In this document: positions 1 to 64,000 of the stretch, in pieces
How the letters are laid out: the number at the start of each line of letters is the position of its first letter
Numbering within the stretch: the stretch's first letter is position 1
Assembly (NCBI GenBank): GCA_003224085.1
Contig: QHYK01000043.1
Location: 1-64,000 of the forward strand
Length of the DNA stretch: 64,000 nt
Direction of reading: 5' to 3'
Origin: Acidobacteriota bacterium
Lineage (GTDB): Bacteria > Acidobacteriota > Terriglobia > Acidiferrales > UBA7541
The notes under the pieces: model-generated
Told to the model about the DNA's origin: nothing
What the model saw: the letters and a program-made list of their open reading frames with translations, nothing else
Database searches by the model: none
Position numbers and translations under genes: made by a program

Positions 1-285
1 ATGAGCAAGGCCAAAAAAGATGAGCTTGGTAAGAATCGGACCCCTCAGCGAGGTGGTGAGAACCAGAACGGGTGCGCGCTTCCGAAGGCGCGTCCATGGC
101 CCACTTTGGGATGGTCAGTCTCTGCTCAACCGATCTGGGCTTTCTAGGCCAGCGAACGGGTCAAGCTACTGTCTGAATCGCAGTTCAGGGGCAAGAGTGG
201 AAAAGCGCAAGCTGTGAAACGGAGAGCAGTTCGGCGAGCCCATCGTTCTTGTAATTTCTGGCGCGCTGCCGGAGACTACGGCTTA

Positions 286-1497
286 ATGAGAACGAGAGCA
301 TGGGCGATCTGCGTGTTGGCATGGCTGCTCCCCGTTTGGTGGCAAGCGCGAGGACAGAGCGGGGCTAAAGCCCCGCCTCTACCGCCTGCCCAAGGCAACG
401 ACCCAAAGGCATTGTTCGCCCAGGGGCAAGCGGCACTGCAGAAAGGTGACCTCGACGGCGCAGAAGCGGCCTTTCGCAAGGTCCTAGGGTTAGACCCGGG
501 ATCGGGAGCCGCGTACTCAAATCTCGGCGTCATCGCGATGCGGCGCAAGGAGTGGAACACGGCCATCACGCTTTTGCGAAAAGCCGAAAAGCTGGAGCCG
601 AAGATGGTGGGAATCCGGCTGAACATCGCGCTTGTGGAATACCGCCGCGGAAATTATGCTGCGGCGATTGCTCCACTGGCGTCGGTTCTTCGCGAGCAGC
701 CGGACTCGGAGCAGGCGCGCTACCTTTTGGGCCTGTGCCAGGTCTTTACCAAACATTACGCGGAGGCGGCGAAAGTGCTCGAGCCGCTCTGGTCCGCGAA
801 GTCGGACGACGTTTTGTATTTGTATTTGTACGACATTGCGGCCGTACAGTCCGGTCAAAAAGAGCTCGACGAAAAAATCCTGAGCCAGATGATTCGCGTA
901 GGCGGACAAACGGCGGAATACCACCTGATTCTGGGAAAGGCGTTTCTCAACCGCTACGATATTTCTGAGGCAAAGACGGAATTGGAGCTGACCGAGACAA
1001 TCAACTCCAACCTGCCTTTTCTGCACATGAATCTGGGAATCGCCTACATGCGCTCGGGAGACTACGAACGCGCGGAAGCGGAGTTTCAAAAGGACATCGA
1101 ACTGGAACCGGATCTTGCGGACAATCACGAACAGCTTGGACTGCTTTTCTCGAAGATGCAAAGGGATGAAGATGCGAAAAAGGCGTTTCGCGAAGCGTTG
1201 AGGAGAGATGCAAAGGACGATGGAGCGTACCTGGGCTTGGCCAAGCTTTACCTGAAACAGCAAAAGCTGCCCGAAGCCCTGAAAATGGCGGATACGGCGC
1301 TGCGGCTATCTCCGGAAATCCATGGGGGTCATTATTTGCGAGGAAGAATCCTGAGCAGATTGGGGCGTGAAAAAGAAGCGCGGGCGGAATTCGCCGCGAC
1401 GCAGAAGTCATTAGATGCAGGCTTGAAAAGAGATCAGGAAGCGCTCGAAGAAGGTCCGATCCCCAATCCGGAGCTAACGAAACAACCGCAGCAGTGA
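286..1497 (+). CDS. Exported tetratricopeptide repeat (TPR) protein
   Basis: A 403-residue protein that begins with a short basic stretch and a hydrophobic segment ending near residue 24, read as a signal peptide. The rest is a run of roughly ten 34-residue TPR units with the usual G/A-Y and N-L-G patterns. TPR arrays bind partner proteins and do not catalyse reactions, so the role is probably scaffolding in the periplasm or at the membrane. I chose the ATG at 286 (GGAG about ten bases upstream) over an in-frame GTG at 214, because it puts the hydrophobic segment at the N-terminus. It is followed by a convergent amidase gene. The partner is unknown. Confidence 0.85.
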   Translation: MRTRAWAICVLAWLLPVWWQARGQSGAKAPPLPPAQGNDPKALFAQGQAALQKGDLDGAEAAFRKVLGLDPGSGAAYSNLGVIAMRRKEWNTAITLLRKAEKLEPKMVGIRLNIALVEYRRGNYAAAIAPLASVLREQPDSEQARYLLGLCQVFTKHYAEAAKVLEPLWSAKSDDVLYLYLYDIAAVQSGQKELDEKILSQMIRVGGQTAEYHLILGKAFLNRYDISEAKTELELTETINSNLPFLHMNLGIAYMRSGDYERAEAEFQKDIELEPDLADNHEQLGLLFSKMQRDEDAKKAFREALRRDAKDDGAYLGLAKLYLKQQKLPEALKMADTALRLSPEIHGGHYLRGRILSRLGREKEARAEFAATQKSLDAGLKRDQEALEEGPIPNPELTKQPQQ

Positions 1498-1504
1498 TGT
1501 CTTC

Positions 1505-2920
1505 TTATCTGAGATCGAGGGGAGGTGGTTGCCAGGGGCCGCGGGAGTGTTCGAGGGCTTCGGCGATCGCGAGGATGCGTTCTTCTTCGAAAGGGCGGCC
1601 GATGATTTGGACGCCGATGGGAAGGCCTTCGTTCGAACGGCTGATGGGAACCGAAACGGCGGGGAAGCCGGTGAGATTAAGCCATTGAGAAAAGCGCATG
1701 GTGTCGAGGTAGCAGGCGCCGAGCCTGTAGTTTCCCTCGCCATGGCGAAACGCGGGCCCAGAAGAAACGGGCGAGAGAAGGATGGAGATGGTGTCCATTT
1801 GGCGGAGGATCTTTTCGCGGAGAAGATCACGTTCGACGCAAGCCTGAAGGAATTGATCGAGTGAGGGAGGGTTTGGCGAAGTGGCGGCCGAGAGATATTC
1901 GCGCAACATGGGACTGCGTTGAGTTTCGTGGCCGGCCACGCTGGCGTTGAGCATATGGGCGATCACCGGGCCGAAAAAAAACCACCAGAGTTCGATTGCG
2001 CGGTCAAGTCCGCGAAATTCGAATGGCTCGACGCGAAAGCCGCAATCGCTTAATAGGTTTGCGGCCCGATGAACGGCTTGGCGGGTTTCCTGCGTGGCGC
2101 CGCCAAGCGCCGGGCTTTCGAGGATGCCGATGCGCGTCTCGCGCAATTCTTTTTCAGAGTAAGAGCGAAGCGGGACCGGCACGGAATGCGCATCGCCGGC
2201 GTCGGGGCCGGCCATAACTTCGAAGAGTGCGCGCACGTCGGCGACCGTGCGCGCCATCGGGCCGACAACGCCGATCCAGCCAAATGCGCCTGCGCCCGAG
2301 GGAAAATGGCCGGCGGCGGGAATGCGGCCGGGCGTGGGCTTCAATCCACAGATGCCGCAAAAATGCGCAGGCACGCGAATGGAGCCGCCGCCGTCGCTGC
2401 CGACGCCGCCCATCGAGCAGCCTGCGGCAATAGCTGCAGCTTCGCCGCCGCTGGAGCCGCCTGCGGAATATGCGAGGTTCCACGGGTTGCTCGTTTTTCC
2501 ATTGAGGAGATTGTTCGTTTCGTAGGCCATCAGAAATTCCGGCGTGTTGGTGTTGCCGAGGAGAATGGCGCCCGCGGCTTTGAGGCGCGCGACGAGAGGA
2601 GCGTCGGAGCGCGGGACATAATCTTTGCGAAGAAGAGAACCCGCGGGACAGGGCCAGCCCGCGACGTCGATGCAGCTTTTGACGGTGAGGGCAACGCCGT
2701 GGAGAGGCCCGAGCGGCTGCTTCTGCATTACGGCACCTTCGGCAGCGCCGGCTTGCGAGCGAGCGCCGTCTGCGTCCAAGTGAACAAAGGCATTGAGTTT
2801 GGGTTGCAAAGACGCGATGCGGCGCAGATGAGAATCGACGATTTCCACGGGAGAGATTTTTTTATCGCGGATGCCTGCCGTGATTTCCGCGATCCTAGCA
2901 AAGGGGAAGAAGTCGGTCAT
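1505..2920 (-). CDS. Amidase-signature family hydrolase (GatA-like)
   Basis: A 471-residue amidase-signature enzyme that hydrolyses a carboxamide bond. The Ser-cisSer-Lys triad is complete: Lys81 in LTVKSC, Ser156 in the glycine-rich GGSSGGE loop and Ser180 in GSDGGGSIR. The spacing matches GatA closely. No gatB or gatC lies nearby, so a free-standing amidase is more likely than the tRNA amidotransferase subunit, and the substrate cannot be told. The ATG at 2920 is preferred over a TTG at 2992, which would add a non-homologous leader. No signal peptide is evident from that start, so it is probably cytoplasmic. The gene converges on the TPR gene with an 8-base gap. Confidence 0.88.
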   Translation of the reverse strand: MTDFFPFARIAEITAGIRDKKISPVEIVDSHLRRIASLQPKLNAFVHLDADGARSQAGAAEGAVMQKQPLGPLHGVALTVKSCIDVAGWPCPAGSLLRKDYVPRSDAPLVARLKAAGAILLGNTNTPEFLMAYETNNLLNGKTSNPWNLAYSAGGSSGGEAAAIAAGCSMGGVGSDGGGSIRVPAHFCGICGLKPTPGRIPAAGHFPSGAGAFGWIGVVGPMARTVADVRALFEVMAGPDAGDAHSVPVPLRSYSEKELRETRIGILESPALGGATQETRQAVHRAANLLSDCGFRVEPFEFRGLDRAIELWWFFFGPVIAHMLNASVAGHETQRSPMLREYLSAATSPNPPSLDQFLQACVERDLLREKILRQMDTISILLSPVSSGPAFRHGEGNYRLGACYLDTMRFSQWLNLTGFPAVSVPISRSNEGLPIGVQIIGRPFEEERILAIAEALEHSRGPWQPPPLDLR

Positions 2921-3113
2921 AAGAAGAAAGCGAGAGTATGCGTGGAATAGGAAGCGGGTCAAGCGAGATGCGGAGCGAAAGTTTAAGGGCAATCAAGAAG
3001 ATAAAATAAGTTGACCTTGCAACCGGCAGTCCGGAGAATTTCAAAGGTCTTATAGCGCGGGGGTGAATTTTGCAAGCGGCCGCGGCGTTCCGCGCCAAGA
3101 GGAAGAAACTTTC

Positions 3114-6100
3114 ATGCACTCAACAGTTCGGCGTGGAGTTGTGATTAGCGGCTGCGCGCTGCTGTGCTTTTGCGGGGCGATTGGCAAGCGGGTCGCCGCA
3201 CGCGCGCGACAGGACAAAACAACGTTCACGAAAAAGCCTGGTGGGAAGATCAACCCTGCAGAGGCGTACCGTCTCAACACGCTGGGCGTGGCGTACATGA
3301 ACCAGCAGCGTCCGGCGGACGCGCAGAAATATTTTGACCAAGCGCTGGAAGCCGATCGAACGTTTGCCGTGGCGCGACTGAATCTGGGTGTGGCATTGCT
3401 CGGTCAGCAAAAATTGGAACCAGCGCGCGCGGCGCTAACGGAAGCGACCGAGCAACTCCCGAACGATCCGTACGCGTGGTACAACCTCGGGCTGGCGCTC
3501 AAAGACGGCGGGGAACCGGAAAAGGGGATTGCGGCGTTCCGGCGTGTGACCGAAATCAAACCGAATGAAGCGGACGCATATTATTTTGTGGGCTACCTGA
3601 GCACGCAAATCCAGAAATATGACGACGCGATTGCGGCGTTCCAGAAGGGGCTGGCGCTGAATCCGGTGCATGCGTCGGCGGAGTTCGGGCTGGCGCGCGC
3701 GTTGCAGCGCAAGGGCGATTCGAACGCCGCGCGAGAACATTTGGCGCGGTTTCAGAAAATCACCTCGGAGCATCTCGGGACGCCGTTCGGCGCGGGGTAT
3801 GGGGATCAAGGGAAGTACTCGATGGCGGAGTTGCCCCTGAGCGGGGCGACAGAAGTGCCCGCGGCGATTACTGTGCATTTCGTGGAGGTAGCGAAGCCAT
3901 TTGTTTCGAAGAGCGGCGGGAGTGCTGGGGCCACGTCGATTGGAGCGAGCACGGGCGCGTGTTTCTTCGATTTTGACGGCGATGGCAGACCGGATTTGTT
4001 CCTCATGAATGGTGCGAGGGATGGGACAAGCCATCTGCTGCACAATTTGGGCGACGGGCGATTCGAAGACGTGACACAAACGGCAGGGATTCGCCTGAAC
4101 GGCGGCGGGATGGGCTGCGCGGCGGGGGATTTTGATAATGACGGAAAAACGGACCTTGCGGTGTGCATGAGCGACGGAGTACGGCTGCTGCACAACAAAG
4201 GCGAAGGAAAATTTGAAGACGTAACCGACGCTGCGGGAATCCGCAAAGAAAAAGGATGCGTAGGCGTCACGTTCGTGGATTACGACCACGACGGCGACTT
4301 GGATTTGTATGTCACGATGGTGGTGGATTCTGGTTCGCCGGGCAGCGCCGCGCACAATGTTCTGTGGCGCAACAACGGCAACAGCACGTTCACCGATCTT
4401 TCCACGGAAACGGCGCTTGGTCTCTTCGCAACGGGCGCTGGCGTTGTGACTACAGACTTTAACAATGACCGGGCAATTGATTTTGTTCTGGCGGGCGGAG
4501 CAACAGGCGCGTCGATTCTGCTGAATCCGCGCGAGGGAAAATTTACGCCGCTCGAAGGGATTGATTTTGCGAAAGAGAAATTGCCGCCAGCCGTCGGCGT
4601 GGCGGCGTTTGATTTCGACAAAGACGGTTGGATGGATTTGGCATTTACGCATGCCGGAGCCCCGGGAATCAGTTTGTGGCGGAACGTGGAAGGGAAGCGG
4701 CTGGAGCGCGTGACGCTGCCGGATTTTGGCTGGCAAAAGGGTTGGGGGGTCGCAGCGCTCGATTATGACAATGACGGCTGGCTGGATCTCCTGGCGGCAG
4801 GCGAGACCAGCGGCGGCGGGGAGCTGCGGCTGCTGCGCAATTCGGGGAGCAAGGGTTGGAGCGACGCGACAAAAAGCGTGGGATTGGACGCGGTGAAGCT
4901 GAATCAGCCGCGCGCGATTGCGGTGGCGGACATTGACGGCAACGGCGACGCGGATTTGGTAGTGACGCAGCTTAGCGGTCCGCCGTTGGTGCTGCGGAAC
5001 GAAGGGGGGAATCAGCGCAACTGGATGAGCATCGACCTAAAAGCGCTGAACGACAACAAAAGCGGCATCGGGACGAAGGTCGAGTTGTACGCGGGCACGC
5101 TGTATCAGAAGTGGGAAGTGGCGGGCGCGTCGGGATATTTGGGGCAAAACGCTTCACCTATCCTTGCGGGCCTGGGCTCTGAAACGAACGCCGAAGTAGT
5201 GCGGCTGTTGTGGCCCACCGGCGTGCCGCAGGACGAAATTAATCTTTCGGCGAAGAAAGTGCAGTCCATTGCGGAACTGGACCGGCGCGGCAGCTCATGC
5301 CCGATTCTTTTTTCTTGGAATGGGCATGAATATGAATTTATTGCCGACATGATTGGGCCGGGAGTGGTGGGGCATTGGACTGCGCCAGGAGAGCGGGACG
5401 TTCCCGATCCGGATGAATACTTGAAGGTGCCCGCGCGAAGCGTAAAGCCGCGCGATGGGATGCTGGGCTTTCTCTTCCTCGAGCCCATGGAAGAGACAGT
5501 TTATCTGGATCAAGTACGATTGTTGGCGATCGATCATCCGGCAGCTTACGAGGTTTTTCCGAATGAACGATTCGCCAGCGCGCCGCCGTTTCCGGAATTT
5601 CGTGTGATCGCCAGCAAGGATGCGCGTCCGCCGGCAGGCGCCTGGGACGACCGCGGGCATGATGTTCTTGCGCTGATTGCGAAGCGGGATCGGAAGTATG
5701 CCACGGACTTCGGCGATTTGCCGTTCGTGGGCTTCGCCAAGCTGCACACGCTCGAACTCGATCTTGGCGCCTGGGATGGGGAAAAGCCGCTGCGGCTGAT
5801 CATCGACGGCTACACGGATTATTTCACCGCGACCTCGATGTATGCGGCGGACCAGGCGGGCATCAAAGTGATTGCGCCATACGTGGAAGCGCAGGACGCG
5901 CAAGGCAAATGGGTGCGCGTGGTGAAAGACATGGGTTTTCCAGCCGGGCTCGAACGCACGATGATCGCCGACCTGACCGGCAAGCTGCCGCCGGGAGCGC
6001 GGCGCATTCGCATGGTCACAAACTTGAAGATTTATTGGGACGCGATTCGCATCGACCAGACGCCTGAGCCGAAGGATGTTCGCGTTTCGGAAGTGCCGCT

Positions 6101-6593
6101 GGCGAAGGCGGCCCTGGATTTTCTCGGCTATCCGCAGGAAATTCGCTTGCAGCCCGCGAGCGACACGACGTACTCGTACGCGCAGCGGAGTATGTCGGGG
6201 CCGTACTCGCGAGCGGCGGGAAATTACACGCGCTATGGCGATGTGCAGGATTTGCTCCGCGCTCCCGATGATCGCTTTGCGATATTCGGTTCGGGCGAAG
6301 GCGTGAAGCTTGATTTTGATCCTGCAAAACTTCCAGTGCTCCCCGCCGGTTGGGCGCGCGACTACTTTTTCTATGCGAACGGCTTCGAGAAAGATTTGGA
6401 TTTTTACGCGGCCGATGCGTTTACCGTGGAACCGCTGCCGCGTCACTCGCTGCGGCCATATCCGTATCCGGACGGAAAGGATTACCCGGGTGATCCGGAG
6501 CATTTAAACTATCAACTCGAGTACAACACGCGCACGCGCTCCGACCGCATGCCGCCGAGTCTCCGCTACCAATATTCCACCCTGCCGCGTTGA
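3114..6593 (+). CDS. Exported TPR / FG-GAP (VCBS) / ASPIC-UnbV protein
   Basis: A protein of 1159 residues. The order is: signal peptide (about 1-30), four to five TPR units (about 45-240), then a long stretch of FG-GAP/VCBS repeats with calcium-type DxDxDG loops such as DFDGDGRPD, DFDNDGKTD and DYDHDGDLD (about 270-620). An ASPIC/UnbV segment follows (GIGTKVEL, then LWPTG, about 640-725). The last 430 residues match no domain I can name and are rich in aromatic residues and Pro. The FG-GAP repeats suggest a beta-propeller on the cell surface or in the periplasm. ATG 3114 has an AGAGGAAG ribosome site; a GTG at 3063 would bury the signal peptide. This CRTAC1-like architecture is common in Acidobacteriota. 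Function unknown. Confidence 0.88.
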   Translation: MHSTVRRGVVISGCALLCFCGAIGKRVAARARQDKTTFTKKPGGKINPAEAYRLNTLGVAYMNQQRPADAQKYFDQALEADRTFAVARLNLGVALLGQQKLEPARAALTEATEQLPNDPYAWYNLGLALKDGGEPEKGIAAFRRVTEIKPNEADAYYFVGYLSTQIQKYDDAIAAFQKGLALNPVHASAEFGLARALQRKGDSNAAREHLARFQKITSEHLGTPFGAGYGDQGKYSMAELPLSGATEVPAAITVHFVEVAKPFVSKSGGSAGATSIGASTGACFFDFDGDGRPDLFLMNGARDGTSHLLHNLGDGRFEDVTQTAGIRLNGGGMGCAAGDFDNDGKTDLAVCMSDGVRLLHNKGEGKFEDVTDAAGIRKEKGCVGVTFVDYDHDGDLDLYVTMVVDSGSPGSAAHNVLWRNNGNSTFTDLSTETALGLFATGAGVVTTDFNNDRAIDFVLAGGATGASILLNPREGKFTPLEGIDFAKEKLPPAVGVAAFDFDKDGWMDLAFTHAGAPGISLWRNVEGKRLERVTLPDFGWQKGWGVAALDYDNDGWLDLLAAGETSGGGELRLLRNSGSKGWSDATKSVGLDAVKLNQPRAIAVADIDGNGDADLVVTQLSGPPLVLRNEGGNQRNWMSIDLKALNDNKSGIGTKVELYAGTLYQKWEVAGASGYLGQNASPILAGLGSETNAEVVRLLWPTGVPQDEINLSAKKVQSIAELDRRGSSCPILFSWNGHEYEFIADMIGPGVVGHWTAPGERDVPDPDEYLKVPARSVKPRDGMLGFLFLEPMEETVYLDQVRLLAIDHPAAYEVFPNERFASAPPFPEFRVIASKDARPPAGAWDDRGHDVLALIAKRDRKYATDFGDLPFVGFAKLHTLELDLGAWDGEKPLRLIIDGYTDYFTATSMYAADQAGIKVIAPYVEAQDAQGKWVRVVKDMGFPAGLERTMIADLTGKLPPGARRIRMVTNLKIYWDAIRIDQTPEPKDVRVSEVPLAKAALDFLGYPQEIRLQPASDTTYSYAQRSMSGPYSRAAGNYTRYGDVQDLLRAPDDRFAIFGSGEGVKLDFDPAKLPVLPAGWARDYFFYANGFEKDLDFYAADAFTVEPLPRHSLRPYPYPDGKDYPGDPEHLNYQLEYNTRTRSDRMPPSLRYQYSTLPR

Positions 6594-6736
6594 TTCGCGG
6601 CGGGGCCCGATGCATACAGCAATCGGACGGAAATAAGCGTATAGTGAGGACGTCACACCTGATTTATCTTCCGTGGCGATTTCACGAAATCTAAACCATT
6701 TGTGGCGAAAGAGACCGCGCGTCTCAGGGAGCCACA

Positions 6737-6952
6737 ATGAAACCGTATCGATGGAGCGAGTCCTACACGGAAGCGACCCACGAAAACGATCGAACTGTTC
6801 GACTGATGCGAATCAAGACTGCAATGGATATGTGCCTTTGTTGTCTGCTGGACATCGGGTCAGACGCGGGGAGAGGCGCAGAGCAGAAAGAGGTACTTTG
6901 CGCGCTTCACGATTTGCTCGTCATGCGCCACCTGCATCGGAAATACGCCTGA
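6737..6952 (+). CDS. Small hypothetical protein
   Basis: A 71-residue open frame with ATG at 6737 and a good ribosome site (AGGGAG, six bases upstream). It contains a Cys-rich MCLCCLL segment near the middle and charged ends, and I recognise no family. It lies alone between the FG-GAP gene and the convergent PPK2 gene. A longer overlapping frame (6673-7005) lacks a comparable ribosome site. It could still be chance, since the region is short and has no homology I can assign. Confidence 0.4.
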   Translation: MKPYRWSESYTEATHENDRTVRLMRIKTAMDMCLCCLLDIGSDAGRGAEQKEVLCALHDLLVMRHLHRKYA

Positions 6953-7001
6953 GAGCCAACTCACGCGGGACCGTCAGCAACGGTTTGCGCAGGCAAGATA
7001 G

Positions 7002-7904
7002 CTAGTCCCTTTGGCCAAAGAGGGAGGCGCGGGCGGAGGCGAGCTCCTTGCGCTTGGATGTCTCAAGTTCAGGGAAAGAGAGATGGAGTTCATTGAGGGC
7101 TTCGAGGATTGCGGCGGCGATGACGAGGCGCGTGAACCACTTGGTGTCTGCGGGAACCACGTACCATGGAGCATGCTTGGCGGCGGTTTGCTGAATCATC
7201 TCCTCGTACGCTTCCTGATAGTCCTTCCAGAAGCTGCGCTCCTGCGCGTCGGCCATGGAGAACTTCCAATTTTTCTTTGAATCTGCGAGGCGCTCGAGAA
7301 AGCGCCTCTTTTGCTCTTCCTTGGAGAGGTGAAGGAAAAACTTGCGGACGACGATGCCGTTACGCGTGAGATAGCGCTCGAAGTCGTTTATGTCCTCGTA
7401 GCGTTCTTCCCAAATATGTTTGGTAATGAGACGGTCGGGGAGTTTTTGCGCGCGAAGAAATGTTGGATGAACGCGAACGACGAGGACTTCCTCGTAGTAA
7501 GAGCGGTTGAAAATGCCAATTTTGCCGCGTTCGGGAATGACTTTGTGGTTGCGCCAAAGATAGTCGTGATTCAGTTCTTCGTTGCTGGGCGATTTGAAGG
7601 CGTGGACATTGCAGCCCTGCGGATTCACGCCCGACATGACGTGCTTGATGACGCCATCTTTTCCTGCGGCGTCCATGCCTTGAAAAATGAGCAGAAGCGC
7701 CCACCGGTCCTGCGCGTAAAGCATTTCCTGGAAGTGGCTGAGGCAGGCGATGCCGTCTTCGAGCAGGTCCTGTGCGGCGTGCTTGTCCTTGATGTCGTTC
7801 CTATCTGCGGGATCGTGATCCTTCAGGCGAAACTTTTCGCCTTTGGTAATACAGTACGGTTCGATGATGCGCGAGCCTTCCTTCAGCAATTTGTCGTGTT
7901 TCAT
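7002..7904 (-). CDS. PPK2-family polyphosphate kinase
   Basis: A 300-residue enzyme of the PPK2 family, which moves phosphate between polyphosphate and nucleotides. The Walker A loop GMDAAGKDG is at residues 76-84 and the Walker-B-like IFNRSYYEEV at 131-140; the lid region with RRFLERL follows. Length and motifs fit the class of single-domain PPK2 enzymes that phosphorylate nucleoside mono- or diphosphates; which nucleotide is used cannot be read from sequence. I start at ATG 7904. An in-frame TTG at 7925 adds seven residues and neither has a strong ribosome site. It is probably cytoplasmic and transcribed alone. Confidence 0.92.
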   Translation of the reverse strand: MKHDKLLKEGSRIIEPYCITKGEKFRLKDHDPADRNDIKDKHAAQDLLEDGIACLSHFQEMLYAQDRWALLLIFQGMDAAGKDGVIKHVMSGVNPQGCNVHAFKSPSNEELNHDYLWRNHKVIPERGKIGIFNRSYYEEVLVVRVHPTFLRAQKLPDRLITKHIWEERYEDINDFERYLTRNGIVVRKFFLHLSKEEQKRRFLERLADSKKNWKFSMADAQERSFWKDYQEAYEEMIQQTAAKHAPWYVVPADTKWFTRLVIAAAILEALNELHLSFPELETSKRKELASARASLFGQRD

Positions 7905-7975
7905 GGTGCGGGGAGTGTAGTACAACGACGCGACGCAGAACAGAAGGCCAGAAACAGTCTTAGTTTAGGCGAGCC

Positions 7976-10510
7976 TTAGAAGAACGAGCCGAGTCCCCAA
8001 CCGAAAGCGCCCCAGCGATTATGCGGGTGCAAGAGAGATTTTTCGGAGAGGGGAATTACGCGGTCAAGACGGAGCACGGTGAGCGCGCAGTAAGAACGGA
8101 ACGGGACCTGGACGCCAGGGATGGTCCACTGAAGTTGAATGCCTGTCGAGCCGTGCAGGACGCCATTGGTGGCGCTGAGAAGATTTGGCTTGGTTGGGCC
8201 CAGCCAATTGGGGAGAAGCCAGCCAGAGCCCAGATCGAAGAAGCCGGCGGCTTGCAGGCCATGGCGAAGCGGAATGCGATATTCCGCGTTCGTGGCGGTA
8301 AGCAGGTTAGCACCGGCGTAGGAAGGCGAAGGGACGAGCAGGCCTGAAGGCGTCGCTCGTTCGGTCATCGCCACGGGGCCAAGCTCGCCGGGGCCAAGGC
8401 CGCGCACGAATTCGTCGCCGGGGAAGAAACGAGAGGAGTTTGGAGCTTCGCCGCGGTAGCTGCCCGCGGCATTGAAAATCGTGCGAAAAGCCCAAGAGTT
8501 CGCAGGGGAGAAAAGCGGATCGCGAAAAATGCGCGCAGCTTCGCCGGAAGAACGAAGCATGTTTTCGTCGCCGCCAAGAAAACTGCCGGAGGCGGAGTCC
8601 GAAAAGGAAATATGTTCGTTGCCGGTGTCGTGCGCCCAAGCAGTTGCGAGCGAACGGTTGGAAGTGTGAGTTTGAAAATCGATGGGCTGCACGGTAGTTG
8701 TGTCGGACGTTCCACCAGAGCCAAACTTTTGATCCGATGTGCTTCGCGCAAGCGTGTAGTTGACGCCGAAAGAATCGGAGTTGGAGATCGCGTAGGTCCA
8801 AGGCACACTGATACCCAGGCTGCGAGAAGTGGTGAACGGACCCTGGACGCCGTGGATGAAGCGGGGCCGAATCACATTGTCGAAAACAGAAAACGCAAGC
8901 GAGCCGCGTGTGAGGAGGACTCCCTCCTTGGCTATGCCCAGAAGCAGTTGCACACTCTCGGGGCCTCCTTCGAGTTTCGCGGTGAGCAGCTCTTCGTGGT
9001 TCAAGAGATCGAAAACCGTATAAGCAAGGCCGAGGGTGCTGCCGAACTGGGCGCGGCCGCCGTCGAAGGTAACTCGCTGCTGGCCGATTTCCTCCAGATG
9101 GATGGAGATGTCCGCGGTGCGGCCTGCATCGTCGAGTTGGATGTGAATGTTTTCTTTGCGCATGGGTTTGAAATAACCGGTTCGGGCCAGCTTCGTGAGG
9201 CCAATTTCGAGGGCGCGCTCGTCGAGTGGGTGGCCTTCGCGCAAGGGAATTCTGCGGCGGATGAAGCGATCACTAAATCTGTGCAGACCTTGGAACTCGA
9301 GGCGGTGGACGAGATAGGGAGGAGAATCGCTAAGGTTGAGTTTGAGGCGGACGGAATGTTTGTCGGGATCAAGAATGGGGTTGGCGTCCACAGACGGGAG
9401 GGAAACGTCTCTCCGTGCTCTCGAGTCGTTTGATTGCAGCCGCAAATTGCAAAAGCGGCGAAGCTTGTCGACGTCTTGCTGGGAGAAGGCCCGTCCTTGC
9501 GTGACAGGCAAGAGAAGAGGCTTGCCGGTTTGCTCCTCGAAGACCCGCTGAAGAGTTGGGCTCGGCTCCACCGATTCCAGACGATAGAACTGGCCCCCAT
9601 GCACAGGAATGGAAAGCAGTAGTCCCGGCTGCGTTGAGTGATGAGGGAGGGGAAACCACTTTCGAGATCGTTCCAAGATTTGCTCAACTCGCGCATTGCC
9701 CACTCGTGCCTCCGGGTATCCGTGATCCGCGTAATAGGTCAGGATGCGCTGGCGATCCTCCTCATAGGCCGCTCGCAGGTATCCGTCTTTGCCGCGAAGC
9801 GAGGCGAGCGGCTTCCAAGGCGCGATGCTCTGGATTTGTGTGCGCAGAAGTCTCTCGGAAACGCCCGTGTCGCCTTCAAAGCGGACTTGCCGGACGGGCA
9901 GATGTGGGCCATCGACAATTGCAAAGCGGATGCTGACTGTCGAGTTCATCTGTGTTTGTCGCTGAATCTGGACGGAAGCGTCGGGATGACCCAACTCGTT
10001 CAAAGCGGACTGAATGGCGAGGGCCATCCGATAAAGCGTCGCGGGATTGGCTGGTTTACCGAGCCCCGGCGTGAGCTTGTTCTCTTCCAGCAATTTCTCG
10101 ATTTGGCTTTGAGAAAGCAGACGGGAGCCGGAGTACTCGAAGCGGGAAAGGATCGGCTCTTCCTCGAAATGAAAAATGAGAGTCACACGTTGCTGTGGCA
10201 GGAAGCTTTGAAGGGCGGAGACGGTTCGCGAGGTTTCTTCAACGCGAATGGACTTGAACCAGCCAAGTCTCGCGAGCGTGCGAAGATCATGCTGCAGTTT
10301 TGCGGCATCGAACGGCTCGCCTGGACGCAAGGAGAGCTGCGCGGCGACGGCCGCGGATAAAAGGTGCCGCAAGCCTATCAATCGAAGGCCGTCGAGCACC
10401 GCAGGTTGGTCCGTCCCAAGTGATTTGGAATTGGTTTCGAGCGAATGGGGAGGAGCCTGGGCGAAAACAGTGCCGTTGCATTGGGCCGTCAAAACCAAAC
10501 CAATGCGCAT
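7976..10510 (-). CDS. Omp85/BamA-like outer membrane protein with POTRA repeats
   Basis: About 844 residues with an N-terminal hydrophobic leader. Several POTRA-like units follow (for example GLRLIGLRHL, RFEYSGSRLL, VRQVRFEGD and VHRLEFQGL), each about 80 residues with a central R/K-x-L-x-x-x-GYF pattern. The C-terminal third is a surface-antigen/Omp85 barrel with the FVRGLGPGE-type lid sequence and a terminal Phe, as expected for recognition by the BAM machinery. Proteins of this kind insert or translocate other proteins across the outer membrane. No tamB, lpxD or skp is adjacent, so whether this is BamA itself or a TamA-like or specialised paralogue is open. Start is uncertain: ATG 10510 or TTG 10576, neither with a clear ribosome site. 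Confidence 0.82.
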   Translation of the reverse strand: MRIGLVLTAQCNGTVFAQAPPHSLETNSKSLGTDQPAVLDGLRLIGLRHLLSAAVAAQLSLRPGEPFDAAKLQHDLRTLARLGWFKSIRVEETSRTVSALQSFLPQQRVTLIFHFEEEPILSRFEYSGSRLLSQSQIEKLLEENKLTPGLGKPANPATLYRMALAIQSALNELGHPDASVQIQRQTQMNSTVSIRFAIVDGPHLPVRQVRFEGDTGVSERLLRTQIQSIAPWKPLASLRGKDGYLRAAYEEDRQRILTYYADHGYPEARVGNARVEQILERSRKWFPLPHHSTQPGLLLSIPVHGGQFYRLESVEPSPTLQRVFEEQTGKPLLLPVTQGRAFSQQDVDKLRRFCNLRLQSNDSRARRDVSLPSVDANPILDPDKHSVRLKLNLSDSPPYLVHRLEFQGLHRFSDRFIRRRIPLREGHPLDERALEIGLTKLARTGYFKPMRKENIHIQLDDAGRTADISIHLEEIGQQRVTFDGGRAQFGSTLGLAYTVFDLLNHEELLTAKLEGGPESVQLLLGIAKEGVLLTRGSLAFSVFDNVIRPRFIHGVQGPFTTSRSLGISVPWTYAISNSDSFGVNYTLARSTSDQKFGSGGTSDTTTVQPIDFQTHTSNRSLATAWAHDTGNEHISFSDSASGSFLGGDENMLRSSGEAARIFRDPLFSPANSWAFRTIFNAAGSYRGEAPNSSRFFPGDEFVRGLGPGELGPVAMTERATPSGLLVPSPSYAGANLLTATNAEYRIPLRHGLQAAGFFDLGSGWLLPNWLGPTKPNLLSATNGVLHGSTGIQLQWTIPGVQVPFRSYCALTVLRLDRVIPLSEKSLLHPHNRWGAFGWGLGSFF

Positions 10511-10603
10511 TACCGGGACAAGCCAACGCACTTGTATCGCTCCTTGCAGCCGGAGAACGAGTAAAGAGATGATCAAGTGACATGCGAGGGTTGTCTCGAT
10601 GGC

Positions 10604-10647
10604 AAAAAAAGACCCTGGACCGACTTCGGGGCTGAATCGGCCCAGGG
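10604..10647 (-). terminator. Rho-independent terminator of the phosphoesterase gene
   Basis: Read on the minus strand, a long GC-rich hairpin (10613-10647, CCCTGG pairing with CCAGGG and CCGA with TCGG inside) is followed at once by seven Ts (complement of 10604-10610). It sits about 60 bases past the stop of the phosphoesterase gene and just ahead of the Omp85 gene, so it should insulate the two. Confidence 0.85.
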
Positions 10648-10665
10648 CCGTGTTCGGGGTGGTGT

Positions 10666-10688
10666 GGCGCAGAGGATTCCTCTGCGCC
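10666..10688. repeat. Perfect 10-bp stem hairpin
   Basis: GGCGCAGAGG and CCTCTGCGCC face each other across a 3-base loop. It lies between the phosphoesterase stop and the terminator. There is no T-run directly after it on the minus strand, so it may stabilise the mRNA 3' end. Confidence 0.7.
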
Positions 10689-10705
10689 TAGTTTTAGTCT
10701 AGTCC

Positions 10706-12301
10706 TTAAGGCAGGACTGCGCCTGTCGCCGGGTCGAGGATGAGCGCGGGAGCAGAGCCTCCGCTGAAATTGAACATGCCATCCAGCTGGCCTGCAACTA
10801 CATCCGTGGAACCATTGCCGATGCGGCCGAGACTCCAGTTGTCTTCGATGAAGCGAAGAATCGACGACTGGTCGGTGACCCGATGGTCTATGTAGTTCTG
10901 TCTTGCAAAGGGCGAAATGATGACCAAGGGAAGGCGCGGGCCATAGCCGCAACGGCCGTTTTGCGTTGTGCCGCCGGGTTGCGTGGCGGTTGGCGTGCCG
11001 CAATTGCCGGGGCCGAAGAGCTGGTCGTCGGAAACATTCGATTGCGTGACGAGGGGCCCGAACTGATGGTCGTACCAGCCGTCGGAGTCATCGTAGGAGA
11101 TGATGATGGCGGTCGTGCTCCAGTAGGGGCTCTGCATGATGGCGTTAATGGTGTTCACCAGGAAGATTTGTTCGTCGAGCGGGTCCGAATAACCCGCGTG
11201 ACCATCCTGGTATGCGGCGGCCTTGAGGAAAGTGACGGCGGGGAGGTTCCCGCGATGCAACGCTGCTGTGAAGTCCGCGAGATCGTATTGATGATTGGCC
11301 CCGTCAGAGGAAGTTCCGATTAGCGATGGATGACTGGGCCGAGTGTGATGCTGGTTGGCGGTTTGCTGGTAATACTCGAAGGGCTCGTGGTGCGGGATGT
11401 AGTCACCAACGGTAGTAACGAAATCATCTCCGGCCAGACCGGCATGGTGAGAACCGCAAATCGCGCGGCCTAGCGCGTCCACACCGGTGGGGGCGAACCC
11501 GCCCTGGAACCAGCCCCAGGTGACTCCCTTGGCGTTGAGCCGGTCCCCGACGTTGCTCCCGGTGACGGTGATCATGCTGGTGCTCTGGAGTTTCGGGTTG
11601 GTGACCACGCAATCGTCGTAGCCCGGCCGCGGATCCCCAATCACGGCCCCGGTGGTTGCAGAATTGGCAATATTGCCGGCAGGGTTGGCGGGCTTGCCGT
11701 TGGGCCGGAGCGGCACAAGCGTCGCGCCAAACGTGTTGCCGGAAATCAAATTCAAGGCGCCGGGAGTGGAAGGACCATAAGTGGTGCCGAAGGAGTTGTC
11801 GCTCATGGCGAAGTGCTGCGCGTAGTTCCAAAGAGCAGTCACGGTGTTGCCGTCGTAGTAGCCCATGGTGCTGGCCGCGCCAAGGACTCTGTCGTTGCAG
11901 CTCAGTTTCTGTACGAACTTATCCATCAATCCGCCATCCGCGGCTGCTTGCTCGTCTCCGTAGTTGTGGTCCTCATCGCAGGTCACCGGAACGCTGCGGT
12001 CAATGCGAAAAGGATTGGCGAGATTGGGGTTGTTTTTGAGCAGGCCGGGATTCAAGCCATTGGCGTGCGGTGTAGAGCTGGAGGGCGCGCCGAAATAGAC
12101 GGTTCCGTCATTATTGGGGGCGGCCAAGGGATAGGTCCCGAAATAGTGGTCATAGGAAACGTTCTCCTGGAAAATCACGACGACGTGTTTGATGGGAGTC
12201 GCGGTCGAGGAACTGCCTTGAGCGGAGGCCGGGCTAGCCGGTAGCAGGATGAAGCCAGCGGCTGCCCCCAGTGCCATCGCTCTGGTCCACCAAGAATGCA
12301 T
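10706..12301 (-). CDS. Secreted phosphoesterase (acid phosphatase / phospholipase C family)
   Basis: A 531-residue protein with a signal peptide cut after residue 27 (SPASA). It belongs to the alkaline-phosphatase-superfamily phosphoesterases that include phospholipase C and AcpA-type acid phosphatases. Metal and nucleophile motifs are present: QENVSYDHYFGTYP at 44-57, SYDDSDGWYDH at about 402-412, and SPFARQNYIDH at about 463-473. It likely hydrolyses phosphate esters outside the cytoplasm; the substrate is not decided. ATG 12301 has an AGGAG site eight bases upstream, and the longer frame back to 12472 has no such site. It is a single transcription unit ending at the terminator at 10604-10647. 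Confidence 0.88.
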   Translation of the reverse strand: MHSWWTRAMALGAAAGFILLPASPASAQGSSSTATPIKHVVVIFQENVSYDHYFGTYPLAAPNNDGTVYFGAPSSSTPHANGLNPGLLKNNPNLANPFRIDRSVPVTCDEDHNYGDEQAAADGGLMDKFVQKLSCNDRVLGAASTMGYYDGNTVTALWNYAQHFAMSDNSFGTTYGPSTPGALNLISGNTFGATLVPLRPNGKPANPAGNIANSATTGAVIGDPRPGYDDCVVTNPKLQSTSMITVTGSNVGDRLNAKGVTWGWFQGGFAPTGVDALGRAICGSHHAGLAGDDFVTTVGDYIPHHEPFEYYQQTANQHHTRPSHPSLIGTSSDGANHQYDLADFTAALHRGNLPAVTFLKAAAYQDGHAGYSDPLDEQIFLVNTINAIMQSPYWSTTAIIISYDDSDGWYDHQFGPLVTQSNVSDDQLFGPGNCGTPTATQPGGTTQNGRCGYGPRLPLVIISPFARQNYIDHRVTDQSSILRFIEDNWSLGRIGNGSTDVVAGQLDGMFNFSGGSAPALILDPATGAVLP

Positions 12302-12524
12302 AGAGTTCTCCTTCCAATTCAAGTTTTTGCCGAAAGTCGGAATCCGCGCAGAACACTCCAGGCGCCTTTTGGGGCACAGGGATTCGAAAGGCATCAGGCC
12401 GTCTTCACGCAGGAGGCCATTATAGTCGCCTACTGTTAGGGAGAGATGAATGACCGGTAAAAGCGATGGCACACTTCTAAAGCTCTAAAAGCCATATAGA
12501 ATCGGGGCGCATTTAGGGGAAGGC

Positions 12525-13841
12525 ATGGGCACGCTCGCGCGCAAACTTCGGCTGGTGGATTATTTTGCGCTGGCCTTCGGCACGATGGTGGGAGTCGGCT
12601 GGCTCGTGCTGATGGACGATTGGCTGGGTCGCGGCGGGCCGCTCGGGGCCATGCTGGGATTCCTGCTGGGTGGAATACTGCTGCTGCCCGTTGGTTACGT
12701 GTACGGAGAATGGGTAAAGCGGCTTCCGGACGCGGCAGGCGAAGCGGCCTACACGGCGCAGGTTTTCCCCCCCATTGTGAGCAACTTCGCAGGGTGGATG
12801 ATGCTGCTGGCGTACTTTATCGTATGTCCCTGGGAAGCGGTGGCGCTCGGGAAGCTCGCGGCTTATGTTTTTCCATCCCTCAATTCTGTGGAGTTGTATA
12901 GCGTGGCGGGGCAACCGGTTTTTCTGCCGCGATTGATACTGGGAGTAGCGCTAACTTTATTTCTCGCAGTGCTAAATTATCGCGGGATTCGTCTGAGCGC
13001 GAGTTTTCAGAATTGGACAACAGGAACGGTGCTAACGGTTTTTGTTGCGTTGCTGGCAGTCAGCGGAGCTCACGGGAAATCGGCAAACTTCGAGCCGCTG
13101 TTTTGCGCCGGCCCATTTGCTTCGATCTTGCTAACGCTGCAGATTGTGCCGTACTTCCTGACAGGATTCGAATCGGTGACGAAAGTGGCGGAGGAATCCC
13201 ATACGGAATTTCGCTCGGTGGGATTCTTTCGCGCGATCGTGATGGCCCTTCTTGTTGGCGCAGGGTTCTATGTTTTGGCCGTGGCGGCGGTTGCGTATGT
13301 ATCGCCCTGGCAAGGTTTGCTCGGCAAGCGCTTTGCCACTGCCATCGCGTTCGAACAAGCGTTAGGAGCGCGATGGCCGGTCCGGCTGATTTTGCTGATG
13401 GCGATGTTCGGGCTGTTTCAATGCTTCAATGGAAATTTTGTAGCCTCGAGTCGGATGCTGTTTGCATTCGGGCGGCGACGAACGATTCCCGCAAGCTTCG
13501 GCGCAGTGCATCCCACATTCCAGACGCCCTCGGTGGCCGTGCTGGGCATTGCCGCAGGAACGCTCGGTGCTCAATTGCTGGGCGACGCCTTGCTAGTGCC
13601 GGTGACGGAAGTTGGGTCGATGGCCTCAGCGCTGGGTTGGTTCGCGGCATGCCTTTCGTTCTGGTGCGTGGAGAAGCGCGCGGGAATGAGAGCCATGACC
13701 GGGCTTGGAATTCTTGTTTCCTTCACGCTCTTCCTTATGAAAGTGTTGCCGGTTTTTCCAGGTCATTTTTCTCCCGCGGAATGGTTTGCGTTCGGTATTT
13801 GGATCGCGTTGGGAGCCGCGCTGCGCCGGGGCAGGAGCTAA
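12525..13841 (+). CDS. APC-family amino acid permease
   Basis: A 438-residue integral membrane protein with about twelve hydrophobic segments. The first contains the FGTMVGVGW stretch, equivalent to the substrate-binding G-x-G loop of APC transporters. The motif PYFLTGFESVTKVAEES is typical of amino-acid/polyamine permeases. It probably imports or exchanges an amino acid or amine at the inner membrane. ATG 12525 is preceded by AGGGGAAGG. It is followed 45 bases later by lgt in the same direction and may share a transcript. Substrate unknown. Confidence 0.87.
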   Translation: MGTLARKLRLVDYFALAFGTMVGVGWLVLMDDWLGRGGPLGAMLGFLLGGILLLPVGYVYGEWVKRLPDAAGEAAYTAQVFPPIVSNFAGWMMLLAYFIVCPWEAVALGKLAAYVFPSLNSVELYSVAGQPVFLPRLILGVALTLFLAVLNYRGIRLSASFQNWTTGTVLTVFVALLAVSGAHGKSANFEPLFCAGPFASILLTLQIVPYFLTGFESVTKVAEESHTEFRSVGFFRAIVMALLVGAGFYVLAVAAVAYVSPWQGLLGKRFATAIAFEQALGARWPVRLILLMAMFGLFQCFNGNFVASSRMLFAFGRRRTIPASFGAVHPTFQTPSVAVLGIAAGTLGAQLLGDALLVPVTEVGSMASALGWFAACLSFWCVEKRAGMRAMTGLGILVSFTLFLMKVLPVFPGHFSPAEWFAFGIWIALGAALRRGRS

Positions 13842-13886
13842 AGTGCCGCTCGTGTATACTTCCGAAGGCGAAACGCATCGCCAGCG

Positions 13887-14699
13887 ATGATTCCATTCCT
13901 GCATATAGGCCCACTGACAATCCCGACATTTGGATTGATGGTCGCCACAGGGCTGCTCGTTGCGGCGTATGTGTTGCAAGCGGATTTTGATCGCCGCCGC
14001 GAGGGTTTCCTCAAACAGGGCTACTTGAAGGAAAGCAAAGAGCCGAACCATCACGACGAGGGGTTCCTGATCATCGGAATAGCAGGAATCAGCGGCTTGG
14101 TGGGCGCGCGCTTGTATCACGTGTTGGAAAGCCCGCGGGAATTAATGGCCGATCCTGCGCTGCTCATCAGCCGGTTCGGGTTTGCGTGGTTCGGAGGCTT
14201 CCTCGGCGGATTTATCGCTCTGGTTTTCCTGGCGAAGCATTATCACATTCCGGTGCTGGAGTTCATGGACCTCTGCTCGCCCGCGGCTGCCGTGGGCTAC
14301 GCGATCGGACGTATCGGGTGCTTGCTTTCAGGCGACGGAGATTACGGCGTTCCAACCAAGCTGCCGTGGGGCATGAGCTTCCCCAATGGCGTGGTTCCAA
14401 CAACGGAGCGCGTGCACCCGACACCAATCTACGAGTTTCTGATCTGGATGCTGATTGCCGTGGTTTTGTGGCGCATGGGGAAAAAGGCCTTGGGCGGAGA
14501 GGCACCGGGCAAAGTGTTTTGCGCTTATCTGATCTTGACAGGTGTCGCACGGTTCCTGATCGAATTCATTCGCATCAACCCTAAGTCATTCTTCGGCATG
14601 TCCAACGCGCAGGCTGCGAGCTTGGTTTCCATGCTTGCGGGAATTGTCCTTGCATGGGGGGGCAAATCCAGTCCACAAAAAGCCGACACCACAACGTGA
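13887..14699 (+). CDS. lgt: Prolipoprotein diacylglyceryl transferase
   Basis: A 270-residue inner-membrane enzyme that moves diacylglycerol from phosphatidylglycerol to the lipobox Cys of prolipoproteins, the first step of lipoprotein maturation. The Lgt signature is at 141-154 (GRIGCLLSGDGDYG) and the HPTPIYE motif at 177-183. About seven membrane segments are visible. The usual Asn and Glu in GRIGNxxNGE are replaced by Cys and Asp here, while the essential Arg is kept. It follows the permease gene by 45 bases. A likely client, the lipoprotein adaptor of the RND pump at 47224, is in the same window. Confidence 0.93.
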   Translation: MIPFLHIGPLTIPTFGLMVATGLLVAAYVLQADFDRRREGFLKQGYLKESKEPNHHDEGFLIIGIAGISGLVGARLYHVLESPRELMADPALLISRFGFAWFGGFLGGFIALVFLAKHYHIPVLEFMDLCSPAAAVGYAIGRIGCLLSGDGDYGVPTKLPWGMSFPNGVVPTTERVHPTPIYEFLIWMLIAVVLWRMGKKALGGEAPGKVFCAYLILTGVARFLIEFIRINPKSFFGMSNAQAASLVSMLAGIVLAWGGKSSPQKADTTT

Positions 14700-14718
14700 G
14701 TGGCGCACGAGGGGTGGG

Positions 14719-16020
14719 TCACTGTTCCTGCTTGTAGATTTTCCCTTCCTTCATCACGAACTTCACGTTTTCAAGCAAGCGGATGTCTTCGAGCGGGTTG
14801 CCGGAAACCGCGATGATGTCGGCGTATTTCCCGGGCTGAATCGAGCCAAGTAAATCGGATTTACCTAGAAGGTCTGCGGCGCTTACGGTGGCCGACTGGA
14901 TGGCTTCGAGCGGCGTCATGCCGTACTTGACCATGAATGCAAATTGGCGCGCGTTGATGCCGTGCGGGCAGACGCCGGCGTCCGTGCCGAACGAGAGTTT
15001 CACCCTGGCGCGCAGGGCTTTCGTGAAATTGCGGCGCTGGATTTCGCCGAGGTCGCGGTCGTGCTCCAAAAAGTCGGCGGGCGTCGCGTTTTTTTTGGTG
15101 GTGTCCTGGATGCACTCTTCGTCGTAAATATCCATGTCCAGATAGGTGCCGCGCTCCTTGGCGAGGGCGATGCCTTCGTCGTCAATCAGCGTGGCGTGCT
15201 CAATGGAAGCGACACCGGCGCGAATGGCGTTCTTGATGCCCTCCGCGGCGTGGGCGTGAGCTTCCACGCGAAGACCGAAGTTGCGCGCTTCGTCGACGGC
15301 TGCTTGGAGTTCTTCGGGTGTGAATTCGATGGACTTGGGGTTGCTGCCGTGTGTCAGCACAGCGCCTGTGGAGAGAATCTTGATGTGATCAGCGCCGCGA
15401 TGCGCAAGTTCGCGGATTTTCTGGCGCACTTCCCACGGGCTGTTGGCTTCGCCGTAGTGCAAATCCCAGGGAAGCTGAATGTCGGGCGCGAGGCCGGTCA
15501 TTGCGCCTGCGCCCTGGCTGATGGTGATGTAGGCGCCGGCGACAAACATGCGCGGGCCGATGACGTCGCCGCGGGCGATGGCGTCGCGAAGCGCTACATC
15601 AACCAACGCGCGGTAGACCCCAACGTCGCGCACGGTGGTGAATCCGGCGAGAAGCGTGACGCGAGCGTTGGGGATAACCGCGTAGGCGTTTTCGGCGGCC
15701 GTTCTTTGCAGGACACGGAGAGGCTCGCCGTCGGTCATGTCGGCCAGGTGCGTGTGGCAGTCGATGAGTCCGGGAAGGAGCGTGAATTTGGAGAGATCGA
15801 TGACCGTCGCGCCTGACGGAACAGTGACATGCTCGCCGACGGCTTCGATTTTGCCGCCGCGCAAGAGAATCATCTGATTTGTCAATAAGCGGCCGGAATC
15901 AACGTCCAGAAGTTTTCCCGCACGAATAAAGGAGACTGGCTGTGTTGGTGCGCTCTGCGCCGTGCAGACAGACGCGCACCAAGCCAGCAGCAAGGCAAGG
16001 AAAGAGATTCGCCTAAACAT
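14719..16020 (-). CDS. Secreted metal-dependent amidohydrolase
   Basis: A 433-residue amidohydrolase-superfamily protein with a signal peptide cut near residue 22 (CTAQS). Metal ligands: His89 and His91 in IDCHTHLAD, a Lys in ADHIKILS, His residues in VEAHAHAAEG and SIEHATL, and the catalytic Asp in SFGTDAGV. These match imidazolonepropionase-like and Xaa-Pro dipeptidase-like exported hydrolases common in Acidobacteriota. It probably cleaves a cyclic amide or dipeptide in the periplasm. ATG 16020 has GAGG nine bases upstream and gives the signal peptide, whereas the frame upstream to 16188 is Cys/Arg-rich non-homologous sequence overlapping acnA. It ends 20 bases from lgt, convergently. Confidence 0.9.
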   Translation of the reverse strand: MFRRISFLALLLAWCASVCTAQSAPTQPVSFIRAGKLLDVDSGRLLTNQMILLRGGKIEAVGEHVTVPSGATVIDLSKFTLLPGLIDCHTHLADMTDGEPLRVLQRTAAENAYAVIPNARVTLLAGFTTVRDVGVYRALVDVALRDAIARGDVIGPRMFVAGAYITISQGAGAMTGLAPDIQLPWDLHYGEANSPWEVRQKIRELAHRGADHIKILSTGAVLTHGSNPKSIEFTPEELQAAVDEARNFGLRVEAHAHAAEGIKNAIRAGVASIEHATLIDDEGIALAKERGTYLDMDIYDEECIQDTTKKNATPADFLEHDRDLGEIQRRNFTKALRARVKLSFGTDAGVCPHGINARQFAFMVKYGMTPLEAIQSATVSAADLLGKSDLLGSIQPGKYADIIAVSGNPLEDIRLLENVKFVMKEGKIYKQEQ

Positions 16021-16063
16021 TCGGATGCCTCGAATTCGGAGTCGGGGAAGATTACAACAGACC

Positions 16064-18730
16064 CTACAACATTTGGCGCAAAACGTACGGCAGGATGCCG
16101 CCATGCCGGTAGTACAAAACCTCTTCGGGCGTATCCACCCGCGCGACGGCTGTGAAAGTCTTGACTTTGCCGTCTTCGGATTTGGCATGGACGGTGACGG
16201 GTTTCTTTGGCGAAAGCGAAGCTACACCTTCGACGGAAAAAATCTCGCGACCCGTTAATCCCAGCAATTCGCGGGTTTCGCCCGGCTTGAATTCAAGCGG
16301 GAGCACCCCCATGCCAACGAGGTTGCTGCGGTGGATACGCTCGTAGCTTTCCGCGATGACCGCGCGCACGCCAAGCAGCCTCGTGCCCTTCGCGGCCCAG
16401 TCGCGCGAAGAGCCGGAGCCGTATTCCTTGCCTGCAATCACGACTAGCGGAACGCCCGACTCGCGGTAGTTGACCGCTGCGTCGTAAATGGCCATCTTTT
16501 CGCCGCTCGGTTGGTAGAGCGTCCAACCGCCTTCGGTGCCGGGAGCCAGCTGGTTGCGCAGGCGAATGTTCGCAAACGTACCGCGCATCATGACTTCGTG
16601 ATTGCCTCGGCGCGCGCCATAGGAATTGAACTCATGCGGCTTGACGCCGTTGGCGATGAGATATTTTCCGGCAGGAGCGTCGACGGGAATCGAGCCGGCG
16701 GGAGAAATGTGGTCCGTGGTAACGCTATCCCCGAGAACCGCCAGCACGCGGGCGCCGCGAATGTCGGCGAGGGGTGGGGGAGTCTTCGGCATGTTGTCGA
16801 AGTACGGCGCCATTTTGATGTACGTGGACTTTGGGTCCCACTTGTAAGTGTCGCCTTGCGGGATGGGCATGGATTTCCAGCGCGAATCGCCTTCAAAGAC
16901 TTCTCCGTATTCTTTTGAGAATTGCGAGGTGGAAACGGCCGCGCGGACGGTGGTTTCGATTTCTTGCGTCGTGGGCCAGATGTCTTTCAAGTAAACGGGT
17001 TTGCCGGACGTGTCGTTCCCGAGGGGCTCCGCGGTGATGTCGAGGTCCATGCGCCCGGCGAGCGCGTAGGCGACCACGAGCGGCGGCGACGCCAAATAAT
17101 TAGCACGCACGAGTGGATGAATGCGGCCTTCGAAATTGCGGTTTCCGCTGAGGACAGCGACGGCGACTAGATTGTTTTCTTTGATGGCAGCGCCGATTGG
17201 TTCCGGTAACGGGCCGCTGTTGCCAATGCACGTGGTGCAGCCGTACCCGACCAGGTGGAAATTCAGTTTGTCGAGATATTGTGTGAGTCCGGCGGCTTGC
17301 AAATAGTCGGTAACGACTTTCGAGCCGGGCGCAAGGCTGGTCTTCACCCAGGGTTTGATGTGCAGACCGCGCTCGACCGCTTTCTTTGCCAGCAAGCCCG
17401 CTCCAATCATGAGCGAAGGGTTTGACGTATTGGTGCAACTGGTGATCGCTGCAATGACTACGGCGCCACTGGAAAGGTCGAACGCGTCACCGTTGCTGCG
17501 CACAGGAACGCTCTTGGCGGGTGTTCCTTCAATCACTTTGGTGAATGAAGATTTGGCTTGTCGCAGTGGCACGCGGTCTTGCGGACGTTTGGGCCCGGCG
17601 ACTGCGGGCTCGACGCCTCCAAGGTCCAACTCCAGCGTGTCGTTGAAGAGCGGAGCCGGCGTTTCATCGGTGCGAAAAAGCCCTTGTTCCTTGCAATAGG
17701 CCTCCACGAGCGCGATTTGTTCCGAAGGACGCCCGGTAAAGCGCAGGTAGGCGAGCGTTTCCGAATCAACCGGGAAAAACCCCATGGTTGCGCCGTATTC
17801 GGGAGCCATGTTCGCGATAGTCGCGCGGTCGGGCACGCTCAGGCTGGAAAGGCCAGAGCCGTAGAACTCGACGAATTTTCCCACCACTCCTTTCTTGCGC
17901 AACATTTCCGTGACCGTCAGCACCAAGTCCGTGGCAGTTGCGCCTTCGCGCAAGCGGCCATGCAAGCGAAAGCCTACAACTTCCGGAATCAGCATCGAAG
18001 AAGGCTGGCCGAGCATGGCGGCTTCCGCTTCGATCCCGCCGACGCCCCAGCCAAAAACGCCGAGCGAATTCACCATCGTGGTGTGCGAATCGGTGCCCAC
18101 GACAGAATCGGGGTAGGCTTCCCAACGGCTGCCATGGGGCATGGCGCAAACGACACGCGCCAGATATTCGAGGTTCACCTGGTGGCAAATTCCAGTGTCC
18201 GGCGGCACAACTTTGAAATTCTGAAACGCGGTTTGTCCCCAGCGCAAAAAAGCGTACCGCTCGACGTTGCGCTGAAATTCCAACTCGGCATTCAGCCCGA
18301 AGGCGTTGACGTTGCCAAAGCTGTCCACTTGCACCGAATGGTCGATGACTAGCTCCGCGGGGAAGAGCGGGTTGATGCGCTTGGGGTTACCGCCCATTTT
18401 CACAAAAGCTTCGCGCATAGTGGCCAGGTCCACGATCGCGGGGACGCCCGTGAAATCTTGGAGAAGTACGCGCGCAGGCATAAAAGCAATTTCTTTTTCC
18501 GGGGCGTCGGGCCGCCAACGCGCCAGAGCCTGGATGTCTGCGGCATGAACGAATCGGCCGTCTTCGAAGCGCACCAGGTTTTCCAGAAGGATCCGCAATG
18601 AGAAGGGAAGTTTTGCGAGTTCAGCGATTCCCTGACTCTCCAGAAGTTCCAGCCGGTGAACTTCAAACGTCTGGGCGCCGACGTTGAGTTTGTCGCGAGT
18701 GCGGAAGGAGTTTCCCGCGTTGATGGCCAT
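16064..18730 (-). CDS. acnA: Aconitate hydratase A
   Basis: An 888-residue aconitase that interconverts citrate and isocitrate in the TCA cycle through an [4Fe-4S] cluster. Cluster Cys ligands are visible in the [11 protein letters not shown] motif and the [14 protein letters not shown] motif. The substrate-binding [13 protein letters not shown] motif and the C-terminal swivel domain with [10 protein letters not shown] are also present. Length is normal for AcnA. ATG 18730 has AAAGG about eight bases upstream. It is divergent from the radical SAM gene, with an 85-base gap shared by both promoters. The amidohydrolase lies 43 bases downstream on the same strand. Confidence 0.97.
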
Positions 18731-18800
18731 CCTTGCGATCCTTTCGCTGTGGAAAGCAGTCCTCTATGATAACCGAAATCGCATCCGCGCGCCGTCCAGC

Positions 18801-18806
18801 TATACT
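18801..18806 (+). promoter_or_regulatory. Candidate -10 box (TATACT)
   Basis: TATACT lies ten bases before the GTG start of the radical SAM gene. Transcription would begin within a few bases of the GTG, giving a very short or absent leader. I see no clear -35 partner. Confidence 0.35.
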
Positions 18807-18815
18807 AGTGGGGAA

Positions 18816-20270
18816 GTGAATATTGTTTTGATATCGACGTACGAGCTGGGGCGGCAGCCTTTTGGATTGGCCTCGCCTGCGGCGTGGCTGAGAAAGCGCG
18901 CCCACCGCGTGACCACGTTCGATTTATCGCGGCAGCCGCTTGAGGAGGCGAAGGTTCGCGAAGCGGGGCTCATCGCGCTCTATATGCCCATGCATACGGC
19001 GACGCGGCTTGCGGCGCAGCTTGTTCCAGCGCTGCGAGAGATGAATCCGCGCGCGCATCTCTGCGGCTACGGCTTGTACGCGCCAATGAATGCAGAATAC
19101 TTGCGAACGCTTGGCGTCTCCACGATTCTTGGCGGCGAATTTGAAGAAGGGCTGTCGCATCTGGCGGAGCGCCTCGGAAGGAACGGAAACGGCAACGGCG
19201 CATCGGCCTCGCAGCAACCGGAGCCATTGATCTCATTGGCTCGGCAGAAATTCATTCCGCCGGACCGCCAAGGACTTGCGCCACTCGCGAAATATGCCCA
19301 CGTCATTCTTCCCTCGGGCGAACATCGCCTTGCCGGCTACACGGAAGCAAGCCGCGGATGCAAACACCTCTGCCGGCACTGCCCGATTGTTCCGGTTTAC
19401 AAAGGCGTCTTTCGGGTAGTGGATCGCGACGTCGTATTCGAAGACATCCAGCAACAGGTGGCGGCCGGGGCAAAACACATCACCTTTGGTGACCCTGACT
19501 TCTTCAATGGCATCGGTCACGCCATGGCTCTCGTCGAATCGCTGCCCCGCGAATTCCCGCAGGTCACCTACGATGTGACCATCAAGATCGAACATTTGCT
19601 CAAGCATCGACAGCATTTGCCCAGGTTGCGCGACACGGGCTGCCTGTTCGTCACCAGCGCCGTCGAATCGGTGGACGACGAAGTGCTTCGCCGGCTGGAC
19701 AAAGGCCACACCGGGGCACATTTTCTCAAGGTCCATCGCATCTTTCGCGAGTTGGGAATGGTTTTGCACCCGACGTTTGTACCATTCACGCCTTGGACGA
19801 CACTGGAGACCTACATCGGGCTGCTCCGGGTGTTGCGCGAAAACGAGCTCGTCGAAAATGTTGCGCCGATCCAGCTGGCCATACGGCTGTTAATTCCTCC
19901 TGGCTCGCGATTGTTGGAACTCGAAGAAGTGAGGCGGCTTGTTGGCCCGTTCGACGCTTCCAGGTTGCTTTATCCTTGGCGGAATCCCGATCCCCGCGTG
20001 GATGCTCTCAGTGAGGAAATTGAACAGATTGTAGCCTCAGACGAGAAGCGCAAGCTGCCCCGGCAGGCAATCTTCGAGCGCATTGGGAAGGCGGCGCACC
20101 AAGCAGCGGGCGTAAAAGCGGAGTTCGCCGCGCAGCCTGTTCTCGTGTCGCGCGCAACAATTCCTTACCTCAATGAGCCCTGGTACTGTTGAGCTGAGCC
20201 AACTCGGGACCAGTTGGTCCCCTTCGCCGAAGCCAAACAATCCTTACCACAGACGGAGTCGTTTGTTTGA
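18816..20270 (+). CDS. Radical SAM selenoprotein with Cys-Sec-Ala-Glu-Pro tail (TGA at 20190-20192 read as Sec)
   Basis: A 484-residue protein if the TGA at 20190-20192 is read as selenocysteine. Residues 1-130 form a B12-binding-like Rossmann domain, but without the DxHxxG cobalamin motif. The radical SAM core follows, with cluster cysteines Cys182, Cys186 and Cys189 (CxxxCxxC). At the apparent end the codons read TGT TGA GCT GAG CCA, that is Cys458-Sec459-Ala-Glu-Pro, and 20 more codons follow before a TGA at 20268-20270. From memory, a family of 'CUAEP/CCAEP-tail radical SAM proteins' exists, and this matches its tail. The true stop overlaps the TTG of the ATP-grasp gene as TTGA. GTG 18816 is the likeliest start; a frame from 18684 would overlap acnA. 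Reaction and substrate are unknown. Confidence 0.85.
20193..20222 (+). promoter_or_regulatory. Candidate bacterial SECIS hairpin
   Basis: Just after the in-frame TGA, GGGACC (20206-20211) can pair with GGTCCC (20216-20221) around an AGTT loop that starts 19 bases after the TGA. Alternatively CCAACT (20199-20204) pairs with AGTTGG (20212-20217). The distance and a G in the first two loop positions fit the general bacterial SECIS pattern. Function is inferred. Confidence 0.55.
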
Positions 20271-21622
20271 GTCGAGAACCTTTGCCTGACGTAACAAAGG
20301 AAACGAAAGAAACGGGTGACACGACCAGGCGCCTGCTGCTGTTCACCGCGAAGCTAGGGTACCAAACGCGGAGTTTTGAAGACGCCGCGGGCAAGCTGGG
20401 CGTGCAGCTTGTTTACGTCACAGATCGCTGTCACCAACTCGAAGATCCCTGGGGCGATCACGCCATACCAGTGCACTTCGAATCTCCAGAGAATGCCGCA
20501 TACACGGCGAGGGAGGCGTTGCGCGGCCAAGACGTCGAAGGAGTCTTAGCGCTGGGAGATCGTCCCGCGGCCGCCGCGGCGTACGCGGCGCGCGGTCTGG
20601 GAATCGCCTACAACCATCCAGCCGCGGTCGAAGCCTGCCGAAGCAAATTGCGGATGCGAGAAGTATTTCATGAGGCGGGTCTGCGTGTGCCTTGGTTCCA
20701 AAGTTTGCCGATTAGTCCGGTTCCCGAGCCCGCGCTCGCAGGTATTTCGTTCCCCTGCGTACTGAAGCCGCTTTCGCTTTCCGCGAGTCAAGGCGTAATT
20801 CGCGCAAACAGCGGCAGAGAATTTCTTGCCGCTGCGGAACGTCTTCGCCGGTTGCTCGAATCCGCCGAGATTCGCGCCACGCGCGAACCGAGCCTCGATC
20901 AAATCATCGTCGAGGGATACATCCCCGGCAAGGAAGTGGCCGTCGAGGGCCTCCTCACTGACGGCGCCTTACGAATCCTCGCGATTTTCGATAAGCCCGA
21001 TCCGCTCGAAGGCCCCTACTTCGAGGAAACCATCTACGTCACCCCGTCTAGGTTTCCAGAGTCCACACAAAGTCAGATCGAAAAGTGCGCAAGAGATGCA
21101 ACTCGCGCGCTGGGCCTCACTCAAGGACCCATTCACGCGGAGTTTCGAATCAACGAGGACGGAATATGGCCCATCGAAGTCGCCGCGCGTCCCATTGGCG
21201 GGCTCTGCGCGCGGGCTTTACGGTTTTGCGCAAACGATGCCGAGCAGCCGATAGGCCTGGAGGAATTGCTCGTCTGCCACGCACTTAAAATGCCCGGCAG
21301 CGATGCGCCTCGCGAAGCTCACCCCTCCGGAGTCCTGATGATTCCCGTTCCTCAAAGCGGTATTTTGGAAAGCGTTTACGGTGTCGAAGCCGCCCGCGCG
21401 ACTCACCGCATTACGGAACTCATCATCACGGCGCGGCTGCATGATTACATTGCCGCTTGGCCCGAAGGCTCCAGCTACTTGGGGTTTATTTTCGCAAGGG
21501 GAAACACAGCCGAAGAGGCGGAGCAAGCTCTCCGCGACGCCCACAAGAAATTGCGCTTCCGCATCACGCCGCGCCTGCCGGTCGAGCACCCCGCCACACA
21601 CCAGCTGCCCGCAGGCGGCTAA
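20267..21622 (+). CDS. ATP-grasp domain ligase, partner of the radical SAM selenoprotein
   Basis: A 451-residue protein with an N-terminal Rossmann-like domain (about 20-120) and an ATP-grasp fold. Visible elements are FPCVLKPLSLSASQGV (ATP-binding Lys), IVEGYIPGKEVAVEG (central strand) and IHAEFRINEDGIWPIEVAARP (metal-binding Glu/Asn region). Such enzymes join a carboxylate to an amine or thiol through an acyl phosphate. TTG 20267 overlaps the stop of the selenoprotein as TTGA, and GGAG lies eight bases upstream, so translation is probably coupled. No ATG occurs before the middle of the domain. The pair suggests a small biosynthetic or modification pathway. Substrate unknown. Confidence 0.85.
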   Translation: MSREPLPDVTKETKETGDTTRRLLLFTAKLGYQTRSFEDAAGKLGVQLVYVTDRCHQLEDPWGDHAIPVHFESPENAAYTAREALRGQDVEGVLALGDRPAAAAAYAARGLGIAYNHPAAVEACRSKLRMREVFHEAGLRVPWFQSLPISPVPEPALAGISFPCVLKPLSLSASQGVIRANSGREFLAAAERLRRLLESAEIRATREPSLDQIIVEGYIPGKEVAVEGLLTDGALRILAIFDKPDPLEGPYFEETIYVTPSRFPESTQSQIEKCARDATRALGLTQGPIHAEFRINEDGIWPIEVAARPIGGLCARALRFCANDAEQPIGLEELLVCHALKMPGSDAPREAHPSGVLMIPVPQSGILESVYGVEAARATHRITELIITARLHDYIAAWPEGSSYLGFIFARGNTAEEAEQALRDAHKKLRFRITPRLPVEHPATHQLPAGG

Positions 21623-21630
21623 CCCTCAAG

Positions 21631-21969
21631 CTAACCTTTAGCTTTCGGCGGAACGTATCCTTCCGGCAGCTTTGCGCCTTCCCCGAAAAAGAACTGCTCC
21701 ATCTGCTCGCCCATGATCTTCTGCGAATTAGGATCGAGGGGATTCAGGCGATACTCGTTCATAATCATTTTCGAGTACTCCAGCCAAAGCTTCCAGGCCT
21801 CTTTCGAAACGTTTTCGTAGACGCGTTTCCCCAGTTCCCCTTGCCATGGGATGCGGTCAAGGCCCGGCATTTCCTTGCCGAACTTCACGCAATGCACCAT
21901 GCGGGTTCCCGGCTTCACCGGCTCGCTCTGCGCCGGTGCCGGCGTCGGGTCGCAAGATTCGTTGGCCAT
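21631..21969 (-). CDS. yggX: Probable Fe(2+)-trafficking protein YggX
   Basis: A 112-residue protein. The core MVHCVKFGKEMPGLDR (from residue 24) and the VYENVSKEAWKLWLEY motif are diagnostic of YggX, which protects Fe-S proteins from oxidation and helps iron delivery. The canonical protein is about 90 residues. Here there is an extra 22-residue Pro/Ser-rich N-terminus with one more Cys. ATG 21969 has AGGAG seven bases upstream, so the extension is probably real. It converges on the ATP-grasp gene with an 8-base gap. Confidence 0.92.
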   Translation of the reverse strand: MANESCDPTPAPAQSEPVKPGTRMVHCVKFGKEMPGLDRIPWQGELGKRVYENVSKEAWKLWLEYSKMIMNEYRLNPLDPNSQKIMGEQMEQFFFGEGAKLPEGYVPPKAKG

Positions 21970-22127
21970 GCCGCTCTCCTGTGCGTTTCTGTCTTTTTTA
22001 ACCTTACTGCAAATTAGAGTAAAATCCTAGCCGCCCGAACGGATTTCGCCCCATCTCCGCAACGGTTTTTTAGACCTCGCCTCACCAAGCCGGTAGTTGC
22101 TGCAGGAAGAGACTGGAGGTAAGGGAT

Positions 22128-22739
22128 TTGCCCAAAATCACCGCCCTCTTTTGGGACATCGGCGGCGTCATTCTGACCAACGGCTGGGACCGTGAATCTC
22201 GCAAAGAAGCCGCCGAGACGTTTCATTTGGACTGGGAAGAGTTCCAGGACCGCCACGACCTCTCTTTTCCGGCTTTCGACAGCGGGTTGATCACGCTGAA
22301 TGAATACCTCGACCGCACGCTCTTCTATCGCAGCCGCCCGTTTTCTCGCGAGGAATTCACCGCCTTCATGTTTGCGCAGTCCAAGGAATATCCAGAAACG
22401 CGGGCCATTCTGGACAAGGTTACGAACACGCAAAAATATTTTGTCGGCGCCATCAACAATGAGCCGTTGGAACTCAACCAATACCGCATCGAAGCTTTCG
22501 ATCTTCGAAGAAACTTCCTGGTTTTTTTTAGCTCGTGCTACCTGCATTCGCGCAAGCCCGAAGAAACGATTTTTCGAATCGCGCTCGAAGTGACGCAGCA
22601 CCCACCGGGGCAATGCCTCTTCATTGATGACCGCCCGTTGAATTTGGAAAGCCCGCGGAAGCTTGGCATGAACACGATCCTTCAGAAAACCGCGGAACAA
22701 TTGCGCGCGGACCTTGGAAAATACGGCGTTGAGGTATAG
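22128..22739 (+). CDS. HAD-IA family hydrolase
   Basis: A 203-residue haloacid-dehalogenase-superfamily protein. Motif I is LFWDIGGVIL, with the second Asp replaced by Gly as in the YihX/epoxide-hydrolase-like branch. Motif III is the Lys in HSRKPEETIF and motif IV the DD in CLFIDDRPLN. The likely role is a small-molecule phosphatase in the cytoplasm; the substrate is unknown. The TTG start at 22128 is supported by GGAGGT seven bases upstream and by motif I beginning at once. It precedes zwf by about 110 bases and may share its transcript. Confidence 0.85.
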   Translation: MPKITALFWDIGGVILTNGWDRESRKEAAETFHLDWEEFQDRHDLSFPAFDSGLITLNEYLDRTLFYRSRPFSREEFTAFMFAQSKEYPETRAILDKVTNTQKYFVGAINNEPLELNQYRIEAFDLRRNFLVFFSSCYLHSRKPEETIFRIALEVTQHPPGQCLFIDDRPLNLESPRKLGMNTILQKTAEQLRADLGKYGVEV

Positions 22740-22848
22740 TAACGCCACGTCGTTCGCCCGACTCAAATAAGCAGCGACTTAAAATAGCAAGCGACTTCAT
22801 AAAACGGCGCCTCAAATAGGCAGCGCACAAGCGGAAGAAGGAGACACG

Positions 22849-24372
22849 ATGGAGGGGGAGACAAGTCGTTCCGGGTCGGCCTACGGCGGAGTGGCGGAAC
22901 CCTGCACGGTTGTTTTGTTTGGCGCGTCGGGAGACCTGGCCAAGCGCAAAGTCATTCCCGCGATGTACGACCTCGCCACGCACAACGCTCTCGGGCCACG
23001 CTACGCCATTGTCGGATTCGCCCGCACCGCGATGACCGAGGATTCTTTCCGCGCCGGTTTGTTGGAAGCCGCCAAAACCATTTCCGAGGTCGGTCCCATT
23101 GATCCCAAGCAGTGGGATGCCTTCGCCTCCAACCTCTGTTACCACGCGGGGGATTACGCAAACCCGGAATCCTACGCGCAGCTCTGCCAGCGCTTGGAGG
23201 AACTTGAGGCAGCCAAGAACCTGGGTGGAAACCGTCTCTTTTATCTCTCCACGCCGCCGGAAGTCTATCCAGACATCGTTAAACAGTTGGGGCGGGCCTG
23301 CATTGCCCGGCCGGCTTCTTCCAACTCCTGGACGCGCATCATCATTGAGAAGCCGTTTGGGCGCGACTTGGCTTCCGCCAAGGCCCTCAACGAAATTGTC
23401 CTTAATGTGTTCGACGAAAAGCAGGTCTACCGCATTGACCACTACCTCGGAAAAGACACGGTGCAGAATCTGCTCGTTCTGCGCTTTAGCAATGGAATTT
23501 TTGAGCCGCTTTGGAACCGCAATTATGTGGACCACGTCCAAATTACGGCGTCGGAAACACTGGGCGTCGAGCGCCGCGGCGGGTTTTACGAGACCGCTGG
23601 CGCTTTGCGCGACATGATTCAGAGCCACGTCCTCCAGCTGACTTCTTTGGTCGCCGTGGAGCCGCCTGCTGCCTTTGATGCCACCGCCGTTCGAAATGAA
23701 AAACTGAAAGTGCTGCAATCCATCCGGCCGTTCAATCTCGAGATGGTGGCGCAGTTCGTCGTTCGCGGACAATACGCCCCCGGAAAAATCGGAGCCCAGC
23801 CCGTGCCGGGCTATCGCGAAGAGCCGGGGGTGAGCCGCAATTCAAAAACGGAAACGTTCGTTGCCGCGAAACTGCTGATTGACAACTGGCGCTGGGCGGG
23901 GGTTCCCTTTTACATCCGCACGGGGAAACGCCTCGCAAAACGCAGCACTGAAATCATGATTCAATTTCACAGCGCGCCGCATATTGTTTTCCGCGAACGC
24001 GATGTGCAGCCCAACCGCTTGGTTTTGAATATCCAGCCCGACGAAGGGATCTCCATCAGCTTTGGCGCCAAGCGGCCCGGCACGGAAATGAGCATCGGAA
24101 ACGTCACCATGGATTTCCGTTACCGCGAAGGATTCGGGGACGTTTCACGTAGCGCCTACGCCACGCTGCTGAATGATTGCTTGCGCGGCGACGCCACCCT
24201 GTTCGACCGCGGCGACAGTGTCGAAGCCGCCTGGTCGCTCGTGGACCCTATCCTGGACGTCTGGGGTGCGGCACGAACCGCTACCGTGCCCCAATATCCT
24301 GCGGGAAGCTGGGGCCCTCGCGAATCCGATCTTCTGCTCGAACGCGACGGCCGTCGGTGGTATAACCCCTAA
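22849..24372 (+). CDS. zwf: Glucose-6-phosphate 1-dehydrogenase
   Basis: A 507-residue enzyme that oxidises glucose 6-phosphate to 6-phosphogluconolactone with NADP, entering the pentose phosphate route. The dinucleotide-binding GASGDLAKRK is at 25-34 and the active-site RIDHYLGK at 195-202. Length is typical. ATG 22849 has an AAGGAG site seven bases upstream. It is followed by glk about 70 bases on, with gntK further down, making a sugar-phosphate cluster. Confidence 0.96.
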   Translation: MEGETSRSGSAYGGVAEPCTVVLFGASGDLAKRKVIPAMYDLATHNALGPRYAIVGFARTAMTEDSFRAGLLEAAKTISEVGPIDPKQWDAFASNLCYHAGDYANPESYAQLCQRLEELEAAKNLGGNRLFYLSTPPEVYPDIVKQLGRACIARPASSNSWTRIIIEKPFGRDLASAKALNEIVLNVFDEKQVYRIDHYLGKDTVQNLLVLRFSNGIFEPLWNRNYVDHVQITASETLGVERRGGFYETAGALRDMIQSHVLQLTSLVAVEPPAAFDATAVRNEKLKVLQSIRPFNLEMVAQFVVRGQYAPGKIGAQPVPGYREEPGVSRNSKTETFVAAKLLIDNWRWAGVPFYIRTGKRLAKRSTEIMIQFHSAPHIVFRERDVQPNRLVLNIQPDEGISISFGAKRPGTEMSIGNVTMDFRYREGFGDVSRSAYATLLNDCLRGDATLFDRGDSVEAAWSLVDPILDVWGAARTATVPQYPAGSWGPRESDLLLERDGRRWYNP

Positions 24373-24441
24373 TGCGGGAAACTGCCGTCGGTTGCAAAAT
24401 TCGTTGAACCGATTTAAAAGAGGGATTCACAAGGGGGACAG

Positions 24442-25425
24442 GTGATCCTGGCGGGAGACGTCGGCGGCACCAAATGCAACCTGGCTCTGTTTTCCGAGAA
24501 GGATGGCAACCTCACGCCGGTCTTCCGTCATCGCTTTGCCAGCAAGGAATTCGCGCGATTCGATTTGATCGTAAAGGAATTTGCGCGCCAGGCTTCGGAG
24601 CACCTGGGCAGCGATGAGATTGACGCTGCCGGATTCGGCATCGCCGGCCCGGTCATCAACGGCCGCGTGCGCGCCACGAACCTTCCCTGGATCGTCGAAA
24701 CGGAGACTCTGATTAAAGAGCTTAAAGTTCCTCACGTGGTCCTCCTGAATGACCTGGGCGCGTGGGGTCACAGCCTCGAACATCTTTGCCCGGAGGACTT
24801 CTGCGTTCTGAATCCGGGGAAGCCGGAGCCGGGCGGCACACGCGCACTGCTTGCTGCGGGCACGGGCTTGGGAGAGTCCATCCTCTTCTGGGACTCCGGC
24901 CGCTACCGCGTCGTTCCTTCCGAAGGCGGTCACTCCGACTTTGCTCCCCACACCGAGCAGCAGATTGAATTGCTCCGCTTCATGCGCCGACGTTACCCGC
25001 AGGTGAGTTGGGAGCTTATTCTTTCCGGCCGAGGCTTCCGCACCATTCACGAGTTTCTGGCTCCCAAAGTAATGCACGCCTCCTTTGAAGATCCGGATGC
25101 GGACCCGGCTCCGGAGATTAGCCGGCGCGGTTTGGACAAATCCTGCCGCGTTTGCGCGGACACGCTGGACCTGTGGACCGCAATTTATGGTGCCGAGGCG
25201 GGAAATCTCGCCCTGAAGGTGCTGGCGCTCGGAGGCGTCTATGTCGCGGGGGGCATCGCCGTTAAAATCCTGGAAAAAATGAAAGATGGTTCGTTCTTTC
25301 ATGCCTTCAAGGACAAATGGAAATTCGAAGGGCTCCTCAGCAATATTCCTGTCTCCATCATCCTGAATGAATCTGCCCCTTTGCTGGGCGCTGCTTACGA
25401 AGCCCTGGCCGCCGTCGATCGCTAG
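24442..25425 (+). CDS. glk: Glucokinase
   Basis: A 327-residue glucokinase of the bacterial Glk family that phosphorylates glucose with ATP. The phosphate-binding DVGGTK is at 6-11, and the sugar-binding VPSEGGHSDFAP motif and C-terminal LGGVYVAGGIA are clear. The GTG start at 24442 follows AAGGGGGACAG. It lies 69 bases after zwf in the same direction and probably shares its transcript, feeding glucose 6-phosphate directly to Zwf. Confidence 0.93.
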   Translation: MILAGDVGGTKCNLALFSEKDGNLTPVFRHRFASKEFARFDLIVKEFARQASEHLGSDEIDAAGFGIAGPVINGRVRATNLPWIVETETLIKELKVPHVVLLNDLGAWGHSLEHLCPEDFCVLNPGKPEPGGTRALLAAGTGLGESILFWDSGRYRVVPSEGGHSDFAPHTEQQIELLRFMRRRYPQVSWELILSGRGFRTIHEFLAPKVMHASFEDPDADPAPEISRRGLDKSCRVCADTLDLWTAIYGAEAGNLALKVLALGGVYVAGGIAVKILEKMKDGSFFHAFKDKWKFEGLLSNIPVSIILNESAPLLGAAYEALAAVDR

Positions 25426-25584
25426 GTTTCGATCTCATGCTGCTTCTTTTATCCGCTATTTTGCCAGCGCCTCTCTTTCACAATTTTTTGATAAGCTAGG
25501 ACGACGCGATTCCTCAAAGAACGGCCTTGGCGGACATCTCCCCGATTTCCGACACAGGCCAGGAGTGAAGTCAAGGAGTAAACC

Positions 25585-27078
25585 ATGGGTAGCGCGGTGA
25601 CGACTCAAGTTCTCGAATTGGAAAACTATGTGGACGGGGCTTGGCGTCGGGCCAATGCTTCCGAATTTGCCGAAGTCACCAACCCCGCGACCGCTGAGTT
25701 GCTCGGGCGCACGCCTCTCTCGTCACCTGCCGATGTTGACGCTGCTGTGCGAGCGGCCGCCGCCGCGTTTCCTGCGTGGCGCCGCACGCCTCCGGGCGAA
25801 CGCATCCAATACCTTTTCAGGCTGAAAAATCTTCTCGAAGAGAATATCGACGAACTGGCGCGCATCATCACCACCGAAAATGGAAAAACGTTCGCCGAAG
25901 CCAAAGCGGAGATGCGCCGCTCCATCGAGAATGTCGAAGTGGCCTGCGGCATCCCCATGTTGATGCAGGGCTACAACTTGGAGGACGTGACGGCCGGCGT
26001 CGACGAAATGCAGATTCGCCAGCCGCTTGGCGTGGTTGCGGCCATCGTGCCGTTCAACTTTCCCGCGATGGTCCCCTACTGGTTTTTGCCCTACGCCATC
26101 GCTTGCGGCAACACTTTCATCCTGAAGCCGTCTGAGCGCGTGCCGCTTTCCATGCGTCGCGCGTTCGAGCTGCTCGAAAAAACCGGCCTGCCCAGGGGCG
26201 TGGTGAATCTCGTCAACGGCGGCCGCGAGGTCGTCAACGCGCTTTGCGATCATCCGCAGGTGCGCGCCATCAGCTTTGTGGGTTCCACGCCCGTTGCCAA
26301 GCACGTTTACACGCGCTCCGCCGCCGGCGGCAAACGCATGCAGTGCCAGGGAGGGGCAAAGAATCACGTTATCGTTCTGCCGGACGCGGACATGGAGCTG
26401 GCCACGCAAATCATCAGCGACAGCGCGTTTGGCTGCGCCGGACAGCGCTGCTTGGCGGTTTCCGTCGCGGTCACTGTAGGCGATGCGCAAAAATCTTTTC
26501 GCGACTCCATCGCGCATGCCGCTTCAAAGATTCACGTTGGCAATGGCCTCGAACCCGGCGTGCAAATGGGCCCGGTCATCACCAAAGAGAGCAAGCAGCG
26601 CATCGAAGGGCTGATTAACGCGGGCGTGGCCGAAGGCGCAAAGCCTCTTCTCGACGGCCGCAACACAAAAATCCCGAAGTACGAAGCCGGAAATTTCCTG
26701 ACGCCCACGGTCCTCGACGGGCTTCCTTCCACGAGCCAACTCGCGCACACGGAAATCTTCGGCCCGGTGCTCAGCCTGATTCACGCCGATTCCGTGGACG
26801 AAGCCATGGAGTTTCTCCGCCGCAGCCCGTACGGAAATCAAGCGTCGCTTTTCACCACCAGCGGCTCCGCCGCGCGCAAGTTCCGTTACGAGGCGCCCGC
26901 CGGCAACATCGGCATCAACATTGGCGTCGCTGCACCGATGGCCTATTTCCCGTTCAGCGGCTGGAAAGAAAGTTTCTTTGGCATTCTCCACGGCCAGGGC
27001 CGCGACGCCGTCGAATTTTTCACCGAATCAAAGATCGTCATTGAGCGCTGGTCGCGCCAGGAAACCCGCAAGTTCTGA
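25585..27078 (+). CDS. mmsA: CoA-acylating methylmalonate-semialdehyde dehydrogenase
   Basis: A 497-residue aldehyde dehydrogenase. The catalytic Cys289 lies in [12 protein letters not shown], the family pattern of the CoA-acylating methylmalonate-semialdehyde dehydrogenases (MmsA/IolA), which make propionyl-CoA or acetyl-CoA from valine or inositol intermediates. The usual ALDH catalytic Glu is not part of the MmsA pattern. ATG 25585 has AAGGAG. No valine or inositol catabolic neighbours are present, so the exact pathway is inferred from family alone. Confidence 0.9.
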
Positions 27079-27121
27079 AAGGGACGCCTCGTTGTTGGAG
27101 TTGCCGAGGACACCGTTAAGT

Positions 27122-27150
27122 TGTCATTCCGAGCGAAGCCAGGAGTCTGC
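27122..27150 (+). repeat. REP-like element (GTCATTCCGAGCGAAG type)
   Basis: TGTCATTCCGAGCGAAGCC begins a short intergenic element ending in AGGAGTCTGC. Elements of this wording are widespread in many bacterial genomes, including Acidobacteriota. A second, degenerate copy is at 52932-52964 on the other strand. Confidence 0.6.
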
Positions 27151-27180
27151 TTTTTGTTTCGTGCTGTTTCTTGAACCGGG

Positions 27181-27218
27181 CTCTTGAACTCTTGAACTTT
27201 CGACTCTTGGACTCTAGA
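27181..27218 (+). repeat. Degenerate 8-bp tandem repeat (CTCTTGAA)
   Basis: CTCTTGAA occurs twice in tandem, followed by decayed units (CTTTCGA, CTCTTGGA, CTCTAGAA) up to the start of the Rieske gene. It may be a slipped-strand tract. Confidence 0.55.
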
Positions 27219-27223
27219 AAACG

Positions 27224-28357
27224 ATGACCACAAAACCTCTCCATCTCGACATGCACGAGCAAATCGAATGCGCGCAGACTCTCGCCTCGCGCTTCTATAC
27301 CGATCCGGCGATTCTGGCAGTCGAAAAAACCCGCATTTTTCAGCGCACCTGGCAACTCGCCGGAACGTTGCATCAGCCATGCGGCGAAGTGAACGGAATC
27401 AAGCGCACTATTTCGGACCCGGAGAGTTTCTTCACCGTGGATGTTGTCGGCGAGCCGGTAATTGTCGTGCGTGACAAGCAAAGCGAACTCCGCGCTTTCA
27501 GCAATGTTTGCCGCCACCGCGCGGGACCGATTGCCCTCGGCTCCGGCTGCAAGAATGTGCTCCGCTGCCAGTACCACGGCTGGACGTACACCCTCAATGG
27601 CCGCCTGATTGGCACGCCGGACGTGGATGGCGTCGAATTTTTCGACCGCAGCACCATGGGCATGGTTCCCCTGCGCTGCGAAACCTGGGGCCAGTTCATT
27701 TTCGTGAATTTCGATCTTCACGCCGAGCCGCTTTCTGCCTGGCTCGGCAAAATTCCCGAGCAGGCGCGCGGGTTTCAATTCGAAGGCCTGGAATTCGCCG
27801 AACGCCGCGACTACCTGATCGATTGCAACTGGAAGGTTTACGTCGACAACTATCTCGAGGGCTACCACATCCCCATCGCTCATCCCGGGTTGATGAAGGA
27901 AATCGATTACGCGCAGTACCGCACCGACACGTATCGCTATTATTCGCAGCAATTTGCTCCCATTCGCGCGATGAAACCGGAAGACTCCGGTGAGCGCATC
28001 TACGCGCCGGGCCCCGGCTTACAGGACGCGCTGTACTTCTGGATTTTCCCCAACTTGATGCTCAACATTTATCCCGACAATATTCAGACCAACGTGATCG
28101 TGCCTCTCTCTCACGAAAAAACGCTCACCATCTTCGAATGGTTTTTCCACCACGCCGGTTCCCAACAAGTGCGTGAGGGCATTGCCAAGGCCATCGCCTT
28201 CAGCGAGGAAGTGCAAAGAGAAGACGTCGGGCTTTGCGAACACGTCCAGCGCGGCTTGCGCTCCGCCGCCTACGACCGCGGGCGCTACTCGGTGAAGCGT
28301 GAAAACGGCGTCCACCACTTCCACATGCTGCTCGACGAATTCCTCGCACGGCCTTGA
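27224..28357 (+). CDS. Rieske [2Fe-2S] non-haem iron oxygenase, alpha subunit
   Basis: A 377-residue ring-hydroxylating-oxygenase-type alpha subunit. The Rieske ligands are Cys96, His98, Cys115 and His118 (C-x-H-x16-C-x2-H). The catalytic mononuclear iron site has His215 and His220 in EGYHIPIAHP, with a following acid. It would hydroxylate or demethylate an organic substrate using a separate reductase, which is not in the window. Length and motifs suit choline-monooxygenase-like or betaine/carnitine-type oxygenases as well as aromatic ones, so the substrate is open. It sits between mmsA and gntK. The ATG has only a weak ribosome site. Confidence 0.85.
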   Translation: MTTKPLHLDMHEQIECAQTLASRFYTDPAILAVEKTRIFQRTWQLAGTLHQPCGEVNGIKRTISDPESFFTVDVVGEPVIVVRDKQSELRAFSNVCRHRAGPIALGSGCKNVLRCQYHGWTYTLNGRLIGTPDVDGVEFFDRSTMGMVPLRCETWGQFIFVNFDLHAEPLSAWLGKIPEQARGFQFEGLEFAERRDYLIDCNWKVYVDNYLEGYHIPIAHPGLMKEIDYAQYRTDTYRYYSQQFAPIRAMKPEDSGERIYAPGPGLQDALYFWIFPNLMLNIYPDNIQTNVIVPLSHEKTLTIFEWFFHHAGSQQVREGIAKAIAFSEEVQREDVGLCEHVQRGLRSAAYDRGRYSVKRENGVHHFHMLLDEFLARP

Positions 28358-28376
28358 TTGGTTTGCGGGTGCTCCG

Positions 28377-28868
28377 GTGATCGTGCTCCTGATGGGTCCT
28401 GCCGGATCGGGCAAAACAACCGCTGGAAAACTGCTGGCAGAGCAACTGTCGTGGGAATTTGCCGATGGCGACGATTTTCATCCGCCCGCGAACGTCGCGA
28501 AAATGTCTGGCGGCATCCCGCTGACGGATGAAGACCGCCTTCCCTGGCTGCAATCGATCCGCGAGGCGATCGAGCGGTGGCTCGCGCAAGGGCGAAATGT
28601 CGTTCTGGCTTGCTCCGCGCTGAAGCGCAGCTACCGCGACTTACTGGGACTCCATTCCAACGCAAAAGACATCAAGCTGGTCTATCTGCAGGGCACCTAC
28701 GATCTGCTGCTCGAACGGCTACATTCCCGAAAGGGCCACTACATGAAGGAGCAGATGCTCTTGAGCCAGCTGAGAGATCTCGAAGAGCCAACCGACGCCA
28801 TCACTATCGACGTGTCAAACTCACCCGAACAAATCGTCTCCGAAATTCGCAAGCGTCTGGGCTTGTAG
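28377..28868 (+). CDS. gntK: Gluconokinase
   Basis: A 163-residue P-loop kinase of the GntK family that makes 6-phosphogluconate from gluconate. Walker A GPAGSGKTT is at 7-15. The FADGDDFHPPANVAKMSGG motif after it is the gluconate-binding signature, and the LACSALKRSYRDLL motif follows. The GTG at 28377 begins 20 bases after the Rieske stop; the frame further upstream overlaps that gene and has no homology. With zwf and glk it feeds the pentose phosphate or Entner-Doudoroff route. Confidence 0.9.
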   Translation: MIVLLMGPAGSGKTTAGKLLAEQLSWEFADGDDFHPPANVAKMSGGIPLTDEDRLPWLQSIREAIERWLAQGRNVVLACSALKRSYRDLLGLHSNAKDIKLVYLQGTYDLLLERLHSRKGHYMKEQMLLSQLRDLEEPTDAITIDVSNSPEQIVSEIRKRLGL

Positions 28869-28976
28869 CGGTTTGTTAAGGACGGCTATCTGGCATCAAC
28901 GCAGACCCGATCTTCAAACCCTCGAAATTCTTTGCTGATCTTGCTTAAACCTGAAAAAGGCGAACCGCAAACCGCC

Positions 28977-29582
28977 TCACGGCTTTGCCGGTGTCGGCGC
29001 AGGCTTCGGTGTGGTGCTGAAATTCACCTTGGGAGCCTGGCGCGCGCCCTCTTCCGTCTTGAAGTACGCGCCGTTCCGGGTGAATCCGCTCAGGCTCGCC
29101 ACCAGGCTGTTCGGGAAAGTGGCTATGAACGTGTTGTAGTCCTGAACGACTTCGTTGTAACGCCGCCGCTCCACCGCGATGCGGTTTTCAGTGCCGGCAA
29201 GTTCATCCTGCAAACGCAAGAAATTTTCGTTCGACTTGAGCTGCGGATAATTCTCCGTGAGGGCCAGGAACTTGACCATGGCCCGGTCTACTTCTGCGTT
29301 CGCGGCAATTTTTTCCGCCGGAGTTCCCGCGCTCAGATAGGCCGCGCGCGCCTTGGCGATTTCTCCAAAAACGGTTTGCTCCTGCGTTGCGAATCCCTTC
29401 ACGGTCTCCACGAGATTGGGAATCAAGTCCGCGCGCCGTTGCAGCACGACATCCACTTGCGCCCACGCCGCATTCACGGCCTCGCGTTTAATGGCCATCT
29501 GATTCCTCCGCCCGATGAACGAGCTTCCGAAAATCAGTGCAATGATCACTAGAATCGCTAACACCACGAAAAACGCTTTCAT
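28977..29582 (-). CDS. LemA family protein
   Basis: About 201 residues. An N-terminal transmembrane segment is followed by a helical domain with NAAWAQVDVVLQRRADLIPNL, the LemA signature. LemA proteins are membrane-anchored and of unknown biochemical role. They often travel with a TPM-domain gene, as here (30433-31263, same strand). ATG 29582 has GAGG close upstream, and an in-frame GTG six bases earlier (29588) has GAAGGA at good spacing, so the start is one of these. A Pro/Ala-rich C-terminus is typical. Confidence 0.9.
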   Translation of the reverse strand: MKAFFVVLAILVIIALIFGSSFIGRRNQMAIKREAVNAAWAQVDVVLQRRADLIPNLVETVKGFATQEQTVFGEIAKARAAYLSAGTPAEKIAANAEVDRAMVKFLALTENYPQLKSNENFLRLQDELAGTENRIAVERRRYNEVVQDYNTFIATFPNSLVASLSGFTRNGAYFKTEEGARQAPKVNFSTTPKPAPTPAKP

Positions 29583-29604
29583 ATCCACCTCGAATCCTTC
29601 GAAT

Positions 29605-30357
29605 TCAGTTGCTCGTTTTCTTCACGCGCTGCCATTCCCGCTTCGGGAAATGATGGTCGAGCGCATGCAAAACCTTTTCCAGCGCTTTTAGATACGCGCC
29701 ATACGCCGAAACAATTTCTCCGTGAAACTCGCCGGTTTCGCGCAGCCTCAGAAGCGGGTCGAAAGCCGATGGCTCCGTGCCTGTCAGCGCCGCGGCCCGC
29801 GCAATGATTTCGTGCGCATGCACCGGGGGCGTTTCACCAAAGGCCATCACGGTATGGCGAAGCAGCGTCAGCACGCCAGAAAAGGATTTTCGCAGCACCG
29901 GCACCAGCTCATGAGCATTTCCCGGCGCGCGCAGGTAATGCTGCCTTAGTTTCAAAAGCACGGTACGCAGGTCATGCTCGATCTGCAGCCGGTGCAAATT
30001 CATCGGGACTTCGATTTTGGCGATCAAATCCTCTCCGTACAGCACGCGGCGCCCTTGCTGCATGTCCAGAATCTCGATGGTGAAAACGTCCGCGGCCTGC
30101 CGCAATTCCTCGTGCGTGAAAAAAAGTGGCGCGGGCTCCTTCTGCTCGACACACCACCATTTCACTACCCCCTCCAGCCGGCCGAGTTCTTCCACGCTCA
30201 GCGAACGCAAAATGCACACCACGTTCAGGTCCGAGTGCCCTTCGCGAAAATCGCTGCGCACCGCCGAGCCAAACAAGATCACGCATTCCAAATTTGTCGC
30301 TGCGAATTCTCTCAGCCGTTTCACCAGTTCCGTCAACTTTGCATCCATAGAAAGCAT
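29605..30357 (-). CDS. Nucleotidyltransferase-domain protein
   Basis: A 250-residue protein. Residues 20-60 carry a nucleotidyltransferase pattern, LFGSAVRSDFREGHSDLNV (GSxxRxDxxxxSDxN). One catalytic Asp of the usual GS...DxD is Asn here, so activity is uncertain. The C-terminal half is helical and HEPN-like in character, though I do not see an RxxxxH motif with confidence. ATG 30357 has GAGGCGGA just upstream. It lies between lemA and the TPM gene with short gaps, probably one transcript. The substrate, and whether it forms part of a toxin-antitoxin pair, are unknown. Confidence 0.75.
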   Translation of the reverse strand: MLSMDAKLTELVKRLREFAATNLECVILFGSAVRSDFREGHSDLNVVCILRSLSVEELGRLEGVVKWWCVEQKEPAPLFFTHEELRQAADVFTIEILDMQQGRRVLYGEDLIAKIEVPMNLHRLQIEHDLRTVLLKLRQHYLRAPGNAHELVPVLRKSFSGVLTLLRHTVMAFGETPPVHAHEIIARAAALTGTEPSAFDPLLRLRETGEFHGEIVSAYGAYLKALEKVLHALDHHFPKREWQRVKKTSN

Positions 30358-30432
30358 TTCCGCCTCATTCCAGTCACTCTACCAAGATCTCGACGAGCGC
30401 GACGTGGCTTCCTCGCCCATCACCCCGGCCTG

Positions 30433-31263
30433 TTACCAGCTTCCTGACGCGCCTCCGCCGCCGCTGCTCCCGCCGCCAAACCCTCCAAACCCTCCTCCGC
30501 CGCCCCAGCCACCTGACCCGCCACCAAACCCCCCTCCGCCCCAATTGCTGCCCGACCGGCGCCCGGAGTTTGCCATCATCCCGAGCAAAAACCACAGCAG
30601 GCCGTTGCCACCGCCGCCCAGGCGTCCTCCTGAGGCGCGTCCGAGAAACGAAAACAGAAAAATCAGCCCCGCGATGACCCAGAAGATGCTGATCCCCCCA
30701 CCATTGCTTCTATGACTGAAGCGCCGCACGGGCGGCTGCCCGCTTAAGGTGACGTTCGAATCGTCGGCAATGTATTTCGCCAACTGCCACGCGCTTGTTT
30801 CAATGGCACTGCCGTAATTGCCCTGCCGCAGAAACGGCACCATCGCGCGGCCTGCATCGCCGGCGCGCGCGTCGTTGATGATTGGTTCGAGTCCGTAGCC
30901 AACCTCGATGCGATACTTGCGGTCATTTGGCGCCACCAGCAAAAGAACGCCTCGATTGTCCTTTTTGCTGCCGATCCCAAGTTGCTTGAAAAGGTCCACG
31001 GCGTAATACTCAACGCTTTCCCCATCCAGCGAGCGTACCGTCACGATGGCCATCTGCGCGCCGGTTTTCTGTTCGAGCTCCGTGCACAAAGCTTCTAACT
31101 TGGCGGTCTTGTCTGTGCCAATGACTCCCGCAAGATCGGTGACGTACCCTGTGGGATGAATGCTTTTGATATCTTCGGCGTGGGCGCGCGCCGCGCCTAA
31201 AAGCGCGCAAAGCGATGCGGCGCACAGCAACACAACAGTTGGAAAGAGACGCTTCACGCGCAT
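30433..31263 (-). CDS. TPM-domain membrane protein with Gly-rich tail
   Basis: A 276-residue protein with a signal peptide (about 1-29, ending AHAED), a TPM/YgcG domain (about 35-175, including TGYVTDLAGVIG and GVLLLVAPNDRKYRIEVGYGL), a membrane helix (about 190-210) and a C-terminal Gly/Trp-rich tail. TPM proteins are membrane-anchored and some have phosphatase activity; the role here is unknown. ATG 31263 is chosen because it gives a proper signal peptide, but the ribosome site is weak. With lemA it forms the common lemA-TPM pairing. Confidence 0.85.
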   Translation of the reverse strand: MRVKRLFPTVVLLCAASLCALLGAARAHAEDIKSIHPTGYVTDLAGVIGTDKTAKLEALCTELEQKTGAQMAIVTVRSLDGESVEYYAVDLFKQLGIGSKKDNRGVLLLVAPNDRKYRIEVGYGLEPIINDARAGDAGRAMVPFLRQGNYGSAIETSAWQLAKYIADDSNVTLSGQPPVRRFSHRSNGGGISIFWVIAGLIFLFSFLGRASGGRLGGGGNGLLWFLLGMMANSGRRSGSNWGGGGFGGGSGGWGGGGGFGGFGGGSSGGGGASGSW

Positions 31264-31757
31264 TTGGGGATTTGGACCTGTCCGTTGGCTTCCTCTATTT
31301 CTACGTTGGCGCAGCCACAAAAATATCATTACTCCCCGTAGGATTTCATGGCCAATTGCCGTCAAAGGAGGCGGTGATGCCGGTCACAAAACCGCACCAC
31401 TAACGGTGGATGTTTCTCAAGAGCGCGGTCGCCGCTGCGAGAAATAACGACGGAGGGAGTGCTGCGTCGGATTTCTGCGCGAATTTTCCCGAGCTCAGAG
31501 CGGAAATGCACGCAAACGCTCTTCGCCGCCAGAACTTTCCGCTCGCCGCAAACGACTTAAGCTTTTCCACCGCAGGTTTTTTGCTGGTCGCGCGATTGCT
31601 CGCAACCTCTGGGGGATTCCGAAAAAGGAGAGCAGTGAGACCAGGCCGTGTGAACAGCCTGGTGACCAGCAAGCGGTACTGAAGTGCATTCCATCACAAG
31701 ATTCGTATGACCGATACACTCTTTCCTCGTACCGAGAATCCCCCCAAGCGGAGGATT
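31264..31757. other. About 490 bases without a convincing gene
   Basis: Several short open frames exist on both strands but none has good codon use, a homologue I recognise and a ribosome site together. The stretch probably contains the promoter of the TPM gene and decayed sequence ahead of the Hsp20 remnant. Confidence 0.5.
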
Positions 31758-32009
31758 CCATGAAAGAGTCGATCATTGAAAGGACCATAAGCCGCTCCCC
31801 ACTCCCTTCGAGGAGTTCTCCACGCCGATGCCGGATTTCTTTGACCTGATTGCAAGGAGAAGCTCAACCAAATTTATCACACGGTGAAGTTCCCCGTTGA
31901 AATTCGTCCGGAGGAAGTGAAGGTCATCTTGAAGCATGGCGTGCTGGAAGTCACGCTACCGAAGGCCGAGGTCGTGAAGAAGGTGCACGTCGAAGTGAAA
32001 TCACTCTGA
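31758..32009 (+). pseudogene. Hsp20 (small heat shock protein) remnant
   Basis: The C-terminal part of an alpha-crystallin-type small heat shock protein is readable at 31884-32009: PVEIRPEEVKV, then KHGVLEVTLPKAE. The rest of the about 140-residue protein is missing. Upstream, the frame hits a TGA (31842-31844), and a different frame carries a possible N-terminal fragment beginning with ATG 31758. It looks like a frameshifted, truncated gene rather than a functional chaperone. Confidence 0.7.
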
Positions 32010-32182
32010 CGAGCCCGTGAAGGCAGAAAACCTGCATCCACTGGCGGGCGCGCACACCAGCCCGCCCGCATTTTCTTTTTCGCCTCTCCTTCTGCACTGA
32101 ACATGTTTCGAAGTAAGTTAGACTTTCCGGCGAGAGGCTCCAAGCGTTCGCGCGAGACATTTCGCCTGGCCGATTTCTGGCT

Positions 32183-32188
32183 TATAAT
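32183..32188 (+). promoter_or_regulatory. Perfect -10 box (TATAAT)
   Basis: TATAAT lies six bases before the ATG of the next gene, with only a weak -35-like TTTCGC at 32160-32165. Transcription starting at or near the ATG implies a leaderless message. Confidence 0.5.
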
Positions 32189-32194
32189 CGCCAC

Positions 32195-32560
32195 ATGGCG
32201 AATCCCAATCCATTAGCAGGTGTCGTTCCTCAGGTCGTCCATCCTGTCAACGACGGCGAAAGTGCGATTAGCGAATACGTGGAAAAGATCGAAGGCGAAG
32301 TCGCCCTTGATACCTACGTCAAGGCGCAGACGTCCGCTCCGGAGGTCGTCGGGCGAATCACGGAATTGGAGAACTGCCTGCAGCGTCTGGCCAGTGCCGT
32401 TTTGACTTCCATCGACGTCCACAAGAATCCTGAATTGCGAGCCGCCGCTGAGCAAGCCAAACTGACCCTCAAGAATCGGCTCGAAGTCGACGCAAGCAAG
32501 CATCGATTCCGCAGCGAATTGGGGGTATTGACGGACGAATTGCGAATCCTCAAGGATTAA
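32195..32560 (+). CDS. Hypothetical protein
   Basis: A 121-residue, acidic, mostly helical protein with no domain I can name. It has no ribosome site. A TATAAT box six bases before the ATG suggests leaderless translation. It stands alone between the Hsp20 remnant and the KamA gene. The even codon use and lack of frame breaks make it a real gene rather than a chance frame. Confidence 0.7.
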   Translation: MANPNPLAGVVPQVVHPVNDGESAISEYVEKIEGEVALDTYVKAQTSAPEVVGRITELENCLQRLASAVLTSIDVHKNPELRAAAEQAKLTLKNRLEVDASKHRFRSELGVLTDELRILKD

Positions 32561-32737
32561 CTCCCCCTCACAGCGCAATGCGCGCCTGTTTTCTTATTCC
32601 GTAATTCATCGTATCCTTAAACGACACGGAATTTTCCCCGCACTTTCGCGAAAAGCCGTTTCGTGTTTCAGGGCCTTCCGGAAATCCGTGCGGCCATTAG
32701 GTTTGCAAGATCAAGCTCAAGCCCAAGGTCAGAGAAG

Positions 32738-34132
32738 ATGAGCGACGTCAAGACACCCCGGCCCGTCTGGAAGCCCGCCGGCAAGGTGCACACCGGCGAG
32801 CAGCCGTTCAAATATCCTTTGACCCGCGAATTTGTTGAGCCGGACTGGCGCCGCCTCCCGGGCTACAAAGACGTCACTGCCGCGGATTGGGAAACTGCTC
32901 TCTGGCAGCGCCGCCATACGGTAAAAAATTTGAAAGAAGTTCAGGCCGTCTTTGGCCCGCTGCTGCCGCAAAGCCTCCTCGAAAGCATGGAGCGCGACAT
33001 CCAAGAGCGCGCCACCATGTCCATCCTCATCCCTCCGCAGATGCTCAACACCATGGACGAGAAGGATCTCTGGAACGATCCCGTTCGCCGCTACATGCTC
33101 CCCGCCTTCGATGATCGCAATCCCGATTGGCCGAGCCATCCGAAGTCCAGCCGCGACAGCTTGCACGAATCCGACATGTGGGCCGTCGAAGGCCTCACGC
33201 ACCGCTATCCCACGAAAGTTCTAGCCGAAATGCTTTCGACCTGTCCGCAATACTGCGGCCACTGCACGCGCATGGATCTCGTCGGCAACGACGTGCCCCA
33301 GGTCGTCAAGCTGCGCTTTCAGCTTCCGCAGAAAGACCGCTACGAGCAGATGCTCGACTATCTGCGCAAGACGCCTTCCGTGCGCGACGTTGTCGTTTCC
33401 GGCGGCGACATTGCCAACATGCCCATTGCGCAGCTCGAACCTTTCGTCTCCGCGCTCATGGACATTCCCAACATCAAGGACATTCGCCTGGCCACCAAAG
33501 GGCTGATGGGTATTCCGCAGCATTTCCTGCAGGACGAAGTGTTGAAGGGATTCGAACGCCTGGCCAGGAAAGCGCGCGAGCGCGATATAGATTTGGCCCT
33601 CCACACGCACGTGAACAACGCCAGCCAGGTCACGCCGCTGGTGGCCAAAGCGACAAAGAAAATTCTAGAACTCGGCTTTCGCGACGTTCGCAATCAAGGA
33701 GTGCTCTTGCGCGGCGTGAACACCAACGGCACAGATCTTCTCGAGCTCTGCTTGACGCTGCTCGATCGCGCCAAAATCATGCCGTACTACTTTTACATGT
33801 GCGACATGATTCCCAATTCCGAGCACTGGCGCCTGGCCATCCACGAAGCGCAGCAGTTACAGCATGACATCATGGGCTATTTGCCGGGTTTTGCCACACC
33901 ACGAGTGATTTGCGACGTGCCGTTCGTCGGCAAGCGCTGGGTGCATCAAGTTAAGGAGTACAATCGCGAGAAGGGGATTTCCTACTGGACCAAGAATTAC
34001 CGCACCGGCATCGAAGCCGACGATCCCGAAGCCTTGCACCGTCTCTACGAATATTACGACCCCGTTTACACTCTGCCCGCCTCTGGTCAGGAATGGTGGC
34101 GCCGCCAAGCGCCTGTCTTCGCCGAGCGTTAG
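32738..34132 (+). CDS. KamA-family radical SAM / PLP aminomutase
   Basis: A 464-residue protein with the cluster cysteines Cys169, Cys173 and Cys176 (TCPQYCGHC) and the overall layout of lysine 2,3-aminomutase, which uses a radical and pyridoxal phosphate to shift an amino group. The PLP lysine aligns with Lys399, but its motif is PFVGKRW rather than PGGGGKTP, and the C-terminal zinc cysteines of LAM are absent. Such divergence places it in a sub-group whose substrate may not be lysine. ATG 32738 follows AGAGAAG; a longer frame to 32663 is not supported. It is a single-gene unit. Confidence 0.85.
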   Translation: MSDVKTPRPVWKPAGKVHTGEQPFKYPLTREFVEPDWRRLPGYKDVTAADWETALWQRRHTVKNLKEVQAVFGPLLPQSLLESMERDIQERATMSILIPPQMLNTMDEKDLWNDPVRRYMLPAFDDRNPDWPSHPKSSRDSLHESDMWAVEGLTHRYPTKVLAEMLSTCPQYCGHCTRMDLVGNDVPQVVKLRFQLPQKDRYEQMLDYLRKTPSVRDVVVSGGDIANMPIAQLEPFVSALMDIPNIKDIRLATKGLMGIPQHFLQDEVLKGFERLARKARERDIDLALHTHVNNASQVTPLVAKATKKILELGFRDVRNQGVLLRGVNTNGTDLLELCLTLLDRAKIMPYYFYMCDMIPNSEHWRLAIHEAQQLQHDIMGYLPGFATPRVICDVPFVGKRWVHQVKEYNREKGISYWTKNYRTGIEADDPEALHRLYEYYDPVYTLPASGQEWWRRQAPVFAER

Positions 34133-34200
34133 CGAAATCAAAGCAGAAACGTCTTACCCTCAGGGCGCGTGGGTAACGGTTTAGCCCTCTCGCTTTTCGC

Positions 34201-34229
34201 TTGACACGCAAATACGGGTGTGGTAGAAA
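34201..34229 (+). promoter_or_regulatory. blaI promoter (TTGACA-N17-TAGAAA)
   Basis: TTGACA (34201-34206) and TAGAAA (34224-34229) are 17 bases apart, and the ATG of blaI follows at 34257. The -10 falls inside the first copy of a direct repeat that may bind BlaI. Confidence 0.75.
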
Positions 34230-34250
34230 AACAAACGAATGTAGTAGAAA
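34219..34250 (+). repeat. 11-bp direct repeat, candidate BlaI operator
   Basis: TGTGGTAGAAA (34219-34229) and TGTAGTAGAAA (34240-34250) differ at one base and start 21 bases apart, about two helical turns. The second contains TGTAGTA, the half-site of the staphylococcal mec/bla operators. Confidence 0.55.
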
Positions 34251-34256
34251 GGACTC

Positions 34257-34643
34257 ATGAACCTGCCCAAACTGACGAAGCTGGAACTTCAGATTATGGA
34301 AGCGCTTTGGAGCCGTGGCACGTCCTCGATCCGCGAGATTCAGGAAGCGTTTCCCGAGCGGCGCCGCCCGGCCTATACCACGGTGCAGACCACGGTGTAC
34401 CGCATGGAACGCAAGAAGGTGCTGCGCCGAATCAAGAAAATCGGCAACGCGCACATCTTCGAAGCCGTCCTCTCGCGCCACGCGGCGCACCGTCGGTTGA
34501 TTGATGACCTGTTGAACCTGTTCGGGGGGCGTACGCAGCCGGTCATGGCGCACCTGGTGGAATCCGGAAAGCTGACGTTGGAAGAAGTAAGAGAAGCGGA
34601 GAAGGCCCTGCGCAGACTCACAAGAAAGGATAAATCGGCATGA
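34257..34643 (+). CDS. blaI: BlaI/MecI-family transcriptional regulator
   Basis: A 128-residue winged-helix repressor. The N-terminal KLTKLELQIMEALWSRG and the RPAYTTVQTTVYRMERKKVL recognition region are diagnostic of BlaI/MecI. BlaI proteins repress until cleaved after activation of a cognate M56 protease. The downstream blaR1 gene overlaps it by four bases (ATGA), confirming an operon. ATG 34257 has AAAGGA just upstream. It probably binds its own promoter. No beta-lactamase is nearby, so the signal may be other than a beta-lactam. Confidence 0.93.
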   Translation: MNLPKLTKLELQIMEALWSRGTSSIREIQEAFPERRRPAYTTVQTTVYRMERKKVLRRIKKIGNAHIFEAVLSRHAAHRRLIDDLLNLFGGRTQPVMAHLVESGKLTLEEVREAEKALRRLTRKDKSA

Positions 34644-37468
34644 ACCTTCCTGTGATGGCTGGCTCTTTGTCCTCATTGGCGGCGGAATACGGCGCGCCGT
34701 TAGCCAATCACTTGTGGCAATCCACAGGATTTGCCGGGATGGTTTGGTTGTTAACTTTCCTGCTGAGAAAAAACCGCGCACAAACGCGCTATTGCCTGTG
34801 GCTTGCCGCGTCGGCGAAATTCCTTCTTCCATTCTCGCTGCTGGTCGGCTTGGGAAGCCATCTGCAATGGTCTAGAACCCCGGCAGTCACACAACCGAAG
34901 CTCTTCGTTGCGATGGAGGCAATAGGCCATCCCTTTTCGCTCCCCAATCCGCCTCCTGTTCCGATAACCGCGCCTCCTGGCATGTTGGAAGCGGTACTTC
35001 GCAACCTTCCCGTTTTTCTTCTGATGGTGTGGTTTGCCGGGGGTGTCGCCGTGCTCCTCATGTGGTTTCTGCGTTGGCGGCGTTTAACCGCGGCGAGACG
35101 AGCAACTTTGCCGTCAAAATCTGGACGTGAATTCGAAGCGCTCCGCAGGATGGAGCTAAGGATGCGATCCCCCCGGCAAATCAGCCTCGTCCTCTCGCAA
35201 TCCACTCTCGAGCCCGGAATTCTGGGCGTGTTCCGCCCGCTCCTTGTGCTTCCAGCGGGCATTTCCGAGCGACTAACCGACGCGCAACTGGAGTCGGTCA
35301 TTACGCACGAACTGTGCCACGTCCGCCGCCGCGACAATCTGGCAGCCGCGCTTCACATGCTGGTCGAGGCTCTCTTCTGGTTTCATCCGCTGGTCTGGTG
35401 GATGGGGGCGCGGCTCGTGGACGAACGCGAACGTGCCTGCGACGAAGAGGTGTTGAGTCTGGGCGCCGATCCTCAGGTCTATGCCGAAAGCATTCTCAAA
35501 GTTTGCAAATTCTACGTGGAGTCGCCGCTAGCTTGCGTGTCTGGAGTTACGGGCGCCGAGCTCAAGAAAAGGATGGCTTATATCATGACCAAAAATCTCT
35601 CGCGCAAATTGGACTTCAGCAGGAAACTATTGCTCAGCATCGCGGGAGTGTTGGCCGTCGCCGCGCCGATCACGTTTGGCCTGCTGCACTCGCCGCAAAG
35701 CCGAGCCGAATTGCGCGCCTCGAACGCACCCATTACGCCTGCCTTTGAAGTCGCCTCTGTTCAGCCAAGTCGCCCTGGAGACGGGAACACTGGTGTCAGA
35801 ATTGCTCCTGGCAGAATTACCTTAGCAAACTGGACGGTGAAGGGTCTCCTTGTATATGCATATAACCTTGAGCCCGTCGGAGGACCCGGCTGGGTCGACT
35901 CCAAAAGATACGACATCGACGTGAGAGTGAACGACGCACTCGCCTACAAATCCGGCAGGCTCATCGAAACCAATGTAGCAGGGAGGTTTCCTCCCGGCTT
36001 GCGCCATGACCAGCTCAAGTTGATGGTTCAGTCCTTGCTCGCAGACGAATTCAAGCTGAGGTTGAGTCGCGAAACAAGACAGGTACCCGTTTATGCGCTA
36101 GTTATAGCCAAAGGCGGTCCCAAACTTCATGAGGCAAAAGTCGGCGACACATACGCTGATGGAATCGTGGGTCTTGACGGCCTCACTGTGGGACCAAATA
36201 GGGGCACCGGGCAAGATGGCCGTTTGACCGCTCAAGCACTCCCTATACCTACAGTTGCCGAGGTACTGACTAAAATCCTTGGCCGCACTGTCTTAGATGA
36301 AACCGGATTGACCGGGGAATATGACTTCACGCTGGAGTGGACCCCAATCAAGAGCCACGCTGCGGCTGAAGAACAACAAGGCACTGGCAGCGCGTCGCCC
36401 GAATCCGTAGGGCCTTCAATCTTCAGGGCGATCCAGGAGCAGCTCGGGCTCAAACTGGAATCGCGAGAAACGACCGTGGACGTTCTCGTGATCGACCACG
36501 CCGAGAAACCTGCTGAGTCGCAGGCCCAGAATTCAGCCGCCTTGCGCCCACTCTCGCGTCCGCCAATGCGGACCAGAGTAGTAAACGCAACAAGAGGTCG
36601 AACTGCGCTTCAGACTCAAGACACAGGCGCCATTCCTCCCACATTCGAGCTCGTTTCGATCAAACCGCACACATCCGGCAACGACTTGTTCAAGATGATG
36701 TTCGAGCAGGATGGATTCACTGCCATCAACGTGACGCTGCGTAATCTTCTTCGAGCGGCATACGGAGCAGAGGAAAACCGAATCTTTGGAGGGCCTAATT
36801 GGTTCAACTCGGAAAAATACGATGTTGAAGCGAGAATGGACTCTGCTGTGGCCAAGGAACTTGCCGGGATGAGCCAAGATCAACTTAGCGTTGAAAGGCA
36901 AAGGATGCTTCAGGCGCTGTTGGTCGACCGCTTCAAGCTCACGCTTCACCGCCAAACCACACAGCTTGGCGGATACGTACTGGTCGTTGCAAAGAACGGC
37001 CCCAAACTTCAGGAGGCAAAACCCGGCGACACGTACCGGAATGGGTTAAAAAATCCTGAAGGTGGCAGCCCAGCGGGCATGTTCCGCTTGGGAAGGTTCC
37101 ACGGAGGAAGGGGCGAGCTCGTAGGTCAAGGTCTGTCCATGGCGAAATTGGTCCGACTCTTGTCGGAAGACATTCTGAACCGCCACGTTATAGACAACAC
37201 AGGGCTTACGGGCAACTACGATTTCACGCTGGAATGGAAGATAGGAGATGAGAGCCAAGGCCCCATGTTTCAGGCAGCGGGAGATCACCAGCAAGTCCTC
37301 GGCAGTACTTCTCCGCCTGGATTTTCTGGGTCTTCGTTCTTCACTGCGATTCAAGAGCAGCTTGGGCTGGAACTCGATTCAGGAGACAGCCCCATCGCAG
37401 TCATTTTCATCGATCACGCCGAACGCGTCACGGGCAACGAGCAACCGAGTGCAGCACACCTGAACTGA
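34640..37468 (+). CDS. M56 (BlaR1) metallopeptidase fused to two TIGR03435 domains
   Basis: A 942-residue membrane protein. The N-terminal part has four or so membrane helices and an M56 zinc protease: His223-Glu-Leu-Cys-His227 and the downstream ERACDEEVL motif. From about residue 365 there are two copies of the TIGR03435 'soil-associated' domain (about 365-630 and 665-935). Each starts like F-E-V/L-x-S-x-K/Q-P, contains L-L-x-D-R/E-F-K-L and ends in V-I/F-IDHAE. The usual BlaR1 penicillin-binding sensor is absent, so the TIGR03435 domains probably take its place as the extracytoplasmic part. It overlaps blaI by ATGA and should cleave BlaI when activated. Confidence 0.9.
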   Translation: MNLPVMAGSLSSLAAEYGAPLANHLWQSTGFAGMVWLLTFLLRKNRAQTRYCLWLAASAKFLLPFSLLVGLGSHLQWSRTPAVTQPKLFVAMEAIGHPFSLPNPPPVPITAPPGMLEAVLRNLPVFLLMVWFAGGVAVLLMWFLRWRRLTAARRATLPSKSGREFEALRRMELRMRSPRQISLVLSQSTLEPGILGVFRPLLVLPAGISERLTDAQLESVITHELCHVRRRDNLAAALHMLVEALFWFHPLVWWMGARLVDERERACDEEVLSLGADPQVYAESILKVCKFYVESPLACVSGVTGAELKKRMAYIMTKNLSRKLDFSRKLLLSIAGVLAVAAPITFGLLHSPQSRAELRASNAPITPAFEVASVQPSRPGDGNTGVRIAPGRITLANWTVKGLLVYAYNLEPVGGPGWVDSKRYDIDVRVNDALAYKSGRLIETNVAGRFPPGLRHDQLKLMVQSLLADEFKLRLSRETRQVPVYALVIAKGGPKLHEAKVGDTYADGIVGLDGLTVGPNRGTGQDGRLTAQALPIPTVAEVLTKILGRTVLDETGLTGEYDFTLEWTPIKSHAAAEEQQGTGSASPESVGPSIFRAIQEQLGLKLESRETTVDVLVIDHAEKPAESQAQNSAALRPLSRPPMRTRVVNATRGRTALQTQDTGAIPPTFELVSIKPHTSGNDLFKMMFEQDGFTAINVTLRNLLRAAYGAEENRIFGGPNWFNSEKYDVEARMDSAVAKELAGMSQDQLSVERQRMLQALLVDRFKLTLHRQTTQLGGYVLVVAKNGPKLQEAKPGDTYRNGLKNPEGGSPAGMFRLGRFHGGRGELVGQGLSMAKLVRLLSEDILNRHVIDNTGLTGNYDFTLEWKIGDESQGPMFQAAGDHQQVLGSTSPPGFSGSSFFTAIQEQLGLELDSGDSPIAVIFIDHAERVTGNEQPSAAHLN

Positions 37469-37539
37469 AACCGGTAACCACAAACCTGTCATCCCGGCCG
37501 AGGGCGCTCTCTTCAACTTCGGAATTTAAGCTATAGACT

Positions 37540-38030
37540 ACAAAAACCAAGGCAAAGGCATCGGTCCGATAGTCGCCTGCGTGTGCGTTCTTTTGGAAGC
37601 ATTTTGAGCAGCAGTGATCGTGACAGTCGTTTGTGCGGAGCCGGAGCCGCTTGGTGTCACTTGCATTGGCGAGATCGCACAAGTGGTGCCTCCGGGCGCT
37701 CCTCCACAAGAAAGCACCTATCCCGCTAAATTCGCCGACGGGTGTCAGCGTCAGCGAGCTGGGAGATACGCCATCCGTGAAGTCAGACACAAATTGCGTG
37801 AACGCGGGCGAAGTGCTCCTGGCAAAATCTGGATTGGTCGAAGTGAACACCGCCACGATGGAGTGGGTTCCCGCACTCAACGAATTGGTCGAATACTTCG
37901 CCGTGCCATTCCATCCAAATAGAAATTCACCGTTCCGCTTTGTATTCCGGCGACCGAAGAGGACACCATCGCTGTGAAGGTCACAGTGTTTTTTACCGAG
38001 CGATGGATTCGCGCTAGATGTAAGCACCGT
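37540..38030 (-). pseudogene. Decayed Ig-like (Big_3-type) repeat protein fragment
   Basis: On the minus strand, three frames are needed to read one familiar repeat. One frame gives VKNTVTFTAMVSSSVAG, the next KYSTNSLSAGTHSIVAVF and TSPAFTQFV, and a third GAPGGTTCAISPMQVTPSGS and TTVTITAAQ. These are consecutive pieces of the tandem Ig-like adhesin or choice-of-anchor domains common in Acidobacteriota. At least two frameshifts separate them and no start or full-length gene remains. Confidence 0.75.
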
Positions 38031-38081
38031 CGATGTCCCTTTAAAGTCGCGCGCCCTGGGCCACTAATCCCATTAATCGCG

Positions 38082-38110
38082 TTGACAGCGGGCGAATGCT
38101 ACTCTAGAAT
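38082..38110 (+). promoter_or_regulatory. rplM promoter (TTGACA-N17-TAGAAT)
   Basis: TTGACA (38082-38087), 17 bases, TAGAAT (38105-38110): a near-consensus housekeeping promoter 40 bases before rplM, as expected for a highly expressed ribosomal operon. Confidence 0.9.
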
Positions 38111-38149
38111 TAACGTTTGTCTCTCAGGGGAAAGGTGTGACTGAACGAG

Positions 38150-38599
38150 ATGAGGACGTACGTAGCCAAGGGAGCCGAGGCCGAGGCCCTGAAAGCGGGG
38201 TCGAATTGGTATGTAGTGGATGCCACAAACGCCGTCTTGGGCCGGCTGGCAACTCGAGTGGCCCGGATTTTGATCGGCAAGGATAAGCCGAGTTTTACTC
38301 CATATCTGGATTCTGGCGACCATGTGGTCGTGATTAATGCGGAAAAGATCCAGCTGACGGGGAACAAGCTGGAACAGAAAGTTTATCATACCCACAGTGG
38401 CTACCCCGGCGGACTGAAAACCGTGCCGGTCAAACGCGTCCGGGAGACGCGTCCGGAGTGGGTTGTGCGCGAAGCGATTCTCGGGATGCTCCCGAAGAAT
38501 AAGCTGCAAGCGCGCCGGGCAAAGAAATTGCGCGTATACCGCGATGCGGCGGGTCTGGCGAGGCATGCCGGGCAGAAGCCGCAAGCGGTAACGGTTTGA
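38150..38599 (+). CDS. rplM: 50S ribosomal protein L13
   Basis: A 149-residue ribosomal protein, one of the early assembly proteins of the large subunit. The motifs WYVVDATNAVLGRLAT, DHVVVINAEKI and YHTHSGYPGGLK are typical. Length is normal. The promoter at 38082-38110 drives it. The ribosome site is weak (AAAGG, about 14 bases upstream). In most bacteria rpsI follows directly, but here a 454-base hairpin-rich gap intervenes. Confidence 0.97.
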   Translation: MRTYVAKGAEAEALKAGSNWYVVDATNAVLGRLATRVARILIGKDKPSFTPYLDSGDHVVVINAEKIQLTGNKLEQKVYHTHSGYPGGLKTVPVKRVRETRPEWVVREAILGMLPKNKLQARRAKKLRVYRDAAGLARHAGQKPQAVTV

Positions 38600-39053
38600 G
38601 GCCCGCAGGCGGGTAAGTGCAAGTTTTTTAGAACCAGCACTTAAAGTGTATGAAACAAAAGACTTTATCCCCCTTAGAATCAACACTTACGCAGAAACCA
38701 AGGGGGAAGTGGCGGCTAGGTAGCAGTTTTTTGAGGAATACGGTCAAAAAGTAGTCGCTGGTCGCCCAGTTATAAACGAGATTCGTAGTTCCGCACGTTG
38801 CTGTTCCTATCTACGTGGGTCCGGTGCAGGCCTTCGCGGGGAATCAGCTAGTGCCGTTCCAATTCATTGGCTTCTTGCCGATGGCGCCACCAAATTGAGA
38901 GCGGCAATCGGAACGGTACTAGGGCGTGGAGCAGGCCGACCGGTGGGTGTCTCGACGGCCGTCACTTGTAGGTTCCGTCTTGTAGATGCTGGCTACATGG
39001 TGAGCCTAGCGGGCCGAACTTGCGGTTTCTGGTTTTGAGAGTCAGGAGGAACG
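38600..39053 (+). other. 454-base structured gap between rplM and rpsI
   Basis: No gene is visible. It holds three inverted repeats: AAGTGC/GCACTT (38615-38642), CCCCCTT/AAGGGGG (38669-38706) and a long one, CTAGTGCCGTTCC (38848-38860) against GGAACGGTACTAG (38910-38922). An AGGAGG ribosome site for rpsI is at its end. It could be a structured leader or a decayed mobile element. Confidence 0.6.
38848..38922. repeat. 13-bp imperfect inverted repeat
   Basis: CTAGTGCCGTTCC and GGAACGGTACTAG pair with one mismatch (G:T). An inner TTGCCG/CGGCAA pair extends the fold, giving a 75-base hairpin in the rplM-rpsI gap. Confidence 0.75.
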
Positions 39054-39473
39054 TTGAGTACAGCAGGTACGCCCTTAGCGGGCAAGCAGACATGGTTCAT
39101 GGGAACAGGGCGGCGCAAGGAGTCGATTGCGCGCGTGTTCCTTCGCGCAGGCTCGGGCAAGTTCACCGTGAACGACCGCACCGTGGACCAATATTTTCCG
39201 AATCATGCTTGGAAGTATGAAGCGACGGAACCGCTGAAGTTCACCAGCCTTGCCGAGCAGGTAGACGTGTTGGTGAGCGCGAACGGCGGCGGCGTAGGGG
39301 GGCAGGCCGGCGCGGTGCGTATGGGATTGTCGCGCGCGATTGCGCGATACAATCCGGAGCTGCGGCCGTCGCTGCGAACGAACGGATTCTTGACGCGCGA
39401 TTCCCGGATGAAGGAACGCAAGAAGTACGGGCAAAAAGGCGCGAGAAAGAGATTCCAGTTCACCAAACGCTAA
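39054..39473 (+). CDS. rpsI: 30S ribosomal protein S9
   Basis: A 139-residue small-subunit protein whose C-terminal KRFQFTKR reaches the P-site tRNA. GTGRRKESIARVFL and NGGGVGGQAGAVRMGLSRA are the family signatures. The start is TTG 39054, supported by AGGAGG six bases upstream; no ATG fits. It is separated from rplM by a structured gap and lies upstream of rpsB. Confidence 0.97.
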   Translation: MSTAGTPLAGKQTWFMGTGRRKESIARVFLRAGSGKFTVNDRTVDQYFPNHAWKYEATEPLKFTSLAEQVDVLVSANGGGVGGQAGAVRMGLSRAIARYNPELRPSLRTNGFLTRDSRMKERKKYGQKGARKRFQFTKR

Positions 39474-39692
39474 AAAGCGATTGCTGACTGGTGATCGGCG
39501 GCTGGCGAAAGACCAAAAGCCGATTGCAACGAGTTCCAGGAAGATGGCGCAAGTCAACTTCCTGAGATCATGGCCGGCAAGCCGCCGGCAAGAAGGCTGT
39601 TCTGTAGCGGATGGTTGTGTAGCGCCGGGCTTCGGTCGGGCATCTTCACGGCCTCTCGCTGCTGCAAGCAGCTATCCTAATTAGGAGGGAAC

Positions 39693-40562
39693 TTGGCGGT
39701 AGAAATTACGATGAAAGAATTGCTGGAGGCCGGAGTCCACTTCGGTCACCAGACGCGCCGCTGGAATCCGAAAATGAAAGAATATATTTTCGGAGAACGC
39801 AACGGCATCCACATCATTGACCTTCAGAAAACCCTGAAAATGTTTCGCGAAGCGAGCCGCTTCGTGAGTGATATTTCCGCGCAAGGCAGAAACATTTTGT
39901 TTGCGGGCACGAAGCGCCAGGCCCAGGAAGCCGTCGCCGAAGAGGCCAAGCGCTGCGGCGCATTTTACGTGAACCACCGCTGGCTGGGCGGGACGCTGAC
40001 CAACTGGGCCACGCTGCAGAAATCCATCAAGCGCTTGAAACTGCTGAAAGCCATGACCGAAGACGGGCGTATGGAGCAACTCTCGAAAAAAGAACGCGCG
40101 CGCCTGGACCGCGAGATGAAGCATCTCCAGCAGAATTTGGAAGGCATTGAGAACATGGCCCAGTTGCCGGACGCCATGTTCGTGATCGACTCGAATGCCG
40201 AGGAAATTGCGGTGAAGGAAGCGCGGCGCATGGGCGTCCCCGTGGTCGCTGTCGTGGATACGAATTGCGACCCGGACGTGGTGGACTGGATCATTCCAGG
40301 AAATGATGACGCGCTGCGCGCCATCCGGCTGTTCACCACAAAAATCGCGGATTCCGTGGCGGAAGGACGAAACGCTTACCAGCAATCGCAGGTGGCGGAG
40401 AAAAAGTCGGCGGTAGATCAGGCGCTGGTCGAGGGTGTCGAGTACGTGGACACCAGCGCGTACGAACAGTACGAGAAGCAGGAAGGCGACTACGTGGAGG
40501 GTGCGGAAGCGCTGGCGGCAGGCGCGGAAACCACCGTGCCTCCGGACGAAGAAGAACGCTAA
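39693..40562 (+). CDS. rpsB: 30S ribosomal protein S2
   Basis: A 289-residue small-subunit protein. Motifs include [32 protein letters not shown] and [13 protein letters not shown]. The C-terminus is longer than in E. coli and acidic. The TTG at 39693 follows AGGAGGGAAC and fits the conserved N-terminus; no ATG does. tsf follows after a 130-base gap with two strong hairpins. The 218 bases before it (39474-39692) show no gene. Confidence 0.96.
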
Positions 40563-40565
40563 GAA

Positions 40566-40584
40566 CCTGCCTGCCGCAGGCAGG
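40566..40584 (+). repeat. Perfect 8-bp stem hairpin after rpsB
   Basis: CCTGCCTG and CAGGCAGG around a CCG loop, four bases after the rpsB stop. It is followed by a G-tract, not a T-tract, so a classic terminator is unlikely. Confidence 0.75.
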
Positions 40585-40608
40585 CTGCGTGGGGGGGGAA
40601 AGTCCAGT

Positions 40609-40638
40609 GGCCCGCCCCGGATGGCTCGGGGGCGGGCC
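40609..40638 (+). repeat. Perfect 10-bp GC hairpin before tsf
   Basis: GGCCCGCCCC pairs with GGGGCGGGCC around a 10-base loop. It lies 24 bases after the preceding hairpin and 55 before the tsf start. It is a candidate attenuator or processing site setting the rpsB:tsf ratio. Confidence 0.7.
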
Positions 40639-40692
40639 GTTCTGCAAGAAGTGGATGCATGTAACACAATTTTAATGAGCAAGGAAAGAAGG

Positions 40693-41343
40693 ATGAGTAC
40701 ACAACAACCTGCCGTGCAAATTCCAGCCCAACTCGTGAAGGAATTGCGGGAACGGACCAATGCGGGCTTCAGTGATTGCCGCGCCGCTCTGATCGAAGCC
40801 AATGGCGACATCGAAAAGGCCATCAGCGTTCTGCGCAAAAAAGGCCAGGCCGCCGCTGCCAAGAAAGCCACGCGCGAAGCGAGCGAAGGCCTCGTGGGCA
40901 GCTACATTCATGCCGGCGGAAAGATTGGTGTGCTCGTAGAGCTGAACTGCGAGTCGGACTTCGTGGCGCGTACGGAGGCGTTTCAGCAGCTTTCGCATGA
41001 CATTGCCATGCACATTGCCGCCCTCGATCCGCGCTACGTGCGGCGTGAGGAAGTCACGCCGGACATGCTCGAGAAGGAACGCGAAATCTATCGCGCGCAG
41101 GCGCTGGCTTCGGGCAAGCCGGAGCAAGTCGTCGAGAAAATCGTCAGTGGCAAAATGGAGAAATTCTACGAGGAGAATTGCCTCTACGAACAGCACTACA
41201 TCAAGGATGAGAGCGTCACGATCGGTGAAATGATTTCACAAGCCGTCGCCAAGCTCAGTGAGAACATTTCCATCCGCCGCTTCGTGCGTTTCAAAGTAGG
41301 CGAAGTGAGCGGCGGGCCTTCGGCGGCGCCCGCAAAAGCCTAA
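40693..41343 (+). CDS. tsf: Elongation factor Ts
   Basis: A 216-residue nucleotide-exchange factor for EF-Tu. The N-terminal [20 protein letters not shown] and [10 protein letters not shown] motifs are diagnostic. It is the short form, lacking one of the core repeats found in E. coli, as in Thermus. ATG 40693 has AAGGAA six bases upstream. An ATG at 40675 would add six residues. It lies downstream of rpsB in the usual order. Confidence 0.95.
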
Positions 41344-41523
41344 GCAACTCAAATTGTCAGAATAAACTTACGCGGAGCGTCTCGATTCATCGTGGCGCTC
41401 TTTTTGTTTCGTGCCTTCGCGGCGGCAATCCTCCGGCGTACTTGCCGCCATCACGGGCGAAGTGCGGGGCCGGACAGAGTCTGCTACAATTCCGGGGATT
41501 CAAAGCCGCAAAACCGGAGACTC

Positions 41524-42282
41524 ATGGCCGCGAAGAAAAGCGCAATTACTAGAGTTGTGAAGAAACACAAGCCGGCGTACCAGCGCATCCTGCTGAAGCT
41601 TTCCGGCGAAGCGTTCCAGGGACCGCAAGGATTCGGGATTCATGGAGAAACGATTCGGGCCATTGCGCGCGAGCTGAAGGATGTTCACGCGTTGGGTGTC
41701 GAAACAGCCATCATGGTCGGCGGCGGAAATATTTTCCGCGGGGCGCGGCAAAAAGGGTTCGAGATCGATCGCGCCACCGGCGACTACATGGGCATGCTCG
41801 CGACGGTGATCAACGCCATGGCCTTGCAGGACGCGCTGGAAAAGGAAGGCGTATTCACGCGCGTGCTGAGCGCCATCGAAATGAAAGAAGTTTGCGAGCC
41901 GTTCATCCGGCGGCGTGCCATGCGCCACCTGGAAAAAGGACGCATCGTCATTTTTGCGGCCGGGACGGGAAACCCCTATTTTTCCACGGACACCGCTGCG
42001 GCGCTGCGCGCGATGGAAATCAAGGCGGATGCGATTCTGAAAGCGACGCGAGTTGAGGGGATTTACGACGCGGACCCGGAGCAGGTGCCGGACGCGCGAT
42101 TTGTCTCCGCCATTTCCTACCGCGAGGTGCTGAGCCAGAACCTGAAAGTGATGGATTCAACGGCCATCTCGTTGTGCATGGACAACGGCATGCCCATCGT
42201 GGTGTTCAACATGAATAGGCCGGGAAACATCAAGCGCGTCGTGATGGGCGAGCACGTGGGCTCGAAAGTAACGCCGACGTAG
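41524..42282 (+). CDS. pyrH: UMP kinase
   Basis: A 252-residue kinase that phosphorylates UMP to UDP. Signatures: [13 protein letters not shown], the GGGNIFRG loop and [17 protein letters not shown]. It has a short basic N-terminal extension compared with E. coli. ATG 41524 has GGAG six bases before; an upstream TTG/GTG frame is not conserved. Order rpsB-tsf-pyrH-frr is the classical one, with each gene spaced by 100-180 bases. Confidence 0.96.
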
Positions 42283-42376
42283 TTGGAAATTGGAAATCAG
42301 AAAATAGACAATGGGTACGAATGAGGGCTTCGCTTTCTAGTTTCACATTTCCTGCTTTCATGAACCGAGGGGAAGC

Positions 42377-42952
42377 ATGACGACGATTGCAACAACCAAA
42401 GATGCGATGGCGACGGCAAAGACGCGCATGGAAAAAGCGGTCGAGGATTTCCGCAAAGATCTGGCCACGCTACGCACCGGCCGCGCGAACGCGGCCATCC
42501 TGGATGCCATCCGCGTGGACTACCACGGCACGCCGATGCCGGTGAACCAGTTGGGGACGGTGACGGTGCCCGAGGCCACGTTGCTGGTGATTGCGCCGTG
42601 GGACCCCAGCGTCGTGCCGATGATTGACAAGGCGATTCGCGCGTCTGACCTGGGTTTGAATCCCACCAATGACGGCAAAGTCGTCCGCGTGCCGATGCCC
42701 GCGCCGACCGAGGAGCGCCGCAAAGAGCTCGTCAAGCAATTGCACAAAATCCTCGAGAACCACCGCACGGCCGTGCGCAATATCCGCCGGGATATCAAGG
42801 AAGCCGTCGACAAGCTGGAGAAAGACAAGAAAATCAGCCAGGACGAGCATAAGCGGACCAACGAAGAGCTGGAAAAGCTCACGCATTCGGAGACCAAGAA
42901 GATCGAAGATCTTTCCGCCGCAAAAGAGAAAGAGATTTTGGAGATTAAATAA
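42377..42952 (+). CDS. frr: Ribosome recycling factor
   Basis: A 191-residue factor that, with EF-G, splits the post-termination ribosome. KAVEDFRKDLATLRTGRAN, VPMPAPTEERRKELVKQ and the C-terminal helical region are standard. ATG 42377 follows GAGGGGAAG. It ends five bases from the convergent DUF3857 gene without a visible terminator. Confidence 0.97.
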   Translation: MTTIATTKDAMATAKTRMEKAVEDFRKDLATLRTGRANAAILDAIRVDYHGTPMPVNQLGTVTVPEATLLVIAPWDPSVVPMIDKAIRASDLGLNPTNDGKVVRVPMPAPTEERRKELVKQLHKILENHRTAVRNIRRDIKEAVDKLEKDKKISQDEHKRTNEELEKLTHSETKKIEDLSAAKEKEILEIK

Positions 42953-42956
42953 ATTT

Positions 42957-45017
42957 TCAGGGCTTGGCTGGAGTTGCTTTCGGCGGTGCTTTCGTGTCTG
43001 GCGCCGCCGAATTTGTTTTTGATGGTCTGGTTTCGGGCCGTTCCAGGCGTTCCAGGGTGAAATCTTGAGCTTCGTCGCTCTGCACGACGTGAAGGAAAGC
43101 GTTGTAGTCGGCGGCGCGATCGGCGGGAACTTGCCTCAAAATGAATTGGATGTGGCGCGAGGCGGTGATCGTCGAGCCGTTCGTGGAGTATTGCGAGGCA
43201 TAAGTCGCATAGTCGCGCTGCACGGAAGTCCCGACGGGAGCGCTGGCGGTCGAGCCGGGCGGGAGATGCAGAGTCATGCGCGTGTCAACTTCCAGCGGCG
43301 TGCCGAGTTCGACAGGAGCCGTTGCTGAGCCGGAGGCGGGCTTCGCTGGGGGATCGGGCAGACCCAACTCCGGAAGCAGCGCGGGAATGCGCACGGGTTT
43401 CTTCGCCCAATCCACGAATTTAGGCTGTTCCAGTTCGTACTCAACGGTGAAAGGTTCTTTGGTGGCGTACGGATCGGATGCGTTGACGCTGGTCACCTGC
43501 CCACGGAATCCGTCCGTGATCGAGAGAATTTGCGCAACTTCTTTCCATTTTTCTTTCGCCGTGCGATGGAACGCGGTGCGCAGCACCAATTCGTTGTCCC
43601 CGCGCATCGAATAGCGGACTTTCGCCCGAAGCGTGCCGTTCTCCGCAAGCGTAGCGCCAACATTCACTTGCTGAGTCGCGGCGAAAGGCAAATCGTCCGC
43701 AACTCGTGGCAAGTAAGCGACAACGTGCCCAGTAGGATCTCCGCGAGGCGCCGACGCGCAAAACACGGTCTTACCTCGGTATTTGTCAGACACCATTCCC
43801 AACGGCGCCACTTGCATTGCTGGATCCATCCATACGTGCCGGCCTTCCAGCGGCACACTCAGCAAAACATGATCGAATTGTCCGGGGAGGGAGGGCAAAT
43901 CCGCATTCTTGTTCGGGAAGGTCAAATAAACGGACGGCTCAAAGTGCAGCGCGCGCGCAAAAGAAGCCAGCAGCGCGGCCTTGTCTTCTTGCGTCGCATA
44001 GCCTGAAGCCAAAATCTCGTCGGGCGGCCGCGTTTGGTAGCCCGTGGAACCCAGGGACACATCCACGGTGGAAATGTTTTGCGCCACGAAATCGTAGATT
44101 GTCTCGAGTTTGCCTCTGGCCCGGTCCGCAGAAGCCGCGAGTTCCTTCGCTTTCGCGTCGGCCTGCTTGGACGTTCGCCCAACCGGGTAAAGTAGTTGCG
44201 CGATTCTTGCAGAGAGTTTGCTCCACTCATTCATGGTGCTGAGTGCGACGTCCGGTGCTTGCGAATTCGCATCGCCCGATCCATCGGAATTTCCCGCCAG
44301 CTTGTGATGCCAGACGTAGGTTGTGCGAGCTGATGCGCCTTCCCCGGTCGTTTCTTGACTCTTCGCCGGAGTAGCCGGGTTGATGCGCACTTCGACGTGT
44401 CTCGACACGGGTAGATCAAGCTGAAAGTCTTCTTCGGACACCACGCCGGCACGGTCGAAGGAATGTTCGAGCCAGAACTCCGGGGCGAGCGGATGGTGCG
44501 AGACGGTTCGGATGACGCGGTATTCGAGGGTGTCGCCGGGCTGGAGTCCGAGGATGCGCACAGATTTCACGCGCACGTCCTGATACGCGGGAGCATTCAC
44601 CACTGCGGGATTCGGGCGGTCGGTGATGGCGCCCGGCAAGATGTCCGAGGTGCCGCCGTTCGCGTAGGTAATGTGAACCATCGGGATTTCGACCGATTCG
44701 AACGAGCTGTTGAAATCGAAGTTGAGCTGGGAAAACTGGCGGACGCCAAGTTCGCTGTTGATTTTCACCAGCGCATGAACCTCTTTGCGGCTATCGCCGT
44801 TGGATTCAAAACGAACTTTGGTCTCCAGCAGGTCGATTTGCGCGGGGTGCGCCGGTTTCTCTGATCTGCCGGCCTTTTCGGCTTCCTTCGCGACGGGACT
44901 AACTGCAGGTTTTTGCTGAGCTTCTTGCGCAAGCGAGTTCGAGGACGCAAAAGCGAAGGACAAGCACATCGCCAGTGGTACGAAGAAAAATGCCCAGGCC
45001 TGGGAAAAACTCTTCAT
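42957..45017 (-). CDS. Exported DUF3857 / transglutaminase-like protein, catalytic Cys replaced
   Basis: A 686-residue protein with a signal peptide (about 1-30). A DUF3857-type N-terminal beta domain is followed by a transglutaminase-like core (about 275-400). In the core the His383 (FDHVLLSVP) and Asp398 (VWMDPA) positions are kept, but the catalytic Cys is Gln343 (ATQEDKAALL instead of GxCxDKA). It is therefore probably a non-catalytic member, acting by binding. The C-terminus is Pro/Lys-rich. Start ATG 45017 gives the signal peptide. The open frame continues upstream to 46199, but that part is antisense to the M28 gene. Confidence 0.82.
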   Translation of the reverse strand: MKSFSQAWAFFFVPLAMCLSFAFASSNSLAQEAQQKPAVSPVAKEAEKAGRSEKPAHPAQIDLLETKVRFESNGDSRKEVHALVKINSELGVRQFSQLNFDFNSSFESVEIPMVHITYANGGTSDILPGAITDRPNPAVVNAPAYQDVRVKSVRILGLQPGDTLEYRVIRTVSHHPLAPEFWLEHSFDRAGVVSEEDFQLDLPVSRHVEVRINPATPAKSQETTGEGASARTTYVWHHKLAGNSDGSGDANSQAPDVALSTMNEWSKLSARIAQLLYPVGRTSKQADAKAKELAASADRARGKLETIYDFVAQNISTVDVSLGSTGYQTRPPDEILASGYATQEDKAALLASFARALHFEPSVYLTFPNKNADLPSLPGQFDHVLLSVPLEGRHVWMDPAMQVAPLGMVSDKYRGKTVFCASAPRGDPTGHVVAYLPRVADDLPFAATQQVNVGATLAENGTLRAKVRYSMRGDNELVLRTAFHRTAKEKWKEVAQILSITDGFRGQVTSVNASDPYATKEPFTVEYELEQPKFVDWAKKPVRIPALLPELGLPDPPAKPASGSATAPVELGTPLEVDTRMTLHLPPGSTASAPVGTSVQRDYATYASQYSTNGSTITASRHIQFILRQVPADRAADYNAFLHVVQSDEAQDFTLERLERPETRPSKTNSAAPDTKAPPKATPAKP

Positions 45018-45135
45018 GGGACGTTCCAAGGCAGTGTAGAAGGACGGGCGATTGGCTTCAAGAAACAATCCGGCCGAAGTTGCGTCTGAGTGCATGGTAG
45101 TCTTGATGGGCGCCAAAAGCGCGAGGAGAGAACAG

Positions 45136-46677
45136 ATGCGACGCATTCTTGTGGGGTTGGTTGCATTAGCGGCGACTTTGGATCTGGCGGCGCTGCCCCT
45201 GCGCGCTGATGAGAAGCCTCCTAAAGGCCCGGACGAGGACGGCACCAAGCCTGCGCTGACACGCATTGCCGGCGAAGGGCTGCTCAATTCGCACGCCTTC
45301 GGGTTCTTGACGGAGTTGAGCGACGACATTGGCGGGCGCGTCACCGGAAGCCCCGCGGAACGCAAAGCAGAAGACTGGGGCGCCGCGAAGATGAAGTCCA
45401 TCGGCCTGGAAGACGTGCACACGGAGAAATACACCATCTGGCGCGGCTGGACCCGCGGTTCGGCGGAAGGCGAAATCCTTGCGCCGATCCGGCACAAATT
45501 GCATGTGGACGCGATGGGATGGACGGGATCAACCCCGGCGGGAGGAGCGGAAGGGGACGTGGTGGCCGTCAACATGTTCGACATCGAAAACGAGAGTAAG
45601 AATGTCGCGCACCTGAAAGGAAAAGTCGTTCTGGTCACGGCCAAAGGGAAGCCCAGCCAAAATGAGATGAATCTCTTTGCCCTGTTTGGCGATTTCCTGA
45701 AAGCTGCCGGACAGGCGGGCGCGATCGCGGTCATCGGCGGACAGGGCGGCGGAAGGTCCCACGGCATGAACCTGACGCACACGGGCATTCTCGGCTTCAA
45801 CGCGGATTTTGCTGTGCCCGTGGTGTCCATGACCGCGGAAGACCAGGGACAGTTGGAACGTTTCCTGGAGCGCGGCATCACGCCGCGCGTGCGGTTCAAT
45901 GTGCAAAATACGTTTACCAACGGCCCGGTGGAGACCGCGAACGTGGTCGGGGAGATTCGCGGGCGCGAACACCCGGAAGAAGTTCTGGTGGTGGGCGGGC
46001 ATCTGGATTCCTGGGACCTGGCGGAGGGAACCACTGACAATGGGTCGGGCATTGCGACGACGCTTGGAGCTGCCGAAGCCATCCTACATTCCGGGCAGCG
46101 CCCGCGGCGCACCATTCGTTTTGTGTTATTCACGGGCGAAGAGCAAGGACTCGATGGCTCGTTCGCGTACGTCAAGCAGCACAAGGCGGAGTTGGGCAAT
46201 CATCTTGGCGACCTGATTCTGGACTTCGGGCAGGGGCCGGTGAAGGGATTCCAGTTGGGCGGACGCGATGATTTGGTGCCGGCATTCGAGGCGTTCGTGA
46301 AAACACTTTCCAATTTTCAGCCGGTGCAGGTGGACGACAAAGTGGAATCGGGAACCGATACGTTGCCGTTTTCCATCGCCGGGCTGCCTGGGATAAACAT
46401 GCTGCAGGAAACCGGCGACTACCTGTACACGCATCACTCCGCCGCCGATGCCTTGGAAGCGCAAAAACCTGACATCCTCACGCACAACGCCACGTTAATG
46501 GCCTTGGCGGCTTTTTGGATCGCGGACCGCCCCGAGCGTTTCGCCTCACCATGGCCCGCGGAACGCACCGCCAGAATGCTGCGCGCCCAGCACGAGTATG
46601 AGGAATTGAAGGCTTTCAACCTGTGGCCCTACGGCGACCTTGGCGCGGAGGAAAAGAAATATAATCCGCAGAATTAG
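45136..46677 (+). CDS. Secreted M28-family aminopeptidase
   Basis: A 513-residue zinc peptidase with a signal peptide (about 1-24). A PA-type insert domain lies about residues 110-250. The M28 core has metal ligands His289 (GGHLDSWD), Asp301 (TTDNGSG) and the catalytic pair Glu335-Glu336 (FTGEEQGLDGS), with the last His in YTHHSAADA. It probably removes N-terminal residues from peptides in the periplasm. ATG 45136 has AGGAG seven bases upstream. It diverges from the DUF3857 gene across 118 bases that hold both promoters. Confidence 0.92.
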   Translation: MRRILVGLVALAATLDLAALPLRADEKPPKGPDEDGTKPALTRIAGEGLLNSHAFGFLTELSDDIGGRVTGSPAERKAEDWGAAKMKSIGLEDVHTEKYTIWRGWTRGSAEGEILAPIRHKLHVDAMGWTGSTPAGGAEGDVVAVNMFDIENESKNVAHLKGKVVLVTAKGKPSQNEMNLFALFGDFLKAAGQAGAIAVIGGQGGGRSHGMNLTHTGILGFNADFAVPVVSMTAEDQGQLERFLERGITPRVRFNVQNTFTNGPVETANVVGEIRGREHPEEVLVVGGHLDSWDLAEGTTDNGSGIATTLGAAEAILHSGQRPRRTIRFVLFTGEEQGLDGSFAYVKQHKAELGNHLGDLILDFGQGPVKGFQLGGRDDLVPAFEAFVKTLSNFQPVQVDDKVESGTDTLPFSIAGLPGINMLQETGDYLYTHHSAADALEAQKPDILTHNATLMALAAFWIADRPERFASPWPAERTARMLRAQHEYEELKAFNLWPYGDLGAEEKKYNPQN

Positions 46678-46713
46678 TCATTGCACTTACCGCAAGCCGG
46701 GCTCACTTCCGGG

Positions 46714-46896
46714 CTAGGAAACATCGCGGGCGCTAGTTCGTGTTTGAGTTGCGCGATTGTGGGTCAAACACGTCGGGGAATCCTCAAAAATAAACTGCGC
46801 GCGCCAGGATGCTTGCTGCGGCGAACGGTAGCCGCCGCGTTCCACAAACGCCAGTTCCGCCTGTAGGGTTGCCAGCACATCCTTCTTTGCTTCCAG
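46714..46896 (-). pseudogene. Remnant of a small conserved hypothetical protein
   Basis: On the minus strand a 60-codon frame reads VLATLQAELAFVERGGY, then FIFEDSPTCL. I recall this wording from a family of short acidobacterial proteins that go on to a CxxC motif. Here the frame ends soon after the first Cys, and the only start with a ribosome site (GGCAGGAGAG, ATG) is in another frame. Most likely a decayed gene. Confidence 0.4.
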
Positions 46897-47223
46897 ACAT
46901 CTCTCCTGCCTCCCAGGAAAAGTCTGCCGTGTGGGCGAACAAACCGCAGTGACGCAGGGCACAGGGCTATGTAACGAAAGGCCACGCGTACCGTTAGAGG
47001 GCCTCGCGCGGCCAAATTGGAATTAGAGACTTCGCACATTCTTGTTAGAATTTAGGGGTTTGCCGGTGATTCCCGACGCGCATACCAGGGGATAGTTTTG
47101 AGAGCCGCTGACCCTCCCTTGGAGAACCGCAGAGTATTCTTGCTCATGCGTTTGGCCAAAACGATTTGCAGCGCTCGCACGTCCAAACAGCAAGACGGGA
47201 GAGGCCTTTTCGGTGCCCTTTGC
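46897..47223. other. Gap between the M28 gene and the RND adaptor
   Basis: No gene is convincing here. A TAGAAT at 47046-47051 could be the -10 box of the RND operon, without a good -35. Confidence 0.4.
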
Positions 47224-48489
47224 ATGAACACAAAGCTTGATCTTCGCCGGGCGACGAGGGAATTCGTGCCCATGGCGGCATTTCTACTTTTTGCGATGGC
47301 GGGTTGCTCCAAGGTGCAGCCGGCCAGTGTGTTGGGTGACGCTTCGCATCCCGCTCCCGTGCATTTCTATACCGTGGCGGAGGAAACGGCGCGAAGGCGC
47401 ATTCAGGCTGTCGGCTCACTTTATGCGCTGGAAGAGAGCACGCTTAGCTCGGAAGTGGAAGGCCGGGTGGCTGAAGTGCTTGCCGACGTGGGCGACAACG
47501 TGCAAGAAGGGCAGCCGCTGGTGCGGCTCGATCCGAGGGAGCTGCAATTCGAAGTGGATCGCCAGCGCGGCATCGTTACGCAGGTACGAGCGCAATTGGG
47601 GATCGGGCCCAATGACCCGCCGCCCACCGACGCCAAGAAGATTGCTTCCGTCCAGCGCGCGGAAGCGGACTTGTTTGATGCGGATCACAAATACACCCGC
47701 GCGCAGGAGATGTTTCACGACAAGCTGATTTCACAGCAGCAGCTGGACGAGGCCGCCAGCCGCTACCAGAGCACGAAGGCATCCTATACAGTCGCCTTGC
47801 AGGAAGTGGACCGGCTAAAAGCGCTTCTGGTTTCGAGTGAGGCGAGTGAAAGACTGGCGGAGAAGAAACTGAACGACTCCACGATTCGCGCGCCTTATCC
47901 CGGCTCTATCAGGACGCGCGATGTGCATCCGGGCGAGTACTTGAAGGTGCAAAGCCCGGTGATGGTCCTTGTGCGAACCGACCGTTTGCGCGCGCGCCTG
48001 GCAGTGCCGGAGCGCTGGGCAGGATGGGTCAAGGATGGCGTCACCATTGATCTGCACGTGGACGCGTTTCCAGCGCAAACCTTTCATGGAAAGATTTCGC
48101 GCATCAACCCGGCGGTGGCGCAGGACTCGAGGACTTTCGAGGCCGAAGCGCTTCTGGTCAATTTGGATGGAAAGTTGAAACCTGGATTTTTCCTGCAAGC
48201 TTCCATTCCCAGCGAGAAGGAAGAGAAAACCATCTTCCTCCCGGAAAACGCGGTGAACTATCGCTACGGCGTGTACAAAGTGTTTCTGCTGAACGGCAAC
48301 CGCGTTTCGGAGCGGCAAATTCGGCCGGCTGGACAAACCGAGGATGAACACGGGCGGCGCTTCGAGGTTGCTGAGGGCCTGAAGCCGGGAGACCGCGTGG
48401 CCGTTGCTGTATCGGGTGAGTTGCACGACGGCGCGATCGTCCAAGAACAGGGCGAAGGGAATACGGGAAACACGCCGGCAATGAAATAA
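47224..48489 (+). CDS. RND efflux periplasmic adaptor lipoprotein
   Basis: A 421-residue membrane-fusion protein. A lipobox with Cys28 (FAMAGC) marks it as a lipoprotein processed by Lgt. The barrel-sandwich hybrid halves are at about 60-100 and 220-250, separated by a coiled coil (about 110-215), then beta-barrel and MP domains. It links the inner-membrane pump to an outer-membrane TolC-type channel. I use ATG 47224; the frame is open back to 47098 with other ATGs and no strong ribosome site, so the start is uncertain. The permease gene follows after 39 bases. No TolC gene is in the window. Confidence 0.9.
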   Translation: MNTKLDLRRATREFVPMAAFLLFAMAGCSKVQPASVLGDASHPAPVHFYTVAEETARRRIQAVGSLYALEESTLSSEVEGRVAEVLADVGDNVQEGQPLVRLDPRELQFEVDRQRGIVTQVRAQLGIGPNDPPPTDAKKIASVQRAEADLFDADHKYTRAQEMFHDKLISQQQLDEAASRYQSTKASYTVALQEVDRLKALLVSSEASERLAEKKLNDSTIRAPYPGSIRTRDVHPGEYLKVQSPVMVLVRTDRLRARLAVPERWAGWVKDGVTIDLHVDAFPAQTFHGKISRINPAVAQDSRTFEAEALLVNLDGKLKPGFFLQASIPSEKEEKTIFLPENAVNYRYGVYKVFLLNGNRVSERQIRPAGQTEDEHGRRFEVAEGLKPGDRVAVAVSGELHDGAIVQEQGEGNTGNTPAMK

Positions 48490-48528
48490 GAGCCGCGCAA
48501 CCACCATCACAGAAAAGCGTGAATCGAC

Positions 48529-51500
48529 ATGAAGCTCGCCGAAACTTGCGTCAAGTATCCCGTGTTCACGGTGATGCTGATCGCTTTTCTGGTGACCTTA
48601 GGGGCGTTCTCCTACCGCGACTTGGCCGTTGACCTCTTTCCTAAAGCTGACCCGGCCACGGTGAACGTCGAGGTCCGGCTGCCGGGCGCGACTCCCGAAG
48701 AAGTGGTGACCGGAGTCGTGTTGCCGCTCGAAGATGCTATCTCCTCCGTCAGCGGAATCGACGAAATTCAGGTGTATTCGTTTGAAGGTTTCGCGGATAT
48801 TACCTGCACTTTCGTTTTGGAACGCGACATCGAGGGCGCGGCGCAGGACATTCGTGAAAAAGTAGCGGGCGCGATTGACCGCCTGCCGCGCGACACGTTG
48901 CCACCGATTATTACCAAGCTCGATCCTCAATCCGACCCCATCCTGACGCTGCTCGTGAGCGGCCCCATGAGCCGGCGGGAGCTGACGGAAATCGCGGACA
49001 AACAGGTGCGGCGAGCGATTCAGACCGTGGACGGTGTGGGCAGCGTCGAACTAAACGGCGGGCAGATGAGGCAAATTCGCGTTTTGCTCGATGCGCAGAA
49101 ACTCACGGCGCACAATTTTACGGTTCTGGACGTCCGTGATGCGCTGCAACGAGAAAATATAGAAGCGCCAGGCGGCCGCATGATTACCGGGCCGCAAGAG
49201 TTGGGGCTGCGTACGCTGGGGCGCGTGACGTCTGCGGAACAGTTCGGCGAAATCGTGATCGGCACGCGCGGAGGCGCCCCGGTGCGCGTGCGAGACGTAG
49301 CCCAAGTGGAAGATGGCGCGCAGGAGTTACGCACGTGGTCCGCGTTGTTCGGAAAGGACGCGCCTCCCGAGGACGTCGTCTCCATTCAGGTGCTGCGGCA
49401 ATCGGGCGTAAACACTGTGCGCGTAGCCGACGACGTGCGAGCGAAGGTGCAGGGGCTGCGCCCACAATTGCCGCCGGGCGTTCAGCTGCAGATCGTTCAC
49501 GACATTTCCGATTTCATCAAAGCTTCCGTCCATTCGCTCATCGAACACTTGATTCTCGGGAGCATTCTCGCGAGCTTCATTGTTTGGGTTTTCATTCGCA
49601 ATTGGCGCGCGGTGCTGATTGCGGGGGTCGCCATCCCGGCGTCCGTGATTGCCACATTTGCGCTCATGCGCGGGATGGACTTTTCGTTGAACAACATGAC
49701 GCTGCTAGCGTTGACGCTGGCCGTGGGTATCGTCATCGACGACGCCATCATCGTCCTGGAAAATATCTTTCGCTACATGGAGGATAAGGGAAGAGACCGC
49801 GTTCAAGCGGCGATCGAGGCGACGAAAGAAATTGGGCTGGCGGTCATGGCCACAACGCTTTCGCTGGTGATTATTTTTCTCCCGATCGCGTTCATGACCG
49901 GCTACGCACGCAAGTACGTGAACTCCTTCGGATGGACCATGGCCATGGCCATCATGGTGTCGCTGCTGGTTGCGTTTACGCTGACGCCGATGATGAGTTC
50001 ACGCATGCTGCAGCTAAGTGGCAAGGAAAAGAAAACACACTCCGTGGGATTTCTGCATTCCGTGGACGAATTTTATTTGAAAGCCTTGCGCTGGGCGCTG
50101 GCCCATCGCGGCACTATCCTCGTGATCTGCGTGCTTACGTTTCTTTCCACGTTTGGCTTTTATCATTTGGTGGGACGCGATTGGATCCCCGCGGATGATC
50201 AGAACGAGCTGATCAGCTCCTACACTCTTCCGGAAGGTACGTCTTTGGAAAAAACCACGAAGCTGGCGACGGAAATGTCGGAACGCGTCCTTGCGCTTTC
50301 CGGAGTGGCGCTGGTCGAGTCCTTCACGCACGGGCCCACAAATCATGCTCACCTTTTTATCGTGCTGGTACCGCGGAGCGAGCGGAAACGCAGTCACGTG
50401 CAGTTGGCCGCCGACGTGCGCAAAATCGAAAGCAGCTACCGCAACATAACCTATAACGTGCGCCTGCCTTCCGTTCTTGGCGGCGAAATCTATTTTCCCA
50501 TCGCGGCGGTAATTCGCGGTCCGGAACTTTCGCGTCTGGCGGAAATAAGCAAAGCCGCTGCCGACCACATGGCCAAATATCCGGAACTGGTGGATGTCAA
50601 TCCAAGCCTGAATCTTAATACGCCGGAGCTGCAGGTGAAAGTGGACCGGCAGCGCGCCGCGGACATCGGTGTTCGAATGACCGACGTGAGCGATGCGGTG
50701 CGGCTGTTCTATTCCGGCGAAGATGAAATTACGCGCTTCAAGGAAGGCTCGGAGCAGTATCCCGTAACAATGCAGTTGCTCCCGGAACAGCGCGACAATC
50801 CCGAAGTGCTGGCGCGCATGATGGTGCCTTCTTCGAAGCTGGGCCAGGTGCGCCTCGAAAATGTCGCGACGATTCAGCGCGGCGCCGGCCCCGCCACGCT
50901 GCAGCGCTACAACCGCGAGTTTCAGGTCAGCGTGTACGCCAATGTGGGCGCGGGTTATCCTCTGGACCTCGCCGCCGCGCACACGGTTCAGTCCATCAAG
51001 GAAGTGGGTCTGCCTTCGGGCTATTCGTACACGTTTACCGGGCAAGTGAAAGTTCTCGAAGAAACCACCTGGAACTTACTGCTGGCGATGCTGCTGGCTT
51101 CCATCTTCATGTACATGGTGCTGGCGGCGCAATTCGAAAGCTTCTCGTATCCGTTTATCATCATGCTGACGCTGCCGCTGAGCGTGCCATTCGCACTGTT
51201 CTCCTTGTGGATCACTGGACGTGCTCTCAGTTTGTGGAGCGCACTTGGCATGTTTTTGCTCTTGGGCATTGTGAAGAAAAACGGGATTTTGCAAGTGGAC
51301 TACACGAACCGTCTGCGAGCCGGCGGAATGCCCTTGCAGGAAGCGATCCTCGAAGCCAACCGGGTGCGGTTGCGTCCGATTCTGATGACCACCCTTTCCA
51401 TTATTGCCGGATTAATTCCCGTGGCCGTCGGCATTGGTGCCGGCTCGGAGCAGCGCGCTTCGATTGCGGTGACAATTATCGGCGGGCAGACGCTTTGCTT

Positions 51501-51633
51501 GCTGCTGACGCTGCTGGTCGTACCGGTGGCGTATTCCTACCTGGCGGAGCTGGAGGCCGTTTCCTGGACGGAATGGGCCGCACGAATCTTTGGCCGCCTT
51601 CCTAGCCCTCCAAAACCCTCCGACAACGACTGA
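48529..51633 (+). CDS. RND-family efflux transporter permease
   Basis: A 1034-residue inner-membrane pump with twelve transmembrane segments and two large periplasmic loops. The N-terminal ETCVKYPVFTVMLIAFLV and the LAVGIVIDDAIIVLENIFRYME stretch of TM4 (with the Asp pair for proton relay) are typical of the AcrB/MexB/CusA group. It exports hydrophobic compounds using the proton gradient. The motifs point to the HAE-1-like multidrug branch rather than metal efflux, as no CusA-type Met cluster stands out. It is co-transcribed with the adaptor upstream. Confidence 0.93.
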   Translation: MKLAETCVKYPVFTVMLIAFLVTLGAFSYRDLAVDLFPKADPATVNVEVRLPGATPEEVVTGVVLPLEDAISSVSGIDEIQVYSFEGFADITCTFVLERDIEGAAQDIREKVAGAIDRLPRDTLPPIITKLDPQSDPILTLLVSGPMSRRELTEIADKQVRRAIQTVDGVGSVELNGGQMRQIRVLLDAQKLTAHNFTVLDVRDALQRENIEAPGGRMITGPQELGLRTLGRVTSAEQFGEIVIGTRGGAPVRVRDVAQVEDGAQELRTWSALFGKDAPPEDVVSIQVLRQSGVNTVRVADDVRAKVQGLRPQLPPGVQLQIVHDISDFIKASVHSLIEHLILGSILASFIVWVFIRNWRAVLIAGVAIPASVIATFALMRGMDFSLNNMTLLALTLAVGIVIDDAIIVLENIFRYMEDKGRDRVQAAIEATKEIGLAVMATTLSLVIIFLPIAFMTGYARKYVNSFGWTMAMAIMVSLLVAFTLTPMMSSRMLQLSGKEKKTHSVGFLHSVDEFYLKALRWALAHRGTILVICVLTFLSTFGFYHLVGRDWIPADDQNELISSYTLPEGTSLEKTTKLATEMSERVLALSGVALVESFTHGPTNHAHLFIVLVPRSERKRSHVQLAADVRKIESSYRNITYNVRLPSVLGGEIYFPIAAVIRGPELSRLAEISKAAADHMAKYPELVDVNPSLNLNTPELQVKVDRQRAADIGVRMTDVSDAVRLFYSGEDEITRFKEGSEQYPVTMQLLPEQRDNPEVLARMMVPSSKLGQVRLENVATIQRGAGPATLQRYNREFQVSVYANVGAGYPLDLAAAHTVQSIKEVGLPSGYSYTFTGQVKVLEETTWNLLLAMLLASIFMYMVLAAQFESFSYPFIIMLTLPLSVPFALFSLWITGRALSLWSALGMFLLLGIVKKNGILQVDYTNRLRAGGMPLQEAILEANRVRLRPILMTTLSIIAGLIPVAVGIGAGSEQRASIAVTIIGGQTLCLLLTLLVVPVAYSYLAELEAVSWTEWAARIFGRLPSPPKPSDND

Positions 51634-51730
51634 GCTGGTGGGTTTCAAAATCCTTTTTCAGCGACGCCGCGCAGTTTGCCACGCTCCACCAAAGTTCTGC
51701 ACGTAACTAAGAGCGGTTCAACGAGCGCCG

Positions 51731-52198
51731 TCACGAGCGCCGGGAGGCGGCTCGCTTGGATCCACGATTCTCCGAGAAAAAGGAAGGGTAAGGGTGTTCG
51801 GGAGTAACGCGAGGCGCGCGCAGAATGAGGAACAACTCGCTGGCCCAAAGCATAATGTCAAGCAGGCGCGCGCGCTCCAGATTCGTGAGATTTTCGCGCT
51901 GCAGGCTTATTTCGAGGGCCCGGCGCGAGCATTCTTCGATGAAGGCGCGCATCGCGGCGAGGTCCACGCGCTCTTCACGCGATTTTTGGCCGCGCTGATC
52001 CAGCATCTCCAATTTGGCGTAGCAGCGCAGGAGGAAATGGTTCAGGCATAGAACCTGCTGATCCAGGGAAGTAGCCGCGGCGCTGTGGCAAGCATCCTCG
52101 CTGCAGTTTCGTTCCACGAGCTTCGCGCCCACTCGATCCCCGCCTCGTGATTCGGAGTGTTCCCCCATTCCCTCTTTCCCCATCTCCTTCTTCTTCAA
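51731..52198 (-). CDS. Hypothetical protein (helical)
   Basis: Up to 155 residues. A mainly helical central part (LCLNHFLLRCYAKLEMLD and LERARLLDIMLWASELFLIL) looks like a real protein, but I cannot name the family. The N-terminus is a Lys/Glu/Gly-rich stretch with possible starts TTG 52198, ATG 52183 and ATG 52168. It overlaps the 3' end of the next gene (51975-52703) in another frame by over 200 bases, so one of the two ends is wrong or a frameshift links them. Confidence 0.6.
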   Translation of the reverse strand: MKKKEMGKEGMGEHSESRGGDRVGAKLVERNCSEDACHSAAATSLDQQVLCLNHFLLRCYAKLEMLDQRGQKSREERVDLAAMRAFIEECSRRALEISLQRENLTNLERARLLDIMLWASELFLILRAPRVTPEHPYPSFFSENRGSKRAASRRS

Positions 52199-52703
52199 TT
52201 AAGATGCGCTCGGCGACGCAGGCGTTGGCTTCCTGAACAATAGTCTCCTCGGTTATGAACCGCGTGTCAATAGAACTGGCACCTGTCCGTGGATTTTGCG
52301 GGACCGGCAGGTGCGCCCGCATGTTTTGTAGGCGTAAGGAGCGGTCCAGGTACGGAGCGATCAGGGCGCGCAGACGACGTACGCTGCGTTCACAATTTTT
52401 GTGCGCCTCACCGCCTTCCCAAAAAACAATAACAGTGATGAGGCGAGCTTCCTGGTGGGAGACCATGACGAGGCAGCCGGCGAAGCCGTTGATGTCCTCC
52501 AAACCGGATTGAATCGTGGCAGGGAGAAACAGCATGGCCTTGGCGGCTTGCTCGGGCTTGTCGACGAATTCAATGCTGAACGCCGTGAGACCGCGGGTTG
52601 CACAGGCGATGCGCGATTCGACTTTGCATTTGGCGCCGGAGATAGCGGTGAAAGTCGTGACAGATTTTCCGAGACTGTTTGACTGGCGAACTGGACTTGA
52701 CAC
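51975..52703 (-). CDS. Hypothetical protein with strong ribosome site
   Basis: A 242-residue frame from GTG 52703, which has a GGAGG site five bases upstream. The first about 165 residues look genuine (FSIEFVDKPEQAAKAM, GFAGCLVMVSHQEARLITVIVFWE); the last 75 are Arg/Gly-rich and overlap the helical gene above. The coding part may really end near 52200, with a frameshift into the other frame. Family not recognised. Confidence 0.6.
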   Translation of the reverse strand: MSSPVRQSNSLGKSVTTFTAISGAKCKVESRIACATRGLTAFSIEFVDKPEQAAKAMLFLPATIQSGLEDINGFAGCLVMVSHQEARLITVIVFWEGGEAHKNCERSVRRLRALIAPYLDRSLRLQNMRAHLPVPQNPRTGASSIDTRFITEETIVQEANACVAERILIEEEGDGERGNGGTLRITRRGSSGREARGTKLQRGCLPQRRGYFPGSAGSMPEPFPPALLRQIGDAGSARPKIA

Positions 52704-52757
52704 AAAACCTCCATCGATGACGGCCTACCCCCCCGGTAGAAGCCGGTAGAAGAGGGG

Positions 52758-52800
52758 AGGCGCATCCCCTTGCCCGTTCAGGGCAGGCTCGGATGCGCCT
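52758..52800. repeat. 10-bp perfect inverted repeat
   Basis: AGGCGCATCC (52758-52767) and GGATGCGCCT (52791-52800) flank a smaller GCCC/GGGC hairpin. No T-run follows on either strand, so a simple terminator is not supported. Confidence 0.7.
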
Positions 52801-52931
52801 GCTGGGGCACAGGGGGACCGGGGTGGGCCCAGGGGTGGGCCCCCCCGGGTAAGAATCCCGGACACGAGCTTTCACAGGGAAGTAGTGCAGGGTATGTGAA
52901 TTTCGTTTCAAAGAAAGGCAGAAAGCAGAAA

Positions 52932-52964
52932 GATTCCTCACCTGCTTCGCGGCTTCGGAATGAC
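52932..52964 (-). repeat. REP-like element, degenerate copy
   Basis: On the minus strand it reads GTCATTCCGAAGCC, then GCGAAGCAGGTGAGGAATC. It resembles the 27122-27150 element with a small insertion. Confidence 0.5.
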
Positions 52965-53172
52965 GGGCGGAGGCGTAATAGTCCAATTGTCATGCCTATC
53001 AAGCGATGAGCGCAGCATGCCGCACCCCCAGCTTGGAATGACCTTGTCTGAGCCAGATTCGCCAGATTCGAGGTTCCATTGCGAGTGGAGGCGGGGCGAC
53101 GGTATACTCCATGCCCAAGTCGCGCGATGTGGCGCGAGAGGCCACCAGGCGGGCGGGTCCTGAGGCACGGGC

Positions 53173-53841
53173 GTGGATTTCTTTGCGTTTGACAAGGCCT
53201 ATCTTGACAAGTGCGGGCGGGGGATGCTGCTCATGTTGGAGAACCGCTCGTTTGACCACATGCCGGGCGCGCTGATGGACACCGACAAACGCATCGGCGG
53301 CGTGGATCCCGCAAAACACAAAAATCCCGATGCCACCGGCGAGATGATCCCCGTTCAGCCGCTTGCGGAATTCCAAGGGCAACTTGACCCTGATCCGCGC
53401 CATCACTTTCCAGGCGTGGACCTGCAGATTTTCGGGGGCGCACTGCCAGGGCCTGCCCGCGTAGCCAACATGCAGGGCTTCGTGAAGAGCTATTTCCAAC
53501 AGCAGCAGGACGTCGACCAGTCGCACAAAAACATGTATTACTTTCCGCTGAAGAAGATGCCTGTCTTGACTGGGCTTGCCCACGGCTTCTCCCCTGGGCT
53601 GGCGTTGCGCGCGGGAGGGTTCCCTCAGTTGTTCCGGCTATTTTCGTGGGGCGGCAAAGAAGGCACGCACACGATCGCGAACGTAAACACAAGTTTGCTG
53701 GGTGGCTCGGCGAGGCCGTCGCTCGATAAGCGGCTGAATGGCAATGCTGAAGTTTCCACAGGCGTTGCCCTTGTGTTTTGTGACTCTCCCGCACTAAACT
53801 CCTGCCAGCAATTATTTTCGTCAGCCGCCTCCATCCTTTGA
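53173..53841 (+). pseudogene. Truncated phosphoesterase (phospholipase-C-like) remnant
   Basis: The first about 140 residues resemble phospholipase-C-type phosphoesterases: MLLMLENRSFDHMPGAL and KSYFQQQQDVDQSHKNMYYF, then KKMPVLTGLAHGF. A working enzyme of this family runs past 500 residues, but here the homology stops and 80 unrelated residues follow before the stop. There is no ATG start; GTG 53173 opens the frame. It looks like a deletion or rearrangement product just upstream of the TonB receptor. Confidence 0.6.
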
Positions 53842-53887
53842 GGGATTCCAAGGCTCGCGTGGGTGTGGAGTTTGAGGAGAGAGAAAC

Positions 53888-56800
53888 ATGGAAAAATTAT
53901 TGTGTGCCTGTTTTGTGCTGGTACTTGTGGTGTGCTTTGCTTCCACCGCTTGGGGACAGGCGCAGATTACTTCGGGAACCGTGCAAGGGGATGTGTTTGA
54001 TGAAAAAGGCGGAACTATCGCCGGTGCAACGGTAGAGGCAAAAAACTTAGACACCAATTTTACGCAGACGGAGACGACGAATACCGACGGGCACTTTGCT
54101 TTTTTGAGTCTCGCTCCGGGGCGCTATACCCTGACGATAAGCAAACAAGGATTCGCCACGGTTCTGCAGCAGAACGTGAATTTGACCGTGGGTGAGACGA
54201 TCAATATCCCCGTGACCCTAAAGGTTTCCGCGGTGGCGCAGCAAATCGTTGTCACCGACGTGCCGGTAGTTGAGGTGACGAAGACAGAATCAGCCTCAAC
54301 GCTCGATGAGCTCACCGTCAGCTCGACGCCCGTGCTGAGCCGTAAGTTTGAAGACCTGCTCACACTCACGCCTGGCGTGGCCATCACTCAGGGGCCTGAT
54401 GGCGACGAAATTAACTTCAACGGCCAGCGCGGGATTTTCAATAACGTCAGCCTCGATGGCGGCGATTATAACAATGGCTTTTTTGGCGAGCAGGAGGGAG
54501 GGCAGCGTGCGGCGATCGACATCACGCTCGATGCGGTCAAGGAATTTCAGGTCGTAGCCAGCGGCGCGAATGCCGAATTCGGCCGGACTGCCGGTGGGGT
54601 AGTAAACGTCATCACAAAATCGGGCACGAATGACCTGCATGGTAGTGCTTTTGAGTATTTTCGGACGGAAGGCTTGTCTGCTGCGACCTCGAATGGTCAG
54701 TCGCTTCAGGATTTCCGCCGCAATCAGTTTGGCGGCAGCTTTGGGGGGCCAATTAGGCGCGACAAACTGTTTTTCTTTGCCGCTGGTGAGGGCATTCGCG
54801 AGAATCTGAATCGCAAAAACTTGAGCGCGCCAATTGGAACGACATGTCCGACGAATATCGCGTTTGACGGCACCGCCGCTACCGATGCTGCAATCCTGGC
54901 TGCTCCAGACTGCCAACGGGTCGCGCTCCTGAACTTTATGAAAACCTCGTTCAACGAGACGGATGGCGCTCCGATAAACCACGCCATCCGTAACGGAGCT
55001 GTGTTTGGAAGGATCGACTACAACCTGAATGCGAAGAACCAAATTTTCGGCTCCTATAACTATGACTATTCGAAAAACTCGAACCAAACCTTTGATGTGC
55101 CCGCCTATGGGACCACGGCGAACGGCATCGAGGGACCCTCGAAGATTCAAGCGGTCAACACAAACTGGTTCAGCACAATCTCTGGGACTAAACTGAACGA
55201 AGCGCACTTTACCTACGCGCGGGAGAACCGGCCGCGCAACGCGATTAATCCAACAAGCGTGCCGGACACGAACATTGGTTCCGTGAACAGCCCCACATCG
55301 TTTGCCTTCCGGTTCGGACAACCCTTCTTTCTCGAGCCGACAATCGATGAAATCTTCTGGCGCACTGATGCACGAGATAATTTCACGGCGATCCGTGGCA
55401 AGCACACGGTGAAATTCGGCGGGGAATGGGTACACAGCAACAATACGCAAATCTTTCGTGGTTTTTTCAAAGGCCTCTACTTTTTCGATAACGCTGTCGG
55501 ATTCATGCACTACGTGACGGATGGACCGACGGTGCAAGAATGCGCCAACGGAAGGTATGTGGTTCCCCCCGCCACTTGCGCGAGCGTCGGCTCGACATTC
55601 GACGGCGGCCCCCTCTTCCTGTTCCTTCAGCACGGACCCGCGACGCAAGGAGAGACGTTTGACCAGTCCGGATTTTCGTCGATTAACAACGAAAACTTCG
55701 CTTTGTTTGCGCAGGATACATGGAAGGTTACGCACAACTTTTCTTTCAGCTACGGGCTTCGCTGGGAAGCACAGCACTTCCCGGGCCCAGTGATTCCCCC
55801 GTCGCAGACGGCCTACGGTCAATATCTGAATACTAGAGGGTTCCCAACAAATGGGACACTGCCGAATCAGAACAAGATGTTCCAGCCTCGTGTAGGCTTT
55901 GCCTGGGATATCCGAGGAAACGGGAAGGCGGCCCTGCGCGCGAGCTGGGGCATTTACAATGCCAATCAAAATATGCTGACCCAAGTCGGGTCGATCACCA
56001 CCAACGGTGTACAACAGCAGTCCTTTGCCGCCGGCTCTGCGTTTGGCGCGCCGCCTGCATTCGGCCAGAACGCAGGACCCATCAACAATCCTCCGCCAAA
56101 GGGCACGCCGCCTCCCGCTGGAGCCTCAATCCAAGTCTTCGACAAGGCCTATGCCAATCCACGAATCTATACGACCGATGTGGGTTACGAGCAGGAGATC
56201 GCCTCCGGCTGGGCCGGATACATTGATCTGGCAATGTCCAAGGGCGTACATCTGACGCGCTTCGTCAATCCTAACGTGTGTTGCTCCAGTGCCGATTTGA
56301 TTCCAACTGCGGACGTAAATCTCGGCAGCGGGCCTTCCTACAGTGGTGCACCGCCATTCCCGAATCTGGGCGGGATCACGGATACTGCCAGTTCAGCGAA
56401 GTCGCTCTATCGCGGGGCGACCATCGGAGTCCGCAAGCGATTGAGCAACCGATTCCAGTTGGAGGCAAACTACGTCTGGTCCGAGGATTTGGACGATGAC
56501 TCCAATGAGAGGGATCCATTCAGCTTCCGTTACTACGACTTTTACAACCTTAAGAAGGAATATTCTTACTCCGACCGGGATGAGAAACACAAATTCAATT
56601 TCGTTACGCACGCTGATTTGCCCGGGAAAGTTGCTCTCGATGTGCGTATGCAGGCACACACGGCACAGCCTTATAGTGCCAACCCCAACGCAACAGGGAC
56701 GGGTCCGCTTTGCAGCAACTCTGAGGCGGCGCACCGAGTTCAACGCGGCGCAGGACCCGGCGGAACAAACATTGATTGCGGAAGGAATTTCCTCCGTAAG

Positions 56801-57025
56801 GACAATGGATACTTTGCATTCAATTTTGGAGCGGCCAGACCACTTCAATTAGGAGAGCGCTACAAAATCATCCCAAAGATCGAAGTCTTCAACCTGTTCA
56901 ACAACAAGAACAACATCAACACCATCAGCGGGAGCGGCACGCCGTTGTTTGATTTCGACGGCTTCATTCGCCAGGGGGTAGGTGACCCCCGCGAGGCGCA
57001 GTTGTCGGTGCGTTTCGAGTTCTAG
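53888..57025 (+). CDS. TonB-dependent receptor, OAR-like, with carboxypeptidase regulatory domain
   Basis: A 1045-residue outer-membrane protein. Signal peptide about 1-23 (TAWGQ), then a carboxypeptidase-regulatory-like beta domain (about 28-110), a plug domain (about 125-230; NNVSLDGGDYNN, GGVVNVITKSGTNDLHG) and a long 22-strand-type barrel ending LSVRFEF. This architecture is the Oar-like group expanded in Acidobacteriota. It imports a large ligand, probably an oligosaccharide or peptide, driven by TonB. No adjacent transport partner allows a guess. ATG 53888 has GAGGAGAG upstream. It ends in a terminator at 57114-57147. Confidence 0.93.
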   Translation: MEKLLCACFVLVLVVCFASTAWGQAQITSGTVQGDVFDEKGGTIAGATVEAKNLDTNFTQTETTNTDGHFAFLSLAPGRYTLTISKQGFATVLQQNVNLTVGETINIPVTLKVSAVAQQIVVTDVPVVEVTKTESASTLDELTVSSTPVLSRKFEDLLTLTPGVAITQGPDGDEINFNGQRGIFNNVSLDGGDYNNGFFGEQEGGQRAAIDITLDAVKEFQVVASGANAEFGRTAGGVVNVITKSGTNDLHGSAFEYFRTEGLSAATSNGQSLQDFRRNQFGGSFGGPIRRDKLFFFAAGEGIRENLNRKNLSAPIGTTCPTNIAFDGTAATDAAILAAPDCQRVALLNFMKTSFNETDGAPINHAIRNGAVFGRIDYNLNAKNQIFGSYNYDYSKNSNQTFDVPAYGTTANGIEGPSKIQAVNTNWFSTISGTKLNEAHFTYARENRPRNAINPTSVPDTNIGSVNSPTSFAFRFGQPFFLEPTIDEIFWRTDARDNFTAIRGKHTVKFGGEWVHSNNTQIFRGFFKGLYFFDNAVGFMHYVTDGPTVQECANGRYVVPPATCASVGSTFDGGPLFLFLQHGPATQGETFDQSGFSSINNENFALFAQDTWKVTHNFSFSYGLRWEAQHFPGPVIPPSQTAYGQYLNTRGFPTNGTLPNQNKMFQPRVGFAWDIRGNGKAALRASWGIYNANQNMLTQVGSITTNGVQQQSFAAGSAFGAPPAFGQNAGPINNPPPKGTPPPAGASIQVFDKAYANPRIYTTDVGYEQEIASGWAGYIDLAMSKGVHLTRFVNPNVCCSSADLIPTADVNLGSGPSYSGAPPFPNLGGITDTASSAKSLYRGATIGVRKRLSNRFQLEANYVWSEDLDDDSNERDPFSFRYYDFYNLKKEYSYSDRDEKHKFNFVTHADLPGKVALDVRMQAHTAQPYSANPNATGTGPLCSNSEAAHRVQRGAGPGGTNIDCGRNFLRKDNGYFAFNFGAARPLQLGERYKIIPKIEVFNLFNNKNNINTISGSGTPLFDFDGFIRQGVGDPREAQLSVRFEF

Positions 57026-57113
57026 TTAACCAGCAAAGGGACCGGCGCTGCCTGAGACGCTTTGGCGGAGCAGGGAGCTGCTAGCTTAGCAGCTAGACTA
57101 GGGCCCAGCCTTT

Positions 57114-57147
57114 AAGAGGGGCACAAGGTACCGTGCCCCTCTTTTCA
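57114..57147 (+). terminator. Rho-independent terminator of the TonB receptor gene
   Basis: AAGAGGGGCAC (57114-57124) and GTGCCCCTCTT (57133-57143) form an 11-bp stem followed by a short T-tract. A second small palindrome (AGCTGCTA/TAGCAGCT, 57076-57094) precedes it. Confidence 0.85.
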
Positions 57148-57306
57148 TTTGGCCGTTGCTTGGAAAACTGACGATACTTCTTGACACAAGCTCCCGCGAC
57201 ATCTCTTGCGAGAGATGCGTTAATCCCCGACAATAGTGCTTTTACGAAAGAAAGAGGGCTTTTTCCAATCGAGCGGTCGTGGATTCCCTGACCAAATGCG
57301 AGTGAG

Positions 57307-59091
57307 ATGTCGACTCAGCCGAACTCAGTAAAACGATTCATTGCCTACTTTTCGATGGAAATTGCGCTGGAGAACGCCATGCCCAGCTACAGCGGGGGGC
57401 TCGGCGTGCTGGCAGGCGACACCATTCGCGCCGCCGCGGATTTGCGCCTGCCGATGGTGGCCGTCTCGCTGCTTTATCGCAGGGGCTACTTTACACAGCG
57501 CCTCGCGGAAGACGGCCAGCAAACGGAAGAACCGGTGGACTGGCGCGTCGAAGACTTCTTGACCGAGGAGCCGGAACGCGCCAGCGTTCCAATTGAAAAT
57601 CGCCGCCTTGAGCTTCGATGCTGGCGCTATTCGGTCAAAGGCGTTCATGGATTCGAAGTGCCGGTGTACTTCCTCGACGCGGACCTGCCTTCGAACACGG
57701 AATTCGATCGCAATCTCACCGGCTCATTGTACGGAGGAGACTCCTACTACCGGCTTTGTCAGGAGGTTGTGCTCGGCGTGGGTGGCGTGCGCATGCTGCG
57801 CTCGCTGGGATACAACGATCTGACACGGTTCCACATGAATGAAGGCCACGCGGCACTTCTTGCTTTGGAATTGCTGGGCGAAGAAGCGCGGAAGGCGGGA
57901 CGTACGTCCATCCGCGGGGAAGACATTGAACGGGTCCGCAGCATATGCGTTTTTACCACGCACACGCCGGTTCCTGCGGGGCACGACCGGTTCCCGATGG
58001 AATACCTGACCCGCGTGTTCCCCGAGCAGATGAACTTTTTTGATTTGAGCGATGCTTCGGCGGCGGACTTGGTGAAGCGGATTCTGCAATCGGAGCACAA
58101 TGTTTCCGGTTTGCAGGAAGCGGCACGACAAGGCGCTTCAGTGAACATGACGCAGCTTGCGCTGAGCCTGAGCACCTACGTCAATGGAGTGGCGAAACAA
58201 CACGGCGAAACTTCGCGCCAGATGTTTCCCGAAGTGCCAATCCAGGCCATCACCAATGGCGTCCATGCCGGCACGTGGACTTGCCCCGCGTTCCAGCAAT
58301 TATTCGACCGCTACATTCCTTCTTGGCGTGAGGACAATTTCAGCTTGCGAAGCGCGCTCGGCTTGCCGGCGGAAGATGTGTGGGCGGCGCACCTCATCGC
58401 CAAGCACGAATTGCTCGAAGTAGTCCGCATGAAAACGGGCCTGCATTTTGACCCCGAAGTATTTACGATCGGCTTTGCGCGCCGTGCCACCGGATACAAG
58501 CGTGCGGACCTCATTCTTTCTGACCTTGATCGCTTGCGCCAGATAGCGAAAGACGCCGGCCCTTTCCAGATTATCTTTGCTGGCAAAGCTCATCCCAATG
58601 ACGCGGGCGGCAAAGACATCATTCGCCACATTTACAAAGCGAAAAAAGCGCTGCGGAAAAATGTTCCGACGGTGTTTCTGGACGACTACAACCTGGAACT
58701 CGGCGGAAAAATGACTTCCGGCGTGGACCTTTGGCTGAACACGCCTCAGTTTCCTCTCGAGGCTTCCGGCACGAGCGGCATGAAGGCGGCGCTCAATGGC
58801 GTACCCAGCTTGAGCATTTTGGATGGCTGGTGGGTCGAGGGCCACATCGAAGGGGTGACCGGCTGGTCGATTGGTGAGCCTCGCCGCGGGTCTGGGGATG
58901 GCACGGCCATTGACAATCAAGCGGAGGCGGAATCGCTTTATGCGAAATTGGAAAGCATCATCCTTCCCCTGTATTACAGTGAACGCCACAAGTTTCTAGA
59001 GGTCATGCAGCACGCCATCGCCATCAACGGCTCATTCTTTAATACGCAGCGCATGGTGCAGCAGTACATCACGGATGCTTACCTCCGCTGA
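57307..59091 (+). CDS. glgP: Alpha-glucan phosphorylase
   Basis: A 594-residue enzyme that releases glucose 1-phosphate from glycogen or maltodextrin with pyridoxal phosphate. The PLP Lys493 lies in ASGTSGMKAALNG and the N-terminal domain has AYFSMEIALENAMPSYSGGLG. Length and sequence match the shorter 'alpha-glucan family phosphorylase' branch rather than the about 800-residue form. ATG 57307 has only a weak site (GAGTGAG). A palindrome ATCTCT/AGAGAT at 57201-57216 upstream may be an operator. It connects to zwf and glk by feeding glucose phosphates. Confidence 0.92.
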   Translation: MSTQPNSVKRFIAYFSMEIALENAMPSYSGGLGVLAGDTIRAAADLRLPMVAVSLLYRRGYFTQRLAEDGQQTEEPVDWRVEDFLTEEPERASVPIENRRLELRCWRYSVKGVHGFEVPVYFLDADLPSNTEFDRNLTGSLYGGDSYYRLCQEVVLGVGGVRMLRSLGYNDLTRFHMNEGHAALLALELLGEEARKAGRTSIRGEDIERVRSICVFTTHTPVPAGHDRFPMEYLTRVFPEQMNFFDLSDASAADLVKRILQSEHNVSGLQEAARQGASVNMTQLALSLSTYVNGVAKQHGETSRQMFPEVPIQAITNGVHAGTWTCPAFQQLFDRYIPSWREDNFSLRSALGLPAEDVWAAHLIAKHELLEVVRMKTGLHFDPEVFTIGFARRATGYKRADLILSDLDRLRQIAKDAGPFQIIFAGKAHPNDAGGKDIIRHIYKAKKALRKNVPTVFLDDYNLELGGKMTSGVDLWLNTPQFPLEASGTSGMKAALNGVPSLSILDGWWVEGHIEGVTGWSIGEPRRGSGDGTAIDNQAEAESLYAKLESIILPLYYSERHKFLEVMQHAIAINGSFFNTQRMVQQYITDAYLR

Positions 59092-59136
59092 GGCCCTCCC
59101 CTTTGCCCATGTCTCGGGTTAACGCGAGCCCGGGGA

Positions 59137-59826
59137 TCAACGAAGACAGTTCTTGTACAACGCCATGCCGACAGCAGCATCCATGCCGAGCTTTTCGAGC
59201 GCAGAGATCTCGCGCCTCGTTCGAATGCCGCCGGCCGCGATGATGGGATGAGACGTAGCGTGCCGTAATTTCCGGAACCATTTGAGGTTAGCGCCCGTCA
59301 TGGTGCCTTCGCGGTTCACGTCTGTGCACAAAAACCCCGCGCAATACGGCTCAAGTTGCGCCATCACTTCTTCCGCTTGAAGAGCAACGCGCCGGCGCCA
59401 GCCGTGGATGGTAATTCGCCCTTGCAAGGTGTCCAGTGCGATGACCACGCGTTTGCGATTTACTTCCCTGGTGATCTGCCGCAGGAAGCGCAGATTCACT
59501 TTTCCGTCGCGAAAAACAGCGCTGCCGACCACAATCTGATTCGCTCCCCACGCCGCGATCTTCTCGGCACGCGAAACCGTGCGAATTCCTCCGCCCACAC
59601 GAACTTTCATTTTGAATTTTGTTCTAGCCTGAGTGCAGAGTGCGCGGACAAGCTCGTCGTTCGACCCCTTGCCCATGGCCGCGTCTAGATCGATGATATG
59701 AAGCCATGTATACTTGCTGAATTCGTGCAGCAAGCCAAAGACATCCGCAACGGCGAGCTCGCGCTTTCGGCCGCGCACCAATTGAACGGCTTGCCCGTCC
59801 TGGAGATCGATGCAAGGAATCAGCAC
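59137..59826 (-). CDS. hisA: Phosphoribosylformimino-5-aminoimidazole carboxamide ribotide isomerase
   Basis: A 229-residue TIM barrel catalysing the Amadori rearrangement of histidine synthesis. The catalytic Asp7 (PCIDLQDGQ) and the later Asp in LCTDVNREGT are present, as are the phosphate-binding VGGGIRT and AAGGIRT loops. It starts with GTG 59826, which lies inside the hisF stop region (7-base overlap). It is the last gene of the his operon in this window; no hisI follows. Confidence 0.93.
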   Translation of the reverse strand: MLIPCIDLQDGQAVQLVRGRKRELAVADVFGLLHEFSKYTWLHIIDLDAAMGKGSNDELVRALCTQARTKFKMKVRVGGGIRTVSRAEKIAAWGANQIVVGSAVFRDGKVNLRFLRQITREVNRKRVVIALDTLQGRITIHGWRRRVALQAEEVMAQLEPYCAGFLCTDVNREGTMTGANLKWFRKLRHATSHPIIAAGGIRTRREISALEKLGMDAAVGMALYKNCLR

Positions 59827-60584
59827 GGCAAACGAACCTCGATTCCGTTCGCAGCGAGAAAATCTTTCAATGCGCGGATAGACTGCACGCCATCGTGAAA
59901 GATCGAAGCGGCCAGCGCTGCGTCCGCCGCTCCTTTCTTGAAAATTTCAACAAAATGTTCCGGCAATTTGGCGCCCCCGGAAGCGATCACCGGAACGGAC
60001 ACCGCTTTGGAGATTTCCGCGGTCAGCTTCGTGTCGAAGCCGATCTGCGTTCCGTCGCGATCCACGGAAGTAAGCAGAATTTCGCCCGCGCCGGAAGAAA
60101 CACCTTCTCGCGCCCACTCGATGGCGTCGCGGGAGGCGGACTCGCGCCCACCGCGCACCATGACCTCCCAGTGACTGCCATTGCGCTTCGCATCGATGGC
60201 CAGGACCACAGCCTGTGCGCCGAACTCGCGTGAAAGCTCGGAGATCAACGCGGGCCTTTGGACTGCGGCGGTGTTCACGGTGACTTTGTCCGCACCGGCT
60301 CGCACCACGGCGCGCCCGTCTTCGAGCGTTCGAATGCCGCCGCCTGCGGTGAGTGGAATGGAAAGCTCCGCTGCGACGCGCCGGATGGTCTCCAGGAAAG
60401 TGGGGCGCCGGTCGCGCGAAGCAGCGATATCGAGAACGACCAGTTCGTCGGCGCCTTCGGCGTTGTAGCGAGAGGCAAGAGCCACGGGGTCGCCCGCGTC
60501 GCGCAGGCCAGCAAAGTTCACGCCTTTTACGACGCGCTCGCCGTCCGTATCGAGACACGGAATGATGCGATGCGCGAGGCTCAT
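59820..60584 (-). CDS. hisF: Imidazole glycerol phosphate synthase subunit HisF
   Basis: A 254-residue TIM barrel forming the cyclase half of IGP synthase. Catalytic Asp12 (IPCLDTDGERVVKGVNF) and the second Asp in LTSVDRDGT are kept, with two phosphate loops (TAGGGIRT and ASGGAK). ATG 60584 overlaps the hisH stop (ATGA). In most operons hisA comes before hisF; here the order is reversed. Confidence 0.96.
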   Translation of the reverse strand: MSLAHRIIPCLDTDGERVVKGVNFAGLRDAGDPVALASRYNAEGADELVVLDIAASRDRRPTFLETIRRVAAELSIPLTAGGGIRTLEDGRAVVRAGADKVTVNTAAVQRPALISELSREFGAQAVVLAIDAKRNGSHWEVMVRGGRESASRDAIEWAREGVSSGAGEILLTSVDRDGTQIGFDTKLTAEISKAVSVPVIASGGAKLPEHFVEIFKKGAADAALAASIFHDGVQSIRALKDFLAANGIEVRLPC

Positions 60585-61186
60585 GCGGCTAACCTCAAAA
60601 AGTTTTCTAGAAGACGAGAGCCGGCGTCGCCGCTTTTTTCAGGATGGAACTGCACGCCGCAAAGGTGTCGCTCTTGCACGACTGCCGCGAAGGGCGCTCC
60701 ATGAAAACAAGTGGCAATGGTTGAACCATTCGAACCGGGCGCGGCGTAGGAATGCGCAAAATAAAAATAGGCGCTGGAATCGATTCCCGCGAGCAATCGT
60801 GACTCGCGACTTGCCGCAATTTGGTTCCATCCCATGTGCGGAAGTTTCACGCTGGAAGGCAAGGCGCAGACCTTTCCGGGTAACAGGCTGAGCCCGCGCA
60901 ATTGCGGGGCCTCGGCGCTCGACTCGAACAGTACCTGCAATCCCAAGCATATACCCAGAAAAGGCACACCGCGCTGGATGGCATCGACCAGGGGCTGGCG
61001 CGTCTTCTGTTCGTCAAGAGCGCGCACCAGCGCGGAATAGTGTCCCACACCGGGCAAAAGCAAAGCTTCGGCTCTTGCAATGTGTTCTGGCGCGCCAGTT
61101 CGCTCCGACTCCGCGCCCAGCCGGTGCAGGGCGCGCTCGACGGAAGGCACATTGCCCGCCCCATAATCAATGATGGTGACTTTCAT
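60581..61186 (-). CDS. hisH: Imidazole glycerol phosphate synthase subunit HisH
   Basis: A 201-residue glutaminase subunit delivering ammonia to HisF. The nucleophile Cys80 lies in FLGICLGLQ; His181 and Glu183 ([11 protein letters not shown]) complete the triad. ATG 61186 overlaps the hisB stop (ATGA), and its own stop overlaps hisF. Length is normal. Confidence 0.96.
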
Positions 61187-61773
61187 AACAGCCCCTTGGT
61201 GCTGGGCAAGACTTTTCGCAAACGTTTGTCTTTCGAGACGGCAAAGCGCAATGCTCGCGCAAAGGCCTTGAATACCGCCTCCACCTGGTGATGCGAAGAG
61301 CGACCATACAACACGCGCAGGTGAACATTGGCCTTTGCGGCTTGTGCAAAACCGTGAAAAAAATCCTCCAGCAGTTCCACTTGAAAGTCGCCAACGCGGT
61401 CTGCCGCGATTTTCGCGGTCACGACGCAGCAGGGCCGACCGCTCAAATCCACAGCGGCAGCAGCGAGCGTTTCATCCATCGGCATAAGGAAATAGCCCGC
61501 ACGCAAAATACCTCGCTTGGTGCCAAGCGCTTTCTGCACGGCTTGGCCTAAAGTAATGCCTACGTCTTCCACGGTGTGGTGTTGGTCCACGTCCAGATCG
61601 CCGCGCGCGTTTACGTCCAGGTCAAACGCGCCGTGGCGAGCGACCAGGTCCAGCATGTGGTCGAAGAACCGAATCCCCGTGGCGATACATGCTTTTCCGC
61701 GTCCGTCCAGATTCAGTTTCAGCCGGATGTCCGTCTCCTTCGTTTTTCGATGAATTGTCGCGGTGCGAGCCAT
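61183..61773 (-). CDS. hisB: Imidazoleglycerol-phosphate dehydratase
   Basis: A 196-residue dehydratase with the manganese-binding [15 protein letters not shown] and [14 protein letters not shown] motifs and a later [12 protein letters not shown] motif. It is the single-domain form without the phosphatase half found in E. coli HisB. ATG 61773 follows the hisC stop by seven bases. An ATG at 61800 would overlap hisC and add nine residues; neither has a clear ribosome site, so coupling is likely. Confidence 0.95.
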
Positions 61774-61780
61774 GGTCAAT

Positions 61781-62866
61781 TCATTTTGGAGTGACGCCAT
61801 TTTGCGCCGAGGGTTTCCATTCCCTCCGTATGGCCTTGAGCAAGCGATGCATTTCCGACGAAGTGCCCATGGTGATGCGCACGAAGCCGCTCCCCATGTC
61901 CTTGCTTCGGTCCCGGAGCAAAATGCCTTTCCGTTCCAGGCTACGGCACAGCGCTGGGCCATCGGGGCCAAAGTCCGCCAGGAGAAAATTTCCCGCGCTT
62001 GGGTACGTCTTCACGCCTAATTCTGATAATTCTTTGGCTACCCACACGCGCAGACGCTTTACTTCGGCAACATACGCTCGCATCCTTGCGGAATCGCTAG
62101 CTGCCGCCTCCGCTGCAATCAGCGCAGCCAGATTGACGGGATAAGGCGGCATCGCGCGGCGCACCAGAGCCAGCGACTCCGCGGACGCGAGCACTGCGCC
62201 GAGCCGCAGTGATGCGAGCCCGGCAACCTTGGAAAACGTTCGTGCGACAAACAATTGCGAATACTTCTGAATCCACGGCAAAGCGGTGAAATCGGAGAAC
62301 TCCGCGTAAGCTTCATCCATCACGACCACCGTTTGCGTTGCCGCCTGCAGGATGCGTCGCAGCTCTTTTTCACCGATTAGCGTGCCCGTCGGATTGTTCG
62401 GATTGGCGATAAACAGGACGCGTGGGTTTTTGCGCAGCCCCGCAAGCACTTCCTCGGCTGGAAACTCCATATTCGCGCCGTAGCGGACGGGACAAACTCG
62501 CCCCCCGGCGATCTCGGCCCAGTAGCGATACATGGAGAACGTTGGCTCGCAGATCAAAATGCTCGTGCCCGGCTCGACGAACGTGTCAAAGAAAACGCGC
62601 AGTGCGTCGTCGCCGCCGTTGGTGAGCAACAACTCTTCGGGGCGGACGCCAAAATAACGCGCCAGCCGTTCGGTAGGCTTCCCATATTCCGGATAGGTTG
62701 CCAGTTGCTTGGCCGTGAGCTTTGCGAGCGCGCGCCGTACTGCCGGCGAGCAGCCGGAAGTGTTTTCGTTGAAGTCCAAGCGCATTTTGCCGGTTCGTCC
62801 TTCGGCGGGCGCCTCGTACGTGTGGCGATTCAGGATGGCTTGGCGCACCGGCAAACGCACTTTCAT
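61781..62866 (-). CDS. hisC: Histidinol-phosphate aminotransferase
   Basis: A 361-residue fold-type-I PLP enzyme; the Schiff-base Lys213 lies in [16 protein letters not shown]. Motifs NPNNPTG and [10 protein letters not shown] are standard. It transfers the amino group from glutamate in step seven of histidine synthesis. ATG 62866 overlaps the hisD stop (ATGA). Confidence 0.95.
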
Positions 62867-64000
62867 CGGCGGATCCTCACGGCATTGCGATGAGCCATCA
62901 GGCCTTCGGCTTCCGCAAGAGTCTCTACGGCCTCGGCGAGATGGAGAAATCCCCTATCGGTGATGGTTTGCACGCTGATGCATTTTACAAAGTCGGCCGT
63001 CGAAAGTCCGCCGCGCCTGCGCGCCCAACCGCCCGTAGGCAGAACGTGATTGCTCCCTGTGGCGTAATCGCCGAGCGGCTGGGCTCCCCACGGACCAAGA
63101 AACACGGTCCCCGTCGCCCGAACTCTCGAAAGCGACTTTGCTCCATTTTCCGGAAGACTAAGATGTTCGGGGGCGAAACGATTGATGAATTCGCACGCCT
63201 GTTCAGCCGATTCCGCTATTAGGATTGCCCCTGAAAGTCGAGTCGAGCTGTGAGCTGCACCGTTCGGGAGTTGCGCGAGCTGTTTTTGGATTTCACGTTG
63301 AACCTCGCGGGCAAGAGCATCTGAAGTCGTGACAAAAAAGCTTGCCGCGTCCCTGGCATGTTCCGCTTGGGCAAGAAGGTCAGCCGCAATCCAGCGTGCA
63401 TTGCCATGCTCCGCAAACACAATGGCCTCTGTGGGACCAGCTGGCAAATCGATCGCGCACTCGCTGCTCACGATCTGCTTGGCCGCAGTGACGTACTTGT
63501 TCCCGGGGCCAAAAATCTTGTCAACGCGCGGCACACTTTTGGTTCCGTAGGCCAGCGCGGCGATGGCTTGAGCCCCGCCGATGCGGGCGATCCGTTCCAC
63601 CCCCAGAATCCCCGCCGTGGCCAGCAACTCAGGATTCGGTTTGGGGCAAACGGCGACGATGTTCGGCACGCCCGCAACTTTTGCAGGAACAACGGTCATC
63701 ACCAGCGTCGAAACGAGCGAAAATCTGCCCCCTGGGACGTAACAGCCGATCGCTTCGATCGGCCTGACAACCTGATGAATCTTCACTCCGGGCGTGGTTT
63801 CGACAGTCCAGCGGCGAGGAAGCTGTTTTTCGGCCACGCGCCGAACGTTGGCCGCAGCTTTCTCGACGGCTTTTCGAAACTTCGCACTGGTTTCTCTTTG
63901 GGCGGCGCGGATTCCCTTTTGCGTGACCCAAACGCCGGTTTTGGTCAAGTCGGTATAATCGAATTTCTTTGTGTAGGCAAAAAGTGCGGCATCCCCCCTC
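62863..64000 (-). CDS. hisD: Histidinol dehydrogenase (5' end cut by window edge)
   Basis: The frame is open from the window edge to the TGA at 62863-62865, giving about 378 residues of the usual about 430. GCYVPGGRFSLVSTLVM, FGPGNKYVTAAK, SECAIDLPAGPTE and NHVLPTGGWARRRGGLS are diagnostic. The enzyme oxidises histidinol to histidine with NAD in two steps and a bound zinc. The N-terminal piece RGDAALFAYTKKFDYTDL is readable upstream of 63948, so the start lies beyond 64000. It overlaps hisC by ATGA. Confidence 0.95.
   Translation of the reverse strand, partial: RGDAALFAYTKKFDYTDLTKTGVWVTQKGIRAAQRETSAKFRKAVEKAAANVRRVAEKQLPRRWTVETTPGVKIHQVVRPIEAIGCYVPGGRFSLVSTLVMTVVPAKVAGVPNIVAVCPKPNPELLATAGILGVERIARIGGAQAIAALAYGTKSVPRVDKIFGPGNKYVTAAKQIVSSECAIDLPAGPTEAIVFAEHGNARWIAADLLAQAEHARDAASFFVTTSDALAREVQREIQKQLAQLPNGAAHSSTRLSGAILIAESAEQACEFINRFAPEHLSLPENGAKSLSRVRATGTVFLGPWGAQPLGDYATGSNHVLPTGGWARRRGGLSTADFVKCISVQTITDRGFLHLAEAVETLAEAEGLMAHRNAVRIRR

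Follow-up and report, generated by a model that had tools for sequence, protein, structure and literature searches.

A probable radical SAM selenoprotein of the CUAEP/CCAEP-tail family and its relatives with putative Sec-Cys and Sec-Sec tails

A radical SAM gene in a 64,000-nucleotide stretch of acidobacterial DNA (the window, meaning the whole stretch analysed) almost certainly encodes a selenoprotein, in that the in-frame TGA at 20190-20192 would be decoded as selenocysteine (Sec). The gene runs from a GTG start to a later TGA (18816..20270, forward strand) and would yield a protein of 484 amino acids with Sec at position 459. It is a further member of an already named family, "CUAEP/CCAEP-tail radical SAM (seleno)protein", and the relatives collected here include ten Chloroflexota genes whose Sec-Cys (UC) and Sec-Sec (UU) tails are not covered by that name and go beyond it.

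Results

The codons at 20184-20201 read TAC TGT TGA GCT GAG CCA. With the TGA taken as Sec, the product ends in EPWYC-U-AEPTRDQLVPFAEAKQSLPQTESFV, that is, with a vicinal pair of Cys458 (TGT) and Sec459 (TGA) at 20187..20192 (forward strand), as judged from the codons and from the alternation of CC, CU, UC and UU among relatives, followed at 20193..20270 (forward strand) by a post-Sec tail and the true stop, as judged from the translation and the tails of homologues. The original prediction, that the frame continues past the Cys codon at 20187-20189 as TGT TGA GCT GAG CCA and that a second TGA (20268-20270) overlaps the TTG of the partner gene (20267) as TTGA, agrees with the sequence in both respects. 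It had further described the frame as open for 20 codons beyond CUAEP up to the second TGA; the frame is open throughout, but 22 sense codons follow CCA, and the gap left if the first TGA were the stop amounts to 74 bases on recount, not 75. The list of open reading frames places the start of this frame upstream, at TTG 18684; relatives instead match the start at 18816 (M-x-x-[VL]-L).

An open stretch of 25 codons is unremarkable alone, its chance being roughly 40% at this base composition by our estimate, and it is the conservation of the tail that raises the post-TGA frame above chance. The pattern E-x-W-aromatic-[C/U]-[C/U]-x-E-P recurs in 144 distinct tails, that of the window included, and all stop codons within it are TGA. 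When the window gene is set beside its closest relative (L025), 16 base differences appear within the 25 post-TGA codons; third positions account for 11 of these (p 0.004 under equal positions), and the codon changes are synonymous in 10 cases and non-synonymous in 5.

The family that the original prediction had remembered does exist: hmmscan against NCBIfam gave NF040546.1 (rSAM_CUAEP) at 642.4 bits, the cut-off being 500, in a match spanning residues 3-467 and profile positions 1-466 of 468. Besides the score, the C[U/C]AEP C-terminus and the radical SAM CxxxCxxC are present in the window gene, for which we found no difference from the family, and the tails of homologues were likewise seen to continue as CUAEP or CCAEP. 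The cluster motif C182-x3-C186-x2-C189 (19359..19382, forward strand; Pfam PF04055) is Cys at all three places in 105/105 relatives and 3/3 ArsL proteins. Cys276 (19641..19643, forward strand), a conserved extra Cys, is kept in 103/105 relatives and replaced by V, V and L in the three ArsL; Cys83 is also widespread (90/105), and Cys276 is therefore not the sole extra Cys. In two relatives (L040, L043) the profile match is split into two overlapping pieces near residues 132-150, a pattern that an insertion of several dozen residues would give. That ordinary annotation can miss the tail, as had been supposed, is exemplified by Thermomicrobium roseum WP_012643191.1, which is listed as ending at Cys, while on the plasmid NC_011961.1 (L116 7935-9371) the DNA past the listed end reads TGT TGA GCG GAG CCG, giving Sec-Ala-Glu-Pro. 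No function for NF040546 was found in the literature searched by family name and tail motif, a search outside which many subscription papers lie, and the main text of a 2026 review (PMC13188914) contains neither NF040546 nor AEP. Another radical SAM selenoprotein, TIGR04167, is listed in PMC9312934.

Relatives were drawn from four sources, namely 21 loci from a search of genome contigs, the Acidobacteriota, the Chloroflexota and one Chloroflexota order, with NF040546 above its cut-off in 61/396, 93/400 and 23/56 genomes of the last three, respectively. The tail pattern was fitted by 194 of 202 loci, truncated or non-fitting tails being left out; the eight others are the ArsL loci L117-L119 together with L062, L063, L074, L160 and L194, which were cut off or filtered out. 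After deduplication, the 144 tails (window included) comprise 100 of type CU, 34 CC, 6 UC and 4 UU. On a quick tree of these tails plus three ArsL (LG+G4, SH-aLRT support only), the second position needs a minimum of 16 switches between Cys and Sec and the first a single one, and 16 was likewise the figure from an earlier tree of 105 tails.

Downstream of the TGA lies a hairpin, GGGACC-AGUU-GGUCCC (20206..20221, forward strand), whose apical loop is placed 19 nt after the UGA. The bacterial SECIS (bSECIS) model, as given in PMC13188914, calls for a loop of 3-9 nt, a stem of 4-16 bp, a G among the first two bases of the loop, a distance of 16-37 nt from the UGA and a minimum free energy of at most -7.5 kcal/mol. 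The hairpin of the window fits this model (loop AGUU of 4 nt, stem of 6 bp, 19 nt), and for the 67-nt stretch 20184-20250 the folding energy is -18.6 kcal/mol (z -2.37 relative to shuffled sequences). Across the family, a stem of at least 5 bp was in place in 95/110 TGA-type genes (CU 85/100, UC 6/6, UU 4/4) versus 4/34 Cys-type genes, a difference with a Fisher p of about 1e-15 when kinship is ignored; a G stood among the first two loop bases in 95/95 of these stems, the spacing was 19-23 nt, and 15/110 TGA-type genes had no 5-bp stem at that place. The first set, mostly Acidobacteriota, had given 37/42 TGA-type genes with a stem in place (18 distinct stem sequences) versus 0/20 of the Cys type, and a scan shifted by 3 to 12 bases found a stem in only 0 to 2 of the same 42 genes; with the Chloroflexota added, the figures were 59/70 CU and 2/2 UC versus 4/34 Cys-type genes. 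When kinship was taken into account, nine independent Sec/Cys pairs on well-supported branches gave, as averages, 7.1 with the hairpin on the side of Sec, 0 with the opposite and 1.9 without difference (sign test, median p 0.016, range 0.004-0.06). The Cys-type genes that keep the hairpin are L130, L131, L133 and L134 of Chloroflexota, which may represent recent changes from Sec to Cys.

All four genes for Sec synthesis and insertion for which a check had been proposed, selA, selB, selC and selD, are present above their cut-offs in the genome of the window (6.8 Mb, 159 contigs): tRNA-Sec (selC) on contig C122 at 66.4 bits (cut-off 47), named tRNA-SeC with anticodon tca by ARAGORN as well; SelB on C7 at 353 bits (cut-off 242); SelA on C58 at 561 bits (cut-off 268); and SelD on C89 at 345 bits (cut-off 125). 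The N-terminal part of SelD stands at the end of contig C18 (L022 1480-1680) and reads VKAAG-U-AAKLSPSLL, the U being encoded by a TGA at what is presumably the usual Sec/Cys place. The gene is seemingly split between C18 and C89 (L020), whose ends share 136 bases. With its in-frame TGA, SelD therefore seems to be a second selenoprotein of this genome. Neither finding that would have refuted the original prediction, a genome without Sec machinery or homologues all lacking a C[U/C]AEP continuation, was thus obtained.

The distribution of selA was compared with the type of tail. Among the Acidobacteriota, 45/45 genomes whose NF040546 match contains a TGA had selA, versus 5/10 with a Cys-type match. 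The window genome and five others with a match stopping short of the tail do not enter this comparison, the type of unfetched genomes was taken from the count of in-match stops, and the matches of three of the 45 (G263, G295, G327) contain a TAG besides. The baseline for the phylum, under a stricter E limit, was 252/396. Seven genomes reached via named records had selA in 3/3 TGA-type and 2/4 Cys-type cases. There was no such contrast in the one Chloroflexota order, where selA occurred in 21/25 genomes with the gene (25/25 TGA-type) versus 24/31 without it, and where four TGA-type assemblies, their completeness not given, showed none.

That the TGA of the window is an ordinary stop and the tail untranslated, as the listed T. 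roseum protein would have it, is rejected, being opposed by the Cys/Sec alternation, the hairpin, the Sec machinery and the third-position bias after the TGA all together.

The first genes with Sec ahead of Cys were met in two Chloroflexota loci (L037, L045), where the codons read TGG TAC TGA TGT. A search through the order to which the L037 genome belongs brought the WY-U-C-AEP genes to six genomes, G396 (L037/L189), G397 (L045/L193), G802 (L183), G803 (L188), G804 (L182) and G805 (L186), and uncovered tandem TGA TGA in four others, G811 (L187), G821 (L191), G826 (L190) and G828 (L185). In all ten genes the pair is followed by AEP, by a stretch reading Q[FL]ASD and by a hairpin whose stem counts 5 to 8 bp, and selA is found in 6/6 of the UC and 3/4 of the UU genomes. 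They form one clade (support 95) in which the UU gene L187 branches first and the UC genes are nested within the UU/UC clade (support 97), one inner node having a support of only 29. Given a single clade with UU branching first, Sec therefore seems to have moved via a Sec-Sec stage, the simplest path apparently being CU to UU to UC.

The second-best NCBIfam family for the window protein was ArsL, the enzyme of arsinothricin biosynthesis (NF040542, 265.1 bits, under its cut-off of 450), and both the profile score and the alignment mark ArsL as the nearest characterised relative. ArsL is reported in PMC8552651 to transfer the 3-amino-3-carboxypropyl (ACP) group of SAM to As(III); the same activity is given, citing Yao 2024, in PMC12159101. 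RCCLKC is the C-terminus of all three ArsL proteins that we fetched, its CC falling opposite the CU/CC of the present family in the alignment; moreover, of 71 core positions conserved to at least 97% in the CUAEP family, 50 are identical in the three ArsL, the cluster motif included. The window protein lacks the RCCLKC end and has instead a longer tail of CUAEP plus 22 residues. Counted outside the cluster motif, the soft ligands of ArsL are three tail Cys, whereas those of the CUAEP family are two in the tail and Cys276, with no third tail Cys. H60, R64, H188 and H298 of the window family, like Cys276, differ from the three ArsL compared, and the substrate therefore probably differs.

The partner gene (20267..21622, forward strand, TTG start) overlaps the radical SAM stop by 4 nt and encodes a predicted ATP-grasp ligase (PF13535, 125 bits; LAL_C2 PF18603, 53 bits), its best solved relative being the L-amino acid ligase BL00235 (PDB 3vot, E 2.5e-36). 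Convergent with it lies a gene for a YggX-type Fe(2+)-trafficking protein (21631..21969, reverse strand; PF04362 on the L025 homologue), a frequent neighbour and at most a candidate member of the system. Neighbours were counted by HMM searches on six-frame translations, because the initial clustering of neighbourhoods had picked antisense open reading frames in GC-rich loci. Among 64 loci, which include one identical pair (L036 and L097), ATP-grasp was found at 43, YggX at 29, an Nfu-type protein at 17 and a POT transporter at 16. The ATP-grasp gene lies downstream on the same strand at 25 loci, six of them with the 4-nt overlap (window, L026, L038, L103, L104, L115), in a count that took the start closest to the stop and so favours overlaps. 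A universal operon partner was considered and rejected, since ATP-grasp is found at 43/64 loci but at 9/33 later, mostly Chloroflexota, ones; at the four UU loci, some of which have little flanking DNA, the search found no ATP-grasp partner. Some of the stretches without the partner are short, L215 above all. No arsenic genes were seen among the 25 most frequent of 124 Pfam families in 87 proteins neighbouring the family loci. For comparison, of the three ArsL-type loci fetched, those of Alicyclobacillus and Priestia have a listed ATP-grasp gene (23-27% identity to that of the window over 236-253 columns, on a different branch), and that of Pseudomonas has none listed. The same two plasmid loci of Alicyclobacillus (L117) and Priestia (L118) hold a gene of the carboxymuconolactone decarboxylase family beside arsenic-related genes. 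L077-L092 are among the loci with a gene for an Nfu-type iron-sulfur scaffold close to that of the radical SAM enzyme.

The AlphaFold2 model of the window protein has a mean pLDDT of 88 and a pTM of 0.88, the mean confidence being 54 at the linker 441-450 and 74 at the motif block 451-460. A sequence search of solved structures gave no match for the radical SAM protein. AprD4, MgmA, OxsB and TsrM share a fold with the predicted model (Z 26.0, 24.8, 24.1 and 23.7) at only 15-16% identity, a shared fold that shows no function, and the model resembles MiaB and RimO in fold as well (Z 22.9 and 21.6).

Discussion

From these comparisons we suggest a mechanism, one that in our judgement has an even chance of being right, in which the selenoprotein uses a Cys-Sec arm for a soft acceptor, cleaves SAM in the manner of ArsL and hands its product on for ligation. 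The hairpin after UGA459 would let SelB and tRNA-Sec insert Sec, and the outcome would be the vicinal pair Cys458-Sec459 on a C-terminal arm, behind a linker of uncertain model confidence. Non-canonical cleavage of SAM like that of ArsL would then move the 3-amino-3-carboxypropyl group to a soft (thiophilic) acceptor atom, for which arsenic, selenium or tellurium species, or another soft electrophile are candidates. The Cys-Sec arm, perhaps with Cys276 as a third ligand, would bind the acceptor and deliver it to the SAM/[4Fe-4S] site, and the RCCLKC of ArsL may act likewise as a substrate arm. Sites with three ligands are usual for trivalent metalloids, and the two tail ligands together with Cys276 would make up a possible site of this kind. 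Finally, the overlapping ATP-grasp ligase, whose relative BL00235 favours methionine-like substrates, would couple the methionine-like amino acid product to a second amino acid. It is the homology with ArsL that leads us to prefer an arm carrying the substrate over one serving as a redox element or as a sulfur or selenium carrier. A CU motif or soft-metalloid Sec chemistry is shared by the metal-binding double selenoprotein MbdU (motif CU) and the Sec-containing arsenite methyltransferases listed in PMC13188914, which by their names are set apart as other families.

What the arm does could nevertheless be read otherwise. The Cys-Sec pair might possibly, though we lean away from it, be a redox element that cycles through a selenenylsulfide and supplies a radical intermediate with electrons or with a hydrogen atom while carrying no substrate atom itself. 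The GCUG tail of thioredoxin reductase is such an element, and tails of this kind likewise present Cys and Sec side by side on a C-terminal arm; the occurrence of all four permutations, CC, CU, UC and UU, would suit it too. Yet the alignment places the pair opposite the CC of the As(III)-handling ArsL, and no reductase is prominent among the recurrent neighbours identified. If the likeness to ArsL is pressed to its limit, the enzyme becomes the counterpart of ArsL, producing an organoarsenical amino acid that the ATP-grasp ligase then links to a peptide, as might be argued from ArsL being the closest named relative and from the ATP-grasp genes listed at the Alicyclobacillus and Priestia loci. 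This we consider unlikely in view of the 265 bits against a cut-off of 450, the lack of an RCCLKC tail, the absence of ars genes from the 25 neighbouring families listed and the family-specific H60, R64, H188 and H298. Improbable as well is a tail donating sulfur or selenium, as persulfide or perselenide, for a MiaB-like insertion, for although MiaB and RimO are fold neighbours and a weak HMM similarity to their families exists, MiaB needs a three-Cys auxiliary cluster, for which Cys276 (103/105) and Cys83 (90/105), the only Cys widely conserved beyond the cluster motif and the tail pair, are too few. The soft-acceptor arm with ArsL-like use of SAM, which we prefer, ties the family to a concrete chemistry and a ligase partner, so that the reaction can now be tested. 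Database entries may end such proteins at the UGA and thereby drop the arm, as in T. roseum.

As for the ten Chloroflexota genes, we think it likely, from their codons and branching, that this lineage carries Sec-Sec encoded by tandem UGA-UGA with a single SECIS-like hairpin, and that the UU form bridged the move of Sec from the second to the first place. The UU tails could in principle stem from assembly error or from a gene that has lapsed, readings at odds with four different UU sequences that all have intact tails. PMC7539508 reports the algal protein PDI_e as the first case of a selenoprotein with one Sec directly after another. Its adjacent Sec (motif GUGUU) are comparable to those of the UU relatives, but it is eukaryotic and by name a protein disulfide isomerase, whereas the UU relatives are radical SAM enzymes; a bacterial precedent for adjacent Sec was not among the matches listed in the literature searched. 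If the assignment is true, bacteria would have a Sec-Sec protein in the UU form, which would hint that the two chalcogens of the arm are both catalytic and can replace each other, and the question arises whether a bacterial ribosome can decode two consecutive UGA with one SECIS. With CC, CU, UC and UU in one enzyme, nature would provide a test series for what selenium adds. Elsewhere in Chloroflexota, six genes with Cys-type tails (L129, L130, L131, L133, L134, L138) have an additional CC close to the C-terminus, as in SSGCCSVGH.
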